Part shown: positions 1-64,000 of the stretch, piece after piece
Position numbering within the stretch: the first letter of the stretch is position 1
How the letters are laid out: each line of letters opens with the position of its first letter
Source: Gemmatimonadota bacterium
GTDB lineage: Bacteria; Gemmatimonadota; Gemmatimonadetes; Gemmatimonadales; GWC2-71-9
Assembly (NCBI GenBank): GCA_009692185.1
Contig: SHZT01000002.1
Span: 221,455 to 285,454, forward strand
Direction of reading: 5' to 3'
Length of the DNA: 64,000 nt
Made by a program: the position numbers and the translations under genes
The notes under the pieces: generated by a model
The model's input: the letters and a program-made list of their open reading frames with translations, nothing else
Database searches by the model: none
What the model was told of the DNA's origin: nothing

Positions 1-461
1 GCCGGGTCCAGGAACGTGCCTCGCTCTGATTCCTTCCGCTGGTAGTAGCCCCGGTTCACAAGGAACTCATTCCGCGTGGCTTCCACGCGGAGCGGCGCCA
101 GCTTCACCGGAATCGGCGGTAGCCGGACAGACACCGTCATCTCCGCACCCTTCCCGAGCGTCAGTTCGCCCGAGAGCGCCGTGCGATACCCGATTCGTCT
201 GAGCTGAAGCCGGTAGTTGCCGGAATCCGGCGCGGTCACGGAGAACCGTCCGCTGTCGTCGCCCACTGCCCGGCCGATGACACTGTCTACCGAATCGACC
301 AGCTCCGCGGTGACTGCGGTAAGCGGGCGCGTGGTCGCAGAATCAACGACCGTGCCCCGAACCGTCTGGGCGCCGAGTGACGGACAGATGGTGACGGCGA
401 GGAATGTCGCGGCGAGCGCGAGTCGGGCTAATGTTTTGTCCAGATGACAATCACGCCGCAC
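1..461 (-). CDS. Secreted carboxypeptidase-regulatory-like protein, C-terminus cut by window edge
   Basis: Read on the minus strand from a GTG at 461. The visible product begins MRRDCHLDKTLARLALAATF, a basic n-region and hydrophobic core ending at LGAQ, so it looks like a signal peptide. A carboxypeptidase-regulatory-like (Ig-fold) domain follows, with the hallmarks TVRGTVVDS, DDSGRFSV and RRIGYRT. After it comes GYYQRKESERGTFLDP, which matches the plug-like start of the upstream neighbour. The two genes overlap by 34 nt and are clearly tandem paralogs. The start is uncertain because a CTG a few codons further in is also possible. No stop is reached before the window edge, so it is unknown whether a beta-barrel follows. 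The role is inferred to be at the cell envelope; the substrate is unknown. Confidence 0.7.
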   Translation of the reverse strand, partial: MRRDCHLDKTLARLALAATFLAVTICPSLGAQTVRGTVVDSATTRPLTAVTAELVDSVDSVIGRAVGDDSGRFSVTAPDSGNYRLQLRRIGYRTALSGELTLGKGAEMTVSVRLPPIPVKLAPLRVEATRNEFLVNRGYYQRKESERGTFLDP

Positions 462-1201
462 GGCGTCTCCATGCCACCGTATTCGAGCGGGACTCGCGCG
501 GGCCCGATGAACACTTCCGCCGCCAGGACATCGGTGGGCAAGAGCGACACGAGCGCGTCCTGCCCGACCGGCACCCCGTCAACGTAGATCCGCGGTAGCT
601 GCGACCGTTGCGCCTGCGTCCCGCTTCTCCCCCGGGCACAGCTGCGGAGGAGCGGGAAGGGGACACCGCCGCTCTCCTCGGTCACGGCTGACTGGACGCC
701 GGGGACATGGGCCAGCAGGTCCACCACGAGTCGCGACCTGGGCGCGAGTCGCTGAACAGCCGCCGGATCGAGGAAGCGCCCGCCCCCGTCGGCCATTCGG
801 TCGTAGAAGCCATGGCCCTTGAGATAGGGGTCCGGGGTAGTCGCCGTCACGGCCACGGGAGCCAGGCCGACGGCGGCCAGGGCGATCGGGAGGTTCATCT
901 CCCCGCGGAAATTGAGAACCATGGGGGACTCGAACGACCGGTAACCCAGGCGCTGTGCCCGGAGCACGTAGGTCCCCGGGCCCGGCGTGGTCAACAGGAA
1001 CTTCCCCGCGGAATCGGTCAACGCGCGGACGGCGACCTGGGTGTCCGCAACCACGAGCTCCACGGACACGGAAGCCAGGGGCTGCCCGGTCCTCGAATCC
1101 GACACGCTGCCACGAACGGTCTGTGCGGTGAGGGGCGAGGCGGCTATTGCGGCCAACAGGGTTGCAGCCGCCGGGACCGATAGGCCCTTGATCAGCTGCA
1201 T
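428..1201 (-). CDS. Secreted regulatory-like domain plus TonB-plug-like protein without a barrel
   Basis: 257 aa. Residues 1-26 form a signal peptide (cleavage near LTAQ). Residues about 27-110 are a carboxypeptidase-regulatory-like domain (QTVRGSVSD, DSAGKFLL, AQRLGYRSF). Residues about 125-257 resemble the plug of TonB-dependent receptors: a DLLAHVPGVQ segment, then IYVDGVPVG, then a final EVFIGPARVPLEYGG...CGVIVIWTKH that corresponds to the plug end (GVINIITK in classical receptors). The protein stops there, so no 22-strand barrel is encoded. The ATG is preceded by GGAGG six bases away, which settles the start. It lies 31 nt downstream of map on the same strand and may be read through from the spc operon. 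Function unknown; an envelope-associated binding role is inferred. Confidence 0.8.
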   Translation of the reverse strand: MQLIKGLSVPAAATLLAAIAASPLTAQTVRGSVSDSRTGQPLASVSVELVVADTQVAVRALTDSAGKFLLTTPGPGTYVLRAQRLGYRSFESPMVLNFRGEMNLPIALAAVGLAPVAVTATTPDPYLKGHGFYDRMADGGGRFLDPAAVQRLAPRSRLVVDLLAHVPGVQSAVTEESGGVPFPLLRSCARGRSGTQAQRSQLPRIYVDGVPVGQDALVSLLPTDVLAAEVFIGPARVPLEYGGMETPCGVIVIWTKH

Positions 1202-1232
1202 CTGCAGCCTCCTGACGGACGACTACTGGGCG

Positions 1233-2003
1233 CTAGGCGGAGACCGGCGCGTGCACAGCGGTAAGGATCCGGGGCCCATCAGGCTGGATTGCCACGGTGT
1301 GCTCGAAATGGGCCGAGAGCGTGCCGTCTACCGTGACGACGGTCCATTTGTCGTCCAGGGTGCGGATGTCCGGCTTCCCAACGTTCACCATGGGCTCGAT
1401 CGCGATCGTCATGCCGGCCACCAGGCGCGGGCCGCGCTTGGGCTTCCCGAAGTTGGGGACCTGCGGCTCCTCGTGGAAGCTGGTGCCGATGCCGTGCCCG
1501 ACGAGCTCGCGCACGACGCTGAACCCACCGGCTTCGGCCACGCGTTGCACCGCGTGACCAATGTCGCCCACGTGGTTTCCCAGCTGGGCCGCGCGAATCC
1601 CGGCATCCAGAGCATCGCGGGTGACGCGCAGGAGCCGCTCGGCCGCCTCGCTCACCTCGCCCACCGGGACCGTGATCGCGGAATCTCCGTGCAGTCCCTC
1701 AACGCACACGCCGCAATCCACACTCACGATGTCGCCATCCTTGAGCACGCGGCGGGCGGACGGAATGCCGTGCACGATTTCGTCGTTGATGGAGGTGCAG
1801 AGCGAGGCGGGAAAGTCGTAGAGCCCCTTGAATGACGGCCTGGCGCCCGGGTGACTGCGAATAAACTCCTCGGCCAGCTCGTCGAGCTGGGCGGTGCTGA
1901 CGCCGGGAACGGCCCGCGCGCCGACCAGGGCGAGCGTCTCACCGACGATCCGCCCCGCCTCGGCCATGCTCTCGATTTCGCGCGCCGACTTGATCGTGAT
2001 CAT
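1233..2003 (-). CDS. map: Methionine aminopeptidase, type I
   Basis: 256 aa. It removes the initiator Met from nascent proteins in the cytosol with a dinuclear metal centre. Metal-ligand motifs are visible: VSVDCGVCVEG and HGDSAITV (Asp ligands), ELVGHGIGTSFHEEP (His), IAIEPMV (Glu) and HFEHTVAI (Glu/His). The length is that of the short bacterial type Ia enzyme, with no N-terminal zinc-finger extension. The start ATG at 2003 overlaps the adk stop as ATGA, which argues for translational coupling and against the longer open frame upstream. It is the last gene of the str-S10-spc block here; infA, which commonly follows map, is missing. Confidence 0.97.
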   Translation of the reverse strand: MITIKSAREIESMAEAGRIVGETLALVGARAVPGVSTAQLDELAEEFIRSHPGARPSFKGLYDFPASLCTSINDEIVHGIPSARRVLKDGDIVSVDCGVCVEGLHGDSAITVPVGEVSEAAERLLRVTRDALDAGIRAAQLGNHVGDIGHAVQRVAEAGGFSVVRELVGHGIGTSFHEEPQVPNFGKPKRGPRLVAGMTIAIEPMVNVGKPDIRTLDDKWTVVTVDGTLSAHFEHTVAIQPDGPRILTAVHAPVSA

Positions 2004-2563
2004 AGCCCCAGTGCCTTCCGGACCGCGCGGGCGATTTCCTCGACCGTGCCCATGCCCGCCACTTCCTTCAACTTGCCGCGCTCCCGGTAATACGCAATAA
2101 GGGGAGCGGTTTGTTCCCGATACACCTTGAGACGAAGGTTGAAGGCGTCGGGCTTGTCGTCGGCCCGGCCCTCGGCGGCAGCCCGGCCCTGCATGCGCGT
2201 GACCAACTCGGCATCCGGGACCTCCAGCGAAAGCACCGCATCCACCTGGGTGCCGCGCTTCGCGAGCAGATCGCCGACGGCATCGGCCTGGGCGGTCGTG
2301 CGGGGGAACCCGTCCATAAGGATGCCCTTTCCGGCCTCGGGGCGCGCGAGCACCTCCGAGATGAGGCCCAGGATCACCTCGTCGGGCACCAGGAGCCCCT
2401 TGTCCATGAACCCCGTGGCCGTAACACCCAGCGGCGTGCCGTCCTTGACGGCGGCGCGGAGCAGGTCGCCCGTGGATACACGCGGGGCGCCCAGCTCCTT
2501 CGCGAGCAGGGCGCCCTGGGTTCCTTTGCCGCAACCGGGTGGACCGAGCAGGATGACGTTCAT
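2000..2563 (-). CDS. adk: Adenylate kinase, short form
   Basis: 187 aa. It catalyses AMP + ATP = 2 ADP in the cytosol. The P-loop GPPGCGKGT is at residues 7-15, the NMP-binding region has STGDLLR, and DGFPRTTAQA is the conserved core motif. The LID segment is short (RMQGRAAAEGRADD) and lacks the four-Cys zinc site and the roughly 27-residue insertion of the 214-aa long form, so this is a short-LID enzyme. The start at MNVILLGPP is chosen over upstream in-frame sequence because that upstream stretch is low-complexity palindrome, not protein-like. It lies between secY and map in conserved spc order. Confidence 0.97.
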   Translation of the reverse strand: MNVILLGPPGCGKGTQGALLAKELGAPRVSTGDLLRAAVKDGTPLGVTATGFMDKGLLVPDEVILGLISEVLARPEAGKGILMDGFPRTTAQADAVGDLLAKRGTQVDAVLSLEVPDAELVTRMQGRAAAEGRADDKPDAFNLRLKVYREQTAPLIAYYRERGKLKEVAGMGTVEEIARAVRKALGL

Positions 2564-2572
2564 GGCGAGTCG

Positions 2573-2645
2573 CGGTGGTCGGTCGTCGGCGTTCGGTGGT
2601 CGGGGACGCGGGGGCCGAAGACCGACCCCCGACAACCGACAACCG
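2573..2645 (-). repeat. Imperfect palindrome after secY (GTCGG-type)
   Basis: About 73 bp between secY and adk. The outer arms are CGGTGGTCGGTCGTCGG (2573-2589) and the near-complement of that sequence at 2629-2645, matching 15 of 17. Extended inward, about 25 of 31 positions pair. On the mRNA strand the 5' arm is G/T-rich and starts 2 nt after the secY stop. An inner CGGGGG/CCCCCG hairpin sits near the centre. The unit GTCGG recurs through both arms. There is no T-tract, so it is not a standard terminator. It has the same architecture as the elements at 16984 and 35256 but a different sequence. Confidence 0.8.
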
Positions 2646-2647
2646 CC

Positions 2648-3961
2648 TTACATGAACCGTCTACGTCCACGGAACTTGATCCGGCCCTTCTTCATGAAGT
2701 CGTCGTAGTGCCTGAGGTGCAGGTGCTGCTGGACCTGGACAATCGTGTCGAGGCCCACGCCCACCACGATCAACAGGGCCGTGCCGCCGAAATAGAAGGG
2801 GACGTTGAACGCGTTCAGCACGAAGAACGGCAACAGCGCCACGATGCAGAGGAAGAGCGCGCCCGGGAGGGTCACCCGCGTCAGCACTTCGTCGATGTAG
2901 TCGGCCGTTGAGGCGCCGGGCTTCACGCCCGGAATAAACCCGCCCTGTTTCTTCAGGTTCTCCGCCAGGTCCACCGGGTTGAAAATGATGGACGTGTAGA
3001 AATACGTGAAGAACACGATGAGCGCCGCGTACGTGAAGTAGTACAAGCCCGTGCCGGGCTGGAAGTACTCGGCCATGTTCTTGACCGCCTGTATGCTGCT
3101 GAAGGTCGCCAGCGTGCCGGGCACGATGATGATGGACTGGGCGAAAATGATGGGCATCACGCCGGACGAGTTGATCCGGATCGGGATGAACGTCTTCTGC
3201 CCTTCGCGGATACGCCCGCGGCCCATGACCTTTCGCGGTATCTGGATGGGTATTCGCCGGGCCGCCACGGTGATCGCCACCACGCCCGCCACGACCCCCA
3301 CCATGACCGTCAGCAGAACGAGCAGCGACAGCAGGTTGATCACCCCGGTGTTCCAGAACTCGATCGTCTTGCCGATACCCGGCCACATGCCCTGCATGAT
3401 CGAGAAGAAGATCAGCAGGCTCATGCCGTTCCCGATGCCGCGCTCGGTGATCTGCTCGCCCAGCCACATCACGAAGACGGCACCGGTCGTCAGGGTCAGG
3501 ATCGTGACGATCCGGAACGCCCACCCCGGGTTCGTCACCGCGCCCTGGAGCGACTCGGTGAAAATGGCGAAGCCGTACGCTTGGAATATCGCGAGGACCA
3601 CGGTGAGGTACCGGGTCCACTGGGTGATCTTTTTCCGGCCCTCTTCTTCCTTCTGCATCTTGTCGATAGTCGGGAAGACGGCGCCGCCCAGCTGGAACAT
3701 GATCGAGGCGGAGATGTAGGGCATGATGCCCAGGGCCAGCACCGTGGCGCGCGACAGCCCGCCGCCCACGAAGAGGTCGTACGCGCCGAACAGGGTCTGG
3801 GCGCCCTGGTTCCGCACGAAGTCCGCGAGGACCTGGATGTTGACCCACGGGGTGGCGATGTGAGCACCCGCCCGGTACACGAGCAGGCAGATGAACGTGA
3901 AGATGATCTTCTCTTTGAGCTCTGGGACTCGAAAGAGATTCGGAAACCGGGGAGCCGTCAT
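2648..3961 (-). CDS. secY: Protein translocase subunit SecY
   Basis: 437 aa, the usual SecY length. It forms the protein-conducting channel of the inner membrane with SecE (encoded at 35886) and works with SecA. The N-terminus reads LFRVPELKEKIIFTF, as in the family. About ten hydrophobic segments are visible, as are the conserved GIGNGMSLLIF region and the cytoplasmic loop with KVMGRGR. The C-terminal tail is basic (KKGRIKFRGRRRFM) and would sit near the ribosome. The start abuts the rplO stop with no gap. An unusual long palindrome follows the stop and separates secY from adk. Confidence 0.98.
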   Translation of the reverse strand: MTAPRFPNLFRVPELKEKIIFTFICLLVYRAGAHIATPWVNIQVLADFVRNQGAQTLFGAYDLFVGGGLSRATVLALGIMPYISASIMFQLGGAVFPTIDKMQKEEEGRKKITQWTRYLTVVLAIFQAYGFAIFTESLQGAVTNPGWAFRIVTILTLTTGAVFVMWLGEQITERGIGNGMSLLIFFSIMQGMWPGIGKTIEFWNTGVINLLSLLVLLTVMVGVVAGVVAITVAARRIPIQIPRKVMGRGRIREGQKTFIPIRINSSGVMPIIFAQSIIIVPGTLATFSSIQAVKNMAEYFQPGTGLYYFTYAALIVFFTYFYTSIIFNPVDLAENLKKQGGFIPGVKPGASTADYIDEVLTRVTLPGALFLCIVALLPFFVLNAFNVPFYFGGTALLIVVGVGLDTIVQVQQHLHLRHYDDFMKKGRIKFRGRRRFM

Positions 3962-4411
3962 TTAGCCCTCGACGCGCCCACCCGCTGCTTCGATCTTCTG
4001 CCGCGCGCTGGCGGAAATGCCGCACCCGCGCACCACGTAGGCCTTGGCCACGTCACCCGTGCCAAGGATCTTGACCGGCCGTTCCGGGTGGGCCACCAGG
4101 CCGCACTCGACCAGCGACGCCGGCGACACCTCTTCCCCCTTCACGGCGGTCAGGTCGCGCACGTTTACGACCTGCGCCTCGACCTTGAACGGATTGATGA
4201 ACCCGCGCTTGGGGATGCGCCGGATGAGCGGCATCTGGCCGCCCTCGAAGCCCGGGCGCACGTTGCCGCTTTTCCGCGCGCGCTGGCCCTTCTGTCCGCG
4301 GCCGGCGGTCTTGCCGAGGCCGGAGCCCTGCCCACGGCCCTTCCGCTTGGGCGTGGACGTCGCGCCCCGCGGCTTCGCCAGGTTGTGCAGGCCGAGTGAT
4401 TCCTTCGCCAT
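3962..4411 (-). CDS. rplO: 50S ribosomal protein L15
   Basis: 149 aa, the usual length. It is a late-assembling protein of the large subunit. The family N-terminus is clear: a Gly/Arg-rich extended region with RKGRGQGSGLGKTAGRGQKG, followed by GFEGGQMPL and the globular C-terminal domain with KVLGTGD-like sequence (VKILGTGDVAKAY). It lies between rpmD and secY with zero spacing on both sides, so the three are very likely co-translated. Confidence 0.98.
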   Translation of the reverse strand: MAKESLGLHNLAKPRGATSTPKRKGRGQGSGLGKTAGRGQKGQRARKSGNVRPGFEGGQMPLIRRIPKRGFINPFKVEAQVVNVRDLTAVKGEEVSPASLVECGLVAHPERPVKILGTGDVAKAYVVRGCGISASARQKIEAAGGRVEG

Positions 4412-4735
4412 TTACGCCCTCACCGGCGTGATGGTCACCAGGTGTCGCACCTTGGTGAGCATGCCGCGAATGGATGGATTGTCCCGCACCGTGATTTCCA
4501 TCTGGTGGTGCCGGAGGCCCAGCGCGATGAGCGTCCGGCGGTAGGTCTCCGCGTGGCCGATTCCCGAGCGTACCTGCTTGACGCGGAGTTCCGCGCCTTC
4601 CGGGGCCTTGGCCGCCTTCTTTGGCGCCTTCGCCGGCTTCTTGGCGGCGACCGGCTTCTTCGCCGCGGCTTTCTTGGCGGCGACCGGCTTCTTCGCCGCG
4701 GCTTTCTTGGCGGCGGCGGCCGTCTTCTTAGGCAC
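4412..4735 (-). CDS. rpmD: 50S ribosomal protein L30 with Lys/Ala-rich N-terminal extension
   Basis: 107 aa; bacterial L30 is normally about 60. The L30 core starts near residue 49 ([12 protein letters not shown], then [10 protein letters not shown] and [10 protein letters not shown]). The first 48 residues are Lys/Ala/Pro repeats such as [11 protein letters not shown], resembling histone H1 or HU-tail repeats. Part of this is encoded by two perfect 33-nt tandem copies (4643-4708). The start overlaps the last 8 nt of rpsE. No internal Met is present at the core start, so the extension appears to be translated. Its role is unknown; contact with rRNA is inferred from the charge. Confidence 0.93.
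4643..4708 (-). repeat. 33-bp perfect tandem duplication inside rpmD
   Basis: Two identical 33-bp units (4643-4675 and 4676-4708) are followed by the start of a third. Each encodes 11 residues of the Ala/Lys-rich tail. Because 33 is a multiple of three, copy-number change by slippage would leave L30 in frame and alter only tail length. Confidence 0.9.
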
Positions 4736-5303
4736 GCGTCGTCTCCTGCCGCTGGCGGGGACGGTAGCCGACGTCGGCCACTTCCATGCCGCGCTCGCGG
4801 GCGATTTGCGCCACCGTCACGAGGTGCTGCAAGCCGTCGATCGTGGCCCACACCATGTTGTGCGGGTTGGTGGACCCCAGGGACTTGGTCAGGATATCGG
4901 TAATGCCCGCGCACTCGAGCACCGCGCGCACCGGGCCACCGGCGATGACGCCGGTCCCGGACGTGGCCGGCTTGAGCAGGACGCGCCCCGCCCCGTGTTC
5001 CCCGATGATCTCGTGGGGAACGGTCGTGCCTTCACGGGGAATGCGCATCATGGAGCGCTTGGCCGCTTCCACGGCCTTCCGCACCGCTTCCGAGACTTCG
5101 TTGGCCTTGCCGGTCGCCACCCCAACGTTGCCGTTCCGGTCACCGACCGCCACGAGCGCGTTGAAGGAGAACCGCCGGCCGCCCTTCACGACCTTCGCCA
5201 CGCGATTGATGGCGATGACGTTCTCGAGCATTTCGGAGTCACGGTCCCGATCGCCGCGGTCGCGGCGCTCGCGCCGCGGCCCACGCTGTTCTCTTTCAGC
5301 CAT
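4728..5303 (-). CDS. rpsE: 30S ribosomal protein S5
   Basis: 191 aa. It is a small-subunit protein near the decoding centre and mRNA entry channel. The double-stranded-RNA-binding-like N-terminal domain carries [15 protein letters not shown] and [13 protein letters not shown]. The C-terminal domain carries [18 protein letters not shown] and SLGSTNPHN. The first about 24 residues are very Arg/Asp/Glu-rich ([13 protein letters not shown]), longer and more charged than in E. coli. Its stop overlaps the start of rpmD, and rplR lies 3 nt upstream. Confidence 0.98.
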
Positions 5304-5306
5304 GCC

Positions 5307-5678
5307 TTAAAGCTCCAGTCCGCCTTCGCGCGCGCCGTCGGCAACCGCCTTGACGCGCCCGTGGTACATGTAGCCTGCGCGATCGAATACGACCTTCTTG
5401 ATTCCGCGTTCCTTTGCGAGGTGCGCGATGTGCTTCCCGACCGCGTGCGCGGCGCCGACCTTGCCCGGCTTCTCCCGCTTCACGCCTTCGGTGGTTTCCG
5501 TGACGCCCATGAGCGTCTTGTGCTGGTCGTCGTCTACCAGCTGGGCGTAGATGTGCTTGAGCGACCGGAAAATGACCAGCCGTGGCCGTTCGGCCGAGCC
5601 GTTTACCTTCTTGCGGACCCGGAGGTGACGGCGCCGGCGCATTTCGACCCGGGTCGAGGGTTTCCGGACGATCCTCAT
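5307..5678 (-). CDS. rplR: 50S ribosomal protein L18
   Basis: 123 aa, normal length. It binds 5S rRNA together with L5 and L25-type proteins. The basic N-terminus ([14 protein letters not shown]) and the family motifs [16 protein letters not shown] and [20 protein letters not shown] are visible. The start ATG overlaps the rplF stop as ATGA, so translation is probably coupled. Confidence 0.98.
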
Positions 5679-6226
5679 GCGCTCTTCGCTCCCGTGGCAG
5701 TCTTGCCAGCCTTGCGACGGACCTGTTCGCCCTGGTACCGGATGCCCTTCCCCTTGTACGGCTCGGGGGGACGGATCTTCCGGATCTCGGACGCCACCTG
5801 CCCGACCAGTTCCTTGTCCGTGCCTTCAACCTTCACCAGGACATTGTTCTCGACCGACAGCTTGATGCCGGCGGGCGCGGGGTAGTCCACCGTGTGGGAG
5901 AACCCCACGGTGAGCCGCACCCCTGGCGGCTTGAGCTCGGCCTTGTAGCCAACGCCCTGGATTTCGAGCACCCGCGTGTACCCGACGCTCACCCCTTCGA
6001 TCATGTTTTTGAGCAGTGCCCGCGTGAGCCCGTGCAGGGCCTTGTGCCGGCTCTCGTCGGACGGGCGCGTGACCAGCAGGTTGGTCCCGTCGAGCTTCAC
6101 GCCGATCTCGGAATGCACGACCCGGGACAGCTCGCCCTTCGGTCCCTTCACGTTGACTGTCTGGCCATTCACCGTGCCGATGACGCCCTTCGGCAGGGGC
6201 AGCGGTCGTTTACCAATGCGCGACAT
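5675..6226 (-). CDS. rplF: 50S ribosomal protein L6
   Basis: 183 aa, normal length. L6 lies at the base of the L7/L12 stalk near the factor-binding site. It begins [15 protein letters not shown] and shows the two-domain repeat, with the C-terminal signature [23 protein letters not shown]. It lies 12 nt downstream of rpsH and overlaps rplR by 4 nt. Confidence 0.98.
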
Positions 6227-6238
6227 GGTTCCTCGCCC

Positions 6239-6628
6239 CTACCAGAGCACGGCGATCAACTCGCCGCCCAGGCGCGCTCGTCGCGCGTCACGATCAGACA
6301 TCAGGCCCTGCGGCGTGGACAGGATCGCCATGCCGAGGCCGTTCTTGACCCGCGGAATTTCCCGGGACTTCACGTACCGCCGGAGGCCGGGCGTAGACAC
6401 CCGCTTGAGTTCCCGGATCACGGAATTGTCCCCGTGATACTTCAGGTACAGGCGCAGCAGCCCGTGCTGGCCGTCGTCCAGGACCTTGTAGTCCTGGATG
6501 TAGTGATTGTTCAACAACAGCTTGGCGATCTCGATCTTCAGCTTCGAGACCGGGATGTCCACCCGCCGGTGCCCCGCCTGGCAGGCGTTCCGGATACGGG
6601 TCAGGAGGTCCGCGACTGGATCTGTCAT
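6239..6628 (-). CDS. rpsH: 30S ribosomal protein S8
   Basis: 129 aa. It is a primary 16S rRNA binder and, in E. coli, the translational repressor of the spc operon; whether it regulates here is unknown. The start [15 protein letters not shown] is the family N-terminus and lies 1 nt after the rpsN stop, so the longer upstream open frame is rejected. The C-terminal rRNA-binding motif [26 protein letters not shown] matches the family, with the tail ending in W. Confidence 0.98.
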
Positions 6629-6629
6629 A

Positions 6630-6815
6630 TCACCAGCTGGCCTTCCGGACGCCCGGGATCTCGCCACGCAGCGCGAGTTCGCGGAAGCAGATCCGGCACA
6701 TGCCGAACTTGCGGAGGAACGCTCGCGACCGGCCGCACCGTTGGCAACGGTTGTGCTTCCGCACACCGTACTTGGGCGTCCGCTTGGCCTTCTCGACTAG
6801 ACACTTTTTCGCCAT
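6630..6815 (-). CDS. rpsN: 30S ribosomal protein S14, zinc-binding type
   Basis: 61 aa. Cys24, Cys27, Cys40 and Cys43 form a C-X2-C-X12-C-X2-C zinc site (CQRC and CRIC), so this is the short zinc-containing (C+) form, not the roughly 100-aa C-minus form. It ends in the canonical [11 protein letters not shown]. It lies between rplE and rpsH in standard order, 16 nt after rplE. Confidence 0.98.
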
Positions 6816-6831
6816 CCGGTCCCGCTCCTGG

Positions 6832-7545
6832 TTAGACCACGACCGGCGTCTCGCCGCGGAAGGGCATGCCCATCTCCCGCAGCAGCGCCATACCTACGTC
6901 GTCCCTGCCGGCCGACGTTACGAACGTGATGTCCATCCCGTGAATCGTCTCCACCTTGTCGTAGTCGATCTCGGGAAAGACCAGCTGTTCCTTGATTCCC
7001 ATGGTGTAGTTCCCCCGGCCATCGAACGACCGCGTGGGCAATCCGCGAAAATCGCGGAACCGCGGCACCGTCACGCTGATGAACCGGTCGAGGAACTCCC
7101 ACATCCGCGCCCCGCGCAACGTCACCGACGCGCCAATCGGCACGCCCGCGCGCAGGGAAAAGTTCGAAATGTCCTTCTTGGCCTTGTTCACCATCGGCTT
7201 CTGGCCTGTAATCGCCGCGAGCTCGTTGACCACAGCGTCCAGCACCTTGGCGTTCTTCGCCGCCGCTCCCGCGCCCACGTTCAGCACGATCTTCAGCAGG
7301 CGGGGCACTTGGTGCGGGTTCGTGAAGCCGAACTGGCGCGACAACTTCGCCTTGACTGTGCCCCGGTAATGCTCCCGGAGGCGCGGCTTTGGAAACGACC
7401 CTGTGTTCGGGTCCTCATCAATCGGCAGCGCCGCCGAGACCTTCTCAGCCTTGGACTTCCCCCGGGGCTTCTCGGTCTTTTCGACCTTCGGCTTGGGCGC
7501 TTCGGCCTTTTCGGCCTTGGGTTCTTTCTCTTTCGCGTCCGCCAT
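6832..7545 (-). CDS. rplE: 50S ribosomal protein L5 with charged N-terminal extension
   Basis: 237 aa; bacterial L5 is about 180. The L5 core begins near residue 54 ([20 protein letters not shown]) and contains KIVLNVGAG, the [18 protein letters not shown] loop, and the C-terminal [25 protein letters not shown]. Residues 1-53 are Lys/Glu/Pro/Ala-rich ([16 protein letters not shown]) and probably disordered. The long start lies 3 nt after the rplX stop, which supports it; no good internal ATG precedes the core. L5 contacts 5S rRNA and the P-site tRNA at the central protuberance. Confidence 0.95.
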
Positions 7546-7548
7546 GCT

Positions 7549-7932
7549 TTATCGCGTCCTCGGGATGGGCTGTCCGGACTTGACCGCCAGCCGCTCCATG
7601 CTGCCGTCCTTGTTGACCCGCCGCCGGATCCGCGTCGGTTCACCCGACTTGGGGTCCAGCAGCATGACGTTCGACAGGTGGATCGGGGCGGGATACTCGA
7701 TGATCCCGCCTTCCGCCTGCGGCGTCGCCCGCTTGTGCTTCTTGATGATGTTGACGCCGTCCACCACGACCCGGTTCTTGCGCGGCAGGACCTTGAGCAC
7801 GGCGCCTTCCTTGCCCTTGCTGTCGCCCCGGATCACCCGGACCTTGTCGCCCTTGGTGATGTGCGTCTTGAACGCCCGCGCGATCGCCTCGGTGCGGCTG
7901 CGCCGCGACTTCTTGTAGACGAGCGGCTTCAC
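7549..7932 (-). CDS. rplX: 50S ribosomal protein L24
   Basis: 127 aa from a GTG start that abuts the rplN stop. It is an assembly initiator binding the 5' end of 23S rRNA. The KOW motif is seen in [23 protein letters not shown], followed by [20 protein letters not shown]. It is slightly longer than the usual 100-110 aa because of an N-terminal basic stretch ([16 protein letters not shown]). Confidence 0.97.
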
Positions 7933-8301
7933 TTAAATGACCTCCGGCGCCAGCGACACGATCTTCATGAACTTCTTGTCGCGCAGTTCCCGGGCCACCG
8001 GACCGAAAATGCGGGTCGCCCGCGGTTCTCCCTCGTCGTCGATCAGGACGGCGGCGTTTTCGTCGAACCGGATGTAGCTGCCGTCGCGGCGGCGCGTTTC
8101 CTTGGCGGTGCGTACCACGACCGCCTTGGCCACTTCGCCCTTCTTCACCGCGCCCGTGGGCAGGGCATCCTTGATGGCCACCACCACGATGTCGCCCAGG
8201 CCCGCGTACCGGCGCTTGCTGCCGCCCAGCACGCGAATCACCAGCGCTTTTCGCGCGCCGGAGTTGTCGGCGATCCTGAGTATCGATTCCTGCTGAACCA
8301 T
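7933..8301 (-). CDS. rplN: 50S ribosomal protein L14
   Basis: 122 aa, the canonical length, starting [20 protein letters not shown]. It sits at the subunit interface (bridge B8 region). The [13 protein letters not shown] and FDENAAVLI motifs are present. The start is preceded by GAGGG seven bases upstream, and that sequence lies inside a palindromic repeat (8302-8339). The mobile-looking element therefore seems to supply the ribosome-binding site. Confidence 0.98.
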
Positions 8302-8339
8302 CTAGATCCCTCGCTGCGCTCGGGATGACCGCTTCGCGG
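8302..8339 (-). repeat. REP-like palindrome filling the rplN-rpsQ spacer
   Basis: The whole 38-nt spacer consists of two short inverted repeats. On the mRNA strand a CCGC-GAA-GCGG hairpin comes right after the rpsQ stop, then ATCCC...GGGAT arms enclosing GAGCGCAGCGA. The second half matches the widespread intergenic motif of the form CATCCCGAGCG-CAGCGAGGGATC that I recall from many bacterial genomes. The GAGGG in its 3' arm is 7 nt from the rplN ATG. Confidence 0.75.
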
Positions 8340-8606
8340 TCACTTCGCCCGCGTGACGACTTCGACGACGCGCCACCGCTTGGTCTTGGACAGCGGCCGC
8401 GTCTCCATGATCCTGACCGTGTCGCCCACCTTGGCGTCGGTCTCGTTGTGTGCGTGCACCTTCTTGGTACGCGTGATCTGCTTGCCGTACAGCGGATACG
8501 CGAACTGCCGGGAAAGCAGCACCGTTGCGGTCTTCTGCATCTTGGTGCTCGTCACCACCCCGGTACGCACCTTCCGCCGCGCGCGGTCCACAGTTCCCTC
8601 GGTCAT
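8340..8606 (-). CDS. rpsQ: 30S ribosomal protein S17
   Basis: 88 aa, normal length, OB-fold. It is a primary 16S rRNA-binding protein. Motifs: [20 protein letters not shown], then [36 protein letters not shown]. The start overlaps the rpmC stop by 4 nt (ATGA). The gene downstream, rplN, is separated by the palindromic repeat. Confidence 0.98.
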
Positions 8607-8827
8607 GCCTTCGTCCTCTTCTCCCGCAGGATGGTCTTGAGCCGCGCGATATTGCGCCGCACGATCCGGAACTGCGACGAGTTCTCCACCGCCTCGGTGG
8701 CGGACCGGAACGTCAGGCGGAACCGGGCCTCCTCCAGCCGGGCCAGCTCCTCCGCGACTTCTTCGACGGACAGCTCGCGAACCTTCGCGTTGTCCACCGG
8801 CTTGGTCTCCGCATCATGCAGCGCCAT
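8603..8827 (-). CDS. rpmC: 50S ribosomal protein L29
   Basis: 74 aa, a long-alpha-hairpin protein near the exit tunnel that helps form the trigger factor/SRP docking site. The core [29 protein letters not shown] and [14 protein letters not shown] match the family. The first about 14 residues ([14 protein letters not shown]) are a small extension. It overlaps rpsQ by 4 nt and lies 3 nt after rplP. Confidence 0.96.
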
Positions 8828-8830
8828 GGC

Positions 8831-9244
<414 letters not shown>

Positions 9245-9245
9245 C

Positions 9246-9905
9246 TCAGCTCCCCGTGCTGTACGTGCGGCCGCGGGCGTCTTCCACCACTTCGCCCTTG
9301 AAGATCCAGGCCTTCACGCCGATCGTGCCGTACGTCGTCTTCGCCGTCGAGGTCGCGTAGTCCACGTCCGCCCGGAGCGTGTGCAGCGGCACCCGGCCCT
9401 CGTGGTAGCCCTCGGTCCGGGCGATTTCCGCGCCACCCAGCCGGCCGGCGGTCTTGAGCTTGATCCCCTGGGCGCCCATGCGCATCGCGCTCTGCACCGC
9501 GCGCTTCATCGCGCGGCGGAACGACACCCGCTGAGTCAGCTGGTGCGCCACGCTGTCCGCCACCAGCTGGGCGTCCAGCTCGGGCCGCTTGATTTCCTCG
9601 ACGTTGATGCCCACGTCCTTGGACGTGAGCTGGGCCAGCTCATCCCGCAGCTTGTCCACCTCCACGCCGCGCTTGCCGATGACCACGCCGGGCCGGCCGG
9701 TGAATACGGTCACCGTCACCTTGCCCGGTTTCCGCTCGATGTGCACGTCGGAAATCGCGGCGTGCGCGAGGCGGGTCTTGAGGTAGCGCCGGACGAGCTC
9801 GTCTTCCTTGAGGAGTTCCGCGAACTGCTTCTTCGCGAACCAGCGCGAACGCCACGGCTTGATGACGCCGAGCCGGAACCCGTAGGGATGTGTTTTCTGG
9901 CCCAC
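9246..9905 (-). CDS. rpsC: 30S ribosomal protein S3
   Basis: 219 aa from a GTG that overlaps the rplV stop by 1 nt (TAGTG). It forms part of the mRNA entry channel and helicase. It begins [20 protein letters not shown]. The KH domain carries [17 protein letters not shown], and the C-terminal domain has [30 protein letters not shown] and [16 protein letters not shown]. The length is typical. Confidence 0.98.
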
Positions 9906-10261
9906 TACTTGGCCTCCTTGGCCGCCACGCGGATCTCGACCGCGCTGGTACGCTTGTGCAACGGCGTCGCCCGGCCCATGGCCGCGGCGTGGAACCGCTT
10001 GAGCGTGGGACCTTCGTTCACCGCCACGAAGGCGATGAAAAGCTGGTCCACATCGAAGGCCGTGTTGGCCTTGATCGCGTCCTGCTCCGCGTTCGACACC
10101 GCGGACTTGAGCACCTTCTGCAGCTGCCGGGCCGCCCGCTGCTTGGCGAACTTGAGCACGGCATAGGCCTCGTTGACGCCCTTGCCGCGGATCAGGTCCG
10201 CCACCAGCCGGACCTTGCGCGCCGACTGGCGCACGCCCCGCTGAATCGCTCTCGGTGCCAT
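9905..10261 (-). CDS. rplV: 50S ribosomal protein L22
   Basis: 118 aa. L22 lines the nascent-chain exit tunnel with its long beta-hairpin, the site associated with macrolide resistance. Motifs: [26 protein letters not shown] and the hairpin region [27 protein letters not shown]. It lies between rpsS (1 nt upstream) and rpsC (1 nt overlap). Confidence 0.97.
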
Positions 10262-10262
10262 G

Positions 10263-10562
10263 CTATTCTTCCGGCGCCGCTTGGGTCTTGGTGTCTTCCG
10301 CCACGCGTGTGCTGTGGCCGCGGAACAGCCGCGTCGCGGCGAACTCGCCCAGCTTGTGCCCCACCATGTTCTCGGTCACGTAGACCGGCACGAACTTGTT
10401 GCCGTTGTGCACGGCGATCGTGTGGCCGACGAAATCCGGCGTGATGGTCGAGCCGCGCGCCCACGTCTTGAACACGCGCTTCTCGTTGCGCTCGTTCAGG
10501 GCGTTGATCTTCTTGAGCAGCGTCGCCTCGACGTACGGGCCCTTTTTTACACTGCGTGGCAT
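10263..10562 (-). CDS. rpsS: 30S ribosomal protein S19
   Basis: 99 aa, normal length. It is a head protein of the small subunit, next to S13. It begins [19 protein letters not shown] and has [40 protein letters not shown], with the GHKLGEFA...TR motif. It lies 13 nt after rplB and 1 nt before rplV. Confidence 0.98.
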
Positions 10563-10575
10563 GCTGACTCCAACG

Positions 10576-11418
10576 TCATGATTGTGTCGCCTTACCCCGT
10601 TTGCGTCCGCGAACGATCAGCTTCGTGCTCGCCTTCTTCTTGTGGCGCGTCTTCCGGCCTTCCGGCTTGCCCCAGGGACTGACCGGGGGCCGCCCACCGG
10701 AGCTCTTGCCCTCGCCGCCGCCCAGCGGGTGATCCACCGGGTTCTTGGCCACGCCGCGCACGCGGGACCGGCGGCCACGCCAGATATTCTTGCCGGCCTT
10801 GCCGACGCGGATCAGCTCATGCTCGGCGTTGCCGACTTCGCCGATGGTCGCCTGGCAGTCGGCCCGCACCATGCGGATCTCGGTGCTGCGGAGCTTGAGC
10901 GTCACGTACGCGCCTTCTTTCGCCACGACCTGCGCACTGGACCCGGCCGAGCGGCAGAGCTGCGCCTTGCTGCCGGGCTTGAGCTCCACGCAATGAACCG
11001 CGGTGCCCAGCGGGATCTCCGACAGGGGCATGGCATTGCCGTTCCGGATGTCGCTGCCCGGCCCCGACACGACGACGTCACCGACGTGCAGGTCCTTGGG
11101 ATGCAGGATGTAGCGCTTCACGCCGTCGGCGTAGACAATGAGGGCGAGCCGCGCGGTCCGGTTCGGATCGTATTCGATCTCGGTGACCTTCGCGGGAATC
11201 CCCTTCCGCTCGCGGCGGAAGTCGACGATCCGGTACATGCGCTTGTGACCGCCGCCGCGATACCGCACGGTGACGTGTCCCTGGTTGTTCCGGCCGCCCT
11301 GACTCTTGATGGGCTCGACCAGGCTCGGCTCGGGCTCCGATCGCGTGATTTCTGCGAAATCGGATACCGAGCGGAACCGGGTGCCCGCGCTGGTCGGACG
11401 GAATAGCCTGATGCCCAT
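10576..11418 (-). CDS. rplB: 50S ribosomal protein L2
   Basis: 280 aa. It is needed for subunit association and peptidyl transferase assembly. Conserved stretches are [46 protein letters not shown] and, near the catalytic centre, [23 protein letters not shown] containing the key His. The C-terminus is basic ([17 protein letters not shown]). It lies 3 nt after rplW. Confidence 0.98.
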
Positions 11419-11421
11419 GGT

Positions 11422-11712
11422 TTATCCCTCGAACACGCCCTGAATGGCTTCGCCGTCCTTCAACCGGATCATCGCCTTTTTCCAGCGCGGCCGGATGCCG
11501 TGCGTGCGGCCCCGCGTTTTCACGCGGGAACGCTGGACCAGGGTACGGATATGGACGACGTGCACGCCGAACAAACTCTCGATCGCCGCCCGGATCTCAC
11601 CCTTGGTGGCATCCGGGGCCGCGCGGAACGTGTACTCCTTGCGCGCCATGTAGCTGGCCGATGACTTCTCGGTCACGAGCGGCTGGACGACGACGCGGAA
11701 CCGGTCAGCCAT
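11422..11712 (-). CDS. rplW: 50S ribosomal protein L23
   Basis: 96 aa. It is an exit-tunnel rim protein and docking site for trigger factor and SRP. Motifs: PLVTEKSSASYMARKEYTFRAAPDATKGEIRAAIESLFGVHV and the basic loop VQRSRVKTRGRTHGIRPRWKKAMIRL. The start overlaps the last 8 nt of rplD, so it is probably translationally coupled. Confidence 0.98.
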   Translation of the reverse strand: MADRFRVVVQPLVTEKSSASYMARKEYTFRAAPDATKGEIRAAIESLFGVHVVHIRTLVQRSRVKTRGRTHGIRPRWKKAMIRLKDGEAIQGVFEG

Positions 11713-12493
11713 TGCCGCCCTCCTTATTCTTCTTCGGTTTCGCGGCCGACTTGGCCTTAGGCTTCTTCGCCGCCGGCTTCATCGCCGCCGCCGTGGGCGC
11801 CGGTTTCTTCGCCGCCGCCTTCTTCGCCGCGGCCTTCTTCACTTTCTTTTCCCGCGTCGTGGCCTTGGGCGCCTTGCCGACGATGACCGTGCCGCCGAGC
11901 GCCGCTTCCTCCACCACCACGCCGTCCGCCCACATCAGGTCGTAGGCCGACACGTCACCGAACCGCGTCACCCGCACGCCCGGAATGTTCCGGCCCGAGA
12001 GGTGCACGTTGAGCTGCGCCTCGTGAGTCAGCACCAGGACCTTCTGGCCGGTGAGCTCGAGCTGCTCGAGGATCTCCGCCATCCGGCTGGTCTTGGGCGC
12101 GGGAAAGTCCAGCGCCTCGATCACGTGAATCCGGCCCTCGCTGGCCCGCGCGTTGAACGCGGACTGCCGCGCCAGCCGCTTGACCTTCCGAGGCAGGTTC
12201 GTGCGGTACTTGCGGGGCGTGGGCCCGAAGACCTTGCCGCCGCCGGGCCAGTTGGGCGAACGGCTGGAACCCTGCCGGGCCCGGCCCGTGCCCTTCTGCT
12301 TCCACGGCTTCTGGTTGCCACCCGAGACCTCGCCGCGCGTCTTCGTATCCGCGGTGCCATGGCGCTGGTTGTTGAGGTACGCGCGAACGGCGTGGTACAG
12401 CGCGGGCTGGTTCACCGTGCCGTCGAATTCCTCGGGCAGCGCGTAGCTGCCCTTCTTCTTCGCGGCGGCGGTGTAGTGGTGTGCCTCAAGCAT
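11705..12493 (-). CDS. rplD: 50S ribosomal protein L4 with Lys/Ala-rich C-terminal extension
   Basis: 262 aa; L4 is usually 200-210. The core (residues about 1-213) has the tunnel-loop region [25 protein letters not shown] and the final [19 protein letters not shown]. Residues about 214-262 are Lys/Ala/Pro repeats ([15 protein letters not shown]). L4 represses the S10 operon in E. coli; here that is untested. The start at [14 protein letters not shown] overlaps the rplC stop by 8 nt, which is preferred over a start ten codons upstream inside rplC. Confidence 0.95.
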
Positions 12494-13121
12494 ACCGGCT
12501 CCGTGCCGCCTGCTTGCGGACAACCACCGTGCCCGACTTGGGCCCCGGGACGGCGCCCTCGATGAACAGCAGGTGGTTCTCGGCGTCGACCTTCACGACG
12601 GTGAGCCCGACTTCCGTGTGCAACTCGGCGCCCATGTGACCCGGCAGGCGCTTGCCCTTGATCACGCGCGACGGATCGGTACCCGGGCTGATACTGCCCG
12701 GCTTCCGGTGCCGCGTGTTGCCGTGGGTCGCGGGGCCGCCGTGGAAGTGGTAGCGGTGCACGACGCCCTGGAATCCCTTGCCCTTGGTGGTGCCGGCCAC
12801 CTTGACCAGTTCACCGGGCTGGAAGAGCGCGACCGTCACCACGTCGCCGACCTTGGTGCCTTCGGCGACCGGCGAGAACTCGCGGAGCACGCGCGGCGCG
12901 GCCTCGAGCCCGCCGCCCTTGGCGTGCCCGATCATCGCCTTGCTGGCGTGTTTCGTCTTGCGGGCGCCGAACCCCAGCTGGACGGAAATAACGCCGTCTT
13001 CACGGGTGCGGACGCGCACGACTGGGCACGGCCCGGCCTCGATCACGGTGACGGGCGTTGACCGCCCGTCCGCGCCGAACAACCGCGTCATGCCCAGCTT
13101 GCGACCGATGATTCCGTTCAT
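12486..13121 (-). CDS. rplC: 50S ribosomal protein L3
   Basis: 211 aa, normal length. It is one of the first assembly proteins and reaches toward the peptidyl transferase centre. It begins [19 protein letters not shown]. The core shows [35 protein letters not shown] (Gln near FQG is the methylation site in E. coli) and the C-terminal [10 protein letters not shown]. It lies 4 nt after rpsJ. Confidence 0.98.
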
Positions 13122-13125
13122 GCCT

Positions 13126-13434
13126 CTACTCGACCTTGATTTCGACGTCGACGCCGGCCGGGAGATCCAGCTTGGCCAGCGCGTCCACCGTCTGGGACAT
13201 GGAGTCGGTGATGTCGATCAGCCGCTTGTGGGTCTTCAACTCGAACTGCTCGCGGCTCTTCTTGTCCACGTGCGGACTCCGCAGCACGGTCCAGCGCTGC
13301 GTCTTGGTAGGCAGCGGGATCGGCCCCGACACTTTTCCCCCGGTCTTCTCGACCGTGCGCACGATGTCCGCCGCGGCCTGGTCCAGCACCGCGTGGTCGA
13401 AGGCGCGCAATCGGATGCGAATCTGCCCAGCCAT
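13126..13434 (-). CDS. rpsJ: 30S ribosomal protein S10
   Basis: 102 aa, the canonical length. It is also NusE, the partner of NusB and NusG in antitermination. Motifs: [28 protein letters not shown] and [29 protein letters not shown]. The start [10 protein letters not shown] is chosen over a very long open frame on the same strand that continues upstream as an out-of-frame shadow of tuf. The spacer to tuf is only 14 nt, so the str and S10 operons are fused. Confidence 0.98.
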
Positions 13435-13448
13435 GATGTTCTCCCGTC

Positions 13449-14648
<1,200 letters not shown>

Positions 14649-14667
14649 ACGCTCCTCGGATGTGCGG

Positions 14668-16773
14668 TCAGCCCTTGACTTTGCTGACGATCTCTTCTGC
14701 CTTGGACCTCGGGACCTCTGCGTAATGCGAGAACTGCATGCTGTACACTGCCCGGCCCTGGCTCATCGAGCGCAGGACCGTTGAATACCCGAACATTTCG
14801 CCCAGCGGCGCGCTCGCCCCGATGACCTGCGCCTCGCCCCGCTGCGTCATCCCACCGATTTTCCCGCGCCGGCTGTTCAAGTCGCCCAGCACGTCGCCCA
14901 TGTAGTCGGTCGGCGTCACCACTTCGATATCCATGATGGGCTCCAGCAGCACCGGCTTGGCGGCCCGGCAGGCCTCCTTGAACGCCATGGACCCGGCGAT
15001 CTTGAACGCCATTTCGTTGGAGTCCACGTCGTGGTAGCTCCCGTCGATCAGCTCCACCTTCACGTCCACCACGGGGTAGCCGGCCAGCACGCCGGTATCC
15101 AGCGATTCCCGAATGCCCTGTTCGACCGGCTTGATGTATTCGCGGGGAATGGTGCCGCCCACGACCTTGTCCTCGAAAATGAACCCGGCGCCCACCGGCG
15201 ACGGCTCCATGTTGATGATCACGTGCCCGTACTGGCCGCGCCCGCCCGTCTGCCGGACGAACTTGCCTTCGATGTCTTCCACCCGGTTGCGGATGGTCTC
15301 GCGGTAGGCCACTTGGGGCCGGCCCACGTTCGCGTCGACCCTGAACTCGCGCCGCATGCGTTCCACGATGATCTCGAGGTGGAGCTCGCCCATGCCGGCG
15401 ATGATGACCTGCCCGGTCTCGGCGTCTGACCGCACCACGAACGTCGGGTCTTCCTCGGACAGCTTCATCAGCGCGACGCCCAGCTTGTCCTGGTCGGCCT
15501 TGGTCTTCGGTTCGATCGCCACCGAAATGACCGGCGCCGGGAAACGCATCTTCTCCAGGATGATCGGGTGGTCCTCGTCGCACAGCGTGTCGCCGGTGCG
15601 CGTGTCCTTGAGCCCGATCGCCGCGGCGATGTCGCCCGCGCGTACTTCCTCGATCTCTTCCCGCTTGTTGGCGTGCATCTGCAGCAACCGGCCGATGCGC
15701 TCCTTGCGGTCCTTGCTCGAGTTGTAGATGTACGACCCGCTGCTCAGCACCCCGGAATACACCCGGAAGAACGTGAGCCGGCCCACGTAGGGGTCGGTCG
15801 CGATCTTGAACGCGATCGCGCTGAACGGCTCGTCGTCCGACGCCTTCCGCTCCACGAACGTCTCGTCGTGGTGCAGGGGGTGCCCCTTCATGGGCGCGAT
15901 ATCCGCCGGGCTGGGGAGGTAATCCACCACCGAGTCCAGCAGGTGCTGCACGCCCTTGTTCTTGAACGAAGCGCCGCAGAGGACGGGCACGATGTGCCCC
16001 TTCACCGTGGCCGCCCGGATCGCGTGCCGGATCTCTTCCTCGGTGAGTTCCACCCCGTCGAGGTACTTGGGGAGCAGTTCTTCGTCATGCTCCACCGCCG
16101 CCTCGACCAGGTCGTGCCGCAGCTGCTCGATCTTGTCCTTGAAAACGTCCGGGACCGGGCCTTCGACCCACTTGGCGCCCAGCGACGCCTCGTCAAAAAC
16201 GAGCTCGACCCGGCGCACGACATCGATCAGGCCGGTGAAGAGTTCGCCCGAGCCCAGCGGATACGAGATCGGGTAGGCCTTGGCGCCGAGGCGGTCCTTC
16301 ACCATGGCAAGGCAGCGATCGAAATCGGCGCCGACGCGGTCCATCTTGTTGACGAACACGATGCGCGGCACGCCGTACTTGTCGGCCTGGCGCCAGACCG
16401 TCTCGGTCTGGGGCTCCACGCCGCCCACGGCATCCAGCAGCGTCACCGCGCCGTCCAGCACGCGCAGCGAACGCTCCACTTCCACGGTGAAGTCCACGTG
16501 GCCGGGCGTGTCGATGATATTGATCTGGTAGCGCTGGCCCAGCCGCTCCCACTCGCAGAAGGTGGCCGCGGACGTAATGGTGATGCCGCGCTCCTGCTCC
16601 TGTTCCATCCAGTCCATGGTCGCAGTCCCGTCATGCACCTCGCCGATTTTGTACGTCCGGCCGGTGTAGAACAGGATCCTTTCGGTCGTAGTCGTCTTCC
16701 CGGCATCAATGTGGGCCATGATGCCGATATTACGAACCCGACCAAGTGGAGTTTTCCGCGCCATAACGACCAT
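14668..16773 (-). CDS. fusA: Elongation factor G
   Basis: 701 aa. It is the translocase GTPase of the ribosome. The P-loop AHIDAGKT is at residues 20-27, then DTPGHVDF and [10 protein letters not shown]. Domain IV contains [18 protein letters not shown] and the C-terminal [26 protein letters not shown]. An alternative start three codons in ([10 protein letters not shown]) matches many homologs. The upstream ATG at 16773 is kept because of a weak GAG about 7 nt before it. It lies downstream of rpsG across a 279-nt spacer. Confidence 0.97.
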
Positions 16774-16983
16774 TCGTCTCGTTTCCCAGTTGCCGCAGAT
16801 TGCGCTGAACGAGCGCTCATCCGCGGTGTTTCAGTTTTTTCTGCGACATCAGCGGCAGCTAAAAAGCGGGGCGACCGTCGTCCGTGTGCTTCGGACAGGT
16901 ATCGCTCCGCGCTCATCCGGGGGCTTTCGGCCCCCTGCGACGGGGGATCCCTTGGTACAGGGTCCCGAAATTGTCTGTTTGTA

Positions 16984-17050
16984 CAGTGAGAAGTGAGACG
17001 TGAGAAGTGAGAAGACGGTCTTCTTACTTCTTATTTCCTACCTCTTACTG
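16984..17050 (-). repeat. Imperfect palindrome after rpsG (GAGAAGTGAG-type)
   Basis: 67 bp. A 33-nt left arm made of GTGAGAA-like units (16984-17016), one central base, then a 33-nt right arm (17018-17050). 25 of 33 positions are complementary, and many of the rest would be G-U wobbles in RNA. On the mRNA strand the arm nearest rpsG is purine-rich and starts 2 nt after the rpsG stop. There is no terminal T-run. The rest of the 16774-17052 spacer shows no gene; it may hold a fusA promoter, but I could not assign one. Confidence 0.85.
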
Positions 17051-17052
17051 GG

Positions 17053-17523
17053 TTACCACCGGTAATGCGCGAAAGCGCGATTCGCTTCCGCCATCCGGTG
17101 GGTGTCTTCTTTCTTCTTGATGACGTTGCCCTCGCCCTTCGACGCGAGCATCAACTCGGCGGCCAACCGCTCCGCCATGTCTTTCTCGCTGCGGGAGCGC
17201 GAATACTCCAGGATCCACCGCATCGCCAGCGCCGTCCGCCGCTCGGGGCGGACTTCCACCGGCACCTGGTACGTCGCGCCACCCACCCGCCGGCTTTTCA
17301 CTTCCAGCGTCGGCTTGGCGTTGTTGAGCGCCTGCTTGAACACGTTGACGCCGGGCTGACCCGTGCGCTGTTCGATGAGATCCATGGCCTTGTAGAAGAT
17401 CCCTTCGGACAGTGACTTCTTGCCTTGGTACATCAGCACGTTCATGAACTTCGAGACCGTCTGGCTGTCGTAGCGTGGGTCGGGCGGAACCGGCCGCTTG
17501 ACCGCGGACTTGCGGCGGCTCAC
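17053..17523 (-). CDS. rpsG: 30S ribosomal protein S7
   Basis: 156 aa, the canonical length, GTG start. It nucleates the 30S head and contacts E-site tRNA. It begins [21 protein letters not shown], with [22 protein letters not shown] and [20 protein letters not shown]. The GTG overlaps the rpsL stop (GTGA). A long palindrome directly follows the stop. Confidence 0.98.
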
Positions 17524-17891
17524 TTCGGCCTCTTGGCGCCGTACTTCGAGCGCGACTGCTTCCGGTCGTTGACGCCCGCCGCATCCAGCGTGCCGCGCAC
17601 GATGTGATAGCGGACGCCCGGCAAATCCTTCACGCGGCCACCCCGGATCAGCACGATGCTGTGTTCCTGCAAATTGTGCCCCTCACCCGGGATGTAGCTC
17701 GTCACTTCAAATCCGTTGGTCAGCCGCACGCGGGCCACCTTGCGAAGCGCCGAGTTGGGCTTCTTCGGCGTGGTGGTGTAGACGCGCGTGCAGACACCGC
17801 GTTTCTGCGGGTTTCCCCGGAGCGCCGGCGCTTTCTCTTTCGCTGCAACACTTTTCCGCCCTTGGCGGACCAGCTGATTGATCGTCGGCAT
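17520..17891 (-). CDS. rpsL: 30S ribosomal protein S12
   Basis: 123 aa, the canonical length. It is a decoding-centre protein. It begins [15 protein letters not shown] and contains [19 protein letters not shown], with Lys at the position usually changed in streptomycin resistance, and the second loop [28 protein letters not shown]. By sequence it looks drug-sensitive. It is the first gene of the str-S10-spc block, about 60 nt downstream of a likely promoter. Confidence 0.98.
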
Positions 17892-17960
17892 TAACCACTA
17901 GGTTCGGCGCCAAACCAGCAATAGTGAGGCGCAGCACAAAAAGTTCGGGACAGACTGGGA

Positions 17961-17989
17961 AAGGTAGAGAGGGTATACACTTGGGTCAA
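17961..17989 (-). promoter_or_regulatory. Candidate promoter of the str-S10-spc operon
   Basis: On the minus strand: -35 TTGACC (17984-17989), a 17-bp spacer, -10 TACCTT (17961-17966). Predicted start is near 17954, giving a leader of about 60 nt before the rpsL ATG. The remainder of the 17892-18148 spacer holds a degenerate palindrome at 18004-18025 and nothing else I can assign. Confidence 0.65.
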
Positions 17990-18003
17990 CCCTCACCCCT
18001 GAT

Positions 18004-18025
18004 CCATCTCCGTTACGGGAGAGGG
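18004..18025. repeat. Degenerate CCCTCTCCC/GGGAGAGGG palindrome
   Basis: The right arm GGGAGAGGG (18017-18025) is identical to that at 22470-22478. The left arm (CCATCTCC) is decayed. The loop is GTTAC. This looks like an old copy of a dispersed REP-like hairpin. Confidence 0.55.
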
Positions 18026-18148
18026 GGACTACGACCCAGCGGCCGGCCTTGGAAGACGCATTCTGCCGAACGTTCAATCGCTGCGAATCGCGTAAGTTCG
18101 ATGCGTCCTGTATAAGATGATACGGAACTGGCTTACCGGGGTGTTACC

Positions 18149-18532
18149 GTGACCGACATGGGACTCTTTCGCACCACTATCGAGGTCAGGAACTGGGAGC
18201 GGCAGGGGTCGTGGCGAGCCTTGCCGGAAACGCTGGTGGATACCGGCAGCGAGTTCACCTGGATTCCGCGGACCGTACTAGAGGAACTTGGCGTCGCCCC
18301 CCAACGGAAGCAGGGCTTCCTGGTTGCTGACGGGCGCAGGATTGACCGGGATATCGGCTACGCGCTGGTGAGGGCGGGAGGGTCGGAGGCGCCGGACCTG
18401 GTCGTGTTTGCCGAGCAAGGCGACATGAGCCTGCTCGGCGCCCATTCGCTTGAAGGGCTGAATCTCAAGATTGATCCGGTAAGGAAGGAACTGGTCCCTG
18501 CGGGTCCAGTGATTGCCGCCGTGGCGGCGTAG
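18149..18532 (+). CDS. Retropepsin-like (clan AA) aspartic protease family protein
   Basis: 127 aa. The active-site signature of pepsin/retropepsin folds is present once: ETLVDTGSEFTWIP (Asp-Thr-Gly at about residues 31-33), followed by a second-half motif MSLLGAHSLEGLNLKIDP typical of single-domain members that act as dimers. No signal peptide is seen, so it is probably cytosolic. The GTG at 18149 gives the longest product; an ATG three codons later (MGLFRTTIEV) is equally likely. Substrate unknown. It lies divergently from rpsL and directly before an uncharacterised gene, which may be cotranscribed. Confidence 0.8.
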   Translation: MTDMGLFRTTIEVRNWERQGSWRALPETLVDTGSEFTWIPRTVLEELGVAPQRKQGFLVADGRRIDRDIGYALVRAGGSEAPDLVVFAEQGDMSLLGAHSLEGLNLKIDPVRKELVPAGPVIAAVAA

Positions 18533-18539
18533 CCCCGCA

Positions 18540-19175
18540 GTGGGCCTACATCTCAATTTCGAGCTCCGCCTCCCCGGTACACGGTCTCCTGCGCAGGTGA
18601 CCGCCGTGCTTACACACCTTCGTGGATTCGCCCTGACATTGCGTTTCAAGGGAGTCTCCGACAGGTACGAACGGGGCGGGGACGGCCTCCGGTTTCTGGC
18701 TTCGGTCCTCGCCGAAGGGTTCCCGGACGACACTCCGCGGATGATCGGTGATGTCGATATGGTGCAGGGGTTTTCGGTCCATCCCGGAGACGGATGTGAG
18801 ACGGCCGCGTTCGCGTTCATGAGGAGAACGGACGAGAGCGGCAGTCACACCGAGTGGTTCTGGCATTCGTCCTGCAAGACGCAGTACGCGTCCGTCATCA
18901 GCGACAGTCATTTGGTGACATGTCACGCTGGCTTGGTCAAAATCCTCGACGAGGCGATCCGGATTGGCGTGGATGTCGTGGTGCGGGATGAGACCCACTA
19001 CTGGGACACGCGTGACGAGGAACGGCTGATCGCGGAGGTCGGCGCGATGAACCGGATCGTGGCGGCGTTCGCCGGCAAGTTGAGCGACCTCAGCGGAATG
19101 CCCGACGGGCACCTGCGCTCCCCGATCTTTCGACACCCGCGTTTCGAGCGCCTCGAGATGGATCTGGACGAGTAG
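18540..19175 (+). CDS. Uncharacterised protein with WFWHSSCKTQYA motif
   Basis: 211 aa from a GTG at 18540 (a TTG at 18513 would extend it into the preceding gene). No signal peptide or membrane segment. The central WFWHSSCKTQYASV, then CHAGLVKILDEAIRIGVDVVVRDETHYWDTRDEERLIAEV, recall a family of conserved hypothetical proteins with a W-x-CKTQYA core and an acidic ETHYWDTRD loop. I do not know a function for it. The pattern of Trp, Cys, His and acidic residues could form a binding pocket. It lies 7 nt after the aspartic protease-like gene, so an operon of the two is likely. Confidence 0.65.
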   Translation: MGLHLNFELRLPGTRSPAQVTAVLTHLRGFALTLRFKGVSDRYERGGDGLRFLASVLAEGFPDDTPRMIGDVDMVQGFSVHPGDGCETAAFAFMRRTDESGSHTEWFWHSSCKTQYASVISDSHLVTCHAGLVKILDEAIRIGVDVVVRDETHYWDTRDEERLIAEVGAMNRIVAAFAGKLSDLSGMPDGHLRSPIFRHPRFERLEMDLDE

Positions 19176-19244
19176 GAAACAAGCGCCCGGTCGGTTCACT
19201 CAGGGACGCCCGAACCGGTTGCAGACAGGGGCGTTTGATCCGCT

Positions 19245-20132
19245 TTACCTCGCGCCGCACCCAACGCACCAGGGAGCGGGGCAAGCCTCTGCGGTCGTGC
19301 CAGCTACCCCTGCGCCCCCGTCCGTCCAGACCACCACCGCACCACACCGGCCTTCGCCGAACTCCCGCGGCGTCATGGACGCCAGTGGATACACCTCAAT
19401 CGCCAGGATGTCTTTCAGCTGAACGTCGTCCAGCGGCAGTTGCGACCGCCGACCATTGACGTAGCCCTCAAGCCCGCAGGGGGCGGTCTGACCGCTCCGG
19501 AAGCCGCTGTAGGTAGTGCCCCGCTTCGCCGTTTCACCGCAGTCCACGTCACCGCTCTGGCTTTCCGCGTACATCGTGGCCCCCGGGCTCGCGTCCGTCG
19601 AGGAGGGGCGCGGAGTGGCCTTCAGGCAGACATTCTGGAGGGCACGATTGCGGCGAAGAACCTCGCTCGCGCGCCGCCCCCCGCTCCGTTCGATTTCATC
19701 ACGCGTGAAGTAGTACGCCTGCGGAATCTCGCGCCGGCGACGGTAGAAGCTCGCGAGCTGCGGATAGACCAGGAGGTCGAACGCGTCGACCGCGACCTGG
19801 TCGGTGTCACCCGCGACAGGTCGCAGGTAGAGCGTCCCGAGATCCACAGCGTTCCCCAGAGTTCCGGCGAGCGACGTTCGAATGGGGACGTACCCCCCGC
19901 GCCGGAGCATCACGATCGTGTCCCCCACCCCGGCGTTCTTGACGCGGAACTTGCCGTCTTTCCCGCTCCGCTCACCCGTGCTTGTGTGATAGAGATACAC
20001 CTCCACCACGGGCAGCGGCCTGCTCGAGGCGGTATCAAGCACCGTACCGGTGATGGTCCTGCCTTGGCCGTGGACCTGGGCGGTGAGACTGACGAGGAGC
20101 AGGCAGTTCAGAAAGGCAAAAGAGCTACGCAT
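19245..20132 (-). CDS. Secreted regulatory-like domain plus plug-like protein
   Basis: 295 aa. The start at ATG 20132 has a strong GGGAGG five bases upstream. Signal peptide about 1-22 (FLNCLLLVSLTAQVHG). Residues about 23-105 are a carboxypeptidase-regulatory-like domain (GTVLDTASSRPLP, KDGKFRVKN). Residues about 130-275 resemble a TonB plug: YYFTRDEIERSGGRRASEVLRR, YVNGRRSQL, DILAIEVYPLASMTPREFG and the terminal CGAVVVWTDGG, equivalent to the plug end. The middle has an extra Cys-containing loop of about 60 residues and the tail is Cys-rich. No barrel follows. It is a third member of the family at 1-1201. Confidence 0.78.
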   Translation of the reverse strand: MRSSFAFLNCLLLVSLTAQVHGQGRTITGTVLDTASSRPLPVVEVYLYHTSTGERSGKDGKFRVKNAGVGDTIVMLRRGGYVPIRTSLAGTLGNAVDLGTLYLRPVAGDTDQVAVDAFDLLVYPQLASFYRRRREIPQAYYFTRDEIERSGGRRASEVLRRNRALQNVCLKATPRPSSTDASPGATMYAESQSGDVDCGETAKRGTTYSGFRSGQTAPCGLEGYVNGRRSQLPLDDVQLKDILAIEVYPLASMTPREFGEGRCGAVVVWTDGGAGVAGTTAEACPAPWCVGCGAR

Positions 20133-20177
20133 GTGACACCTCCCGATACCACAACCTGACTGTATCATAATACCGAT

Positions 20178-20206
20178 TCAGTAGGACGTTGCTGGAAAAG
20201 TGTCAA
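20178..20206 (-). promoter_or_regulatory. Candidate promoter for the plug-like gene at 19245
   Basis: Minus strand: -35 TTGACA (20201-20206), 17-bp spacer, -10 TACTGA (20178-20183). Predicted start is near 20171, about 40 nt from the ATG. The -35 is a perfect consensus. Confidence 0.6.
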
Positions 20207-20237
20207 GCCAAGGGAAGGACACCAGCTTAGGACAGAA

Positions 20238-20255
20238 TGTCCCCGGGTTGGGACA
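20238..20255. promoter_or_regulatory. Inverted repeat in divergent spacer, operator-like
   Basis: TGTCCC (20238-20243) and GGGACA (20250-20255) are perfect 6-bp arms around CGGGTT. It lies upstream of the -35 of the minus-strand promoter, between two envelope genes. It could be a regulator site; nothing in the window identifies the regulator. Confidence 0.35.
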
Positions 20256-20283
20256 TGCGGAACGGAAACAAGCCGCGTGTCAC

Positions 20284-20306
20284 GTTGTAAGTCCTTACTT
20301 AACAAC
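20284..20306 (+). promoter_or_regulatory. Second inverted repeat next to a TATGAT box
   Basis: GTTGTAAG (20284-20291) and CTTAACAAC (20298-20306) pair with a single bulge. A TATGAT (20311-20316) follows 4 nt later and could be the -10 of the barrel gene. No convincing -35 is seen, which would fit an activator-dependent promoter, but this is speculative. Confidence 0.3.
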
Positions 20307-20375
20307 CCGTTATGATGGGACCTTCTTGGCACACCGCGTGCATCTCTCGCCGGTGACCACTGCAACAGGTTCCCA

Positions 20376-21131
20376 ATGACGTTTGTCCGGTCCTCGGTCG
20401 TTGCCCTTCTGGCCTTTCTGGTGCTGGCGTCAAATGGCGCCGCCCAGGCCCAAGGCCGCGGGTTCATGTTCAAGCGGCCCGTCGGAAGCCTCACCCTCCG
20501 CGGCGGTTTCGCGGTCCCGTACGCCCACAGCGACATCTTCTCGTTCACGATGTCACAGCTCACCGTCGATCGCAGTGACCTCACCACGCTGGCGGCGGAC
20601 GCTGACCTGGCAATGTGGCTGACTCCGAGCGTGGACGTGGTCCTCAGCTCGGCGTACTCCGGCCGGAACAACCAGTCGGAGTTCAGGGGTTGGCTGGACA
20701 ACAACAACGGGCCGATCGAGCAGAGGACACTGTTCGAGCGGGTTCCGGTGACACTCAATCTCAAGGTCTACCTCAAGCCCCGCGGTCGCGAGATCGGCCG
20801 GTTCGCCTGGCTCCCGACGCGGCTCGACGCGTATGCAGGTGCGGGAGCGGGCGTCATGTGGTACCGCTTCCGGCAAACCGGCGATTTCATCGACTTCGCG
20901 ACGCTCAAGGTGTTCAACGACCGCTATGAATCGACCGGAGCCACGCTCATGGGCCAGGCGCTCGCGGGAGCAGAAATGTCGCTGAGCCCGTTGTTCTTCC
21001 TGAACACCGAGGTGCGGTATGGCTTCGCCCGCTCGGGCATGAGCAACGACTTCGTCGGCTTCCAGAAGATCGACCTGGCCGGGTTCTCGGCAACGGTGGG
21101 CGCGGGATTCCGCTTCCCGAGGTGGCCATGA
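20376..21131 (+). CDS. Outer-membrane beta-barrel protein
   Basis: 251 aa. Signal peptide about 1-26 (VVALLAFLVLASNGAAQAQG). The mature part shows alternating hydrophobic/polar strands separated by turns: LTLRGGFAVPYAH, VDVVLSSAYSGRN, VPVTLNLKVYLKP, LDAYAGAGAGVMWYRF, FLNTEVRYGFA, and a C-terminal FSATVGAGFRFPRW with an aromatic near the end, as expected for outer-membrane barrels of eight to ten strands. No named family recognised. The last codons overlap the start of the next gene, suggesting a two-gene operon for envelope components. Confidence 0.75.
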   Translation: MTFVRSSVVALLAFLVLASNGAAQAQGRGFMFKRPVGSLTLRGGFAVPYAHSDIFSFTMSQLTVDRSDLTTLAADADLAMWLTPSVDVVLSSAYSGRNNQSEFRGWLDNNNGPIEQRTLFERVPVTLNLKVYLKPRGREIGRFAWLPTRLDAYAGAGAGVMWYRFRQTGDFIDFATLKVFNDRYESTGATLMGQALAGAEMSLSPLFFLNTEVRYGFARSGMSNDFVGFQKIDLAGFSATVGAGFRFPRWP

Positions 21132-22303
21132 TGAATGCGCGGACATTGATTGGCGCCCTGTTGCTCGGCCCGGTAGTGCTCCTCGCTTCCCGGGAAGCGG
21201 TGGCGCAGGAGCGTGATACCGATCCGCGCTGGTTGCCATGGATTGGCTGCTGGGCCCCGGTCGAGATCGCAGATTCGTCTGCGGCCGAAGTGGAGCGCCG
21301 GTATAGAGCGGTGCTCTGCGTGATTCCGGCCGCCGAACCCTCCGCCATCGAGATCCTGACCATTGAAGACGGAGCGGTCACCGCGCGGGGCCACGTCGAC
21401 GCGGCCGGCCGGGCGCTCGCCGCGGAACGGGATGGTTGCCGCGGGACCGAGACCGCTGATTGGTCGCCTGATGGTGTTCGCGTGTATCTCCATTCGGAAT
21501 TCACCTGCGGGAGCGACACGCCCCGGCGGGCGAGCGGGCTCATGGTGATCACGCCGCGGGGCGACTGGCTGGATATCCGGGGATCGGCTTCCGGGCGCCA
21601 GCGGGGCGTGCGCGTCGCGCGATACGAGATGGCTTCCCCGGCACGGGAAACGCTGCCGGCCGAGGTCATCCAGGCACTCGAGGCCCCGGCCCTGGAGAAC
21701 GTCCAGTCGCGGGACATTGCCGGCAGCGTCATTACGCCGGCACAGGTGATCGAGGCGTCGCAGAGGGTCGAGACCCGCGTGGTCGAGGCGTGGCTGGCTT
21801 TGAGCGTGTGGCACGGACCGCCGGTACGCAGCAAGGAACTGGTCGACATGTCCAGCGCCGGTGTGCCAACCAGCGTCACCGACCTGGTGGTCGCGCTCTC
21901 GTATCCAAAGTGGTTTTCGCTCAACCGGCCCGAGCGCCAAGCCGACGCGGCGGCCGGCGAGCATGAAGCCTATCTCGCGGGCGGGAGCGGCGGTGTCTAT
22001 CCCTTCTACTGGCCGTACGAATACAACCGTGGATACGACTCCTACAATGGATACGGTTGGTATCCAGGTGGCGAGCCGGTCGTCATCGTCGTGCGCGACA
22101 CCAAGACGGAAGGTGAGCACGGCCAGGTAGTGAACGGGCAAGGATACAAGGCGGGCAATTCGGCGAAGAGCTCCGCTTCATCGACGACGAACAGGCGCAA
22201 TGAAAGCAGCTCTTCGTCATCGAGTTCCGAAACGTCTTCCTCCCAGTCGTCCTCCTCGTCCGGCAGCGACAGCTCGGAACGGACCGCGCACCCCCGTCCG
22301 TAG
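21128..22303 (+). CDS. Secreted protein with Ser-rich C-terminus
   Basis: About 391 aa. The start ATG overlaps the upstream stop as ATGA; the next codon is also ATG and better spaced from AGGTGG. Signal peptide to about residue 27 (LLASREAVAQ). The mature N-terminus has a conserved-looking WLPWIGCWAPVE, reminiscent of heme or lipid-binding calycin-like starts, but I cannot assign a family. Residues about 280-310 are Tyr/Gly-rich (YPFYWPYEYNRGYDSYNGYG). The last 50 residues are mostly Ser with Asn/Glu, likely disordered. It is probably coexpressed with the barrel protein before it and exported to the periplasm or cell surface. Confidence 0.7.
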   Translation: MMNARTLIGALLLGPVVLLASREAVAQERDTDPRWLPWIGCWAPVEIADSSAAEVERRYRAVLCVIPAAEPSAIEILTIEDGAVTARGHVDAAGRALAAERDGCRGTETADWSPDGVRVYLHSEFTCGSDTPRRASGLMVITPRGDWLDIRGSASGRQRGVRVARYEMASPARETLPAEVIQALEAPALENVQSRDIAGSVITPAQVIEASQRVETRVVEAWLALSVWHGPPVRSKELVDMSSAGVPTSVTDLVVALSYPKWFSLNRPERQADAAAGEHEAYLAGGSGGVYPFYWPYEYNRGYDSYNGYGWYPGGEPVVIVVRDTKTEGEHGQVVNGQGYKAGNSAKSSASSTTNRRNESSSSSSSSETSSSQSSSSSGSDSSERTAHPRP

Positions 22304-22456
22304 GCTCACGGCGATCCCTCGCGCGAGGAACGGGGGCGGCTGGTCGTTGACATGCCGTTGACGGACGCGCGGCATTCTGCTGGCCATGACAACCCGGCAC
22401 CCGTGCATTGACCGCATGACGCCTGCGGCGTTAATGACGGCCGAGGAGTTCCTGCG

Positions 22457-22478
22457 CCCTCTCCCTGACGGGAGAGGG
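22457..22478. repeat. REP-like hairpin CCCTCTCCC/GGGAGAGGG
   Basis: Perfect 9-bp arms CCCTCTCCC and GGGAGAGGG around a TGAC loop, between convergent genes and just beyond a terminator. A degenerate copy lies at 18004-18025. Hairpins of this sequence are common intergenic repeats in many bacteria as far as I recall. Confidence 0.6.
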
Positions 22479-22491
22479 GAAAGGCTGAGGC

Positions 22492-22525
22492 AAAAAAAGA
22501 GGCACGGCTCACCGCCGTGCCTCTT
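22492..22525 (-). terminator. Intrinsic terminator of the LVIVD gene
   Basis: On the minus strand a perfect 11-bp stem (AGAGGCACGGC pairing with GCCGTGCCTCT) with a GGTGA loop is followed by seven T residues. It begins about 30 nt after the LVIVD-repeat gene stop. It is nearly identical to the rpoC terminator at 24059-24092. Confidence 0.9.
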
Positions 22526-22553
22526 CGCTCCTCGACGCTTCCCCGCTCCGGGA

Positions 22554-23975
22554 CTAGTAGACGATCATTTCCTGGGTCTGCGGATTCAGGTGCGGAACGG
22601 TCAGCGCACCGGTAAAGACCGTGGGGTCCACCTGGTACACGTTGAGACCGTTGAACATGTCGCTTTCGTAGATGTACCCGCCGTACCAGTAGCTCCCCCA
22701 GATCCGCCCCTGGCCCGGCGCCGGATCCGCCCACACCAGCTCCTTCGGCTTCATGGGGTCGGTGACATCCACGACGGCGGTCCCGGACTGGTAGCTGCCG
22801 TGCACCAGCAGGCGCCGGCCGGGAATGGGAATGAAGTGGTAGTTGTGAATGGTGCAGGCTTCGACAGCGGTCTGCGGCCGCGGCAGGATGTGCCAAGTGA
22901 TGAACTTCCCGGTTTCGGCGTCGAACAGGAAAATCGCCTTCATCGCCTCCGTCTGGAACTCGCCGGGCCTGCCGTTGGGGATCGGGGTCCCGGTGGCCAT
23001 GCAGCGCGGCTGGGTCCCGCCACCCGGCTCCGTGCCGAGGGCAATGATCTTGCCGTCGTAGCTGACCGCGGCCGAGTGCCAGCCGTTGATGTCAGGATGC
23101 GTGAGCTCCAGAAGCTGGCGCGGATTGACCGGGTCTGTGATGTCGAAGACGAGCGCTTTCGGCGAGCAGGCGCCGTACAGGCGATGGAGCGCGGTGTTGA
23201 TGAAGAGGTCGTGACAGCCGTTGCCGACTTCGATGTTGTTGTTCACCACCCGGGCGACCGACGGCGTATCAATCGGTATCTCCACCGCCACGATGCGGCC
23301 CCGCGGACCCACGTTGCAGCCACCGGCGGAGTAGACGATCAGCCGGTTCTTCGCCAGGTCGGGATACATGGTGGCGGTGTGCGATCCGCATTCCACCCGG
23401 ACCGCGGTCACGAAATTGTCGGCCGACACCTTGGTCCAGTCGTCCGCCTGGAAGATCTGCAGCCCCTTGAAGGTGACCGGGCTCTCGCCGGCCGGCGTGC
23501 CGGGGGCGCACGCCTGCTTAATGTCGTTGTTGGGGAGCCCGCGGGCCTGGTCGGTGGTGCGGATCAGGATCTTGTTCCACACCAGCACATCGCCCTGGGT
23601 CCCGGCGCAGCTGACCTGGGCCACCTGCTTCGGGGCTTTGGGATCACTGATGTCCACCACCCGGAAACCATCGTAGCTGCCTTGGAACGCGAAACCGCCC
23701 CAGAACGCCAGGTCGCTGTTCGTCATGCTGTTGATGCGGTCGCCCGTCGGCGTGGTGGTCACCCGGGGCGAGGCGCCGATCCGGCGGATGCCGGCGCTCG
23801 TCGGAAACGGCTGTCCGGCGATTGTGGGGTTCGAATTGATGGAGACTTGGGGACGGGCTTGGCCGCCGGCACGGCCTTGCCCCGCGGCAGGGGCCTGGCC
23901 GCCGGCGGGGGCTTGGCCCTCGGCCGGAGCAGGAATGAGCAAGGCCACTAGCGAGACCACTGACAGAACCTTCAT
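22554..23975 (-). CDS. Secreted LVIVD-repeat protein
   Basis: 473 aa. The ATG at 23975 has GGAGG seven bases upstream and opens a signal peptide (KVLSVVSLVALLIPAPAEG). Low-complexity GQAPAGG repeats follow (residues about 19-40). The body carries LVIVD-type beta-propeller repeats recognisable by D(I/V)(S/T)DPxxP: FRVVDISDPKAPKQV, VFDITDPVNPRQL, VVDVTDPMKPKEL, together with several paired Cys. Such proteins are predicted surface or periplasmic propellers; substrate unknown. It starts about 140 nt after rpoC, behind the rpoC terminator, so it should have its own promoter, which I could not locate. Confidence 0.85.
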   Translation of the reverse strand: MKVLSVVSLVALLIPAPAEGQAPAGGQAPAAGQGRAGGQARPQVSINSNPTIAGQPFPTSAGIRRIGASPRVTTTPTGDRINSMTNSDLAFWGGFAFQGSYDGFRVVDISDPKAPKQVAQVSCAGTQGDVLVWNKILIRTTDQARGLPNNDIKQACAPGTPAGESPVTFKGLQIFQADDWTKVSADNFVTAVRVECGSHTATMYPDLAKNRLIVYSAGGCNVGPRGRIVAVEIPIDTPSVARVVNNNIEVGNGCHDLFINTALHRLYGACSPKALVFDITDPVNPRQLLELTHPDINGWHSAAVSYDGKIIALGTEPGGGTQPRCMATGTPIPNGRPGEFQTEAMKAIFLFDAETGKFITWHILPRPQTAVEACTIHNYHFIPIPGRRLLVHGSYQSGTAVVDVTDPMKPKELVWADPAPGQGRIWGSYWYGGYIYESDMFNGLNVYQVDPTVFTGALTVPHLNPQTQEMIVY

Positions 23976-24058
23976 CGCGAACCTCCGGGTGGTTGGTGCG
24001 GTTGGTGACGAACTGAAACCAACACAGGGACGACCCGGGCGCAAGGCCGCGCGGGGCC

Positions 24059-24092
24059 AAAGAAAAGAGGCACGGCGAACAGCCGCGCCTCT
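24059..24092 (-). terminator. Intrinsic terminator of the rpoBC operon
   Basis: Minus strand: 11-nt arms AGAGGCGCGGC and GCCGTGCCTCT (one G-T pair), loop TGTTC, then TTTTCTTT. It lies 23 nt after the rpoC stop. The stem differs from the terminator at 22492 by one base, although the genes are unrelated. Confidence 0.88.
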
Positions 24093-24114
24093 CTGTTTTA
24101 CGAGATACCTGGAC

Positions 24115-28428
<4,314 letters not shown>

Positions 28429-28432
28429 GGTG

Positions 28433-32932
<4,500 letters not shown>

Positions 32933-33079
32933 CAGTTATTCCTCACGAACGCAAATAGCCCACGGGTCCAGCGCCCGGAGGGCGGGGGACTGAATGTGGG
33001 GCTCGCGGAGCGAGCGATTGTATCGTTCTTCGTGCATGCGCCCCCGTCTGGCTGAAGTGGAACCCGGGCCCTCAGCCAA

Positions 33080-33096
33080 CCGCCCGTAACGGGCGG
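33080..33096 (-). other. Hairpin in the rplL-rpoB spacer
   Basis: CCGCCCG and CGGGCGG, perfect 7-bp arms with a TAA/TTA loop, about 20 nt after rplL. No T-run follows. In E. coli the same spacer holds a partial attenuator and an RNase III site that set the rplL:rpoB ratio; a similar role here is only inferred from position. The rest of the 32933-33115 spacer shows nothing else I can assign. Confidence 0.5.
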
Positions 33097-33115
33097 AGGC
33101 CGGTCCTGGGACTTC

Positions 33116-33502
33116 CTACTTCAGTTCGACGGTTGCGCCCTGCTCTTCCAGCTTCTTCTTGATGGCCTGGGCCTCGTCCTTCGAAACGCCTTCACGCACG
33201 GTCCCGGGGACGTTGTCCACCAGGTCCTTGGCTTCCTTGAGCCCAAGGCTGGTGACTTCCCGGACTGCCTTGATGACCTGGATCTTCTTGGCGCCGCCCT
33301 CCTTGAGCACAACTGTGAACTCGGTCTGCTCTTCTTCGACCGGAGCAGCCGCCGCTGCCGGGCCGGCCGCAGCCGCCGGGGCCGCCGCGATGGTGACGTT
33401 GAACTTCGTCTTGAAGGTCTCGATCAGTTCCGCCAGGTCGAACACCGACATGTTGCCGATGGCGTCGAGAATCTCGTCCTTGCTCAGTGTCTTGGTGGTC
33501 AT
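33116..33502 (-). CDS. rplL: 50S ribosomal protein L7/L12
   Basis: 128 aa. It forms the multimeric stalk that recruits translation GTPases. The N-terminal dimerisation domain is [26 protein letters not shown], the Ala-rich hinge is [20 protein letters not shown], and the C-terminal domain has [38 protein letters not shown]. The length is typical. It lies 24 nt after rplJ. Confidence 0.98.
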
Positions 33503-33526
33503 GCTCGTTCTCTCTTGGGGAACTGG

Positions 33527-34051
33527 TTAAGCAGCGCCGCCGCGCTGCGTCTTGAGCGCCTCGAGGGCGCCAACCCACTGCTGCAACAATCCGTTCATCA
33601 TGCCGAGCATGCCCTGCAGGGGCGCCTGCAACGCGCCCCCCAGCTGGGCCAGCATCACCTCGCGCGACGGAAGCGTCGCGAGCCGCCCGACTTCCGACGC
33701 GGTGATCCGCTCGCCCTCCAGCAACCCGGCCTTGATGGTCGGGTGCTGGAATTCCTTGTGGAAGTCGGCGAGGATCTTCGCCGCACCCACCGGGTCGGCG
33801 CCGGCAAACACCAAGCCGGTCGGCCCCGACAGCACGTCGTCCAGCCCGGTGATCTTAGCTTCTTCCAGCGCGCGGGCCGCGAGCGTGTTCTTCACGACCG
33901 TGTACCCGGCGCCCACGCCGCGCAGCCGGCTGCGCAACACGGTCATGCGCTTGACCGGGAGGCCGGTGAAATCCGTCACGTAGATGGTCTTCGAGCCCAA
34001 CAGCTGTTTCTTCAGCTCGGCGACCACCCCGCCCTTGTCCGTCTTGTTCAT
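33527..34051 (-). CDS. rplJ: 50S ribosomal protein L10
   Basis: 174 aa, the stalk base that carries L7/L12 dimers on its C-terminal helix. Motifs: [47 protein letters not shown] and [31 protein letters not shown]. The start overlaps the rplA stop as ATGA, so there is no untranslated leader of the kind used for L10 autoregulation in E. coli. Confidence 0.97.
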
Positions 34052-34737
34052 CGGTACCCCGCTACGTCGACCTTGGCACCAGGCCCCATCGTGCTCGATA
34101 CCGTGATGGACTTGATGTACTCGCCCTTCGCCGCCGACGGCTTGGCCCGCACCACGGCGTCCAGGAACGCGTTCAGGTTGTCGTGCAGCTGCTCAACGCT
34201 GAACGAGCGCCTGCCGATCGGCGCGTGGAGATTGCCGGTCTTGTCCACCCGGAACTCGATCTTGCCGGCCTTCACCTCGCGCACCGCTTTCGCGACATCC
34301 ATCGTGACCGTGCCGGACTTGGGGTTCGGCATGAGCCCGCGGGGGCCCAGGACCCGGCCCAGCTGGCCCACCTGTCCCATGAGGTCCGGCGTCGCGATGA
34401 TCACGTCGGTATCCATCCAGCCTTCCTTGATCTTCTGGATGTATTCGACGCCCACCATGTCGGCACCCGCGGCCTCGGCTTCCTTGGCCTTTTCACCGGC
34501 CGCCAGCACCAGCACGCGCACCTTCTTGCCCACGCCGTGGGGGAGCACCACCGTGCCGCGGACGATCTGGTCCGCGTGCTTGGGGTCCACGCCCAGGTTG
34601 AGGGCGACGTCGACACTCTCGTCGAACTTGGCGAACGCCGCGCCCTTCACTTTTTCCACCGCCTCGCGGGTGGTGTAGGACCGCAGGCGGTCGAATGACG
34701 CCGCAGCTGCCCGGAACCGCTTCCCGACGTACGGCAT
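34048..34737 (-). CDS. rplA: 50S ribosomal protein L1
   Basis: 229 aa, the canonical length. It forms the L1 stalk at the E-site and represses the L11 operon in E. coli. Motifs: [51 protein letters not shown] and the C-terminal [21 protein letters not shown]. It overlaps the rplK stop by 1 nt. Confidence 0.98.
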
Positions 34738-35189
34738 CAGTCGATCACCTCGACGCCCATGGACCGCGCCGTGCCGGCAATCATCCGCATGGCGGAATCA
34801 AGGCTGGCGGCGTTCAGGTCAGGCATCTTGAGCTGGGCGATCTTCTTCACCTGGGCGCGGGTGACCTTGCCCACCTTGATCCGGTTGGGCTGGCCCGATC
34901 CCTTTTCGATCCCGGCTTCCATGGCGATCAACGTCGCCGCGGGAGGCGTCTTGGTAATGAAGGTGAACGACCGGTCGGAATAGATCGTGACTTCGACCGG
35001 AATGGTGGTTCCGGCCTGCGACTGGGTCTTGGCGTTGAACTGCTTGCAGAACTCCATGATGTTGACGCCGTGCGGACCCAGCGCCGTGCCCACCGGAGGC
35101 GCAGGGTTGGCCTGCCCACCCGGGACCTGCAGCTTCACGAACGCCGTGACCCTCTTGCCTTTACCTGCCGGCTTTGCTGGCGCTGCCAT
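34737..35189 (-). CDS. rplK: 50S ribosomal protein L11
   Basis: 150 aa. It forms the GTPase-associated centre with the L10/L12 stalk and is the thiostrepton-binding partner. Motifs: [36 protein letters not shown] with the conserved Pro pair, TPPAATLI and [10 protein letters not shown]. It is preceded by a 142-nt spacer containing a long palindrome and a likely SD (GAGGAG). Confidence 0.98.
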
Positions 35190-35255
35190 GTGACTCCTCT
35201 TTTGCGTCGGGAGCGTCTCGCTCCCTGACTCCCACGTTTCGCCGTGGTCAGCCGT

Positions 35256-35332
35256 GGGGCGGGACGGGCAGGGCTGGCAGGGCGGGCGATTGACCTCCGC
35301 CCGCCCCGCCCGTCTTGCCCGACCTGCCCGCC
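35256..35332 (-). repeat. Imperfect palindrome after nusG (GGGCGGGCAGG-type)
   Basis: Left arm 35256-35288, spacer ATTGACCTC, right arm 35298-35332. About 26 of 33 aligned positions pair. Units such as GGGCGGG and GGGCAGG repeat within the arms. On the mRNA strand the 5' arm is G-rich and begins at the nusG stop codon itself (1-nt overlap). No T-run. The remaining spacer before rplK has a second small hairpin (GGAGCG/CGCTCC around 35210-35225) but no gene. Confidence 0.82.
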
Positions 35333-35889
35333 TAGTGTGCCCTCAACTGCAAGTAATCGAGCTCGACACCGGTCGGGCGCCCGAACAGACTGACCGACAC
35401 CCGTACCTTCCCCTTGTCGGACAGAACCTCTTCGACCGTGCCGCTGAAATCAGTGAACGGCCCTTCCACGATCTCCACCACCTGGCCGACGAGGAACGGA
35501 ATCTCGTCCTTCGGTTTTTCCGCTTCCGCCGGCTCTTCGATGCCCAGCAGCCGGTTGACTTCTTCCTGGCGCAACGGCTGGGGCGTCCAGCCCTGGCCCA
35601 CGAACTTGATCACGCCCTGGATACCGTTGATGACGTGCATGGTCTCCTGGTTCATGACCATTTCAACCAGCACGTACCCGGGGAACACCTTCCGTTCCAC
35701 CGTGACCTTCTTGCCGTTCTTGATCTCCACCATTTGCTGCACCGGCACCAGCGCCTGCCGGATCGGCTTCTCGTCCAGCGGGCGCGCGTCCGCCTGGATC
35801 TTGCGGTCGATCAGCGACCGGACCTTGTTCTCGTGCCCGGCCGTCGTCTGGATCGCGTACCAGCGATGCTCCACGGCGGTCCCGATCAC
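35332..35889 (-). CDS. nusG: Transcription termination/antitermination factor NusG
   Basis: 185 aa from a GTG that overlaps the secE stop (GTGA); an ATG 14 codons upstream lies within secE and is rejected. The NGN domain has [16 protein letters not shown] and [10 protein letters not shown], and the KOW domain has [25 protein letters not shown] with the final LDYLQLRAH. NusG binds RNA polymerase (rpoB/rpoC in the same cluster) and couples it to S10 of the ribosome. The usual secE-nusG pairing is kept. Confidence 0.97.
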
Positions 35890-36098
35890 CCGAAGGCCCG
35901 TCCCAGCCCGTCGACGAGAATCAGCGACCAAGCCCAGTCAATGAGCCCGATGACCACGCCGAACACCAGGACGAAGATGATGATGACCGTCGTCGACTTG
36001 CGCAGGTCGTCGAAGGTCGGCCAGCTGACCTTGCGGACCTCGGCCTGGACTTCCCGCAGATACGCCACGGTTCTCCCGGGCCACGTCACGACGTTCAT
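35886..36098 (-). CDS. secE: Protein translocase subunit SecE
   Basis: 70 aa, the single-spanning type. The amphipathic helix YLREVQAEVRKVSWPTFDDLRKSTTV is followed by one membrane segment (IIIFVLVFGVVIGLIDWAWSLI). It clamps SecY in the inner membrane. It lies between rpmG (2 nt upstream) and nusG (4-nt overlap). Confidence 0.97.
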   Translation of the reverse strand: MNVVTWPGRTVAYLREVQAEVRKVSWPTFDDLRKSTTVIIIFVLVFGVVIGLIDWAWSLILVDGLGRAFG

Positions 36099-36100
36099 GC

Positions 36101-36253
36101 CTACTTCGACTCCTTATGCAGCTTGTGGTGCCCGCACCGGGGGCAGAACTTCTTCCACTCCACCCGCTCCGGGTGTTTCCGCTTGTTCTTGGTCGTGACG
36201 TAGTTCCGCTCTTTGCACTCGGTGCATTCCAGAATGATGTTCTCGCGCGGCAT
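36101..36253 (-). CDS. rpmG: 50S ribosomal protein L33, zinc-binding
   Basis: 50 aa, [20 protein letters not shown] at the start and [14 protein letters not shown] at the end. Cys10, Cys13, Cys37 and Cys40 make the zinc-ribbon (C+) form. SD GGAG lies 4 nt before the ATG. It sits between the tRNA cluster and secE, where enterobacteria have tufB. A short gene, easily missed. Confidence 0.96.
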
Positions 36254-36296
36254 GTGCTCCTCAGCCCTTGTTGCTGTTTCGGTCCTTTTCGATCAG

Positions 36297-36369
<73 letters not shown>

Positions 36370-36370
36370 G

Positions 36371-36443
36371 AGCGGGCGACGGGACTCGAACCCGCGACCC
36401 TCAGCTTGGAAGGCTGACGCTCTACCAACTGAGCTACACCCGC
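36371..36443 (-). tRNA. tRNA-Gly (TCC)
   Basis: Acceptor GCGGGTG/CGCCCGC (one G-T pair), anticodon loop CTTCCAA giving TCC, T-arm GCGGG-TTCGAGT-CCCGT. CCA is not encoded. It is separated from tRNA-Thr(GGT) by a single base, so the two must be processed from one transcript. Confidence 0.97.
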
Positions 36444-36479
36444 GCGATACCGGACTCGTGACCCCTCCGGCGCCTGGCA

Positions 36480-36562
36480 TGGTGGGGGAAGGATTCGAAC
36501 CTTCGTAGGCTGACGCCGGCAGATTTACAGTCTGCTCCCTTTAGCCACTCGGGCACCCCACC
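36480..36562 (-). tRNA. tRNA-Tyr (GTA)
   Basis: 83 nt with a class II long variable arm (CGGCGTCAGCCTACG region). Acceptor GGTGGGG/CCCCACC, anticodon loop CTGTAAA giving GTA, T-arm GAAGG-TTCGAAT-CCTTC. CCA is not encoded beyond the discriminator A. Confidence 0.97.
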
Positions 36563-36592
36563 AGATGACCCGGGCCTGCCCCGCTGAACAGA

Positions 36593-36622
36593 CCACCCCG
36601 CAGATTTGAGTGTGCGGGGTGG
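36593..36622. other. Perfect hairpin between tRNA-Thr(TGT) and tRNA-Tyr
   Basis: CCACCCCGCA and TGCGGGGTGG, 10-bp perfect arms with a 10-nt loop, in the 99-nt spacer between two tRNAs. No T-run on either strand. It is likely a processing or folding element of the tRNA precursor; the exact role is unknown. Confidence 0.55.
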
Positions 36623-36661
36623 CTGGAAATGCGAGACAGGTTCTATGTTTTCTTCTCTTAA

Positions 36662-36736
36662 TGGAGCTGACGAAGGGAATCGAACCCTTAGCCTGCTGAT
36701 TACAAATCAGCTGCTCTACCGTTGAGCTACGTCAGC
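36662..36736 (-). tRNA. tRNA-Thr (TGT), CCA encoded
   Basis: Acceptor GCTGACG/CGTCAGC, D-arm with AACGGTA, anticodon loop TTTGTAA giving TGT, T-arm AAGGG-TTCGATT-CCCTT. It ends T then CCA, so this is the only tRNA of the four with a genomic CCA. First gene of the cluster. Confidence 0.97.
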
Positions 36737-36764
36737 GCGTTAGTCGTTCTTTTTCGAGCCTTAT

Positions 36765-36793
36765 ACGGTAAGCAGACATAACAGGAGAGTCAA
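36765..36793 (-). promoter_or_regulatory. Candidate promoter of the tRNA-rpmG-secE-nusG-rpl-rpoBC cluster
   Basis: Minus strand: -35 TTGACT (36788-36793), 17-bp spacer, -10 TACCGT (36765-36770). A TATAAG overlaps the -10 by one base (36760-36765) but would need a 22-bp spacer. Predicted start is about 20 nt before tRNA-Thr(TGT). Confidence 0.6.
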
Positions 36794-36829
36794 CCCAAGG
36801 TCCGGGGCCAACTTCCGACGGGCGGAGGG

Positions 36830-38254
36830 TCAGGCGTCTCGCTTCTTCCAGCGGGGGCCGGCAGGGGTGTCTTCGAGCTCGATTCCCCGGGCGGCAATCT
36901 CCCCCCGAATCGCATCGGCCGCGGCGTAATCCCCGGCCTTCCGGGCCTGCTGGCGCGCCGCGATCCGCTCCGCCACCCAGGCCGCCAGGTCGGCCGCCAC
37001 GGCAGCCTTCCTCGGTGTCACGTCCAGCACGTCCATCGTCCGGTCAAAGACCTTGAGCCAGCCCGCCGCCTTTTCCGGACCGGCCCCGGCGTCCAGCTCC
37101 CGGTTGACGTTCGTCACGAATGAGAACACCGCCGCCATGGCTTCCGGAGCATTGAGGTCGTCGTCCATGGCAGCGCGGAACTGGGTCTCGAGCTCGTTTC
37201 CGGCCGACAGGTCCGCCTTGGCCGTCCTCGCCGCCAGGACCAGCCGGTCACGAAACTCGCCCAGGCGGGTGACGCTCCCCTGCGCCGCCCGCAGTCCCGC
37301 GTCGCTGAAGCTCAGCTGCTGCCGGTAGTGCGTCAGGAACACCAGCCGCCGGAACGCCGCCGGATCCAGCCCTTCTTCCCGCAGGTCCCGGGCCGTGAGG
37401 AAGTTGCCGAACCGCTTGGACATCTTGGTACCTTCGACGGTCAGGAATTCGCCATGCATCCAGTGCCTGGCAAACGTCCGGCCGGTCGCACCCTCGGACT
37501 GGGCGATCTCGTTCTCGTGGTGGGGGAAGATGAGGTCCACCCCGCCGGCGTGAATGTCCAGCGTCTCAATGCCGAACCGGCTCCGGATTTCCGTCAGCGC
37601 CATGGCCGAGCACTCGAGGTGCCACCCCGGCCGGCCGCGACCGAACGGCGTGTCCCACGCGGCGCCGACCTTCTCGTCCTCCGGCACGGCAGCCTTCCAC
37701 AACGCGAAGTCCTGGACATTGTCCTTCGCGTACTCATCGCTGGCTACACGGGCCCCGGCCTTGAGCTCGCGCTTGTCGAGCTGGGACAGGCGGCCGTACG
37801 TGTCGAACTTCCCAACCGCGTAGTAGACCGAGCCGTCCTCGCTCCGATACGCGATCCTGCAATCGAGCAACTGCTGGACCAGTTCCACCATGGGGCCGAT
37901 GTAGGCAGTGGCCCGGGTGTACACGTGCGCCGGCTTGATCCGCAGATAGTCCCGGTCTTCGAAGAAGGCTTGGGTGAACGGCTCGGTGTGCTTGGTCAGG
38001 ACGACGCCGGCCTTCGCCGCCGCCTGAATAGTGCGGTCGTCTACGTCCGTCAGGTTCATGATCTGAAAGACGTCGTACCCCGAGTACTCGAGATACCGGC
38101 GGAGCAGGTCCTCGAAGAGGAACGTCCGGAAATTGCCGATGTGCGCGAAGTTCCACACCGTGGGACCGCACGTGTACAGCGTGACCCTCGGAGGCGCAAG
38201 CGGTTCGAAGGGATCGACCCGGCGGGTGAGCGTGTTGTAGAGACGCAGGCTCAT
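36830..38254 (-). CDS. cysS: Cysteinyl-tRNA synthetase
   Basis: 474 aa. Class I synthetase charging tRNA-Cys. Zinc ligand Cys29 lies in LYTCGPTVWN, the HIGH-type motif is HIGN at 38-41, and further zinc ligands are in WHLECSAM and FPHHENEIAQSE. KMSK is at 277-280. The start at MSLRLYNT is chosen over a TTG three codons earlier. No T-box or other leader is visible. It is transcribed on the same strand as the upstream ABC genes, 33 nt downstream of them. Confidence 0.97.
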   Translation of the reverse strand: MSLRLYNTLTRRVDPFEPLAPPRVTLYTCGPTVWNFAHIGNFRTFLFEDLLRRYLEYSGYDVFQIMNLTDVDDRTIQAAAKAGVVLTKHTEPFTQAFFEDRDYLRIKPAHVYTRATAYIGPMVELVQQLLDCRIAYRSEDGSVYYAVGKFDTYGRLSQLDKRELKAGARVASDEYAKDNVQDFALWKAAVPEDEKVGAAWDTPFGRGRPGWHLECSAMALTEIRSRFGIETLDIHAGGVDLIFPHHENEIAQSEGATGRTFARHWMHGEFLTVEGTKMSKRFGNFLTARDLREEGLDPAAFRRLVFLTHYRQQLSFSDAGLRAAQGSVTRLGEFRDRLVLAARTAKADLSAGNELETQFRAAMDDDLNAPEAMAAVFSFVTNVNRELDAGAGPEKAAGWLKVFDRTMDVLDVTPRKAAVAADLAAWVAERIAARQQARKAGDYAAADAIRGEIAARGIELEDTPAGPRWKKRDA

Positions 38255-38287
38255 GGAGCCCAAGATCGTCAGGGCCCGGAGGCCGCG

Positions 38288-39214
38288 TCAACGGAACCCG
38301 GCCCCGGCGCACACCGGGTCCTTCTGCGCGGCCGTCACCAGAATGTCTTCAAGCCGGCGGTAGCGAACACGGGATGCCGCCACCGCAATGCGCTGCGACC
38401 GGCACTCGGCCATGACCTGCTCCATGCCCAGCCCACCGACCAGCGGTAACGCGACGCCCTCGCCGGTCCGGCTCGCCCCGGGAAACCGCTGCAGCAGCCA
38501 TGCGGCGCTGGACAGCGACCCACCATTGAGCGAAAGCTCGGCGACGCGCTCCGAAAGCAGCGTTGCCATCGCAACATCTGCCGCGACGCGGCCCCGCCAC
38601 AACACCACCGCCCGGGTTGCCAGTTGCTCGACCGTGGACAGGTCATGTGACGCCAGCAGGACCAGCCGGCCCCCTCCGGCGAGGCGCTGGATTCTTCCCC
38701 GTAGCGAACGCGCGACCAGGGGATCCATGCCGCCCAGGGTCTCGTCAAGGAGGACGATGTTCCGCGCACACAGGGCGGCGGCGGCCAACCCCAGCCGCTG
38801 GGCCATGCCCCGGGAATAGGTCGCAATGCGCCGCGCCCCGAACTCGGCGAGGTCCCCCAGCTCCACGGCTTCACGAACGAGGTCCACCCGTTCCGCAGGC
38901 GAGCGCGCCCGATGACTCGCGAGATAGTTGAGCCATTCGAGGCCGCTGAGCTCCACGGGAGCGAGTGGCGGATCAGCCGCGAGCCCAACCATGAGCCGCG
39001 CTTCCCGTTTGCCGGCCCGGTGACCGCCGACGAGCATGTTGCCGGCACTGAGGGTCAGGTCTCCCGCGATCAGCCGAAAGAGTGTCGTCTTCCCCGCCCC
39101 GTTTGGGCCGACAACACCGACGATCTCTCCCGCGTCCGCGTTGAGCGTGACGCCCGCCAGCGCGACCCGAGGGCCAAAGGACCGGGCCGCCGAGTCACAG
39201 GCGAGGAGGGTCAC
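38288..39214 (-). CDS. ABC transporter ATP-binding protein
   Basis: 308 aa. Walker A GPNGAGKTT at 36-44, signature YSRGMAQRL at 133-141, Walker B with LLDE at 155-158, and the switch His at 190 (LLASHDL). The order and the Y-S-R-G-M signature are those of ABC-2 type exporters. The C-terminal about 90 residues are a divergent accessory domain. The GTG start overlaps the stop of the membrane gene (GTGA). Because that partner is frameshifted, this ATPase may lack a functional permease. Substrate unknown. Confidence 0.9.
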   Translation of the reverse strand: MTLLACDSAARSFGPRVALAGVTLNADAGEIVGVVGPNGAGKTTLFRLIAGDLTLSAGNMLVGGHRAGKREARLMVGLAADPPLAPVELSGLEWLNYLASHRARSPAERVDLVREAVELGDLAEFGARRIATYSRGMAQRLGLAAAALCARNIVLLDETLGGMDPLVARSLRGRIQRLAGGGRLVLLASHDLSTVEQLATRAVVLWRGRVAADVAMATLLSERVAELSLNGGSLSSAAWLLQRFPGASRTGEGVALPLVGGLGMEQVMAECRSQRIAVAASRVRYRRLEDILVTAAQKDPVCAGAGFR

Positions 39215-39938
39215 GCGGACTCATTCCGGCCACCGGTTTCCGGAAACCGCTCGATGGCCCACGCCGCGGCCCATAGCCCCGCAACGAGCCACGCCGCGAG
39301 CAACCACCCATCTCCGCGAGCGGGACCGTCCAGAAGCCAGCGACTGGCCCGCCACGGCAAGGGGAGCGCATTCCAGAGAAATACAGCCGGCGTGCGAACC
39401 AGCGGCCATGACGACAGGAGCGCTCCGCCTTGAAAGGGCCGCACGTCGCCCAGCAGGGCCGCGAGGAACCCAAGGGCCGCGGCCCCCGATGCACCAACCG
39501 CGGGAGCCAGGGCCATAGTGAGGGTTCCTACGACCGCCGCGAACAGGAGCGCGACGAGGAGCGGGGCCGCCACCCGAGTGTCTTCCCCTGGAATCGCCAG
39601 GCAGACCAGTAGAAGGAGAGGACCAACCAACATCACCAGCCCGAGGAGGCGGCCAATCGGTGGGACCAGGCTCGATGCGGCCGCGCACCGGGCCGCCCCC
39701 AAGGCGCCCCCAAGGCGCCCCCCCGGGCGAGCAACCGGGAGCCCGCGACGGCGCCGAGCGTGCCGGCGACGAGGAGTAACGACCGTTGGTCACCCGCTGG
39801 AGATGCTCCGCCGTCCTGGCTGAGCATGACCAGCACCAGGCCCGCCGCCAGCAACAGCACGAGGCGCGGCGACCGGTGCCGGGTAACCAGTTGAATGGCC
39901 AGGATGGCTTCGGCCTTGAGAACGGGCGCGATGTTCAT
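39211..39938 (-). pseudogene. ABC-2 type permease frameshifted by an 11-bp tandem duplication
   Basis: The reading frame opens at ATG 39938 (MNIAPVLKAEAILAI) with hydrophobic segments up to LLARGGALGA, then leaves frame. The rest of the membrane protein, with segments such as LLGLVMLVGPLLLLVCLA and PLLVALLFAAVVGTLTMALA, continues in another frame to the stop at 39211. The break coincides with two tandem copies of CCCCCAAGGCG (39696-39717). Removing one copy gives one continuous frame of 238 residues joining ALGA to ARCAAASS. This could be real inactivation, a reversible slippage switch, or a sequencing error in a C-rich tract. About six membrane segments in the joined product. Confidence 0.8.
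39696..39717 (-). repeat. 11-bp tandem duplication at the permease frameshift
   Basis: Units CCCCCAAGGCG at 39696-39706 and 39707-39717, followed by a seven-C run (39718-39724). One copy restores the frame; two copies break it. Confidence 0.9.
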
Positions 39939-39977
39939 GACGGGAAGAAACTAGGAGTGGAGGGAGGTCAGAACGGC

Positions 39978-40012
39978 ATCAAATCATTGCGGGGCGGATC
40001 AATTCATTGCGG
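39978..40012. promoter_or_regulatory. Direct repeats upstream of the ABC genes
   Basis: ATCAAATCATTGCGG (39978-39992) and ATCAATTCATTGCGG (39998-40012), 14 of 15 identical and 20 bp apart (two helical turns). They lie 40-75 nt upstream of the permease ATG, where an operator would be expected. This is the AT-richest part of the region. No regulator gene adjoins. Confidence 0.4.
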
Positions 40013-40032
40013 ACCGGAAGACCGGCGGCGGG

Positions 40033-41154
40033 CTACTCCGGCGTCATCGCCACCGCGCGGCGGGTACCAGTCGTACCGACGAGCACCGCCGATTCGAAAA
40101 CGCGCGGGTCATCATCTCCGTAGATGTACGTCAGCAGGACATGCCGAACCACGACGAGCACGCAGGCCAGGAGGGGCACGGCGACCAGGATGCCGAGGAC
40201 GCCGAGCAGCGCGCCGGCCATCAGGATCGAGAGAATGGTGAGGAGCGGCGGAACGCTGAGCCGCCGTTCGAAGATGAGCGGTTGAACGACGTTGGATCCT
40301 ACCAGGTGCACGCCAATACCGAGGGCCGTTACCGCGATCGCGTAGCTCCACCCGCCGATCGTCAGGATGAACAGCGCGGGCAGGACCGTCGAGACGAGCG
40401 TGCCGAAAAACGGCACGATACCTACGATCCCGGTGAACACGCCGAACGCCAGCCAGTATGGCACCCGCAGCAGCAGGAGTCCGATGGCCGTGAGGATGGA
40501 CAGGACGAGCATGGAGAGCAGCTGGGCCCAGATCCAGGCGCGCATGGTCTCCCCCAGGTCAGCCTGCACCGCGCGGACGATATGGCGCACGCGGGGCGGG
40601 AAAATCGCGATCAGCCCGTCGCGGTACACGCTGCTGTCACGCGCGAAGTACAGCGCCATGGCTAGCACGGCGATCGACTCGATGGCGATGGCCGTTCCTG
40701 CCCGCAGGTAGGGGAGCAGGGACTGCTGCACGAACTGGGACGCGCCGCTCAACAGGGATTCCAGGAGGCCCCCGCCCTCCGGCCCCAGCGCTCCCTCGAG
40801 GAGAGGGTATTTCTGGGCGAGCCGCAGGAGCTGCGATTCGAGGTGCTGGGCATTCTCCGGCAACGCCGCGAGGAAGTCCTGCGTCTGCGCGACGACGGCG
40901 GGAACGATCAGCCAGCCGATGCCGACGATGCCGACGAGCGTGATGATGACGGCGAGCGTGAGGGCGAGCGAGCGGCGGAGCCTGGTACGACGAACCAGGT
41001 CGTCGGTGAAAGCGGAGAAATAGACCCCGAGCAGGATCGAGATAAACAGCAGGATGAGGATTGACGCGACCCGACTCAGGAACAGCAGGACCAACGCGGC
41101 AACGAAGAGCGAGGTGAGCGTGGCCCCAAGTCGCCGTGCGGTCTGGTCTGGCAT
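40033..41154 (-). CDS. AI-2E family transporter
   Basis: 373 aa membrane protein. The family pattern is clear: an N-terminal pair of membrane helices (LFVAALVLLFLSRVASILILLFISILLGVYFSA), a periplasmic helical segment with coiled character, then the conserved LLRVPYWLAFGVFTGIVGIVPFFGT and GVHLVGSNVVQPLIFERRLSVPPLLTILSILMAGALLGVLGILVAVPL. Members export AI-2 or act in ion homeostasis; the substrate here is unknown. The start overlaps the pspA stop by 1 nt, so it may be an effector of the envelope-stress cluster. Confidence 0.9.
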   Translation of the reverse strand: MPDQTARRLGATLTSLFVAALVLLFLSRVASILILLFISILLGVYFSAFTDDLVRRTRLRRSLALTLAVIITLVGIVGIGWLIVPAVVAQTQDFLAALPENAQHLESQLLRLAQKYPLLEGALGPEGGGLLESLLSGASQFVQQSLLPYLRAGTAIAIESIAVLAMALYFARDSSVYRDGLIAIFPPRVRHIVRAVQADLGETMRAWIWAQLLSMLVLSILTAIGLLLLRVPYWLAFGVFTGIVGIVPFFGTLVSTVLPALFILTIGGWSYAIAVTALGIGVHLVGSNVVQPLIFERRLSVPPLLTILSILMAGALLGVLGILVAVPLLACVLVVVRHVLLTYIYGDDDPRVFESAVLVGTTGTRRAVAMTPE

Positions 41155-41939
41155 CAGGTTTCCTTCACCTCTTCGTCATCTTCCCCGTCCTCGACCAATT
41201 CGGCTTCAGCAGCGTCCTTGGACTGGCCGGGGGCAATCTGTTTCTGCGCCGCGGGCTGGCCGGGACCAAGCGCGCCCATCTTCTGCTTCAGCGCGAGGAG
41301 CTGCTGGTCCACCCCACCCGTGTGTTCCAGGGCCTGGAATTGCTTGGCCAGCGTGTCGCCGGACAGGTCTTCGTGGATTTCGGCCGATGCCAGCGCCTTG
41401 CGCTCGCGGTCCTCGATTTTCTCGGCCATGCGCTCGAAGCTCTCCAGGGCGCTCTTGTCGCCGATCGACGACATGGTCTCCTGGATACGCTGCTGCGCTT
41501 CCGCCCGGCGATGCCGCGCGACGAGCACCGTCTTCCGCCGCTTGGCCTCTTCGATCTTGTCGTTCAGCTGGCGGAGCGCGCCTTTCAGCGCCTCGTTCTC
41601 CGCGCGCTGCTTGACCCACGTTTCGTGCAGCTGCTGGGCGCCGGTCAGGTGCTCGTTGTAGCGCACCAGGGCCTGCTTCGCGAGGTCGTCCCGGTTTTCC
41701 TGCACGGCCAGCATCGCCCGCCGCTCCCAGTCCTCCGCCTGCTTCTTCTCCTTCTCGGCGTCGGCCTGGAGCTTCTTCTCGTCGGCGATAGCGGACGCCA
41801 CCTCCTGTTTTGCCTTGGCCAGCTGAGTCCGCATGTCGGTGATCAGCTGGTTCAGCATCTTTTCCGGGTTCTCCGCCTTGGAGATCAGGTCGTTGAGATT
41901 CGACTTGATCAGGGTCGAGAGACGGTCAAGTATGCCCAT
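41154..41939 (-). CDS. pspA: PspA/IM30 family membrane-stress protein
   Basis: 261 aa. It begins MGILDRLSTLIKSNLNDLISKAENPEKMLNQLI, the family's membrane-binding amphipathic helix. Residues about 25-190 are one long coiled coil rich in Lys/Glu/Ala. The last 40 residues are Gln/acidic (GQSKDAAEAELVEDGEDDEEVKET), an extension over E. coli PspA (222 aa). PspA oligomers stabilise the inner membrane. It lies directly after three small PspB-like genes and before an AI-2E transporter. Confidence 0.93.
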   Translation of the reverse strand: MGILDRLSTLIKSNLNDLISKAENPEKMLNQLITDMRTQLAKAKQEVASAIADEKKLQADAEKEKKQAEDWERRAMLAVQENRDDLAKQALVRYNEHLTGAQQLHETWVKQRAENEALKGALRQLNDKIEEAKRRKTVLVARHRRAEAQQRIQETMSSIGDKSALESFERMAEKIEDRERKALASAEIHEDLSGDTLAKQFQALEHTGGVDQQLLALKQKMGALGPGQPAAQKQIAPGQSKDAAEAELVEDGEDDEEVKET

Positions 41940-41981
41940 GGCCGGGTTCCGCTCCTGCAGTAGATGTCGTGAGCCCCGGGA

Positions 41982-42242
41982 TCAGACCCGGGGCGGCAGC
42001 TGCTCACGCCGGCGGACGTCCGCAAGCGCTCGTTCGGTAAAGTCCACCCGCTCCGCCAGTTCGGTAACGTTCTCCCGAAGCGCGTTCAACTCCTCGACCA
42101 ACTGGTCTACCGTCTGGTCCGACACGGCGCCCTTCACCGGGACGCCGTTCGCGTGCCGGATGGCTTCGGCCGCGGCCGTGGCCAGTGGCGACTGGAAGAA
42201 CCAGTAGGCGATGATGATCAACGTTAAACCTAAAAAGAACAT
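41982..42242 (-). CDS. PspB-like small membrane coiled-coil protein 3
   Basis: 86 aa. The ATG at 42242 has GGAG five to six bases upstream; a GTG 19 codons earlier gives a basic, unlikely leader. One N-terminal membrane helix (FFLGLTLIIIAYWFF), then a predicted coiled coil ending VTELAERVDFTERALADVRRRE. The tail motif ERxDFTERxLAxxR is shared with the next two genes and resembles the PspB C-terminus (MRERIQALESIL). It lies 42 nt before pspA, so the pair is probably cotranscribed. Confidence 0.8.
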   Translation of the reverse strand: MFFLGLTLIIIAYWFFQSPLATAAAEAIRHANGVPVKGAVSDQTVDQLVEELNALRENVTELAERVDFTERALADVRRREQLPPRV

Positions 42243-42369
42243 CGCGGCTCCGGACGGCCCGTGTTGTCTAAGATCATTGGGTGTCCCCCGGCGCGCCACC
42301 CAACCCGGCTGCGGGCGGACCGAAGCAGTCCTACGGAGATTCCCACGCGCGTGTTTCGGCCCGAAACGG

Positions 42370-42654
42370 TCAGGAAGCCTGGCCGGGCAGGCGGGGATCC
42401 TCCCGCTGCCGTGCCAGCATGCGCTCGGTGAAATCGACCCGCTCCTGCAACTCCCCTATGTCCCGGCGGAGGCCTTCCACCTCCTCGAGCACCGCGTGGC
42501 TGGCATCGAGTGCCCGTTGCACATCCTCGCTGGGCACCGATGCCGGCCCGCCACCCTGGATCCGGGCGGCAATGGCACGGCCGATGGGTGACATGGCGAG
42601 CGCAAAGGCGGTGCCGCCGCCAAAGATCAGGACAATGGCGAGAATGTCTTCCAT
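42370..42654 (-). CDS. PspB-like small membrane coiled-coil protein 2
   Basis: 94 aa. Membrane helix ILAIVLIFGGGTAFALAM, a loop, then coiled coil LEEVEGLRRDIGELQERVDFTERMLARQRED. It shares the RVDFTER core with the 41982 gene. It begins immediately after the stop of the 42655 gene with no gap. The 127-nt spacer on its 3' side shows no further gene. Confidence 0.8.
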   Translation of the reverse strand: MEDILAIVLIFGGGTAFALAMSPIGRAIAARIQGGGPASVPSEDVQRALDASHAVLEEVEGLRRDIGELQERVDFTERMLARQREDPRLPGQAS

Positions 42655-42903
42655 TTAACGCTCGCCGCCCAGCGCTGGACGCTCACGTTGCTTGGCGAGG
42701 AACCGTTCCGCGAATTCCAGGCGCTCTTCCACGGCTTCGAGCCAGCCCCGCATGTCCTCGAGTTGGTCCTGGGTCGCCACATCCTCGGCCGGGTCGCGGC
42801 GCTGATGCTTTCGCTCCAGGTAGCGCGTGACGATCCAGGCCAGGGAGACGAGCGTGCTCGCCCCGATGGTGAGCGCAAAGAGTATCGCGACTTCTTTAGG
42901 CAT
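42655..42903 (-). CDS. PspB-like small membrane coiled-coil protein 1
   Basis: 82 aa. Membrane helix AILFALTIGASTLVSLAWIVT, then an acidic/basic coiled coil ending LEAVEERLEFAERFLAKQRER, the third version of the shared tail motif. It is closest to PspB in layout: helix, short charged linker, coiled coil. It lies 49 nt after uvrA and adjoins the next paralog. Function by analogy: sensing or anchoring for PspA, not demonstrated. Confidence 0.8.
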   Translation of the reverse strand: MPKEVAILFALTIGASTLVSLAWIVTRYLERKHQRRDPAEDVATQDQLEDMRGWLEAVEERLEFAERFLAKQRERPALGGER

Positions 42904-42952
42904 GGGGTCTCATGGGGTCGCCGGTTCCGTACGCTGAATCTTGAGACTTGTG

Positions 42953-45817
42953 TCAGGACGCGGAAGGGCGAAGAACCGCCTTGAGGAAGCGCCCGGTGTG
43001 GGAATTGCCCTCGAGAGCCACCTGCTCCGGCGTCCCTTCAGCCACCACGCGCCCGCCCGCGTCTCCGCCCTCGGGGCCGAGATCAATCACCCAGTCAGCC
43101 GTCTTCACCACGTCCAGGTTGTGCTCGATCACGACCACCGTGTTTCCCTTCTCCACCAAGCGGTGGAGCACGTCGAGCAGGAGGCGGACGTCCTCGAAGT
43201 GAAGACCCGTCGTGGGCTCGTCGAGTATGTAGAGCGTGCGCCCGGTGTCCCGCTTGGCCAGCTCGGTGGCGAGCTTCACCCGCTGGGCCTCACCGCCCGA
43301 TAGCGTCGTGGCGCTCTGGCCCAGGTGGATGTAGCCCAGGCCCACGTCGTTGAGCAGCTCGAGCTTGCCGCGAATCCGCGGCTGGTGCTCGAAAAAGTCG
43401 AGCGCGTCGGCGACCGTGAGGTCAAGCACATCCGCGATGGACTTCCCCTTGTACCGCACCTCGAGGGTTTCCCGATTGTACCGGCGTCCCTTGCAGACCT
43501 CGCAGGGTACGTACACGTCGGGAAGGAAATGCATTTCGATCTTCACGAGGCCGTCGCCCTGGCATGACTCGCAGCGGCCGCCCTTCACGTTGAACGAGAA
43601 CCTGCCGGGGCCGTAGCCACGGATCTTGGCTTCCGCGAGCTGGGCGTAAAGGTCTCGAATCGGGGCGAAGAGTCCCGTATACGTGGCGGGGTTGGACCTC
43701 GGCGTCCGGCCGATGGGACTCTGGTCCACGTCGATGACCTTGTCGATCTCATCCAGGCCTTCGATCCGCTCGTGGGCTCCGGCCACGGTACTAGCCCGGT
43801 AGAAATGCCGCGCCAGCGCGTGGTAGAGAATCTCGGTCACCAGGGAAGACTTGCCGGACCCCGATACGCCGGTCACCGCAATGAAGGCGCCCAGCGGGAA
43901 ATCCACGTCGACCTTCTTGAGGTTGTGGTGCCGGGCCCCGATGACCTTGAGGGCCCGCGACGGGTCCAGCGTCCGCCGGACCGACGGCAGGTTGATCCGG
44001 AGTTCCCGCCGCAGGTACCGGGCCGTCAGCGAGTCCGGGTGGGCCAGCACCTGTTTCAGGGTTCCCTGCACCACGACTTCGCCCCCGTGGCGGCCGGCCC
44101 TCGGTCCCAGGTCGATGATGTAATCCGCCGCCCGGATCGTCTCTTCATCGTGCTCCACGACAATCACGGTATTGCCCAGGTCGCGGAGTCCCTGGAGGGT
44201 GGCGAGGAGCCGGGCGTTATCCCGCGGGTGGAGGCCGATTGACGGTTCGTCGAGGATATAAAGGACTCCCACCAGCCGGCTGCCGATCTGGGTGGCGAGG
44301 CGAATGCGCTGGGCCTCGCCGCCGGACAGGGAGGCTGCCGCCCGGCCCAGGGTCAGGTAGTCCAGTCCGACATCGTCAAGGAACCGGAGCCGTTCGCATA
44401 CTTCTTTAAGGATGGGTCCGGCAATATCGGGATCCACGCCGGCCTTGCCGGCTCCCCGCACCGGGATTCGCTCGAAAAACAGCCGAGCCGCCGAAACCGG
44501 CATTTCGACGATTTCCCCAACACTCTTTCCGGCGACCAGGACGCTCAAGCTCTCCGGCTTGAGGCGCCGGCCGCCACAGGTGTCGCAGGGGAGCGAGGTC
44601 ATGTATTCCTCGAGCTGGGCGCGCACCGACTCCGAGGTGGATTCCCGGTACCGTCGCTCCACATTCTTGAGGATGCCCTCCCAGCCGGACTCGTAGCGCC
44701 CGGCTGCCTTCCCGGCTCCGTACTGGAATGTGAGCGTTCGCTCAGATGCCCCATTGAGCAGTATTGCCCTGACCTTGGCCGGGATAGCGCCCCAAGGTTG
44801 AGCGGGGTCAAACTTGAATGCGCGGGCCAGGGTGGGAATGACAACCGTTGCGAGATAGCCGCTGGGTTCACCCCATGGCAGGACGACCCCTTCGAGCATT
44901 GAGATGCTCGGATCCCCGAGGATCAGGCTCGCACTGACTTCGCGGCGGGTGCCCAGACCGCCACAGGCTGGGCACGCACCGTAGGGCGAGTTGAAGGAGA
45001 ACTGGCGGGGTTCAAGTTCGGCGAGGGAGTACTCGCATTGTGAACACGCGAACCGTTCCGAGAACAGGATCGTCTGACCCGTCTCGGTCCTAGGCCCCTC
45101 GTATCGAACGACCTCAACCAAGCCCTCGGCAGCACGGAGCGCTGTCTCGATGGAGTCGTGAAGCCGGCTCCTGTCCTCTGATCTAGTGGTCAGCCGGTCC
45201 ACAATCAGGGCTATGTCGTGCTGCAGCCGTCGGTTCAGCCGGGGCGGGTCGGTCAGATCGTAAGTCGTTCCATCCACCCGAACACGGACAAACCCCTGCT
45301 TGCGCGCTCCCTCGAACAGGTCCTTGAACTCCCCCTTCCGTCCACGGACCAGGGGAGCGGCGATCTCGACCCGGGTCCCGGTTGGCCAGCCCAGGAGGGT
45401 GTCGGTTATCTGGGAGGCGCTCTGCCGGGCGATAGGCGACCCGTCATTGGGGCAATGGGGGATGCCTACCCGGGCCCAAAGGAGCCGGAGGTAGTCGTAG
45501 ACCTCGGTGACCGTCCCGACCGTTGACCGGGGATTGTGGCCGGCGGTCTTCTGCTCGATGGAGATAGCCGGGGAGAGCCCCTCGATGGACTCGACATCCG
45601 GCTTTTCCATGAGGCCCAGGAATTGCCGGGCATAGGCAGAGAGGGACTCGACGTATCGTCGCTGGCCTTCCGCGTAGATAGTGTCGAACGCCAGGGACGA
45701 CTTTCCCGACCCGGACAGGCCGGTAATGACCGTCAGGCGGTCACGGGGGATCTCGACCGTGACGTTCTTCAGGTTGTGGACGCGGGCACCGCGGACAATC
45801 AGGCGATCTTCAGCCAT
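42953..45817 (-). CDS. uvrA: Excinuclease ABC subunit A
   Basis: 954 aa. DNA damage recognition in nucleotide excision repair. Walker A of the first ATPase is GLSGSGKSS (33-41); the second, GVSGSGKSS, is near residue 650. Zinc-binding CxxC pairs: CSQC...CPAC, CDTCGG and CESCQG...CEVCKG. ABC signatures [12 protein letters not shown] and [12 protein letters not shown] are present. The closely spaced promoter leaves almost no leader. uvrB is not in the window. Confidence 0.98.
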
Positions 45818-45825
45818 AGCCTTCT

Positions 45826-45855
45826 AACGTAGAGGGCCTGAGGAATCCCGGTCAA
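45826..45855 (-). promoter_or_regulatory. Candidate uvrA promoter with near-leaderless start
   Basis: Minus strand: -35 TTGACC (45850-45855), 18-bp spacer, -10 TACGTT (45826-45831). The expected start, about 7 nt past the -10, falls around 45819, only one or two bases before the uvrA ATG. No LexA box was recognised. Confidence 0.55.
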
Positions 45856-45900
45856 CGGGTCCAGTCCGGAAAAGCCCGGAAAACGAGGTTTCCACACGGC

Positions 45901-45929
45901 TTGCGGACAACTTCCGTAAGTCGTATCTT
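45901..45929 (+). promoter_or_regulatory. Candidate cutA promoter
   Basis: -35 TTGCGG (45901-45906), 17-bp spacer, -10 TATCTT (45924-45929). Predicted start near 45936, about 17 nt before the cutA GTG. Divergent from uvrA. Confidence 0.5.
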
Positions 45930-45952
45930 CGCACCCCCTTAGCCCATATCCG

Positions 45953-46294
45953 GTGGCAGCTCGAGAAGACAGTCCCTACATCGTGGTGCTCACGACCCTG
46001 GGGAACGCAGAAGATGCGCATGCCTTCGTTCGAGCGCTGGTAGATCGGCGGCTGGTGGCCTGCGGAACGATCGTGCCGGGTGCGCGTTCGATTTACCGCT
46101 GGAAAGGAAAGATCGCCGACGAGCACGAAGCGGTCGTGCTGCTGAAGACCCAACGGGATCGCTGGCCTGATCTGGTAGACGCCGTACGAACACTGCATCC
46201 GTACAAGGTACCGGAACTCCTGGCGCTCCCGGTGAGCGAGGGTCTGCCGGCGTATCTCGACTGGGTCACGAGCGAAACCATCTCGAAGGAATAG
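45953..46294 (+). CDS. cutA: Divalent-cation tolerance protein CutA
   Basis: 113 aa from GTG. The trimeric CutA1 fold signatures are present: LTTLGNAEDAHAFVRALVDRRLVACGTIVPGARSIYRWKGKI, EAVVLLKT and HPYKVPELLALPV. The usual length is 105-115. The exact function (copper tolerance, signalling-like) is unsettled for the family. It heads a plus-strand group of four genes. Confidence 0.95.
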   Translation: MAAREDSPYIVVLTTLGNAEDAHAFVRALVDRRLVACGTIVPGARSIYRWKGKIADEHEAVVLLKTQRDRWPDLVDAVRTLHPYKVPELLALPVSEGLPAYLDWVTSETISKE

Positions 46295-46304
46295 GCAGAA
46301 GGTC

Positions 46305-46640
46305 ATGAGTCATTTTGGGCGGCACGGGCGGCGGGCGCGGCGGCGGTTCGGAACGGAACTCGCGGGGCGCCTCGCAGCGCTACACGCGGAAAAACCTGAT
46401 GGCAACGGCGGAATCACCATGAATGGCAGCGCAGCGACCAACGGTCACGGGGCGGCGAACGGCAATGGCGCCAACGGCCACGCCGTGAACGGCAACGGAG
46501 CCCCGGCGACCAACGGCATCGCGCTGGTCACGCCGGCAATTCACGCCAGGGTCCTTCCGTTTGAGATCTCCAGCGACGAAACGGCCCTCGAAACAGCCCC
46601 CTGCGACGTCTGCGGCCGTCAGCATGGCCCTGCGAGGTGA
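46305..46640 (+). CDS. Small basic/NG-rich protein ending in CDVCGRQHG
   Basis: 111 aa. Arg-rich N-terminus (GRHGRRARRRFGTELAGRLAALH), then an Asn/Gly/Ala low-complexity stretch (ATNGHGAANGNGANGHAVNG), then LPFEISSDETALETAPCDVCGRQHGPAR. The CxxC-x3-H pattern may bind metal. AAGG sits close before the ATG. I do not recognise a family. Its 3' end lies within a 207-bp duplication and overlaps the next gene by 17 nt, so its original C-terminus is preserved only in this first copy. Confidence 0.55.
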   Translation: MSHFGRHGRRARRRFGTELAGRLAALHAEKPDGNGGITMNGSAATNGHGAANGNGANGHAVNGNGAPATNGIALVTPAIHARVLPFEISSDETALETAPCDVCGRQHGPAR

Positions 46641-46988
46641 CACGCCCGCCGTGGCGGCGGGCGATCCCGTTTCTTCCCCGGCTCCGGCGGCCACGAGCAC
46701 CCCCATGGAGATGAGCGCGGCGCCGGCCCCGGTGGAACCGTCGGCCGACGAAGTCCTGTTCCGCGCAGCGCGCGAGGCAAAGACGAAACGGCCCTCGAAA
46801 CAGCCCCCTGCGACGTCTGCGGCCGTCAGCATGGCCCTGCGAGGTGACACGCCCGCCGGGGCGGCGGGCGATCCCGTTTCTTCCCCGGCTCCGGCGGCCA
46901 CGAGCACCCCCATGGAGATGAGCGCGGCGCCGGCCCCGGTGGAACCGTCGGCCGACGAAGTCCTGTTCCGCGCAGCGCGCGAGGCAAA
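46575..46988 (+). repeat. 207-bp direct tandem duplication
   Basis: Copies 46575-46781 and 46782-46988 differ at one base only (T at 46652, G at 46859). 207 is 69 codons, so the frame of the TPR gene is kept and gains 69 residues. The near-identity points to a very recent event. Confidence 0.95.
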
Positions 46989-47565
46989 CGCGAACGGCGA
47001 CCTGCGCCGCGGGATGGCGATCTACCGGGAACTCCTCTCGCTGAACCCGCGTCACGTCCGCGCGCGCAACAACCTCGCGCTGTTGCTTGAACAGCAGGGC
47101 GGGCACGACGGGGCGCTCGAACAGCTCAACCAGTGCCTCACGATGGAGCCCGGCAATCCGCAGGTGCTGGTGAACCGCGGCGCCGTGCTGGGGTCCCTGG
47201 CCCGCTACACCGAGGCTGACCGCGACTTGCGGATCGTCCTGCAGACGGAGCCGGACAACGCGGAGGCGCATTTCAACCTCGGGCTGGTGATTTCGCGCAA
47301 GGGATTGTGGAACCAGGCTATTCCGCACCTGCGCCGCGCAATCGAGCTGGAACCCAGCCGCGCCATGGCCTACTACTACCTCGGCGAGGCGCTGAACAAG
47401 GTCGATGACCTGAACGGAGCCCTCCAGGCGTTCCAGCGGGCCTCCGAGTTGCACCCGAGCAGCGCGAAGGTGTTGTGCGGCCTCGGCATCGTGTACGACC
47501 GGATGAACCGGCCCGAAGAGGCCGCGCAGATGTACCGCCGCTCCCGGGACGTCACCGGCCGGTGA
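46624..47565 (+). CDS. TPR-repeat protein with duplicated N-terminal region
   Basis: 313 aa from ATG 46624 (another ATG at 46831 in the second copy would give the pre-duplication protein of 244 aa; a TTG at 46561 is less likely). The N-terminal about 120 residues are Ala/Pro/Ser-rich and contain the repeated MALRGDTPA...DEVLFRAAREA unit twice. From about residue 121 there are about six tetratricopeptide repeats (GMAIYRELLSLNPRHVRARNNLALLLEQQG, LNQCLTMEPGNPQVLVNRGAVLGSLARY, and so on). TPRs mediate protein contacts; partner unknown. The next gene starts at the stop (GTGA). Confidence 0.85.
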   Translation: MALRGDTPAVAAGDPVSSPAPAATSTPMEMSAAPAPVEPSADEVLFRAAREAKTKRPSKQPPATSAAVSMALRGDTPAGAAGDPVSSPAPAATSTPMEMSAAPAPVEPSADEVLFRAAREANANGDLRRGMAIYRELLSLNPRHVRARNNLALLLEQQGGHDGALEQLNQCLTMEPGNPQVLVNRGAVLGSLARYTEADRDLRIVLQTEPDNAEAHFNLGLVISRKGLWNQAIPHLRRAIELEPSRAMAYYYLGEALNKVDDLNGALQAFQRASELHPSSAKVLCGLGIVYDRMNRPEEAAQMYRRSRDVTGR

Positions 47566-48380
47566 TCTACGTCGTCGTGGACGACATCGCGTTCGTGACA
47601 GCGGACGCGGTGGTTCGTCCCGCGACCACCTCGCTCGAGCCCACGACCGCCGCCCTGCGCCACCTGGAGCAGGTCGGCGGTCCTTCTTTTTTGAAACAGA
47701 TCCAGGTCAACCAGGATCTCGCCGTGGGAGCCGCGGTCGTGACGGGCGGCGGCGACCTCCCTGCTCCCTTCGTCATCCACGCTATCATTGTCACCCTGGT
47801 GTCGTTCCTCAACCTGGGACTCGCGGGGTTCGTGCTCTCCTCTATCGTGGCAAGGTTCATTTTCCCGGCGGTTTCACTCGAGGGACGGCAAATGTGGCTG
47901 CTGCGGTCGTCGCCGCTGGATCTGAAGGCGTTGCTGTGGTCCAAGTACTGGGTGGGCACGGTGCCCCTGCTGATCCTGGCGCTGATCATCATCATGTTCA
48001 CCAACGTCCTGCTGAGGGCGTCGCCATTCATGATGATCGTGAGCGTGGGGACCATCACCATGCTCACGATGGCCATCAGCGCGATGGCGCTCGCGTTTGG
48101 GGCATTGTACCCGCAATTCGAGACGGAGAACGCGGCGCAGATTCCAACGTCGTTCGGCGGCTTGATCTACATGATGTCCACGATCGCGCTGCTGGCGGTG
48201 GTGATCGTCATCGAGGCACAGCCGGTGTCCGTTTACCTCGCGGCCGAGTTCCAGGCGGACGCCGTGAGCATCACGCCGACCATGATCCTGGCCTTCATTG
48301 CGGTCATCGTGGTGTGCGCGACGGCGACGGTGGTGCCGCTCCGGATGGGACTGAAGAGAATGGAGCAGTTCGAGTTCTGA
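47562..48380 (+). CDS. Chimera: macro-domain-like N-terminus joined to C-terminal half of an ABC exporter
   Basis: 272 aa from a GTG overlapping the TPR stop. Residues 1 to about 70 read IYVVVDDIAFVTADAVVRPAT...LAVGAAVVTGGGDLPAPFVIHAI, the pattern of a macro (Appr-1''-p/ADP-ribose) domain up to the LPAxxVIH motif, where it stops short. From about residue 75 the sequence becomes a five-helix membrane protein (FLNLGLAGFVLSSIVARFIFPAVSLEGRQMWLLRSSPLDL), which matches the C-terminal half of roughly 550-aa ABC-exporter membrane proteins. The remaining macro fold and the first half of the exporter are missing. Most simply, an in-frame deletion fused two genes; a functional product is doubtful. Confidence 0.65.
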   Translation: MIYVVVDDIAFVTADAVVRPATTSLEPTTAALRHLEQVGGPSFLKQIQVNQDLAVGAAVVTGGGDLPAPFVIHAIIVTLVSFLNLGLAGFVLSSIVARFIFPAVSLEGRQMWLLRSSPLDLKALLWSKYWVGTVPLLILALIIIMFTNVLLRASPFMMIVSVGTITMLTMAISAMALAFGALYPQFETENAAQIPTSFGGLIYMMSTIALLAVVIVIEAQPVSVYLAAEFQADAVSITPTMILAFIAVIVVCATATVVPLRMGLKRMEQFEF

Positions 48381-48458
48381 AGCAGTTGGCCGGGTCGGCG
48401 TGCAGGACATGCAGGAAGACGAACTCCGGCGGCGCGTTGCCGGTGGTCGTGATACGGA

Positions 48459-48731
48459 TCACACAGCGGAGTTCGCGCGGCCACGGTCCCCGAGAAGGAT
48501 GCGCCCGCAACGCGCGCAATACAGCGCGGGCGAATCGGCCACTGTTCCGCAGGACGAACATGCCGGGGAGACGCGCGCCGCCATTTCGGCCACGATCTGC
48601 TCGGCGCGCTCTACTTGCTGGCGGGACGGCGGGCCCTGGCGATCATCGGGGGGAAGGTTGCGGGTGAGTGGCTCCACGACGAACGCGATAGCAGCCGCGG
48701 CAACGAGGGCTGAGGCGAAGAGTTCGATCAT
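48459..48731 (-). CDS. Membrane-anchored zinc-ribbon protein
   Basis: 90 aa. The start ATG overlaps the upstream stop as ATGA. N-terminal membrane helix (LFASALVAAAAIAFVVEPL), a Gln/Glu linker, then Cys58, Cys61, Cys72 and Cys75 (CSSCG...CARCG), a zinc ribbon. The coupled start points to joint work with the CcmF-like protein. No specific family name recognised. Confidence 0.8.
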   Translation of the reverse strand: MIELFASALVAAAAIAFVVEPLTRNLPPDDRQGPPSRQQVERAEQIVAEMAARVSPACSSCGTVADSPALYCARCGRILLGDRGRANSAV

Positions 48732-49996
48732 GCCGGTACCGGCGCCGGCCGGCGGCCGGCCGCCATGAGGCCGCCGAAAGCCATCAACGCGAACCCGAGC
48801 CAGGCACACCAGGCGAGCGGAAACACCGTGAGGTGGTACGTCGCGTCATCCGCGAGGAAGCGGGAGGCCGGCCGTCCATCCACCGCCTCCGCAGTAATGC
48901 GCAGGTCCCACCCGAAGCCGGCGAGCCGGGAAGGCCGATATTCCTTCGCCCCTACCTGGCGTCCGTACAGGTCCAGGTACTGATGCCGCTCGGCGCTGAG
49001 GAGAGTGCCCCCACCGCCGGCCTTGGTCTCAAGCGTGACCGCGGCCGTCAGGCCGCCCGGGATCTCGAACCGGGACGTACCCAAGTGCGTCAGCGTCACG
49101 GTCCCGAACGGAACGGACACCCCGGACTGCTCTCCGGCCGCGAGTCGGACTTCGCGAGACGGACTCACCAGCGCGAGCAGGGCCGCCAGCGAGGCCAACG
49201 CCAGCCCGGATAGCGACACCACCTCCGCGATTCGGGGCCGCTGCCCCAGGTGAAAGACGGCGCCGGCGACGAGCCACGCCCCCGTCGCCCCGGCGCCCAA
49301 ATGCCTCCAGACACGCTCCGCATCCGGCGCGTCTACCGCGTAGACGCGCCACAGGCGAAGGCCCAGGCCAATGCTGAGGAGGATCCACGCCACGACCAAC
49401 GCATTGGTCCGGCGCGGCAACGGCATCCGCCGGGCGACCGCGACCAGGGCGGCGGCACCCAAGGCTGCCACACCCGCGAACAGGAACACCGCCTCAACGA
49501 GGGCCAGCGGGTGACGCGGCGCGACGCCCACGCCACCCCCTTCAAGCGGCGTGTAGCCCAGACGGGCGAACGGACTTGCCACAAGCAAGATGGCCGCCGA
49601 CAGCGCCACCGACCCGGACAGGAGACTCACCTGACCCAACGGTGCCGGCGTCCTGTTTCGCCAGCCCAGAGACGCGCCTGCGACCAGCGCGACGCCCCAG
49701 GTGATCACCAGGAGCGAGCCCGCCGGCGCGGCGGCCACCGCCCCGAGCGCATAGGCCACCGGAAGTGCGCGCGTCGTGTGCAGAGCGAGCAGGGCGATGT
49801 CCATGTCCTGACGGATCACGGCGACGGCCAGCGCCACCACGGCGGCGGTGAGCACGCCGACGAGGGCGAGCGGCGTGCGCATCGCAGACCGGCCAAGCGA
49901 GGAATCTCTGCGCGCTCCTGCGACCATGCCCGTTACTCCACCCCAGCATCCCAGGAGGAAGGCGAGCCACAGGCAAACGGTGCCGAGGAGAGTCAC
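48728..49996 (-). CDS. Reduced CcmF/CycK-like cytochrome c assembly protein
   Basis: 422 aa from a GTG overlapping the glpK stop (GTGA). About nine membrane helices. Matches to CcmF: ALHTTRALPVAYALGAVAAAPAGSLLVITW (heme-lyase N-terminal part), SPFARLGYTPLEGGGVGV, and the C-terminal periplasmic domain LAAGEQSGVSVPFGTVTLTHLGTSRFE ending in a last helix (WCAWLGFALMAFGGLMAAG). The tryptophan-rich WWD heme-handling motif of CcmF is not found, and the protein is over 200 residues shorter. A true heme lyase seems unlikely; it may be an accessory or divergent member. Confidence 0.65.
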   Translation of the reverse strand: MTLLGTVCLWLAFLLGCWGGVTGMVAGARRDSSLGRSAMRTPLALVGVLTAAVVALAVAVIRQDMDIALLALHTTRALPVAYALGAVAAAPAGSLLVITWGVALVAGASLGWRNRTPAPLGQVSLLSGSVALSAAILLVASPFARLGYTPLEGGGVGVAPRHPLALVEAVFLFAGVAALGAAALVAVARRMPLPRRTNALVVAWILLSIGLGLRLWRVYAVDAPDAERVWRHLGAGATGAWLVAGAVFHLGQRPRIAEVVSLSGLALASLAALLALVSPSREVRLAAGEQSGVSVPFGTVTLTHLGTSRFEIPGGLTAAVTLETKAGGGGTLLSAERHQYLDLYGRQVGAKEYRPSRLAGFGWDLRITAEAVDGRPASRFLADDATYHLTVFPLAWCAWLGFALMAFGGLMAAGRRPAPVPA

Positions 49997-51477
49997 GAAC
50001 GACCAGCGCGGGCCCAATGCAGGGAGCTGTCCACCGCGCGGCGCCATTCCTTGTAGGGGCCGTCCAGGCGGGCGCCCGGCTCAAAGCGGGCATACGTGCG
50101 ATTGCGGGCGAATGCCTCGGGCGTTGGCCACACTCCCGTGGCAAGCCCGGCCAGGCCGGCGGCGCCCAGGGCCGTCGTCTCGACCACGTCCGGGCGAGCG
50201 ACGGGCACGTTCAGCACGTCGGCCTGCATCTGCATGAGCCAGTCGTTTGCGGCCGCGCCGCCGTCGGTCTTGAGCTCGGAGAGGGAGACGCCCGAGGCGG
50301 CGATCATGGCGTCCATCACGTCACGCACGCTGAACGCCATGGATTCGAGCGCCGCACGCACGAGGTGCGCCCGGGTCGTGCCGCGCGTCAAGCCGACGAT
50401 CATGCCCCGGGCGGAGGACTCCCAGTGAGGTGCGCCGAGACCGACAAAGGCCGGGACGAGGTAGACTCCGCCCGTATCGTCCACGGACCGGGCCAGCGCC
50501 TCCGTTTCTCCCGCGTTCGCGATGATTTGGAGTCCATCCCGCAGCCACTGTACCGCGGCCCCGGCAATGAACACGGATCCCTCCAGCGCGTACACCGGCT
50601 CCCCCCGACTGCCGCAAGCGACGGTGGTCAGCAAACCCGCGCGGGCGGCGGGGTCTCCAGGGTTCGCTCCCAGGTTCAGCAGGAGGAACGCGCCCGTTCC
50701 GTACGTGCACTTGGCCTGGCCCGTGGCCCAGCATGCCTGGCCAAAGAGGGCCGCCTGCTGGTCTCCCGCGATGCCAGCGACCGGGATCTCCGCTCCGAAG
50801 TGGGCCCGGTCCGCCTGTCCCACGACCTCCGACGACCGCCGGATAGTCGGCAGGCTCGCGCGCGGCACGCCGAACAGGTGGAGGAGTTCATCGTCCCACT
50901 CGTGGCGCCGTATGTCGTACAGCATGGTGCGGGACGCGTTGGTGGGGTCGGTGACGAACGACGTCCCCGACGTCAGGCGGTACACGAGCCAGCTGTCAAT
51001 CGTCCCGAACACTGCGTCGCCGGCGTCGGCCTTCTGCCGCAATCCCGCCACGTTGTTGAGCAGCCACTCGATCTTCGTGCCGGAAAAGTAGGGATCCCAC
51101 ACCAAGCCAGTCCGCGCGGCGATAAAATCAGGCCCGCGTTTGTCGGAGAGTTCGCGGCACCGATCCGCCGTGCGGCGGTCCTGCCACACCAGCGCGCGGT
51201 GAAGCGGCCGCGCGGTTGCCCGGTCCCAGGCCACGATCGTCTCGCGCTGGTTGGTGATCCCGATGGCATGGGGGGTGGTGGCCGCCTGCTTCAGGGCCTC
51301 GCGGGCCGCGCCGAGCGTGACCTGCCAGATCTCCTCGGCGTCGTGCTCGACCCAGCCGGGTTCCGGAAAATGCTGGGTGAACTCGCTGTACCCACGTCCC
51401 AGCACCCGGCCGTCGGCGCCGATCACCAAGGCGGTGGATCCCGTGGTTCCCTGGTCGAGGGCGAGGACCGATTTCAT
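49993..51477 (-). CDS. glpK: Glycerol kinase
   Basis: 494 aa, the normal length. It phosphorylates glycerol to sn-glycerol-3-phosphate. The phosphate-binding loop GTTGS is at 10-14; TNQRETIVAWDR, DQQAALFGQACWATGQAKCTYGTGAF and VQWLRDGL are FGGY-kinase motifs. No glpF or glpD adjoins. Opposite, a cardiolipin synthase starts 61 nt away, so glycerol and phospholipid metabolism are neighbours. A CcmF-like gene follows with a 4-nt overlap, an unusual partner. Confidence 0.97.
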   Translation of the reverse strand: MKSVLALDQGTTGSTALVIGADGRVLGRGYSEFTQHFPEPGWVEHDAEEIWQVTLGAAREALKQAATTPHAIGITNQRETIVAWDRATARPLHRALVWQDRRTADRCRELSDKRGPDFIAARTGLVWDPYFSGTKIEWLLNNVAGLRQKADAGDAVFGTIDSWLVYRLTSGTSFVTDPTNASRTMLYDIRRHEWDDELLHLFGVPRASLPTIRRSSEVVGQADRAHFGAEIPVAGIAGDQQAALFGQACWATGQAKCTYGTGAFLLLNLGANPGDPAARAGLLTTVACGSRGEPVYALEGSVFIAGAAVQWLRDGLQIIANAGETEALARSVDDTGGVYLVPAFVGLGAPHWESSARGMIVGLTRGTTRAHLVRAALESMAFSVRDVMDAMIAASGVSLSELKTDGGAAANDWLMQMQADVLNVPVARPDVVETTALGAAGLAGLATGVWPTPEAFARNRTYARFEPGARLDGPYKEWRRAVDSSLHWARAGRS

Positions 51478-51538
51478 GCAGCGAAACTACAGGGAATGCG
51501 GATGGGGCGGATAGGGCGGATGCGACTACCTTTCCGCC

Positions 51539-53002
51539 GTGGAGACCTTGGTCGACCTGTTGGTGGATCTTTGGCAGATCGTCACCGGCGTCCTCGTCAT
51601 TGTGTTGTCGGTGATCGCGTCGGTGAACGTGATCCTGCGCAAGCGAGACACGCGCGCCGCGGTGAGCTGGATCGGCTTGATCTGGCTGGCACCGTTGATC
51701 GGCCCCACGCTCTACCTGATGTTCGGCATCAACCGGATCCGGCGCCGCGTGGCACAGCGCCGAGCATTTCGAGGGCCGCTGCTGGCATCCGGCGAATTGC
51801 CCATTCTCCCCCGCGGCAGCCCGGACCTCCCCGTCGATCTGGGCCGTCTGAGTCAGCTCGCCCAGCTGGTCGGCCGCCTTACGGCGCGGCCGCTCACGAC
51901 CGGCAATGCGGTCACGCCACTCGAAAATGGCGACGAGGCATTCCCCGCCATGATCGCGGCGATCGACGCGGCCACGGTATCGGTCGCGTTCAGTACCTAC
52001 ATCTTCGACAACGACACCGCCGGCAACGCGTTCTTCGACGCGTTTGAACGGGCGACAAAGCGAGGCATTGAGGTTCGCGTCCTGGTGGACGCGGTCGGGG
52101 CCCGCTACTCCTGGCCGCGGCCACGCTCGACCACCGAGCTCCAGCGGCGCGGCGTTCCGTGTGCCGTCTTTGGCCCCACACTGATGCCCTGGCGCTGGGG
52201 GTACTTCAACCTGCGGAACCACCGCAAGCTCCTCGTGGTGGACGCGAAAGTCGGATTCACCGGCGGCATCAACATCCGTGAGGGGTGCTTGGTCCGCCGG
52301 AAGCCAAAGTACCCGGTGCGGGATGTCCATTTCCGGCTCGAGGGCCCGGTCGTGGCTCACCTGTCCGAGGCATTCATCGAAGACTGGGGATTCACGACAG
52401 GCGAAATGCTGTCGAGCCCCCAGTGGATCGCGCCCAATCCGCCCGGCGCCGGCCGAGTGGTGGCGAGGGGGATTCCCGACGGGCCGGACGAAGACTTCGA
52501 AAAGGGCGAAGACACGCTACTCGGCGCGGTCGCGTGTGCGCAGAAATCCATCACGGTCGTGACGCCCTACTTCCTGCCGGACCTCGCCCTGACGAGCGCC
52601 ATGGGCACCGCCGCCCTGCGCGGGGTGCAGGTGGACATCGTACTTCCGGCCGTCAACAACCTGTTGCTGGTGCATTGGGCATCGCGAGCTCAGCTCTGGC
52701 AGGTACTTCAGCGCGGCTGCCGGGTGTTCGAAACGCGCGGGGTGTTCGACCACAGCAAGATGCTGCTGGTGGATGGGACGTGGGCCCGGTTCGGGTCTTC
52801 AAACTGGGACCCGAGGAGTCTCCGGCTCAACTGGGAATTCGACGTGGAGTGCTACGACCGAGACCTGGTGCAATCGCTGGAAAAAATCACGGCGGCGAAG
52901 CTGGAGGGGGCCCGGGTGCTGACACTCAAGGACCTGGAGGGGCGGTCGATTCTGGAAAAGCTGCGGGACGGCGTGGCGAGGTTTGCGACGCCGTATCTCT
53001 AG
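51539..53002 (+). CDS. cls: Cardiolipin synthase (phospholipase D family)
   Basis: 487 aa from GTG. Two N-terminal membrane helices (WQIVTGVLVIVLSVIASVNVIL and SWIGLIWLAPLIGPTLYLMFGI) precede two HxK(x)4D active sites: H228-K230-D235 in NHRKLLVVD and H405-K407-D412 in FDHSKMLLVD. Layout and length match bacterial Cls, which joins two phosphatidylglycerols into cardiolipin and glycerol at the inner membrane. Its stop shares the CTAG with the stop of convergent mtnA. Confidence 0.95.
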   Translation: METLVDLLVDLWQIVTGVLVIVLSVIASVNVILRKRDTRAAVSWIGLIWLAPLIGPTLYLMFGINRIRRRVAQRRAFRGPLLASGELPILPRGSPDLPVDLGRLSQLAQLVGRLTARPLTTGNAVTPLENGDEAFPAMIAAIDAATVSVAFSTYIFDNDTAGNAFFDAFERATKRGIEVRVLVDAVGARYSWPRPRSTTELQRRGVPCAVFGPTLMPWRWGYFNLRNHRKLLVVDAKVGFTGGINIREGCLVRRKPKYPVRDVHFRLEGPVVAHLSEAFIEDWGFTTGEMLSSPQWIAPNPPGAGRVVARGIPDGPDEDFEKGEDTLLGAVACAQKSITVVTPYFLPDLALTSAMGTAALRGVQVDIVLPAVNNLLLVHWASRAQLWQVLQRGCRVFETRGVFDHSKMLLVDGTWARFGSSNWDPRSLRLNWEFDVECYDRDLVQSLEKITAAKLEGARVLTLKDLEGRSILEKLRDGVARFATPYL

Positions 53003-54021
53003 AGCGAAGCGACGCTCGCCAGGTATGGCGCCAGAATAACGCCCCGGTCCGTCACGATCGCGGTGATCAACTCCGCCGGCGTCACATCGAACGCCGGATT
53101 GTAGACCGAGACGCCCTTGGCGGTTTCAACCTCGGCCGCCGGGCGCTCCTCGATCGGAATCTCATCCCCTGACGGAATCGTGACGTCGAACGTGCTGCGG
53201 GGTGCCGCCACATAGAACGGGATGTCGTGCGCCCGCGCGAGCACGGCCAGCTGGTACGTGCCGATCTTGTTCGCGGTGTCGCCGTTGGCCGCGATGCGGT
53301 CCGCTCCCAGAATCACGAGATCCACGTCACCCCGCGCCATGACCGCAGCCGCCGCCGAGTCCACGATGACCCGCGCCGGGATGTTCGCCTCGGCGAGCTC
53401 CCACGAGGTGAGCCGGGCGCCCTGCCGGAGCGGCCGGGCCTCGCACGCGATAACATCGATTCCCTTCCCCTGCTGGTGCGCGGTCAGGATCACGCCGAAC
53501 GCCGTACCGATGCCTCCGGTCGCGAGGCGACCGGTGTTGCAGTGGGTGAGGATCGTCGCGCCAGAGGGAATCAGCTGGGCTCCCGCCTCACCGATGGCGC
53601 GGCACATGGCGGCGTCTTCGTCCCAGATCCTCTGCGCTTCGACCCGAAGCCTCGCGGCAACGCCCGTGGGCCCGCCCGCAAAGGCACTCCGGGCCACGAT
53701 GCGCATGCGCTCGACCGCCCACCGCAGGTTGACGGCCGTGGGCCGGCACGCGGCTAGCCGCTCCGCTTCGTGCTCGAACCATTCGGGGGTAAGCCCCGGG
53801 CTTACGCCCGGGGTTAGTTGGGCCTGCGCGGCGGCGGCGAGGCCCATGGCGGCGGCCACGCCGATGAGCGGCGCGCCACGGACGCGAAGGGCGCGGATCG
53901 CCTCGATCATGCCGTCGATCGTGTCGATCTCGACATAGCGGGTTTCGCCCGGCAGGAGCGTTTGATCAAGGAGGCGGACCGCGCCGTTCGGCGTCCAGGC
54001 GATCGAGGGGGATTCCGACAT
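52999..54021 (-). CDS. mtnA: Methylthioribose-1-phosphate isomerase
   Basis: 340 aa. Methionine salvage: MTR-1-P to MT-ribulose-1-P. Motifs: RALRVRGAPLIGVAAAMGLA, catalytic Cys161 in THCNTGRLATGGIGTA and Asp241 in ILGADRIAANGDTANKIGTYQLA. The start MSESPSIAWT is used over an ATG 12 codons upstream. Residues about 70-79 (TPGVSPGLTP) are encoded by a palindromic element (53794-53813) and appear to be an insertion. Confidence 0.97.
   Translation of the reverse strand: MSESPSIAWTPNGAVRLLDQTLLPGETRYVEIDTIDGMIEAIRALRVRGAPLIGVAAAMGLAAAAQAQLTPGVSPGLTPEWFEHEAERLAACRPTAVNLRWAVERMRIVARSAFAGGPTGVAARLRVEAQRIWDEDAAMCRAIGEAGAQLIPSGATILTHCNTGRLATGGIGTAFGVILTAHQQGKGIDVIACEARPLRQGARLTSWELAEANIPARVIVDSAAAAVMARGDVDLVILGADRIAANGDTANKIGTYQLAVLARAHDIPFYVAAPRSTFDVTIPSGDEIPIEERPAAEVETAKGVSVYNPAFDVTPAELITAIVTDRGVILAPYLASVASL
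53794..53813. repeat. REP-like palindrome inside mtnA
   Basis: CCCCGGGC and GCCCGGGG arms of 8 bp around TTAC, with partial extension outward (AAG/TT). It encodes about ten residues within the enzyme in an apparently tolerated surface loop. Confidence 0.7.
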
Positions 54022-54055
54022 GGCGAGGAAGTTATGGCGTCGGTACATTGGCGCC

Positions 54056-54838
54056 ATGTCCTATCAGAACCTGCTTTTTCAGGTCCGCGACCGCATGGCG
54101 GTCGTCACGATCAACCGTCCCGACAAGCTGAACGCGCTCAACAATGCCGTGGTCGAAGACCTGGGCCGCGCGGCTGAGGAGATCGCGACCCGCGACGATG
54201 TGGGCGGCGCCATCATTACCGGCGCGGGGCCCAAGGCCTTCATCGCCGGCGCGGATATCGGCGATCTGTCGAAACAGACGCCATTCGAGGGCAAGGCACG
54301 GGCACTTCGTGGCCAGGCGGTCCTGCGACGGTTCGAGACGTGCGGCAAACCGGTCATCGCGGCCGTGAACGGGTTCGCGCTGGGCGGCGGGTGTGAGCTC
54401 GCCATGGCGTGTCACCTTCGAATCGCGAGCCAGAACGCGAAGTTCGGCCAGCCAGAGGCCAGGCTGGGCATCGCACCGGGCTACGGCGGCACGCAACGCC
54501 TGCCGCGCCTGGTGGGCAAGGGCCGCGCGCTGGAGATGATTCTCACCGGCCGCATGATCGACGCCGAGGAGGCGTACCGCATCGGGCTGGTGAACAAGGT
54601 GGTGCCTGCCGAGAAGCTTATGGAAGAAGCGGAAGCCATGCTGAAGACGATCCTGGCGATGGGGCCGAGAGCCGTGGCGCTCGCGATCGAAGCCGTGGAT
54701 CACGGCATGGATCTCACGCTGGACGAAGGATTATTGATGGAGGCCAACCATTTCGGGTTGCTGGCGTCCACTGAAGACATGAAAGAGGGCATGGCGGCGT
54801 TTCTGGAGAAGCGGGAAGCGAATTTCAAGGGAAAGTGA
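54056..54838 (+). CDS. Enoyl-CoA hydratase
   Basis: 260 aa. Crotonase fold. Oxyanion-hole region AGADIGDL (residues 65-72) and GFALGGGCELAMACHLRIAS; the two catalytic glutamates are Glu114 (GGGCE) and Glu134 (QPEARLG). The start MSYQNLLFQV is chosen over an ATG 12 codons upstream. Likely beta-oxidation of fatty acids; a fadD-type ligase lies at the window end. It is divergent from mtnA with 34 nt between starts. Confidence 0.93.
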   Translation: MSYQNLLFQVRDRMAVVTINRPDKLNALNNAVVEDLGRAAEEIATRDDVGGAIITGAGPKAFIAGADIGDLSKQTPFEGKARALRGQAVLRRFETCGKPVIAAVNGFALGGGCELAMACHLRIASQNAKFGQPEARLGIAPGYGGTQRLPRLVGKGRALEMILTGRMIDAEEAYRIGLVNKVVPAEKLMEEAEAMLKTILAMGPRAVALAIEAVDHGMDLTLDEGLLMEANHFGLLASTEDMKEGMAAFLEKREANFKGK

Positions 54839-54923
54839 CGCTAACCACCTACCCCTATTGATGTTCGGCCTTTGGCAACCCTTGACCACACGCAAATCAT
54901 TGATTTACTAGGCACTTGCGGGG

Positions 54924-54952
54924 TTGACCCACCCATCGAAATCGGGTACATT
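54924..54952 (+). promoter_or_regulatory. Candidate recF-dciA-gyrB promoter
   Basis: -35 TTGACC (54924-54929), 17-bp spacer, -10 TACATT (54947-54952), start expected near 54959. A second possible pair, TTGACC (54882-54887) with TTACTA (54905-54910), lies upstream. The rest of 54839-55044 holds no gene, and no DnaA-box cluster was noticed. Confidence 0.6.
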
Positions 54953-55044
54953 TCGGGGTGCACAAACAGTCCGTTTTCAGCGAGGTCCAGGCACGCTTTC
55001 GCGGCGTCCCGGGGCCTCCTTTTCTTGTCGTCTGACGCCCAATT

Positions 55045-56124
55045 GTGGAGCTCTCCGGACTCACGATCAGGAACTTCCGGAACCTCGCATCGCTCGATTT
55101 GGAACTGCCATCGGCCGGCGTCGTCGTCCTCGGTGACAACGGCCAGGGCAAGACCAACCTGCTCGAAGCGATGTACTACCTGGTGCTGTTCCGGTCATTA
55201 CGCGGAGCAAAGGACCGGGAGCTGGTAAGGTTCGGCGAAGAAGCCTTTTTCGTGGGCGGGCGGGCAAACGGTGGGGCGTTTGAGGTCAGGGCCGGATACG
55301 AATCGGCCGGGCGCCGGAAAAAGATCTCGCTGGACGGGAACCCGGTGACCCGCATCTCCGACGCCGTGGGAAAAATTCTCGCGGTGTCGTTCGCGCCCAG
55401 TGATCGCGGAATCGTTGCCGGGCCCGCCACGGGACGGCGACGCTACCTCGACGTCCTGTTGTCGCTGGCCGAGCCCGGCTACCTGGCCCGGCTGACCGAG
55501 ATGCGGTCGGCGCTCAAGCAGCGGAACGCGGCGCTGCGCCGCGGGCGGGGCGACGAGGCCCGGGCCTTTGACGAGCCACTGGCGAGTGCCGGTGCGCGCG
55601 TCCTGGAAGCACGGACCCGGTGGGTGGAACGGTGGAGCCCGCGGTTCGGCGCGTTGACGGCGGCATTGGGCGAGCGGGCGGAGGCGAGAATGCGCTACCG
55701 CACCCACCGGCCACCAACGGCGGATGCGCGCAGCCAGTTCCTGGACCTGTTGGCCTCGCACGAGTCGCGGGACCTGCGGCGGGGAATGACGACGGCGGGC
55801 CCGCACCGGGACGACCTGGAACTGTCGCTCGAGGGACGCGAGCTCCGGATGTACGGATCGGCGGGGCAGCAGCGCACGGCGGCCATTGCGCTCCGCCTGG
55901 TCGAGGCGGAGACGCTCAGGGATTCCGCCGGTTCACCGCCGATCGCGCTGTATGACGACGTGTTCGCCGAGCTGGATGAAGATCGCCAGGCCCGGCTGCT
56001 CAACCTGATTCACGAGACATTGCCCGGCCAGGCCATCGTGGCCGCGCCGCGCGAGTCGGAGGTCCCTGCTTCGATGCTCGACCGGCCTCGTTGGCGCGTG
56101 AAGGGTGGACGCGTTGCCGCGTAA
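55045..56124 (+). CDS. recF: DNA replication and repair protein RecF
   Basis: 359 aa from GTG. Walker A GDNGQGKTN at 30-38, family start ELSGLTIRNFRNLASLDLE, LGAK-type and MRYRTHRPPTADAR-like mid region, then GPHRDDLELSLEGRELRMYGSAGQQRTAAIALRLVEAE (signature) and YDDVFAELDEDRQARLL (Walker B). It loads RecA at gapped DNA. Usually found as dnaA-dnaN-recF-gyrB; here enoyl-CoA hydratase replaces dnaN upstream. Confidence 0.97.
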   Translation: MELSGLTIRNFRNLASLDLELPSAGVVVLGDNGQGKTNLLEAMYYLVLFRSLRGAKDRELVRFGEEAFFVGGRANGGAFEVRAGYESAGRRKKISLDGNPVTRISDAVGKILAVSFAPSDRGIVAGPATGRRRYLDVLLSLAEPGYLARLTEMRSALKQRNAALRRGRGDEARAFDEPLASAGARVLEARTRWVERWSPRFGALTAALGERAEARMRYRTHRPPTADARSQFLDLLASHESRDLRRGMTTAGPHRDDLELSLEGRELRMYGSAGQQRTAAIALRLVEAETLRDSAGSPPIALYDDVFAELDEDRQARLLNLIHETLPGQAIVAAPRESEVPASMLDRPRWRVKGGRVAA

Positions 56125-56428
56125 GTCCCGGCGTCCCGACTCAACGCCGGTCGGGATTGGCGAAGCGGTAGACGGGTACCTCACCCGCGCGGGGCTGGAC
56201 GACCGGCTCAAGCAGGCCGGCGTGATCGCGGACTGGGCGGACCTGGTCGGCCCCGGGATCGCGAAGGTGACGGAGCCCGAGAGCATCGCCAAGGATGGCA
56301 CGCTCTTCGTGCGGGTCGCGACGGCGGCGTGGGCGCAGGAACTGCAGATGCAGACGCCCATGGTGCTGACCAAGCTTCGGGCGGACGGGCGGAAGATCCG
56401 GAAGATCGTGTGGCGGGCGGGACGGTAG
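56105..56428 (+). CDS. dciA: DUF721/DciA-like protein
   Basis: 107 aa, GTG start, overlapping the recF end by 20 nt. The DUF721 core is visible: AGVIADWADLVGPGIAKVTEPESIAKDGTLFVRVATAAWAQELQMQTPMVLTKL. DciA proteins help load the DnaB helicase in bacteria lacking DnaC. The recF-DUF721-gyrB order matches that of actinobacteria. The exact start is uncertain (a TTG three codons later is possible). Confidence 0.85.
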   Translation: MDALPRKSRRPDSTPVGIGEAVDGYLTRAGLDDRLKQAGVIADWADLVGPGIAKVTEPESIAKDGTLFVRVATAAWAQELQMQTPMVLTKLRADGRKIRKIVWRAGR

Positions 56429-58384
<1,956 letters not shown>

Positions 58385-58409
58385 ATAGATCCTGGTCATT
58401 GGCGGCGCC

Positions 58410-59513
58410 ATGACCATTCGCGGAGCAAACAGCCCCGATACTCCACTCGTGGACACGCCGCGCTCCTATGACGCGGTGCTGGTCATGTCGTTCGGGGGGC
58501 CCGAGGGGCCCGACGACGTGATGCCGTTCCTGGAGAACGTCACCCGCGGGCGCAACATTCCGCCCGAGCGCCTGCTGCACGTCGCCGAGCACTATCAGCA
58601 TTTCGGCGGGGTCAGCCCCATCAACCGGCAGAACCGGAAACTGATCGCGGCCCTGGCGCGAGAGTTGTCCGCCTACGGGCCGCGGTTGCCGATCTACTTC
58701 GGGAACCGGAACTGGCACCCCTTCATCACCGACACCGTGCGGCAGATGCGCGACAACGGCGTCAAGCGCGCCATCGCGTTCGTGACCGCCGGGTTTTCAT
58801 GTTTCTCGGGTTGCCGGCAGTACCGGGAAGACATTGTCCGGGCAATAGACGCGGTGGGTGAGGGCGCGCCGGAGATCGACAAGCTCCGGGTCTTCTACAA
58901 TCACCCGGGGTTCATCGAACCAACGGTCGAGGGCCTGACTGCGGCACTGGGCACGATTCCGCCGGGCCGCCGGGAGAAGGCGCGGGTCGTGTTCACCGCG
59001 CACAGCATTCCGGCCGGTATGGCCACGTCGAGCGCCTACGAGCGGCAATTCGGGGAGGCCAGCCGGCTGGTGGCCGAGGCGGCGGGTGTCGAGAGCCGAT
59101 ACCAAATCGCGTACCAGAGTCGCAGCGGGTCACCCCAGGCGCCGTGGCTCGAGCCGGACATTCTCGACGTGATCGCGAAGCTCGCCGCCGATGGTAACGC
59201 CGACGTCGTAGTCCAGCCCATCGGGTTCATCTCGGATCATATCGAGGTGCTGTGGGACCTGGACGAGGAGGCGAAGGAGAAGGCCGGCTCCCTCGGAATC
59301 AATTTCGTGCGCGCGGCAACCGTGGGAACCCACCCACGGTTTGTCGCGATGATTCGCGAGCTGATTCTCGAACGGATGACGCCGACCGCCAACCGGAAGG
59401 CGGTCGGTGAGTTCGGGCCGAACCACGACGTATGCCCGGTGGACTGCTGCCTGATGGGCGGGAAGCCTACAGGGGCGGCCCCGCGTTCGGTCCCAGCATC
59501 GCCCGGCGGATAA
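58410..59513 (+). CDS. hemH: Ferrochelatase with likely [2Fe-2S] cysteines
   Basis: 367 aa. It inserts Fe2+ into porphyrin. Motifs: VLVMSFGGPEGPDDVMPFLENVTRGR, HYQHFGGVSPIN, YQSRSGSPQAPWLEPDI and PIGFISDHIEVLWDLD, closer to the actinobacterial/Gram-positive coproporphyrin type than to E. coli. Cys135 (in SGCRQYRED) and C-terminal Cys342, Cys346 and Cys347 (CPVDCC) lie where cluster-binding ferrochelatases keep their ligands. The last 47 nt overlap the convergent DUF885 gene. Confidence 0.93.
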   Translation: MTIRGANSPDTPLVDTPRSYDAVLVMSFGGPEGPDDVMPFLENVTRGRNIPPERLLHVAEHYQHFGGVSPINRQNRKLIAALARELSAYGPRLPIYFGNRNWHPFITDTVRQMRDNGVKRAIAFVTAGFSCFSGCRQYREDIVRAIDAVGEGAPEIDKLRVFYNHPGFIEPTVEGLTAALGTIPPGRREKARVVFTAHSIPAGMATSSAYERQFGEASRLVAEAAGVESRYQIAYQSRSGSPQAPWLEPDILDVIAKLAADGNADVVVQPIGFISDHIEVLWDLDEEAKEKAGSLGINFVRAATVGTHPRFVAMIRELILERMTPTANRKAVGEFGPNHDVCPVDCCLMGGKPTGAAPRSVPASPGG

Positions 59514-61158
59514 GGGGTACCGGCGGCCCGCCGTAGGACAGCAAGGCATCGTGGAACTGGCCCCACGCCGCTCGGCCGCCCCGTGACGCCGTCCATTCCT
59601 CCCGCAGCTTCATGATCATCAGCTTGCCCAGCGTGTAGTTGAGGTACGCCGGGTCGAACGTTCCCCGTGCCGCCTGTTGCTCCGCGGTCGCGGGATCCTG
59701 CAGGCCCTGCTCCAGGAACAACCGCTCACATTCCTTCACGGTCATACCCTTCGCGTGCATGCCGATGGCGCAGACGAAGCGCACGTTCCGCAGCAGGGCG
59801 TCACCCAGCTGGCCGATCTTCAGCGCCGGGTCGCCGCCGCCCAGTCCCGCATCCCACATCATTTCCTCGGAGTAGTGCGCCCACCCTTCGACAAAGGCGT
59901 AACTGCCGTAGATCCGGCCGATCTGTGAAGGGACGTGGGTAGCGTGGAGGAACTGGAGGAAATGGCCCGGCCAGACCTCGTGAACGCTGGTGGCGAGGAG
60001 CGTGCCTGCCCCCGGCACGTAGCCGTCCTGCTTTGCCTTGGTCCACGTGGGATCGGGGGGCGACACATAGTAGATGGACGGGAGGCCCTGCTCGAAAAGC
60101 CCGCGCGTGTTCATGAACGCGAAGTTCCAGCGCATGTAGGGCGGCGATTCCCGGACTAGCGCCTGGTCGGTGTCGGGAATGCTCGCGATGTGCTGGGTGC
60201 GGATGAACTCCTCGAGCATGGGCAACTGTTTCCGCGCACCTTCCAGGATTCCGCCATCGGGTTTCTTGGCGCCCGCCTTGTCCACGCATTGCCGGAGCGA
60301 CTGGCCGGACGCGTATGTCTCGCAAACGACCTTCAGCGTGTTGAGATTCCGCTCGAGGTCCGCGCGGCCGATCGCCTCGAGCCGGTCCAGCGGGACGTCA
60401 ACCATTTCGGTGACGCGCACCATTTGCTCGAATAACTCCGGGCCCATCGCGAACTTCCCCGTCGCGTGTTTTTCCTGAGCGGCAAACCAGGCGTCCATGT
60501 CCTTGAAGGCCTTCACGGCCCCGGCGAGCGCACCGGTGAAGTCGGCGCGTAGCGCCGAGTCCTTCACGGGCGCAAAAGCGGTTTTCACGTCCGTTTCGAG
60601 GAACGACGCCAGCCCGCCGAACTGGACCCGCCCAATAGCGGCGTACGAGGGCGGGAGCGGGAGGGCCAGGTTGCCCTTGACCTGGCTGACCGCCTGGGGG
60701 ATGGCGCGGGCCCAGCTGGTGAGAGCCTTCATCCGGGTTTCGATCGGGGCATAGTCCCGCGTGATGTAGACCTGGGGGTCGAGTTCCGCCGCGTAGAACT
60801 GGGGGTTTCTCCAAGGCCATTGGGCGGCCTGGGTCCAGAACAGGCTCCCGTCGATCACCGCCACGAGGTACGCGCGCTCAAAACGCTGTTCGGGGGAAAG
60901 CTTCGTGGAGTCGAACGCGAGGGCGCGAGCGCGCGAGTCCCGCTGGCGATTGATCTCGTTCAGCAACGCGCCGGTCGAGAGATCGGCCAGGCGGCCGTCG
61001 AATTCGTGCCGGCCGAGGCCGACCGCGAAGGCCGGGTCGGCGGCATAGGACGCCTCGAGGTAGTCGTGGACGAACGTGTCCCATTCCTTCGAGGGACCGG
61101 ACGCGCAGGCCGCCAGGGCCAGCATGGCAACGAGCGACAGCGGACGCCGAACACGCAT
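59467..61158 (-). CDS. DUF885 family lipoprotein, putative metallopeptidase
   Basis: 563 aa. The start MRVRRPLSLVAMLALAAC gives a lipoprotein signal with Cys18 (LAAC). The zinc-peptidase-like motif HEVWPGH is at 393-399 and EGWAHY at 424-429, as in DUF885 members. Likely anchored in the envelope facing the periplasm. Substrate unknown. It ends 47 nt inside hemH on the opposite strand; the upstream start at 61218 is rejected because it destroys the signal peptide. Confidence 0.88.
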   Translation of the reverse strand: MRVRRPLSLVAMLALAACASGPSKEWDTFVHDYLEASYAADPAFAVGLGRHEFDGRLADLSTGALLNEINRQRDSRARALAFDSTKLSPEQRFERAYLVAVIDGSLFWTQAAQWPWRNPQFYAAELDPQVYITRDYAPIETRMKALTSWARAIPQAVSQVKGNLALPLPPSYAAIGRVQFGGLASFLETDVKTAFAPVKDSALRADFTGALAGAVKAFKDMDAWFAAQEKHATGKFAMGPELFEQMVRVTEMVDVPLDRLEAIGRADLERNLNTLKVVCETYASGQSLRQCVDKAGAKKPDGGILEGARKQLPMLEEFIRTQHIASIPDTDQALVRESPPYMRWNFAFMNTRGLFEQGLPSIYYVSPPDPTWTKAKQDGYVPGAGTLLATSVHEVWPGHFLQFLHATHVPSQIGRIYGSYAFVEGWAHYSEEMMWDAGLGGGDPALKIGQLGDALLRNVRFVCAIGMHAKGMTVKECERLFLEQGLQDPATAEQQAARGTFDPAYLNYTLGKLMIMKLREEWTASRGGRAAWGQFHDALLSYGGPPVPLIRRAMLGPNAGPPL

Positions 61159-61240
61159 GGAGGGATCCCCTGGGGAAGTACGCCGCGAATAATACTGCAT
61201 CCGCATTCCGCGCCGCACTCCCCGGGGCTACTTTCGCGGC

Positions 61241-62308
61241 ATGATTCGCTTCCCGTGGTCCAGCCTGCTCGCGGCGGGCGCTGGTGTTGCACTCTGCGCC
61301 ACCCTGGTCCGGGCGCAGAGTGTCGCGCCGGACACCGTTACCCTGCGCGGCACCATCGTCGCCGCGGGCACCGTCACGCCCCTTCCTTTCAGCGTGGTCG
61401 AGCTGGTCACGTCGTACGCCCAGCGCTTTACGGACCAGCTGGGCGCATTCACGTTCTCCGGCCTCGTTCCGGGCCGGTACCGCCTGAAGGTCCGGCAGAT
61501 CGGCTACCGGCCGGTGGACACAACGCTGACGATCACGGCCGGCGAGGGGCCGATCAGTATCCCGATGCTGCGACTCGCGATCCGGCTCGCGGCGATGTCC
61601 GTCACCGGGCGGACGACCTGCGAAAGGCCTGGCCTGCCCGACCCATCGCTCAACCCGGACCTGTCGGCCGTGTTCGACCTGCTATTGGAGAACGCGCGCC
61701 GTTTCAAGCTGCTGGCCGATGCCTATCCGTACCGGTCGAACACCCTGCGGACATTCACCACGGTGGACCGGCAGAACCGTCACCAGGTGACGGCAGTGGA
61801 TACCCTCCTGCGGGAGAGCTGGACCCGGTGGGACTACCGGCCCGGGCAGGTGGTTGGCCCCCCGGACCTGGACAACGAAATGATGGTACGGCTCCCGACA
61901 CTTCGGGATTTCGCCGACAGCGCCTTCGTGAACGCGCACTGTTTCTGGCTCGTGGGCCGCGACACGCTGGAAGGCGCCGGGTACATGCGCATTGATTTCG
62001 CGCCCACGGCATCCATGACCTTTCCAGACGTCCAGGGCACCGCGTACCTGGACTCCCTGACCTACCAGCTTCGATTCCTGGCTCTCCGGCTGACCCGGGC
62101 GGAACGCGTGAACAAGGATGCCGGCCTGGCCGCGACGGCTCGCTTCCAGGAAGTGCTGCCGGGCATTCCCGTGGTGGACCGGGTGCGATCCGTACAGGCC
62201 TACCTGCCGCGCGCGGTCCGGCGAGACCGGGCGCTTCCCTTGAGCCGAATCGAGGAACAGCGCCTCCTGTCGATCAACTTCCTCCGGCCCATCGATCCCA
62301 ACCCATGA
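61241..62308 (+). CDS. Secreted carboxypeptidase-regulatory-like domain protein
   Basis: 355 aa. Signal peptide 1-25 (SLLAAGAGVALCATLVRAQ). Regulatory-like domain at about 30-110: TLRGTIVAAGTVTPLPFSVVEL, DQLGAFTFSGLVPGRYRLKVRQIGYRPVDT. Unlike the genes at 1-1201 and 19245, the C-terminal 230 residues are not plug-like; they carry a FADSAFVNAHCFW segment and a final ITFLRPI-like strand (LLSINFLRPI). Function unknown; envelope location inferred. Overlaps the next start as ATGA. Confidence 0.8.
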   Translation: MIRFPWSSLLAAGAGVALCATLVRAQSVAPDTVTLRGTIVAAGTVTPLPFSVVELVTSYAQRFTDQLGAFTFSGLVPGRYRLKVRQIGYRPVDTTLTITAGEGPISIPMLRLAIRLAAMSVTGRTTCERPGLPDPSLNPDLSAVFDLLLENARRFKLLADAYPYRSNTLRTFTTVDRQNRHQVTAVDTLLRESWTRWDYRPGQVVGPPDLDNEMMVRLPTLRDFADSAFVNAHCFWLVGRDTLEGAGYMRIDFAPTASMTFPDVQGTAYLDSLTYQLRFLALRLTRAERVNKDAGLAATARFQEVLPGIPVVDRVRSVQAYLPRAVRRDRALPLSRIEEQRLLSINFLRPIDPNP

Positions 62309-64000
62309 GCGCCCCAATGGAACCCCGACCGTGGCACCGGCACTACGACCCCGGCATTCCCGCGACGATCACGTTCGCCGAGAAGACCCTCTCCCGGTTG
62401 CTGGCCGACGCGGCCCGGGGATACCCGGACCGGGATGCCATTCGTTTCCAGAACGCACGACTGACATTCAGCCGGCTCCACGACGAGGTGCGCCGGCTCG
62501 CCACGGCCTTCTCGGGGATGGGCGCGCAACCGGGCGACCGGATCGCGATCATGCTGCCCAACATCCCGCAATGCGTGATCGCGTTCTACGCGGCGCTCGA
62601 GATCGGCGCGGTACCGGCGATGACCAACCCGCTCTACGTGCCGCGCGAGATCGAGTACCAGTGGAACGATTGCGGAGCCACGATCGCCGTGGTGGGAGAC
62701 TGGACCTACGAGCAGAAGGTGAAGGGCATTCGCGACCGCCTGCCGGTAAAGCACTACGTCGTGGCGTCGGTCGCCGAATACCTGCGTTTCCCCTTGAACC
62801 TGCTGGCGCCGTTCAAGCTGCGGAGAATGAGCCCGCCGATGGCCGCCAGGGTGGTCCCGGGCCCGGGTATTTATTCCTTCCGCCGGTTGATCGAGTCAAC
62901 GCCACCCAACCCGCCGCCGGTGAACATCAGCATGGACGATGTCGCCGTGCTGCTCTACACCGGCGGGACGACCGGTGTCTCGAAGGGGGCGATGCTCACC
63001 CAGCGTAACCTCTCCTGCAACGTCCAGCAGTTGATCGCGTGGTTCCACCAGCCGCTCGGCCAGGAAGTGCAGCTCGCCGCCCTGCCCATTTTTCACTCGT
63101 TCGGAATGACCGTCTGCATGGCGTTCCCGCTGTCGATTGCGGCGACGCTGGTGCTGGTCCCCAACCCGCGTGACATCAAGAGCGTGCTGCAGGCCATCGT
63201 GAAACACCGGGTGACCCTGGCGCCGCAGGTCCCGGCGATGTTCAACGCCGTCACTCAGTTCTCCGGGGTGGAGAAACTCGATCTCAGGAGCATCAAGATC
63301 TGCAATTCGGGGTCCGCGCCCCTATCGGTTGACGTGCTGGAGCGCTACGAGAAGCTGACCGGGGCCAAGATCTGCGAAGGGTACGGCCTCACCGAGACGT
63401 CGCCGGTGACGCATTGCAATCCGGTCGAGAGCATGCGAAAAGTCGGCGCCATCGGCGTACCACTCCCGTCTACCGACGCACGAGTCGTGGACACCGACGA
63501 GGGGACCCGGGACCTCCCGGCCGGCGAGCCGGGCGAGCTGATCCTCCGGGGCCCGCAGGTAATGAAGGGCTACTGGAACAAGCCGGAAGAAACGGCCAAC
63601 TCGATCCGCAACGGCTGGTTCCATACCGGCGACCTCGCGACGATGGACGCCGACGGGTACTTCCGGATCGTGGGCCGGAAGAAGGACATGATCATCGCGA
63701 GCGGGTTCAAGGTGTTCCCGGACGAGGTGGACCGGGTCCTCATGGCGCACGCCAGCGTCCTCGAGGCCGCGACGATCGGCGTTCCAGACGCGAAGAAGGG
63801 GGAGAGCGTCAAGTCGTTCGTGGTCCTCCGGCCGGGAATGAGCGCGTCAGCCGGGGAACTCGCGGAGCATTGCCGCGCAGAACTGGCGCCGTTCAAGGTG
63901 CCGAAGGAAATCGAGTTCCGGACCGAACTCCCGAAGAGCGCGGTGCTGAAGATCCTCAGGCGCGAGCTGAGGGACGAGGAACTGAAGAGGCGGGACGAGG
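62305..64000 (+). CDS. fadD: Long-chain-fatty-acid CoA ligase, 3' end beyond window
   Basis: At least 565 aa, cut by the window edge. AMP-forming adenylating enzyme. P-loop-like VAVLLYTGGTTGVSKGAMLTQRN, GYGLTETSPVTHCNP, TGDLATMDADGYFRIVGRKKDMIIASGFKVFPDEVD and the catalytic Lys region near LPKSAVLKILRRELR. The start MSAPMEPRPWHRHY overlaps the upstream stop (ATGA). The N-terminal part has the PLYVPREIEYQWND motif common in bacterial FadD. Confidence 0.93.
   Translation, partial: MSAPMEPRPWHRHYDPGIPATITFAEKTLSRLLADAARGYPDRDAIRFQNARLTFSRLHDEVRRLATAFSGMGAQPGDRIAIMLPNIPQCVIAFYAALEIGAVPAMTNPLYVPREIEYQWNDCGATIAVVGDWTYEQKVKGIRDRLPVKHYVVASVAEYLRFPLNLLAPFKLRRMSPPMAARVVPGPGIYSFRRLIESTPPNPPPVNISMDDVAVLLYTGGTTGVSKGAMLTQRNLSCNVQQLIAWFHQPLGQEVQLAALPIFHSFGMTVCMAFPLSIAATLVLVPNPRDIKSVLQAIVKHRVTLAPQVPAMFNAVTQFSGVEKLDLRSIKICNSGSAPLSVDVLERYEKLTGAKICEGYGLTETSPVTHCNPVESMRKVGAIGVPLPSTDARVVDTDEGTRDLPAGEPGELILRGPQVMKGYWNKPEETANSIRNGWFHTGDLATMDADGYFRIVGRKKDMIIASGFKVFPDEVDRVLMAHASVLEAATIGVPDAKKGESVKSFVVLRPGMSASAGELAEHCRAELAPFKVPKEIEFRTELPKSAVLKILRRELRDEELKRRDE

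Follow-up and report, generated by a model that had tools for sequence, protein, structure and literature searches.

The stretch of DNA analysed here (the window, 64,000 nt) carries a run of ribosomal-protein genes on its minus strand, in which rpsQ and rplN are separated by a spacer of 38 nt (8302-8339) that exceeds all other gaps among the neighbouring ribosomal genes between 7545 and 11712. In E. coli the junction of these two genes is the border between the S10 and spc operons. Read along the minus strand, the rpsQ stop codon TGA is followed by CCGCGAAGCGGTCATCCCGAGCGCAGCGAGGGATCTAG and then by the ATG of rplN. The features of the locus are as follows.

7933-8301, minus strand: rplN (ribosomal protein L14), assigned by Pfam; start codon ATG at 8299-8301, backed by alignment with relatives.
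8302-8339, minus strand: spacer between rpsQ and rplN.
8304-8328, minus strand: REP-like palindrome with the 25-nt core TCATCCCGAGCGCAGCGAGGGATCT, imperfect, an exact match to the family consensus; the tag of this copy is GGTC.
8306-8326, minus strand: stem-loop 2, ATCCC-GA-GC-GCA-GC-GA-GGGAT, with 5 bp, a tandem G-A/A-G mismatch, 2 bp and a GCA loop.
8308-8312, minus strand: GAGGG, which lies six bases 5' of the ATG within the 3' arm of stem-loop 2 and is the only Shine-Dalgarno (SD)-like sequence in front of rplN.
8326-8342, minus strand: stem-loop 1, TGACCGC-GAA-GCGGTCA, with a perfect 7-bp stem and a GAA loop; it includes the rpsQ stop codon TGA.
8340-8606, minus strand: rpsQ (ribosomal protein S17), assigned by Pfam; stop codon TGA at 8340-8342.

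The two stem-loops adjoin and have one base in common. Outside their stems lie CTAG (8302-8305) and the internal mismatches; the original prediction, which had called the spacer entirely palindromic, was right about its being built of hairpins and slightly generous about the extent. A consensus scan for promoters or terminators found none within the spacer, and a search of Rfam with positions 7500-9000 gave no match up to an E value of 1, which gives no support for a known structured RNA. Elsewhere in the window two terminator-like hairpins that resemble each other, one of them GAGGCACGGC...GCCGTGCCTC and the other a variant of it, occur at 22492-22525 and 24060-24098, about 1.5 kb from each other, and a tandem duplication at 46575-46988 consists of two adjacent head-to-tail copies of 207 bp.

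The palindrome next to rplN is a member of a real dispersed repeat family. Copies were found in 35 of 101 genomes belonging to its taxonomic family (at most 111 per genome, in G068, with up to one mismatch) and in 49 of 395 genomes of a phylum sample (at most 171, in G110, with a 24-base pattern and one mismatch), while a reversed control pattern gave no match. The exact 28-mer that includes the CTAG tail is present in 79 stretches of genome contigs from several phyla, most of them from Reyranella and its alphaproteobacterial relatives and the others from Gemmatimonadales, Gammaproteobacteria, Phycisphaerae, Acidobacteria/Terriglobia and Gottesmanbacteria; single matches in metagenome-assembled genomes could stem from misbinned contigs. 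Only 18 of 109 copies at loci of the taxonomic family fall inside a called ORF, the remainder being located between genes or at locus edges. As is typical for REP-like elements, the 25-nt palindrome family is thus short, dispersed, multi-copy and mostly intergenic. The copy at rplN stands alone and hence does not form a REPIN, for which an inverted pair is needed; such pairs do occur in relatives and in Reyranella.

The genome to which the window belongs (2.63 Mb, 30 contigs) is itself poor in the repeat. The 25-mer was counted twice, namely as the exact copy at rplN and as one diverged copy (C14:171182), and a looser core pattern matched at five places; the number of chance matches expected in the window at up to three mismatches is 0. 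Since the genome has only one further, diverged copy, the term widespread in the original prediction holds for the taxonomic family and for other phyla and not for the genome itself, and the count gives no sign of recent activity of the repeat here. The second copy (L002:1501-1525; C14:171182-171206) is in the other orientation, between genes for an ABC ATPase and a membrane protein, and encodes the final residues of the ABC ATPase; on the other strand it ends in ATGA, which appears to be the stop of the ATPase gene and the likely start of the membrane protein gene. Stem-loop 1 was rejected as a part of the repeat, having one other match in the genome (two mismatches) and being absent beside the other copies listed. 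The near-single-copy state would fit a dedicated ribosomal-protein leader, that is, a local regulatory hairpin with no repeat behind it, but the recurrence of the 25-mer within the family and across phyla largely refutes this idea, and as relatives lack the element at this junction and Rfam gave no match up to E 1, we regard it as very improbable; a sequence conserved at this site and nowhere else, which would have spoken for such a leader, is not what is seen.

The arms of the repeat covary. Using sets in which the core alone served as anchor (110 copies from family loci and 163 copies from other loci), we found the fifth stem pair to be C-G in 65, T-A in 26 and T-G in 11 of the 110 family copies. 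It was of the Watson-Crick type in 96 copies as compared with 55.7 on average and at most 68 in shuffles, and the second pair was paired in 99 as compared with 79.0 (maximum 88); since related copies were entered individually, these figures are not to be read as probabilities. In the family set the fourth pair barely exceeded all shuffles (104; highest shuffle 102), and the first and third pairs stayed within the shuffle range (73, highest shuffle 73; and 98, highest shuffle 99, respectively). The tag is predominantly TGTC (60 of 110 family copies), followed by CGTC (15), GGTC (7, as in the window copy) and CCTC (4); among 163 copies elsewhere, TGTC was counted 136 times and CGTC 17 times. TGTC and CGTC together account for 75 of the 110 family copies and 153 of the 163 others. 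With the loop left free, a GNA loop was present in 92 of the 107 copies from the family and in 157 of the 165 from elsewhere, many of which had been recruited with patterns that fix GNA.

These features recall the CGTC-tagged REPs, which, as described in the available text of Di Nocera et al. (2013; PMC3733652), have stems of 8-9 bp that start with A-T and then T-A, loops of 4-5 nt and the tail CCA, are found in many phyla and commonly in Alphaproteobacteria, frequently form inverted dimers, often have the tag changed to TGTC or CCTC, and lack a dedicated transposase. At the level of the family our repeat shares the tag (CGTC, or TGTC/CCTC), the A-T, T-A start of the stem, a short unpaired tail, the inverted dimers and the spread over many phyla. 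It differs in the stem (5 bp, a 2x2 mismatch and 2 bp), in the 3-nt GNA loop and in the tail, which is CTAG or similar instead of CCA, and Gemmatimonadota are not among the phyla named for these REPs in the text available to us. Because its stem and loop do not fit the descriptions of the four published families, we call the repeat REP-like and of CGTC type and do not place it in CGTC-1 to CGTC-4, a distinction that rests on the textual descriptions and not on consensus letters. Like the GTAG REPs and REPINs associated with RAYT genes, the repeat is a short intergenic palindrome often found in inverted pairs (as those elements are portrayed in the portions of PMC2817692 and PMC3116915 at hand); unlike them, it lacks the GTAG tag according to our tag census. 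Its loop-proximal GC-GNA-GC core has the form of the unusually stable d(GCGAAGC)/GNA DNA mini-hairpin, which the accessible part of PMC4686876, however, treats as a chemical object and not as a genomic repeat.

Genes with a Y1_Tnp domain were present in 13 of 22 genomes searched. None was found in six copy-rich relatives (G068, G118, G110, G099, G105 and G035), and at none of 29 Y1_Tnp loci did the element lie at the ends with up to four substitutions; one locus (L174) has two four-mismatch matches about 1.1 kb away. The Y1_Tnp gene of the genome itself (C17:25320) is not flanked by the element either; it is a lone gene amid short palindromes of another type, GCGGGCTGATAGCCCG (L083:1300-2150). 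Mobilisation by RAYT proteins is therefore unsupported, Y1_Tnp being missing from the six copy-rich relatives and never bounded by the element at the loci searched. No RAYT gene bounded by the repeat, as expected of a GTAG REP system, was found among these loci, which agrees with the lack of a dedicated transposase reported for CGTC REPs in the portion of PMC3733652 available. One exact 28-mer of the repeat is thus common to several phyla with no evident transposase. Literature searches returned no paper containing 15-20-nt strings of the element. Among the 11-mer matches listed, judged by title, most look like unrelated oligonucleotides, and one (PMC10117815) concerns rep-PCR repeats of Mycobacterium intracellulare. 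Combining REP or MITE with SD or RBS likewise yielded no report of such a case in titles and opening lines of abstracts.

Whether the palindrome at rplN was inserted or reflects an ancestral overlap, an alternative raised in the original prediction, was addressed by comparing the spacer in 49 relatives (50 loci including that of the window, from 52 rplN matches; G039 and G055 were left out). The spacer measures 2-19 nt in 39 of them and consists of 24-101 nt of other sequence in ten; none contains the element. In the same vein, the 3' end of the element followed by an rplN start within 20 nt was found in only one of 102 genomes of the family, that of the window (exact pattern, incomplete genomes included). 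Occurrence before rplN in this genome only marks a derived state and not a conserved leader, for which the same site should be kept in relatives. At the level of the genus the comparison rests on one other genome (L010), whose 101-nt spacer contains tandem GGGAAGA units in place of the element. Longer spacers of other relatives hold other hairpins or simple repeats, and the junction thus seems tolerant of insertions. One of them (L019, genome G002) has a hairpin, CGTTGCGAAGCAACG, with the same GCGAAGC core directly after the rpsQ stop codon, i.e. at the position of stem-loop 1.

In some relatives the native spacer itself closes with GAGGGATC or GGGGATCG (L034, L004), and part of the rplN SD could, judged from these sequences, be ancestral. 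Accordingly, one may imagine that GAGGGATC is the ancestral SD and that the insertion comprised only what precedes it, having occurred where the end of the element shares a few bases with the native spacer. The presence of GGAGGGATC before GTG in L034 and of GGGGGGATCG before ATG in L004 is consistent with this possibility. The copy at rplN, however, fits the family consensus to its final base, GAGGGATCT, so that a native contribution is not needed, and we consider it unlikely.

When the arm is masked, no comparable site is predicted for rplN. The best pairing with the anti-SD is -6.4 kcal/mol (windows containing GAGGG) and drops to -1.9 kcal/mol or weaker when eight bases of the arm are masked; a 16S-like 3' end with CACCTCC (one mismatch to the search pattern) is present in the genome. 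The claim that the sole SD-like match of rplN resides in the 3' arm of the palindrome is thereby supported, except that GAGGG precedes the ATG by six bases and not by seven. In strength and accessibility this SD is ordinary. Its predicted duplex energy is -7.4 as compared with a mean of -7.8 (sd 2.8) in the 49 relatives, and its opening cost is 9.6 as compared with a mean of 8.9 (sd 2.6).

It was also proposed that the hairpin might hide the SD. In its strongest form, such a switch would keep the SD closed until a terminating rpsQ ribosome or a factor opens stem-loop 2, which would couple synthesis of L14 to that of S17. The 44-nt stretch alone folds well (-18.7 kcal/mol, z -2.73, with two of 200 shuffles equally good), the two final G residues of GAGG are for the most part base-paired in the predicted folds of the contexts tried, and stem-loop 2 is favoured (P about 0.8) when the first 15 nt are held open in imitation of a ribosome at the stop codon. 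By contrast, the fold of a 101-nt context does not stand out from its shuffles (z 0.00), the inner pairs of stem-loop 2 have a P of only 0.17-0.76 in the unmasked contexts, where other pairings cover the SD, the opening cost is average, being equalled or exceeded in 21 of the 49 relatives, and the site is not conserved. Hiding of the SD by stem-loop 2 is thus possible according to the folding models and not distinctive; as a special trait it does not hold up against the relatives or across the several fold contexts, and a dedicated switch appears improbable.

Equally improbable, in our view, is that the hairpins act mainly on termination of rpsQ and that the placement of the SD is incidental. 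This notion builds by analogy on the ribosome stalling reported for E. coli REPs that lie close to a stop codon (at most 15 nt away, as cited in the section of PMC12306157 available). Stem-loop 1 includes the rpsQ stop codon and is predicted to be stable in all unmasked contexts (P 0.91-0.98); yet it is outside the repeat family.

Taking these data into account, we propose as a probable explanation that a dispersed REP-like palindrome entered the rpsQ-rplN spacer, that its 3' arm serves as the SD of rplN and that translation proceeds about as in relatives. One copy of the TGTC/CGTC-tagged palindrome with a GNA loop would have entered the spacer in this lineage of the order Gemmatimonadales, its right end coming to adjoin the rplN start. 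The purine run of the 3' arm GAGGGATCT is predicted to pair with the anti-SD at a good distance, by which the arm may have taken over from the ancestral SD or stood in for an equivalent sequence. On finishing rpsQ, ribosomes probably either unfold the hairpins or start anew at the SD of the arm, and rplN would then be translated about as well as in the relatives. Most simply, this was an insertion whose arm happens to make a good SD, and the case has the look of a neat accident at one locus, not of an element of a new kind.

The same arm was found directly before a supported start twice more among 109 copies at family loci, namely before an HslV-like gene (G003; Pfam Proteasome, and probably hslV to judge from its sequence) and before a protein kinase gene (G010); both start codons align with those of homologues in L220 and L270. 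Upstream of hslV the repeat was observed in two genera (L220 and L073; genomes G035 and G003), as a single copy in one and as an inverted pair in the other. A pattern search across the order gave matches in 36 of 288 genomes, most of which are not starts, and added as candidates with putative starts a dehydrogenase E1 gene (E1_dh, L278) and an OsmC-like gene (L302). In these two candidates and in the kinase case the arm is of the AAGGA type, and its predicted pairing is weaker (-2.6 kcal/mol, short anti-SD string). At the loci studied, the element is followed by RTG at 58 places, seven of which open a long coding-like frame, two of these (L280, L299) being read as N-terminal extensions. A gene in the same orientation follows 44 copies; for six of them its start is within 15 nt, and three of the six (L211, L227, L238) were read as over-extended ORF calls. 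These numbers do not allow the claim that copies lie at SD distance from starts more often than random placement would give.

A broader view would be that the family is a portable ribosome-binding site and that insertions next to starts have repeatedly become the ribosome-binding sites of important genes (rplN, hslV, dehydrogenase E1). The conserved 3' arm (GAGGGATCT or GAAGGATCT) being itself an SD, insertions just before starts would survive. We regard this generalisation as tentative and rather doubtful; if true, the very arms that pair in the hairpin hand control over the translation of essential genes to a dispersed repeat. With rplN, nature offers a clean case of an essential ribosomal-protein gene whose only SD appears to come from a dispersed palindrome, and the SD-like character of the arm provides a testable reason why such insertions may be tolerated.

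Follow-up and report, generated by a model that had tools for sequence, protein, structure and literature searches.

Macro domains (PF01661; ADP-ribose-binding, PRK00431 type) and the permeases of two-gene ABC exporters of the ABC_tran_2 family (PF16949, "Putative ATP-binding cassette") are the described systems closest to the reading frame at positions 47562-48380 of the window, the whole stretch of 64,000 nucleotides analysed here. With the macro domain, the frame shares the N-terminal 75 residues, at 63-79% identity to the intact macros of relatives, but its likeness stops at profile position 63 of 118, and exporter sequence replaces the C-terminal half. With the ABC_tran_2 permease, it shares the last 196 profile positions, at 73-77% identity to close relatives, but it lacks the first 346 of the 542 positions as well as a partner ATPase gene. 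A third comparison is with an ordinary mutation class, the in-frame deletion chimera formed within one operon, in which two partial genes are joined with short homology or none and the intervening genes are gone. The locus shows no difference in kind from such chimeras, its junction being known here from the assembly. Judged from its sequence, the chimera would be of this already known kind, an ordinary deletion scar, and present evidence points to no new architecture. A literature search on the locus found nothing.

The chimeric reading frame

The chimeric frame lies on the forward strand, encodes 272 residues followed by a stop codon ending at 48380, and starts with a GTG at 47562 that shares bases with the stop codon of the upstream TPR gene (GTGA); the intact macro gene of the relative HRbin33 has the same start/stop overlap. 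Both Pfam domains fall within this one protein, as expected from a sequence-only reading that had described a macro/ABC exporter chimera in a single frame with neither parent complete, and they abut at residue 76 with no linker (residues across the junction: ...VIHAIIVTLVSF...). The same reading had correctly recognized the macro part, which measures 75 residues rather than about 70, and the C-terminal identity of the exporter part, which is not a half of the permease but its last ~35%. Promoter and terminator scans gave chance-level signals only.

The 5' remnant (47562-47786, forward strand) corresponds to residues 1-75 of about 167 and is 77-79% identical to the same residues of the intact macro genes of HRbin33 and of the congeneric genome G001. 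Its Pfam match is barely over the cut-off (PF01661, profile positions 15-63 of 118, E 4.8e-5, 23.7 bits), and the NCBIfam macro models likewise end at residue 75, at profile positions 76-86 of 164-180; by comparison, the intact HRbin33 macro covers PF01661 positions 17-118. The GxGxG-like conserved stretch of the relatives' intact macros lies in the C-terminal half and is thus absent from the chimera. AlphaFold2, run on the fusion, gave low pLDDT values of 33-66 for the macro part; an intact macro control at similar alignment depth (6 sequences) did no better, with a mean of 49.6, and the low values are not taken as a sign of a misfolded macro half.

The 3' remnant (47787-48377, forward strand) comprises the last 197 of about 566 residues of the permease and matches PF16949 at profile positions 347-542 of 542 (E 2.9e-44), where the G001 permease covers 9-542. 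Its identity to the final 196-197 residues of intact permeases is 77%, and by hydropathy count it retains 5 of 11 predicted transmembrane segments. Among the 163 residues invariant in the permeases of 15 relatives, 59 belong to the retained region and 104 to the region lost. The partner ABC ATPase gene that lies directly upstream of such permeases is absent at the locus, so the permease remnant should export nothing.

The operon in relatives and its apparent loss here

In Gemmatimonadales, the locus has the order uvrA (reverse strand), cutA, TPR, macro, transglutaminase-like, ABC ATPase and ABC_tran_2 permease, with a ccsA-like gene, glpK and mtnA downstream of the permease in several genomes. 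In relatives, the macro protein has 167 aa, the transglutaminase-like protein 507 aa, the ABC ATPase 270 aa and the permease 566 aa (G001). Intact macro and exporter genes are thus found beside the TPR gene in relatives, in the same order as the two remnants, and the stretch between them is missing here. The distance between the two positions joined in the window ranges from 3481 to 5051 bp, with a median of 3682 bp, over the 46 loci in which both edges lie on one contig. As this stretch of about 3.7 kb is present between the parents in dozens of relatives, the window most likely holds either an ordinary deletion scar or an assembly gap, and not a new kind of protein.

The fused architecture was found in none of the 79 homologous loci, where no match starting before query residue 64 crosses the junction. 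When a 108-residue query spanning the junction was compared with 288 genomes of the order, full coverage was obtained, among the matches listed, only in the window's own genome and in none of the 287 others; the runner-up extends over query residues 50-108 only. A homologue carrying the fusion would be expected at the head of the match list, whose weak end therefore matters little for this absence.

The genes missing from the locus are also missing from the rest of the genome assembly, a draft of 2.63 Mb in 30 contigs with an estimated completeness of 99.94%. The transglutaminase-like gene, matched in 198 of the 288 genomes of the order, G001 included, has no match there at E <= 1e-10. The single ABC_tran_2 match is the chimera fragment itself (profile 347-542), and the best ABC ATPases reach 37-40% identity to the G001 protein. 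On these grounds, with no second copies found in the assembly, a move of the missing genes to another place in the genome was rejected.

The comparison brings to light an operon that is conserved in Gemmatimonadales and has been little described (TPR, divergent macro, transglutaminase-like, ABC ATPase and ABC_tran_2 permease), seen in HRbin33 (BEIJ01000001.1; locus L021:3490-8896) and other relatives and apparently lost here; the relatives are mostly MAGs, and those named are Gemmatimonadota MAGs. The regular association of a macro-like protein with an ABC exporter could be worth a separate study. On contig C1 of another genome, G021, the macro and permease ends (L032 and L033) lie about 915 kb apart (468 kb vs 1384 kb), and the operon there thus seems split by rearrangement. 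In the assemblies of G001 (C88/C236) and G024 (C154/C83), contigs break between macro and permease, ending in or near the transglutaminase-like gene.

Origin and fate of the join

The junction can be placed within a few base pairs, at 47787-47795 on the forward strand, from a blastn comparison with G001 and the edge sequences of relatives. With a 20-kb query, the left match to G001 ends at 47789 and the right match starts at 47796, nucleotide similarity extending to about 6 bp from the junction on both sides. The left edge tracks the macro gene, which in G001 reads GCTATCATT followed by ATG, whereas the window reads GCTATCATT followed by GTCACCCTG; the latter matches the permease codons preceding LVSFLNLG, and the right edge tracks those for V-T-L-V-S-F-L. 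At most about five bases are estimated to be common to both ends at the join. In the two relatives compared, the longest word found at both edges, over 100 bp to either side, measures 8-9 bp, and the joined positions have no long direct repeat around them. Such short edge homology fits an illegitimate deletion and not a collapse over a long repeat.

The reading that best accounts for these data, with a probability of roughly two in three, is that a recent, natural illegitimate deletion of about 3.7 kb within the conserved operon left a chance in-frame chimera, known here from the assembled sequence. Such a deletion had been offered by the sequence-only reading as one possibility, albeit at about 1.5-2 kb, a size that the relatives' loci do not support. 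It would have taken out the transglutaminase-like and ABC ATPase genes entirely, together with the last ~92 macro codons and the first ~370 permease codons, and the ends would have been joined with little or no homology by recombination of the microhomology or end-joining type. By chance, with odds of one in three, the join preserves the reading frame, and the open frame thus survives. Its product would probably be a non-functional or degraded membrane protein, with loss of the exporter function; a non-functional chimera is the most likely outcome.

The main rival, also raised by the sequence-only reading, is an assembly artefact, in which the 3.7 kb exists in the organism and was dropped during contig building by a collapsed or chimeric read join; the chimera would then have no counterpart in nature. 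The draft state of the genome, together with the predominance of MAGs among its relatives, speaks for it, and the breaks at the same place in the G001 and G024 assemblies suggest that the stretch may be hard to assemble. On the other hand, the junction sits inside a 304-kb contig, the 8-9 bp edge words make a repeat-driven graph collapse unlikely, the missing genes are on no other contig, and the neighbouring genes look complete across 36.8-54.1 kb of the window. On balance, an artefact is possible but rather unlikely.

The state of the remnants bears on the age of the join. Of the columns with a conservation of 90% or more, 22 fall in the macro remnant and 67 in the permease remnant; the window departs from none of the former and from one of the latter, which does not exceed what is seen in other sequences, and the codon-position divergence of the remnants resembles that of neighbouring genes. 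Relative-rate counts for the permease remnant gave 18-23 window-specific changes vs 10-15 with three of four outgroups and 17 vs 14 with the fourth, a slight, non-decisive excess. With conserved residues intact and no visible decay, the event is either recent or exists only in the assembly.

A protein that is still selected would likewise show an open frame and well-preserved residues; it could, for instance, be a membrane-anchored half macro domain binding ADP-ribose-like ligands or regulating another transporter. The frame has indeed stayed open for 272 codons, with the start-stop coupling to the TPR gene retained. Such a selected fusion is nonetheless very improbable given the losses on both sides, which include the macro C-terminal half with its GxGxG-like stretch, the ATPase gene and 104 of the 163 residues invariant in the permease, and given that no homologue shares the architecture. 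Moreover, even the relatives' intact macros are without the Asn-rich catalytic motif usual in macro domains. The same losses speak against the new membrane-tethered ADP-ribose-binding architecture offered earlier as an alternative to deletion, and an ADP-ribose sensor of this sort is unlikely. Least credible of all is expression of the fused frame as a half-macro membrane protein kept by selection for a regulatory role unlike that of either parent. The locus is of note chiefly as a warning that automatic annotation could place the frame in databases as a macro/transporter fusion.

The upstream neighbourhood

Upstream of the chimera, synteny with relatives is anchored by a uvrA-type gene at 42953-45817 on the reverse strand (72-86% identity and synteny with the relatives' homologues), and by cutA (45953-46294, forward strand; PF03091), also syntenic. 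The TPR-repeat gene (46561-47565, forward strand; Pfam TPR), syntenic in relatives and immediately upstream of the chimera, is a retained part of the damaged operon. Its 5' part carries a 207-bp tandem duplication (46575-46988, forward strand) of two copies; the unit corresponds to 69 codons of an Ala/Pro-rich part of the gene, and the copies differ by one T/G mismatch. The junction was earlier said to sit right after this recent duplication; in fact, the duplication ends about 800 bp before it.

In G001 and HRbin33, a single frame encodes both the TPR part of the protein and the N-terminal stretch preceding it; in the window, this N-terminal stretch (46305-46640, MSHFG...LPFEISSDE) is out of frame with the TPR part. 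As the frame change is located within the duplicated unit or ahead of it, it seems to predate the duplication. Several oddities, the duplication and the frame change within 1.5 kb upstream among them, are gathered in one small region, which counts in favour of an assembly error; the two fit relaxed selection on a damaged operon equally well.
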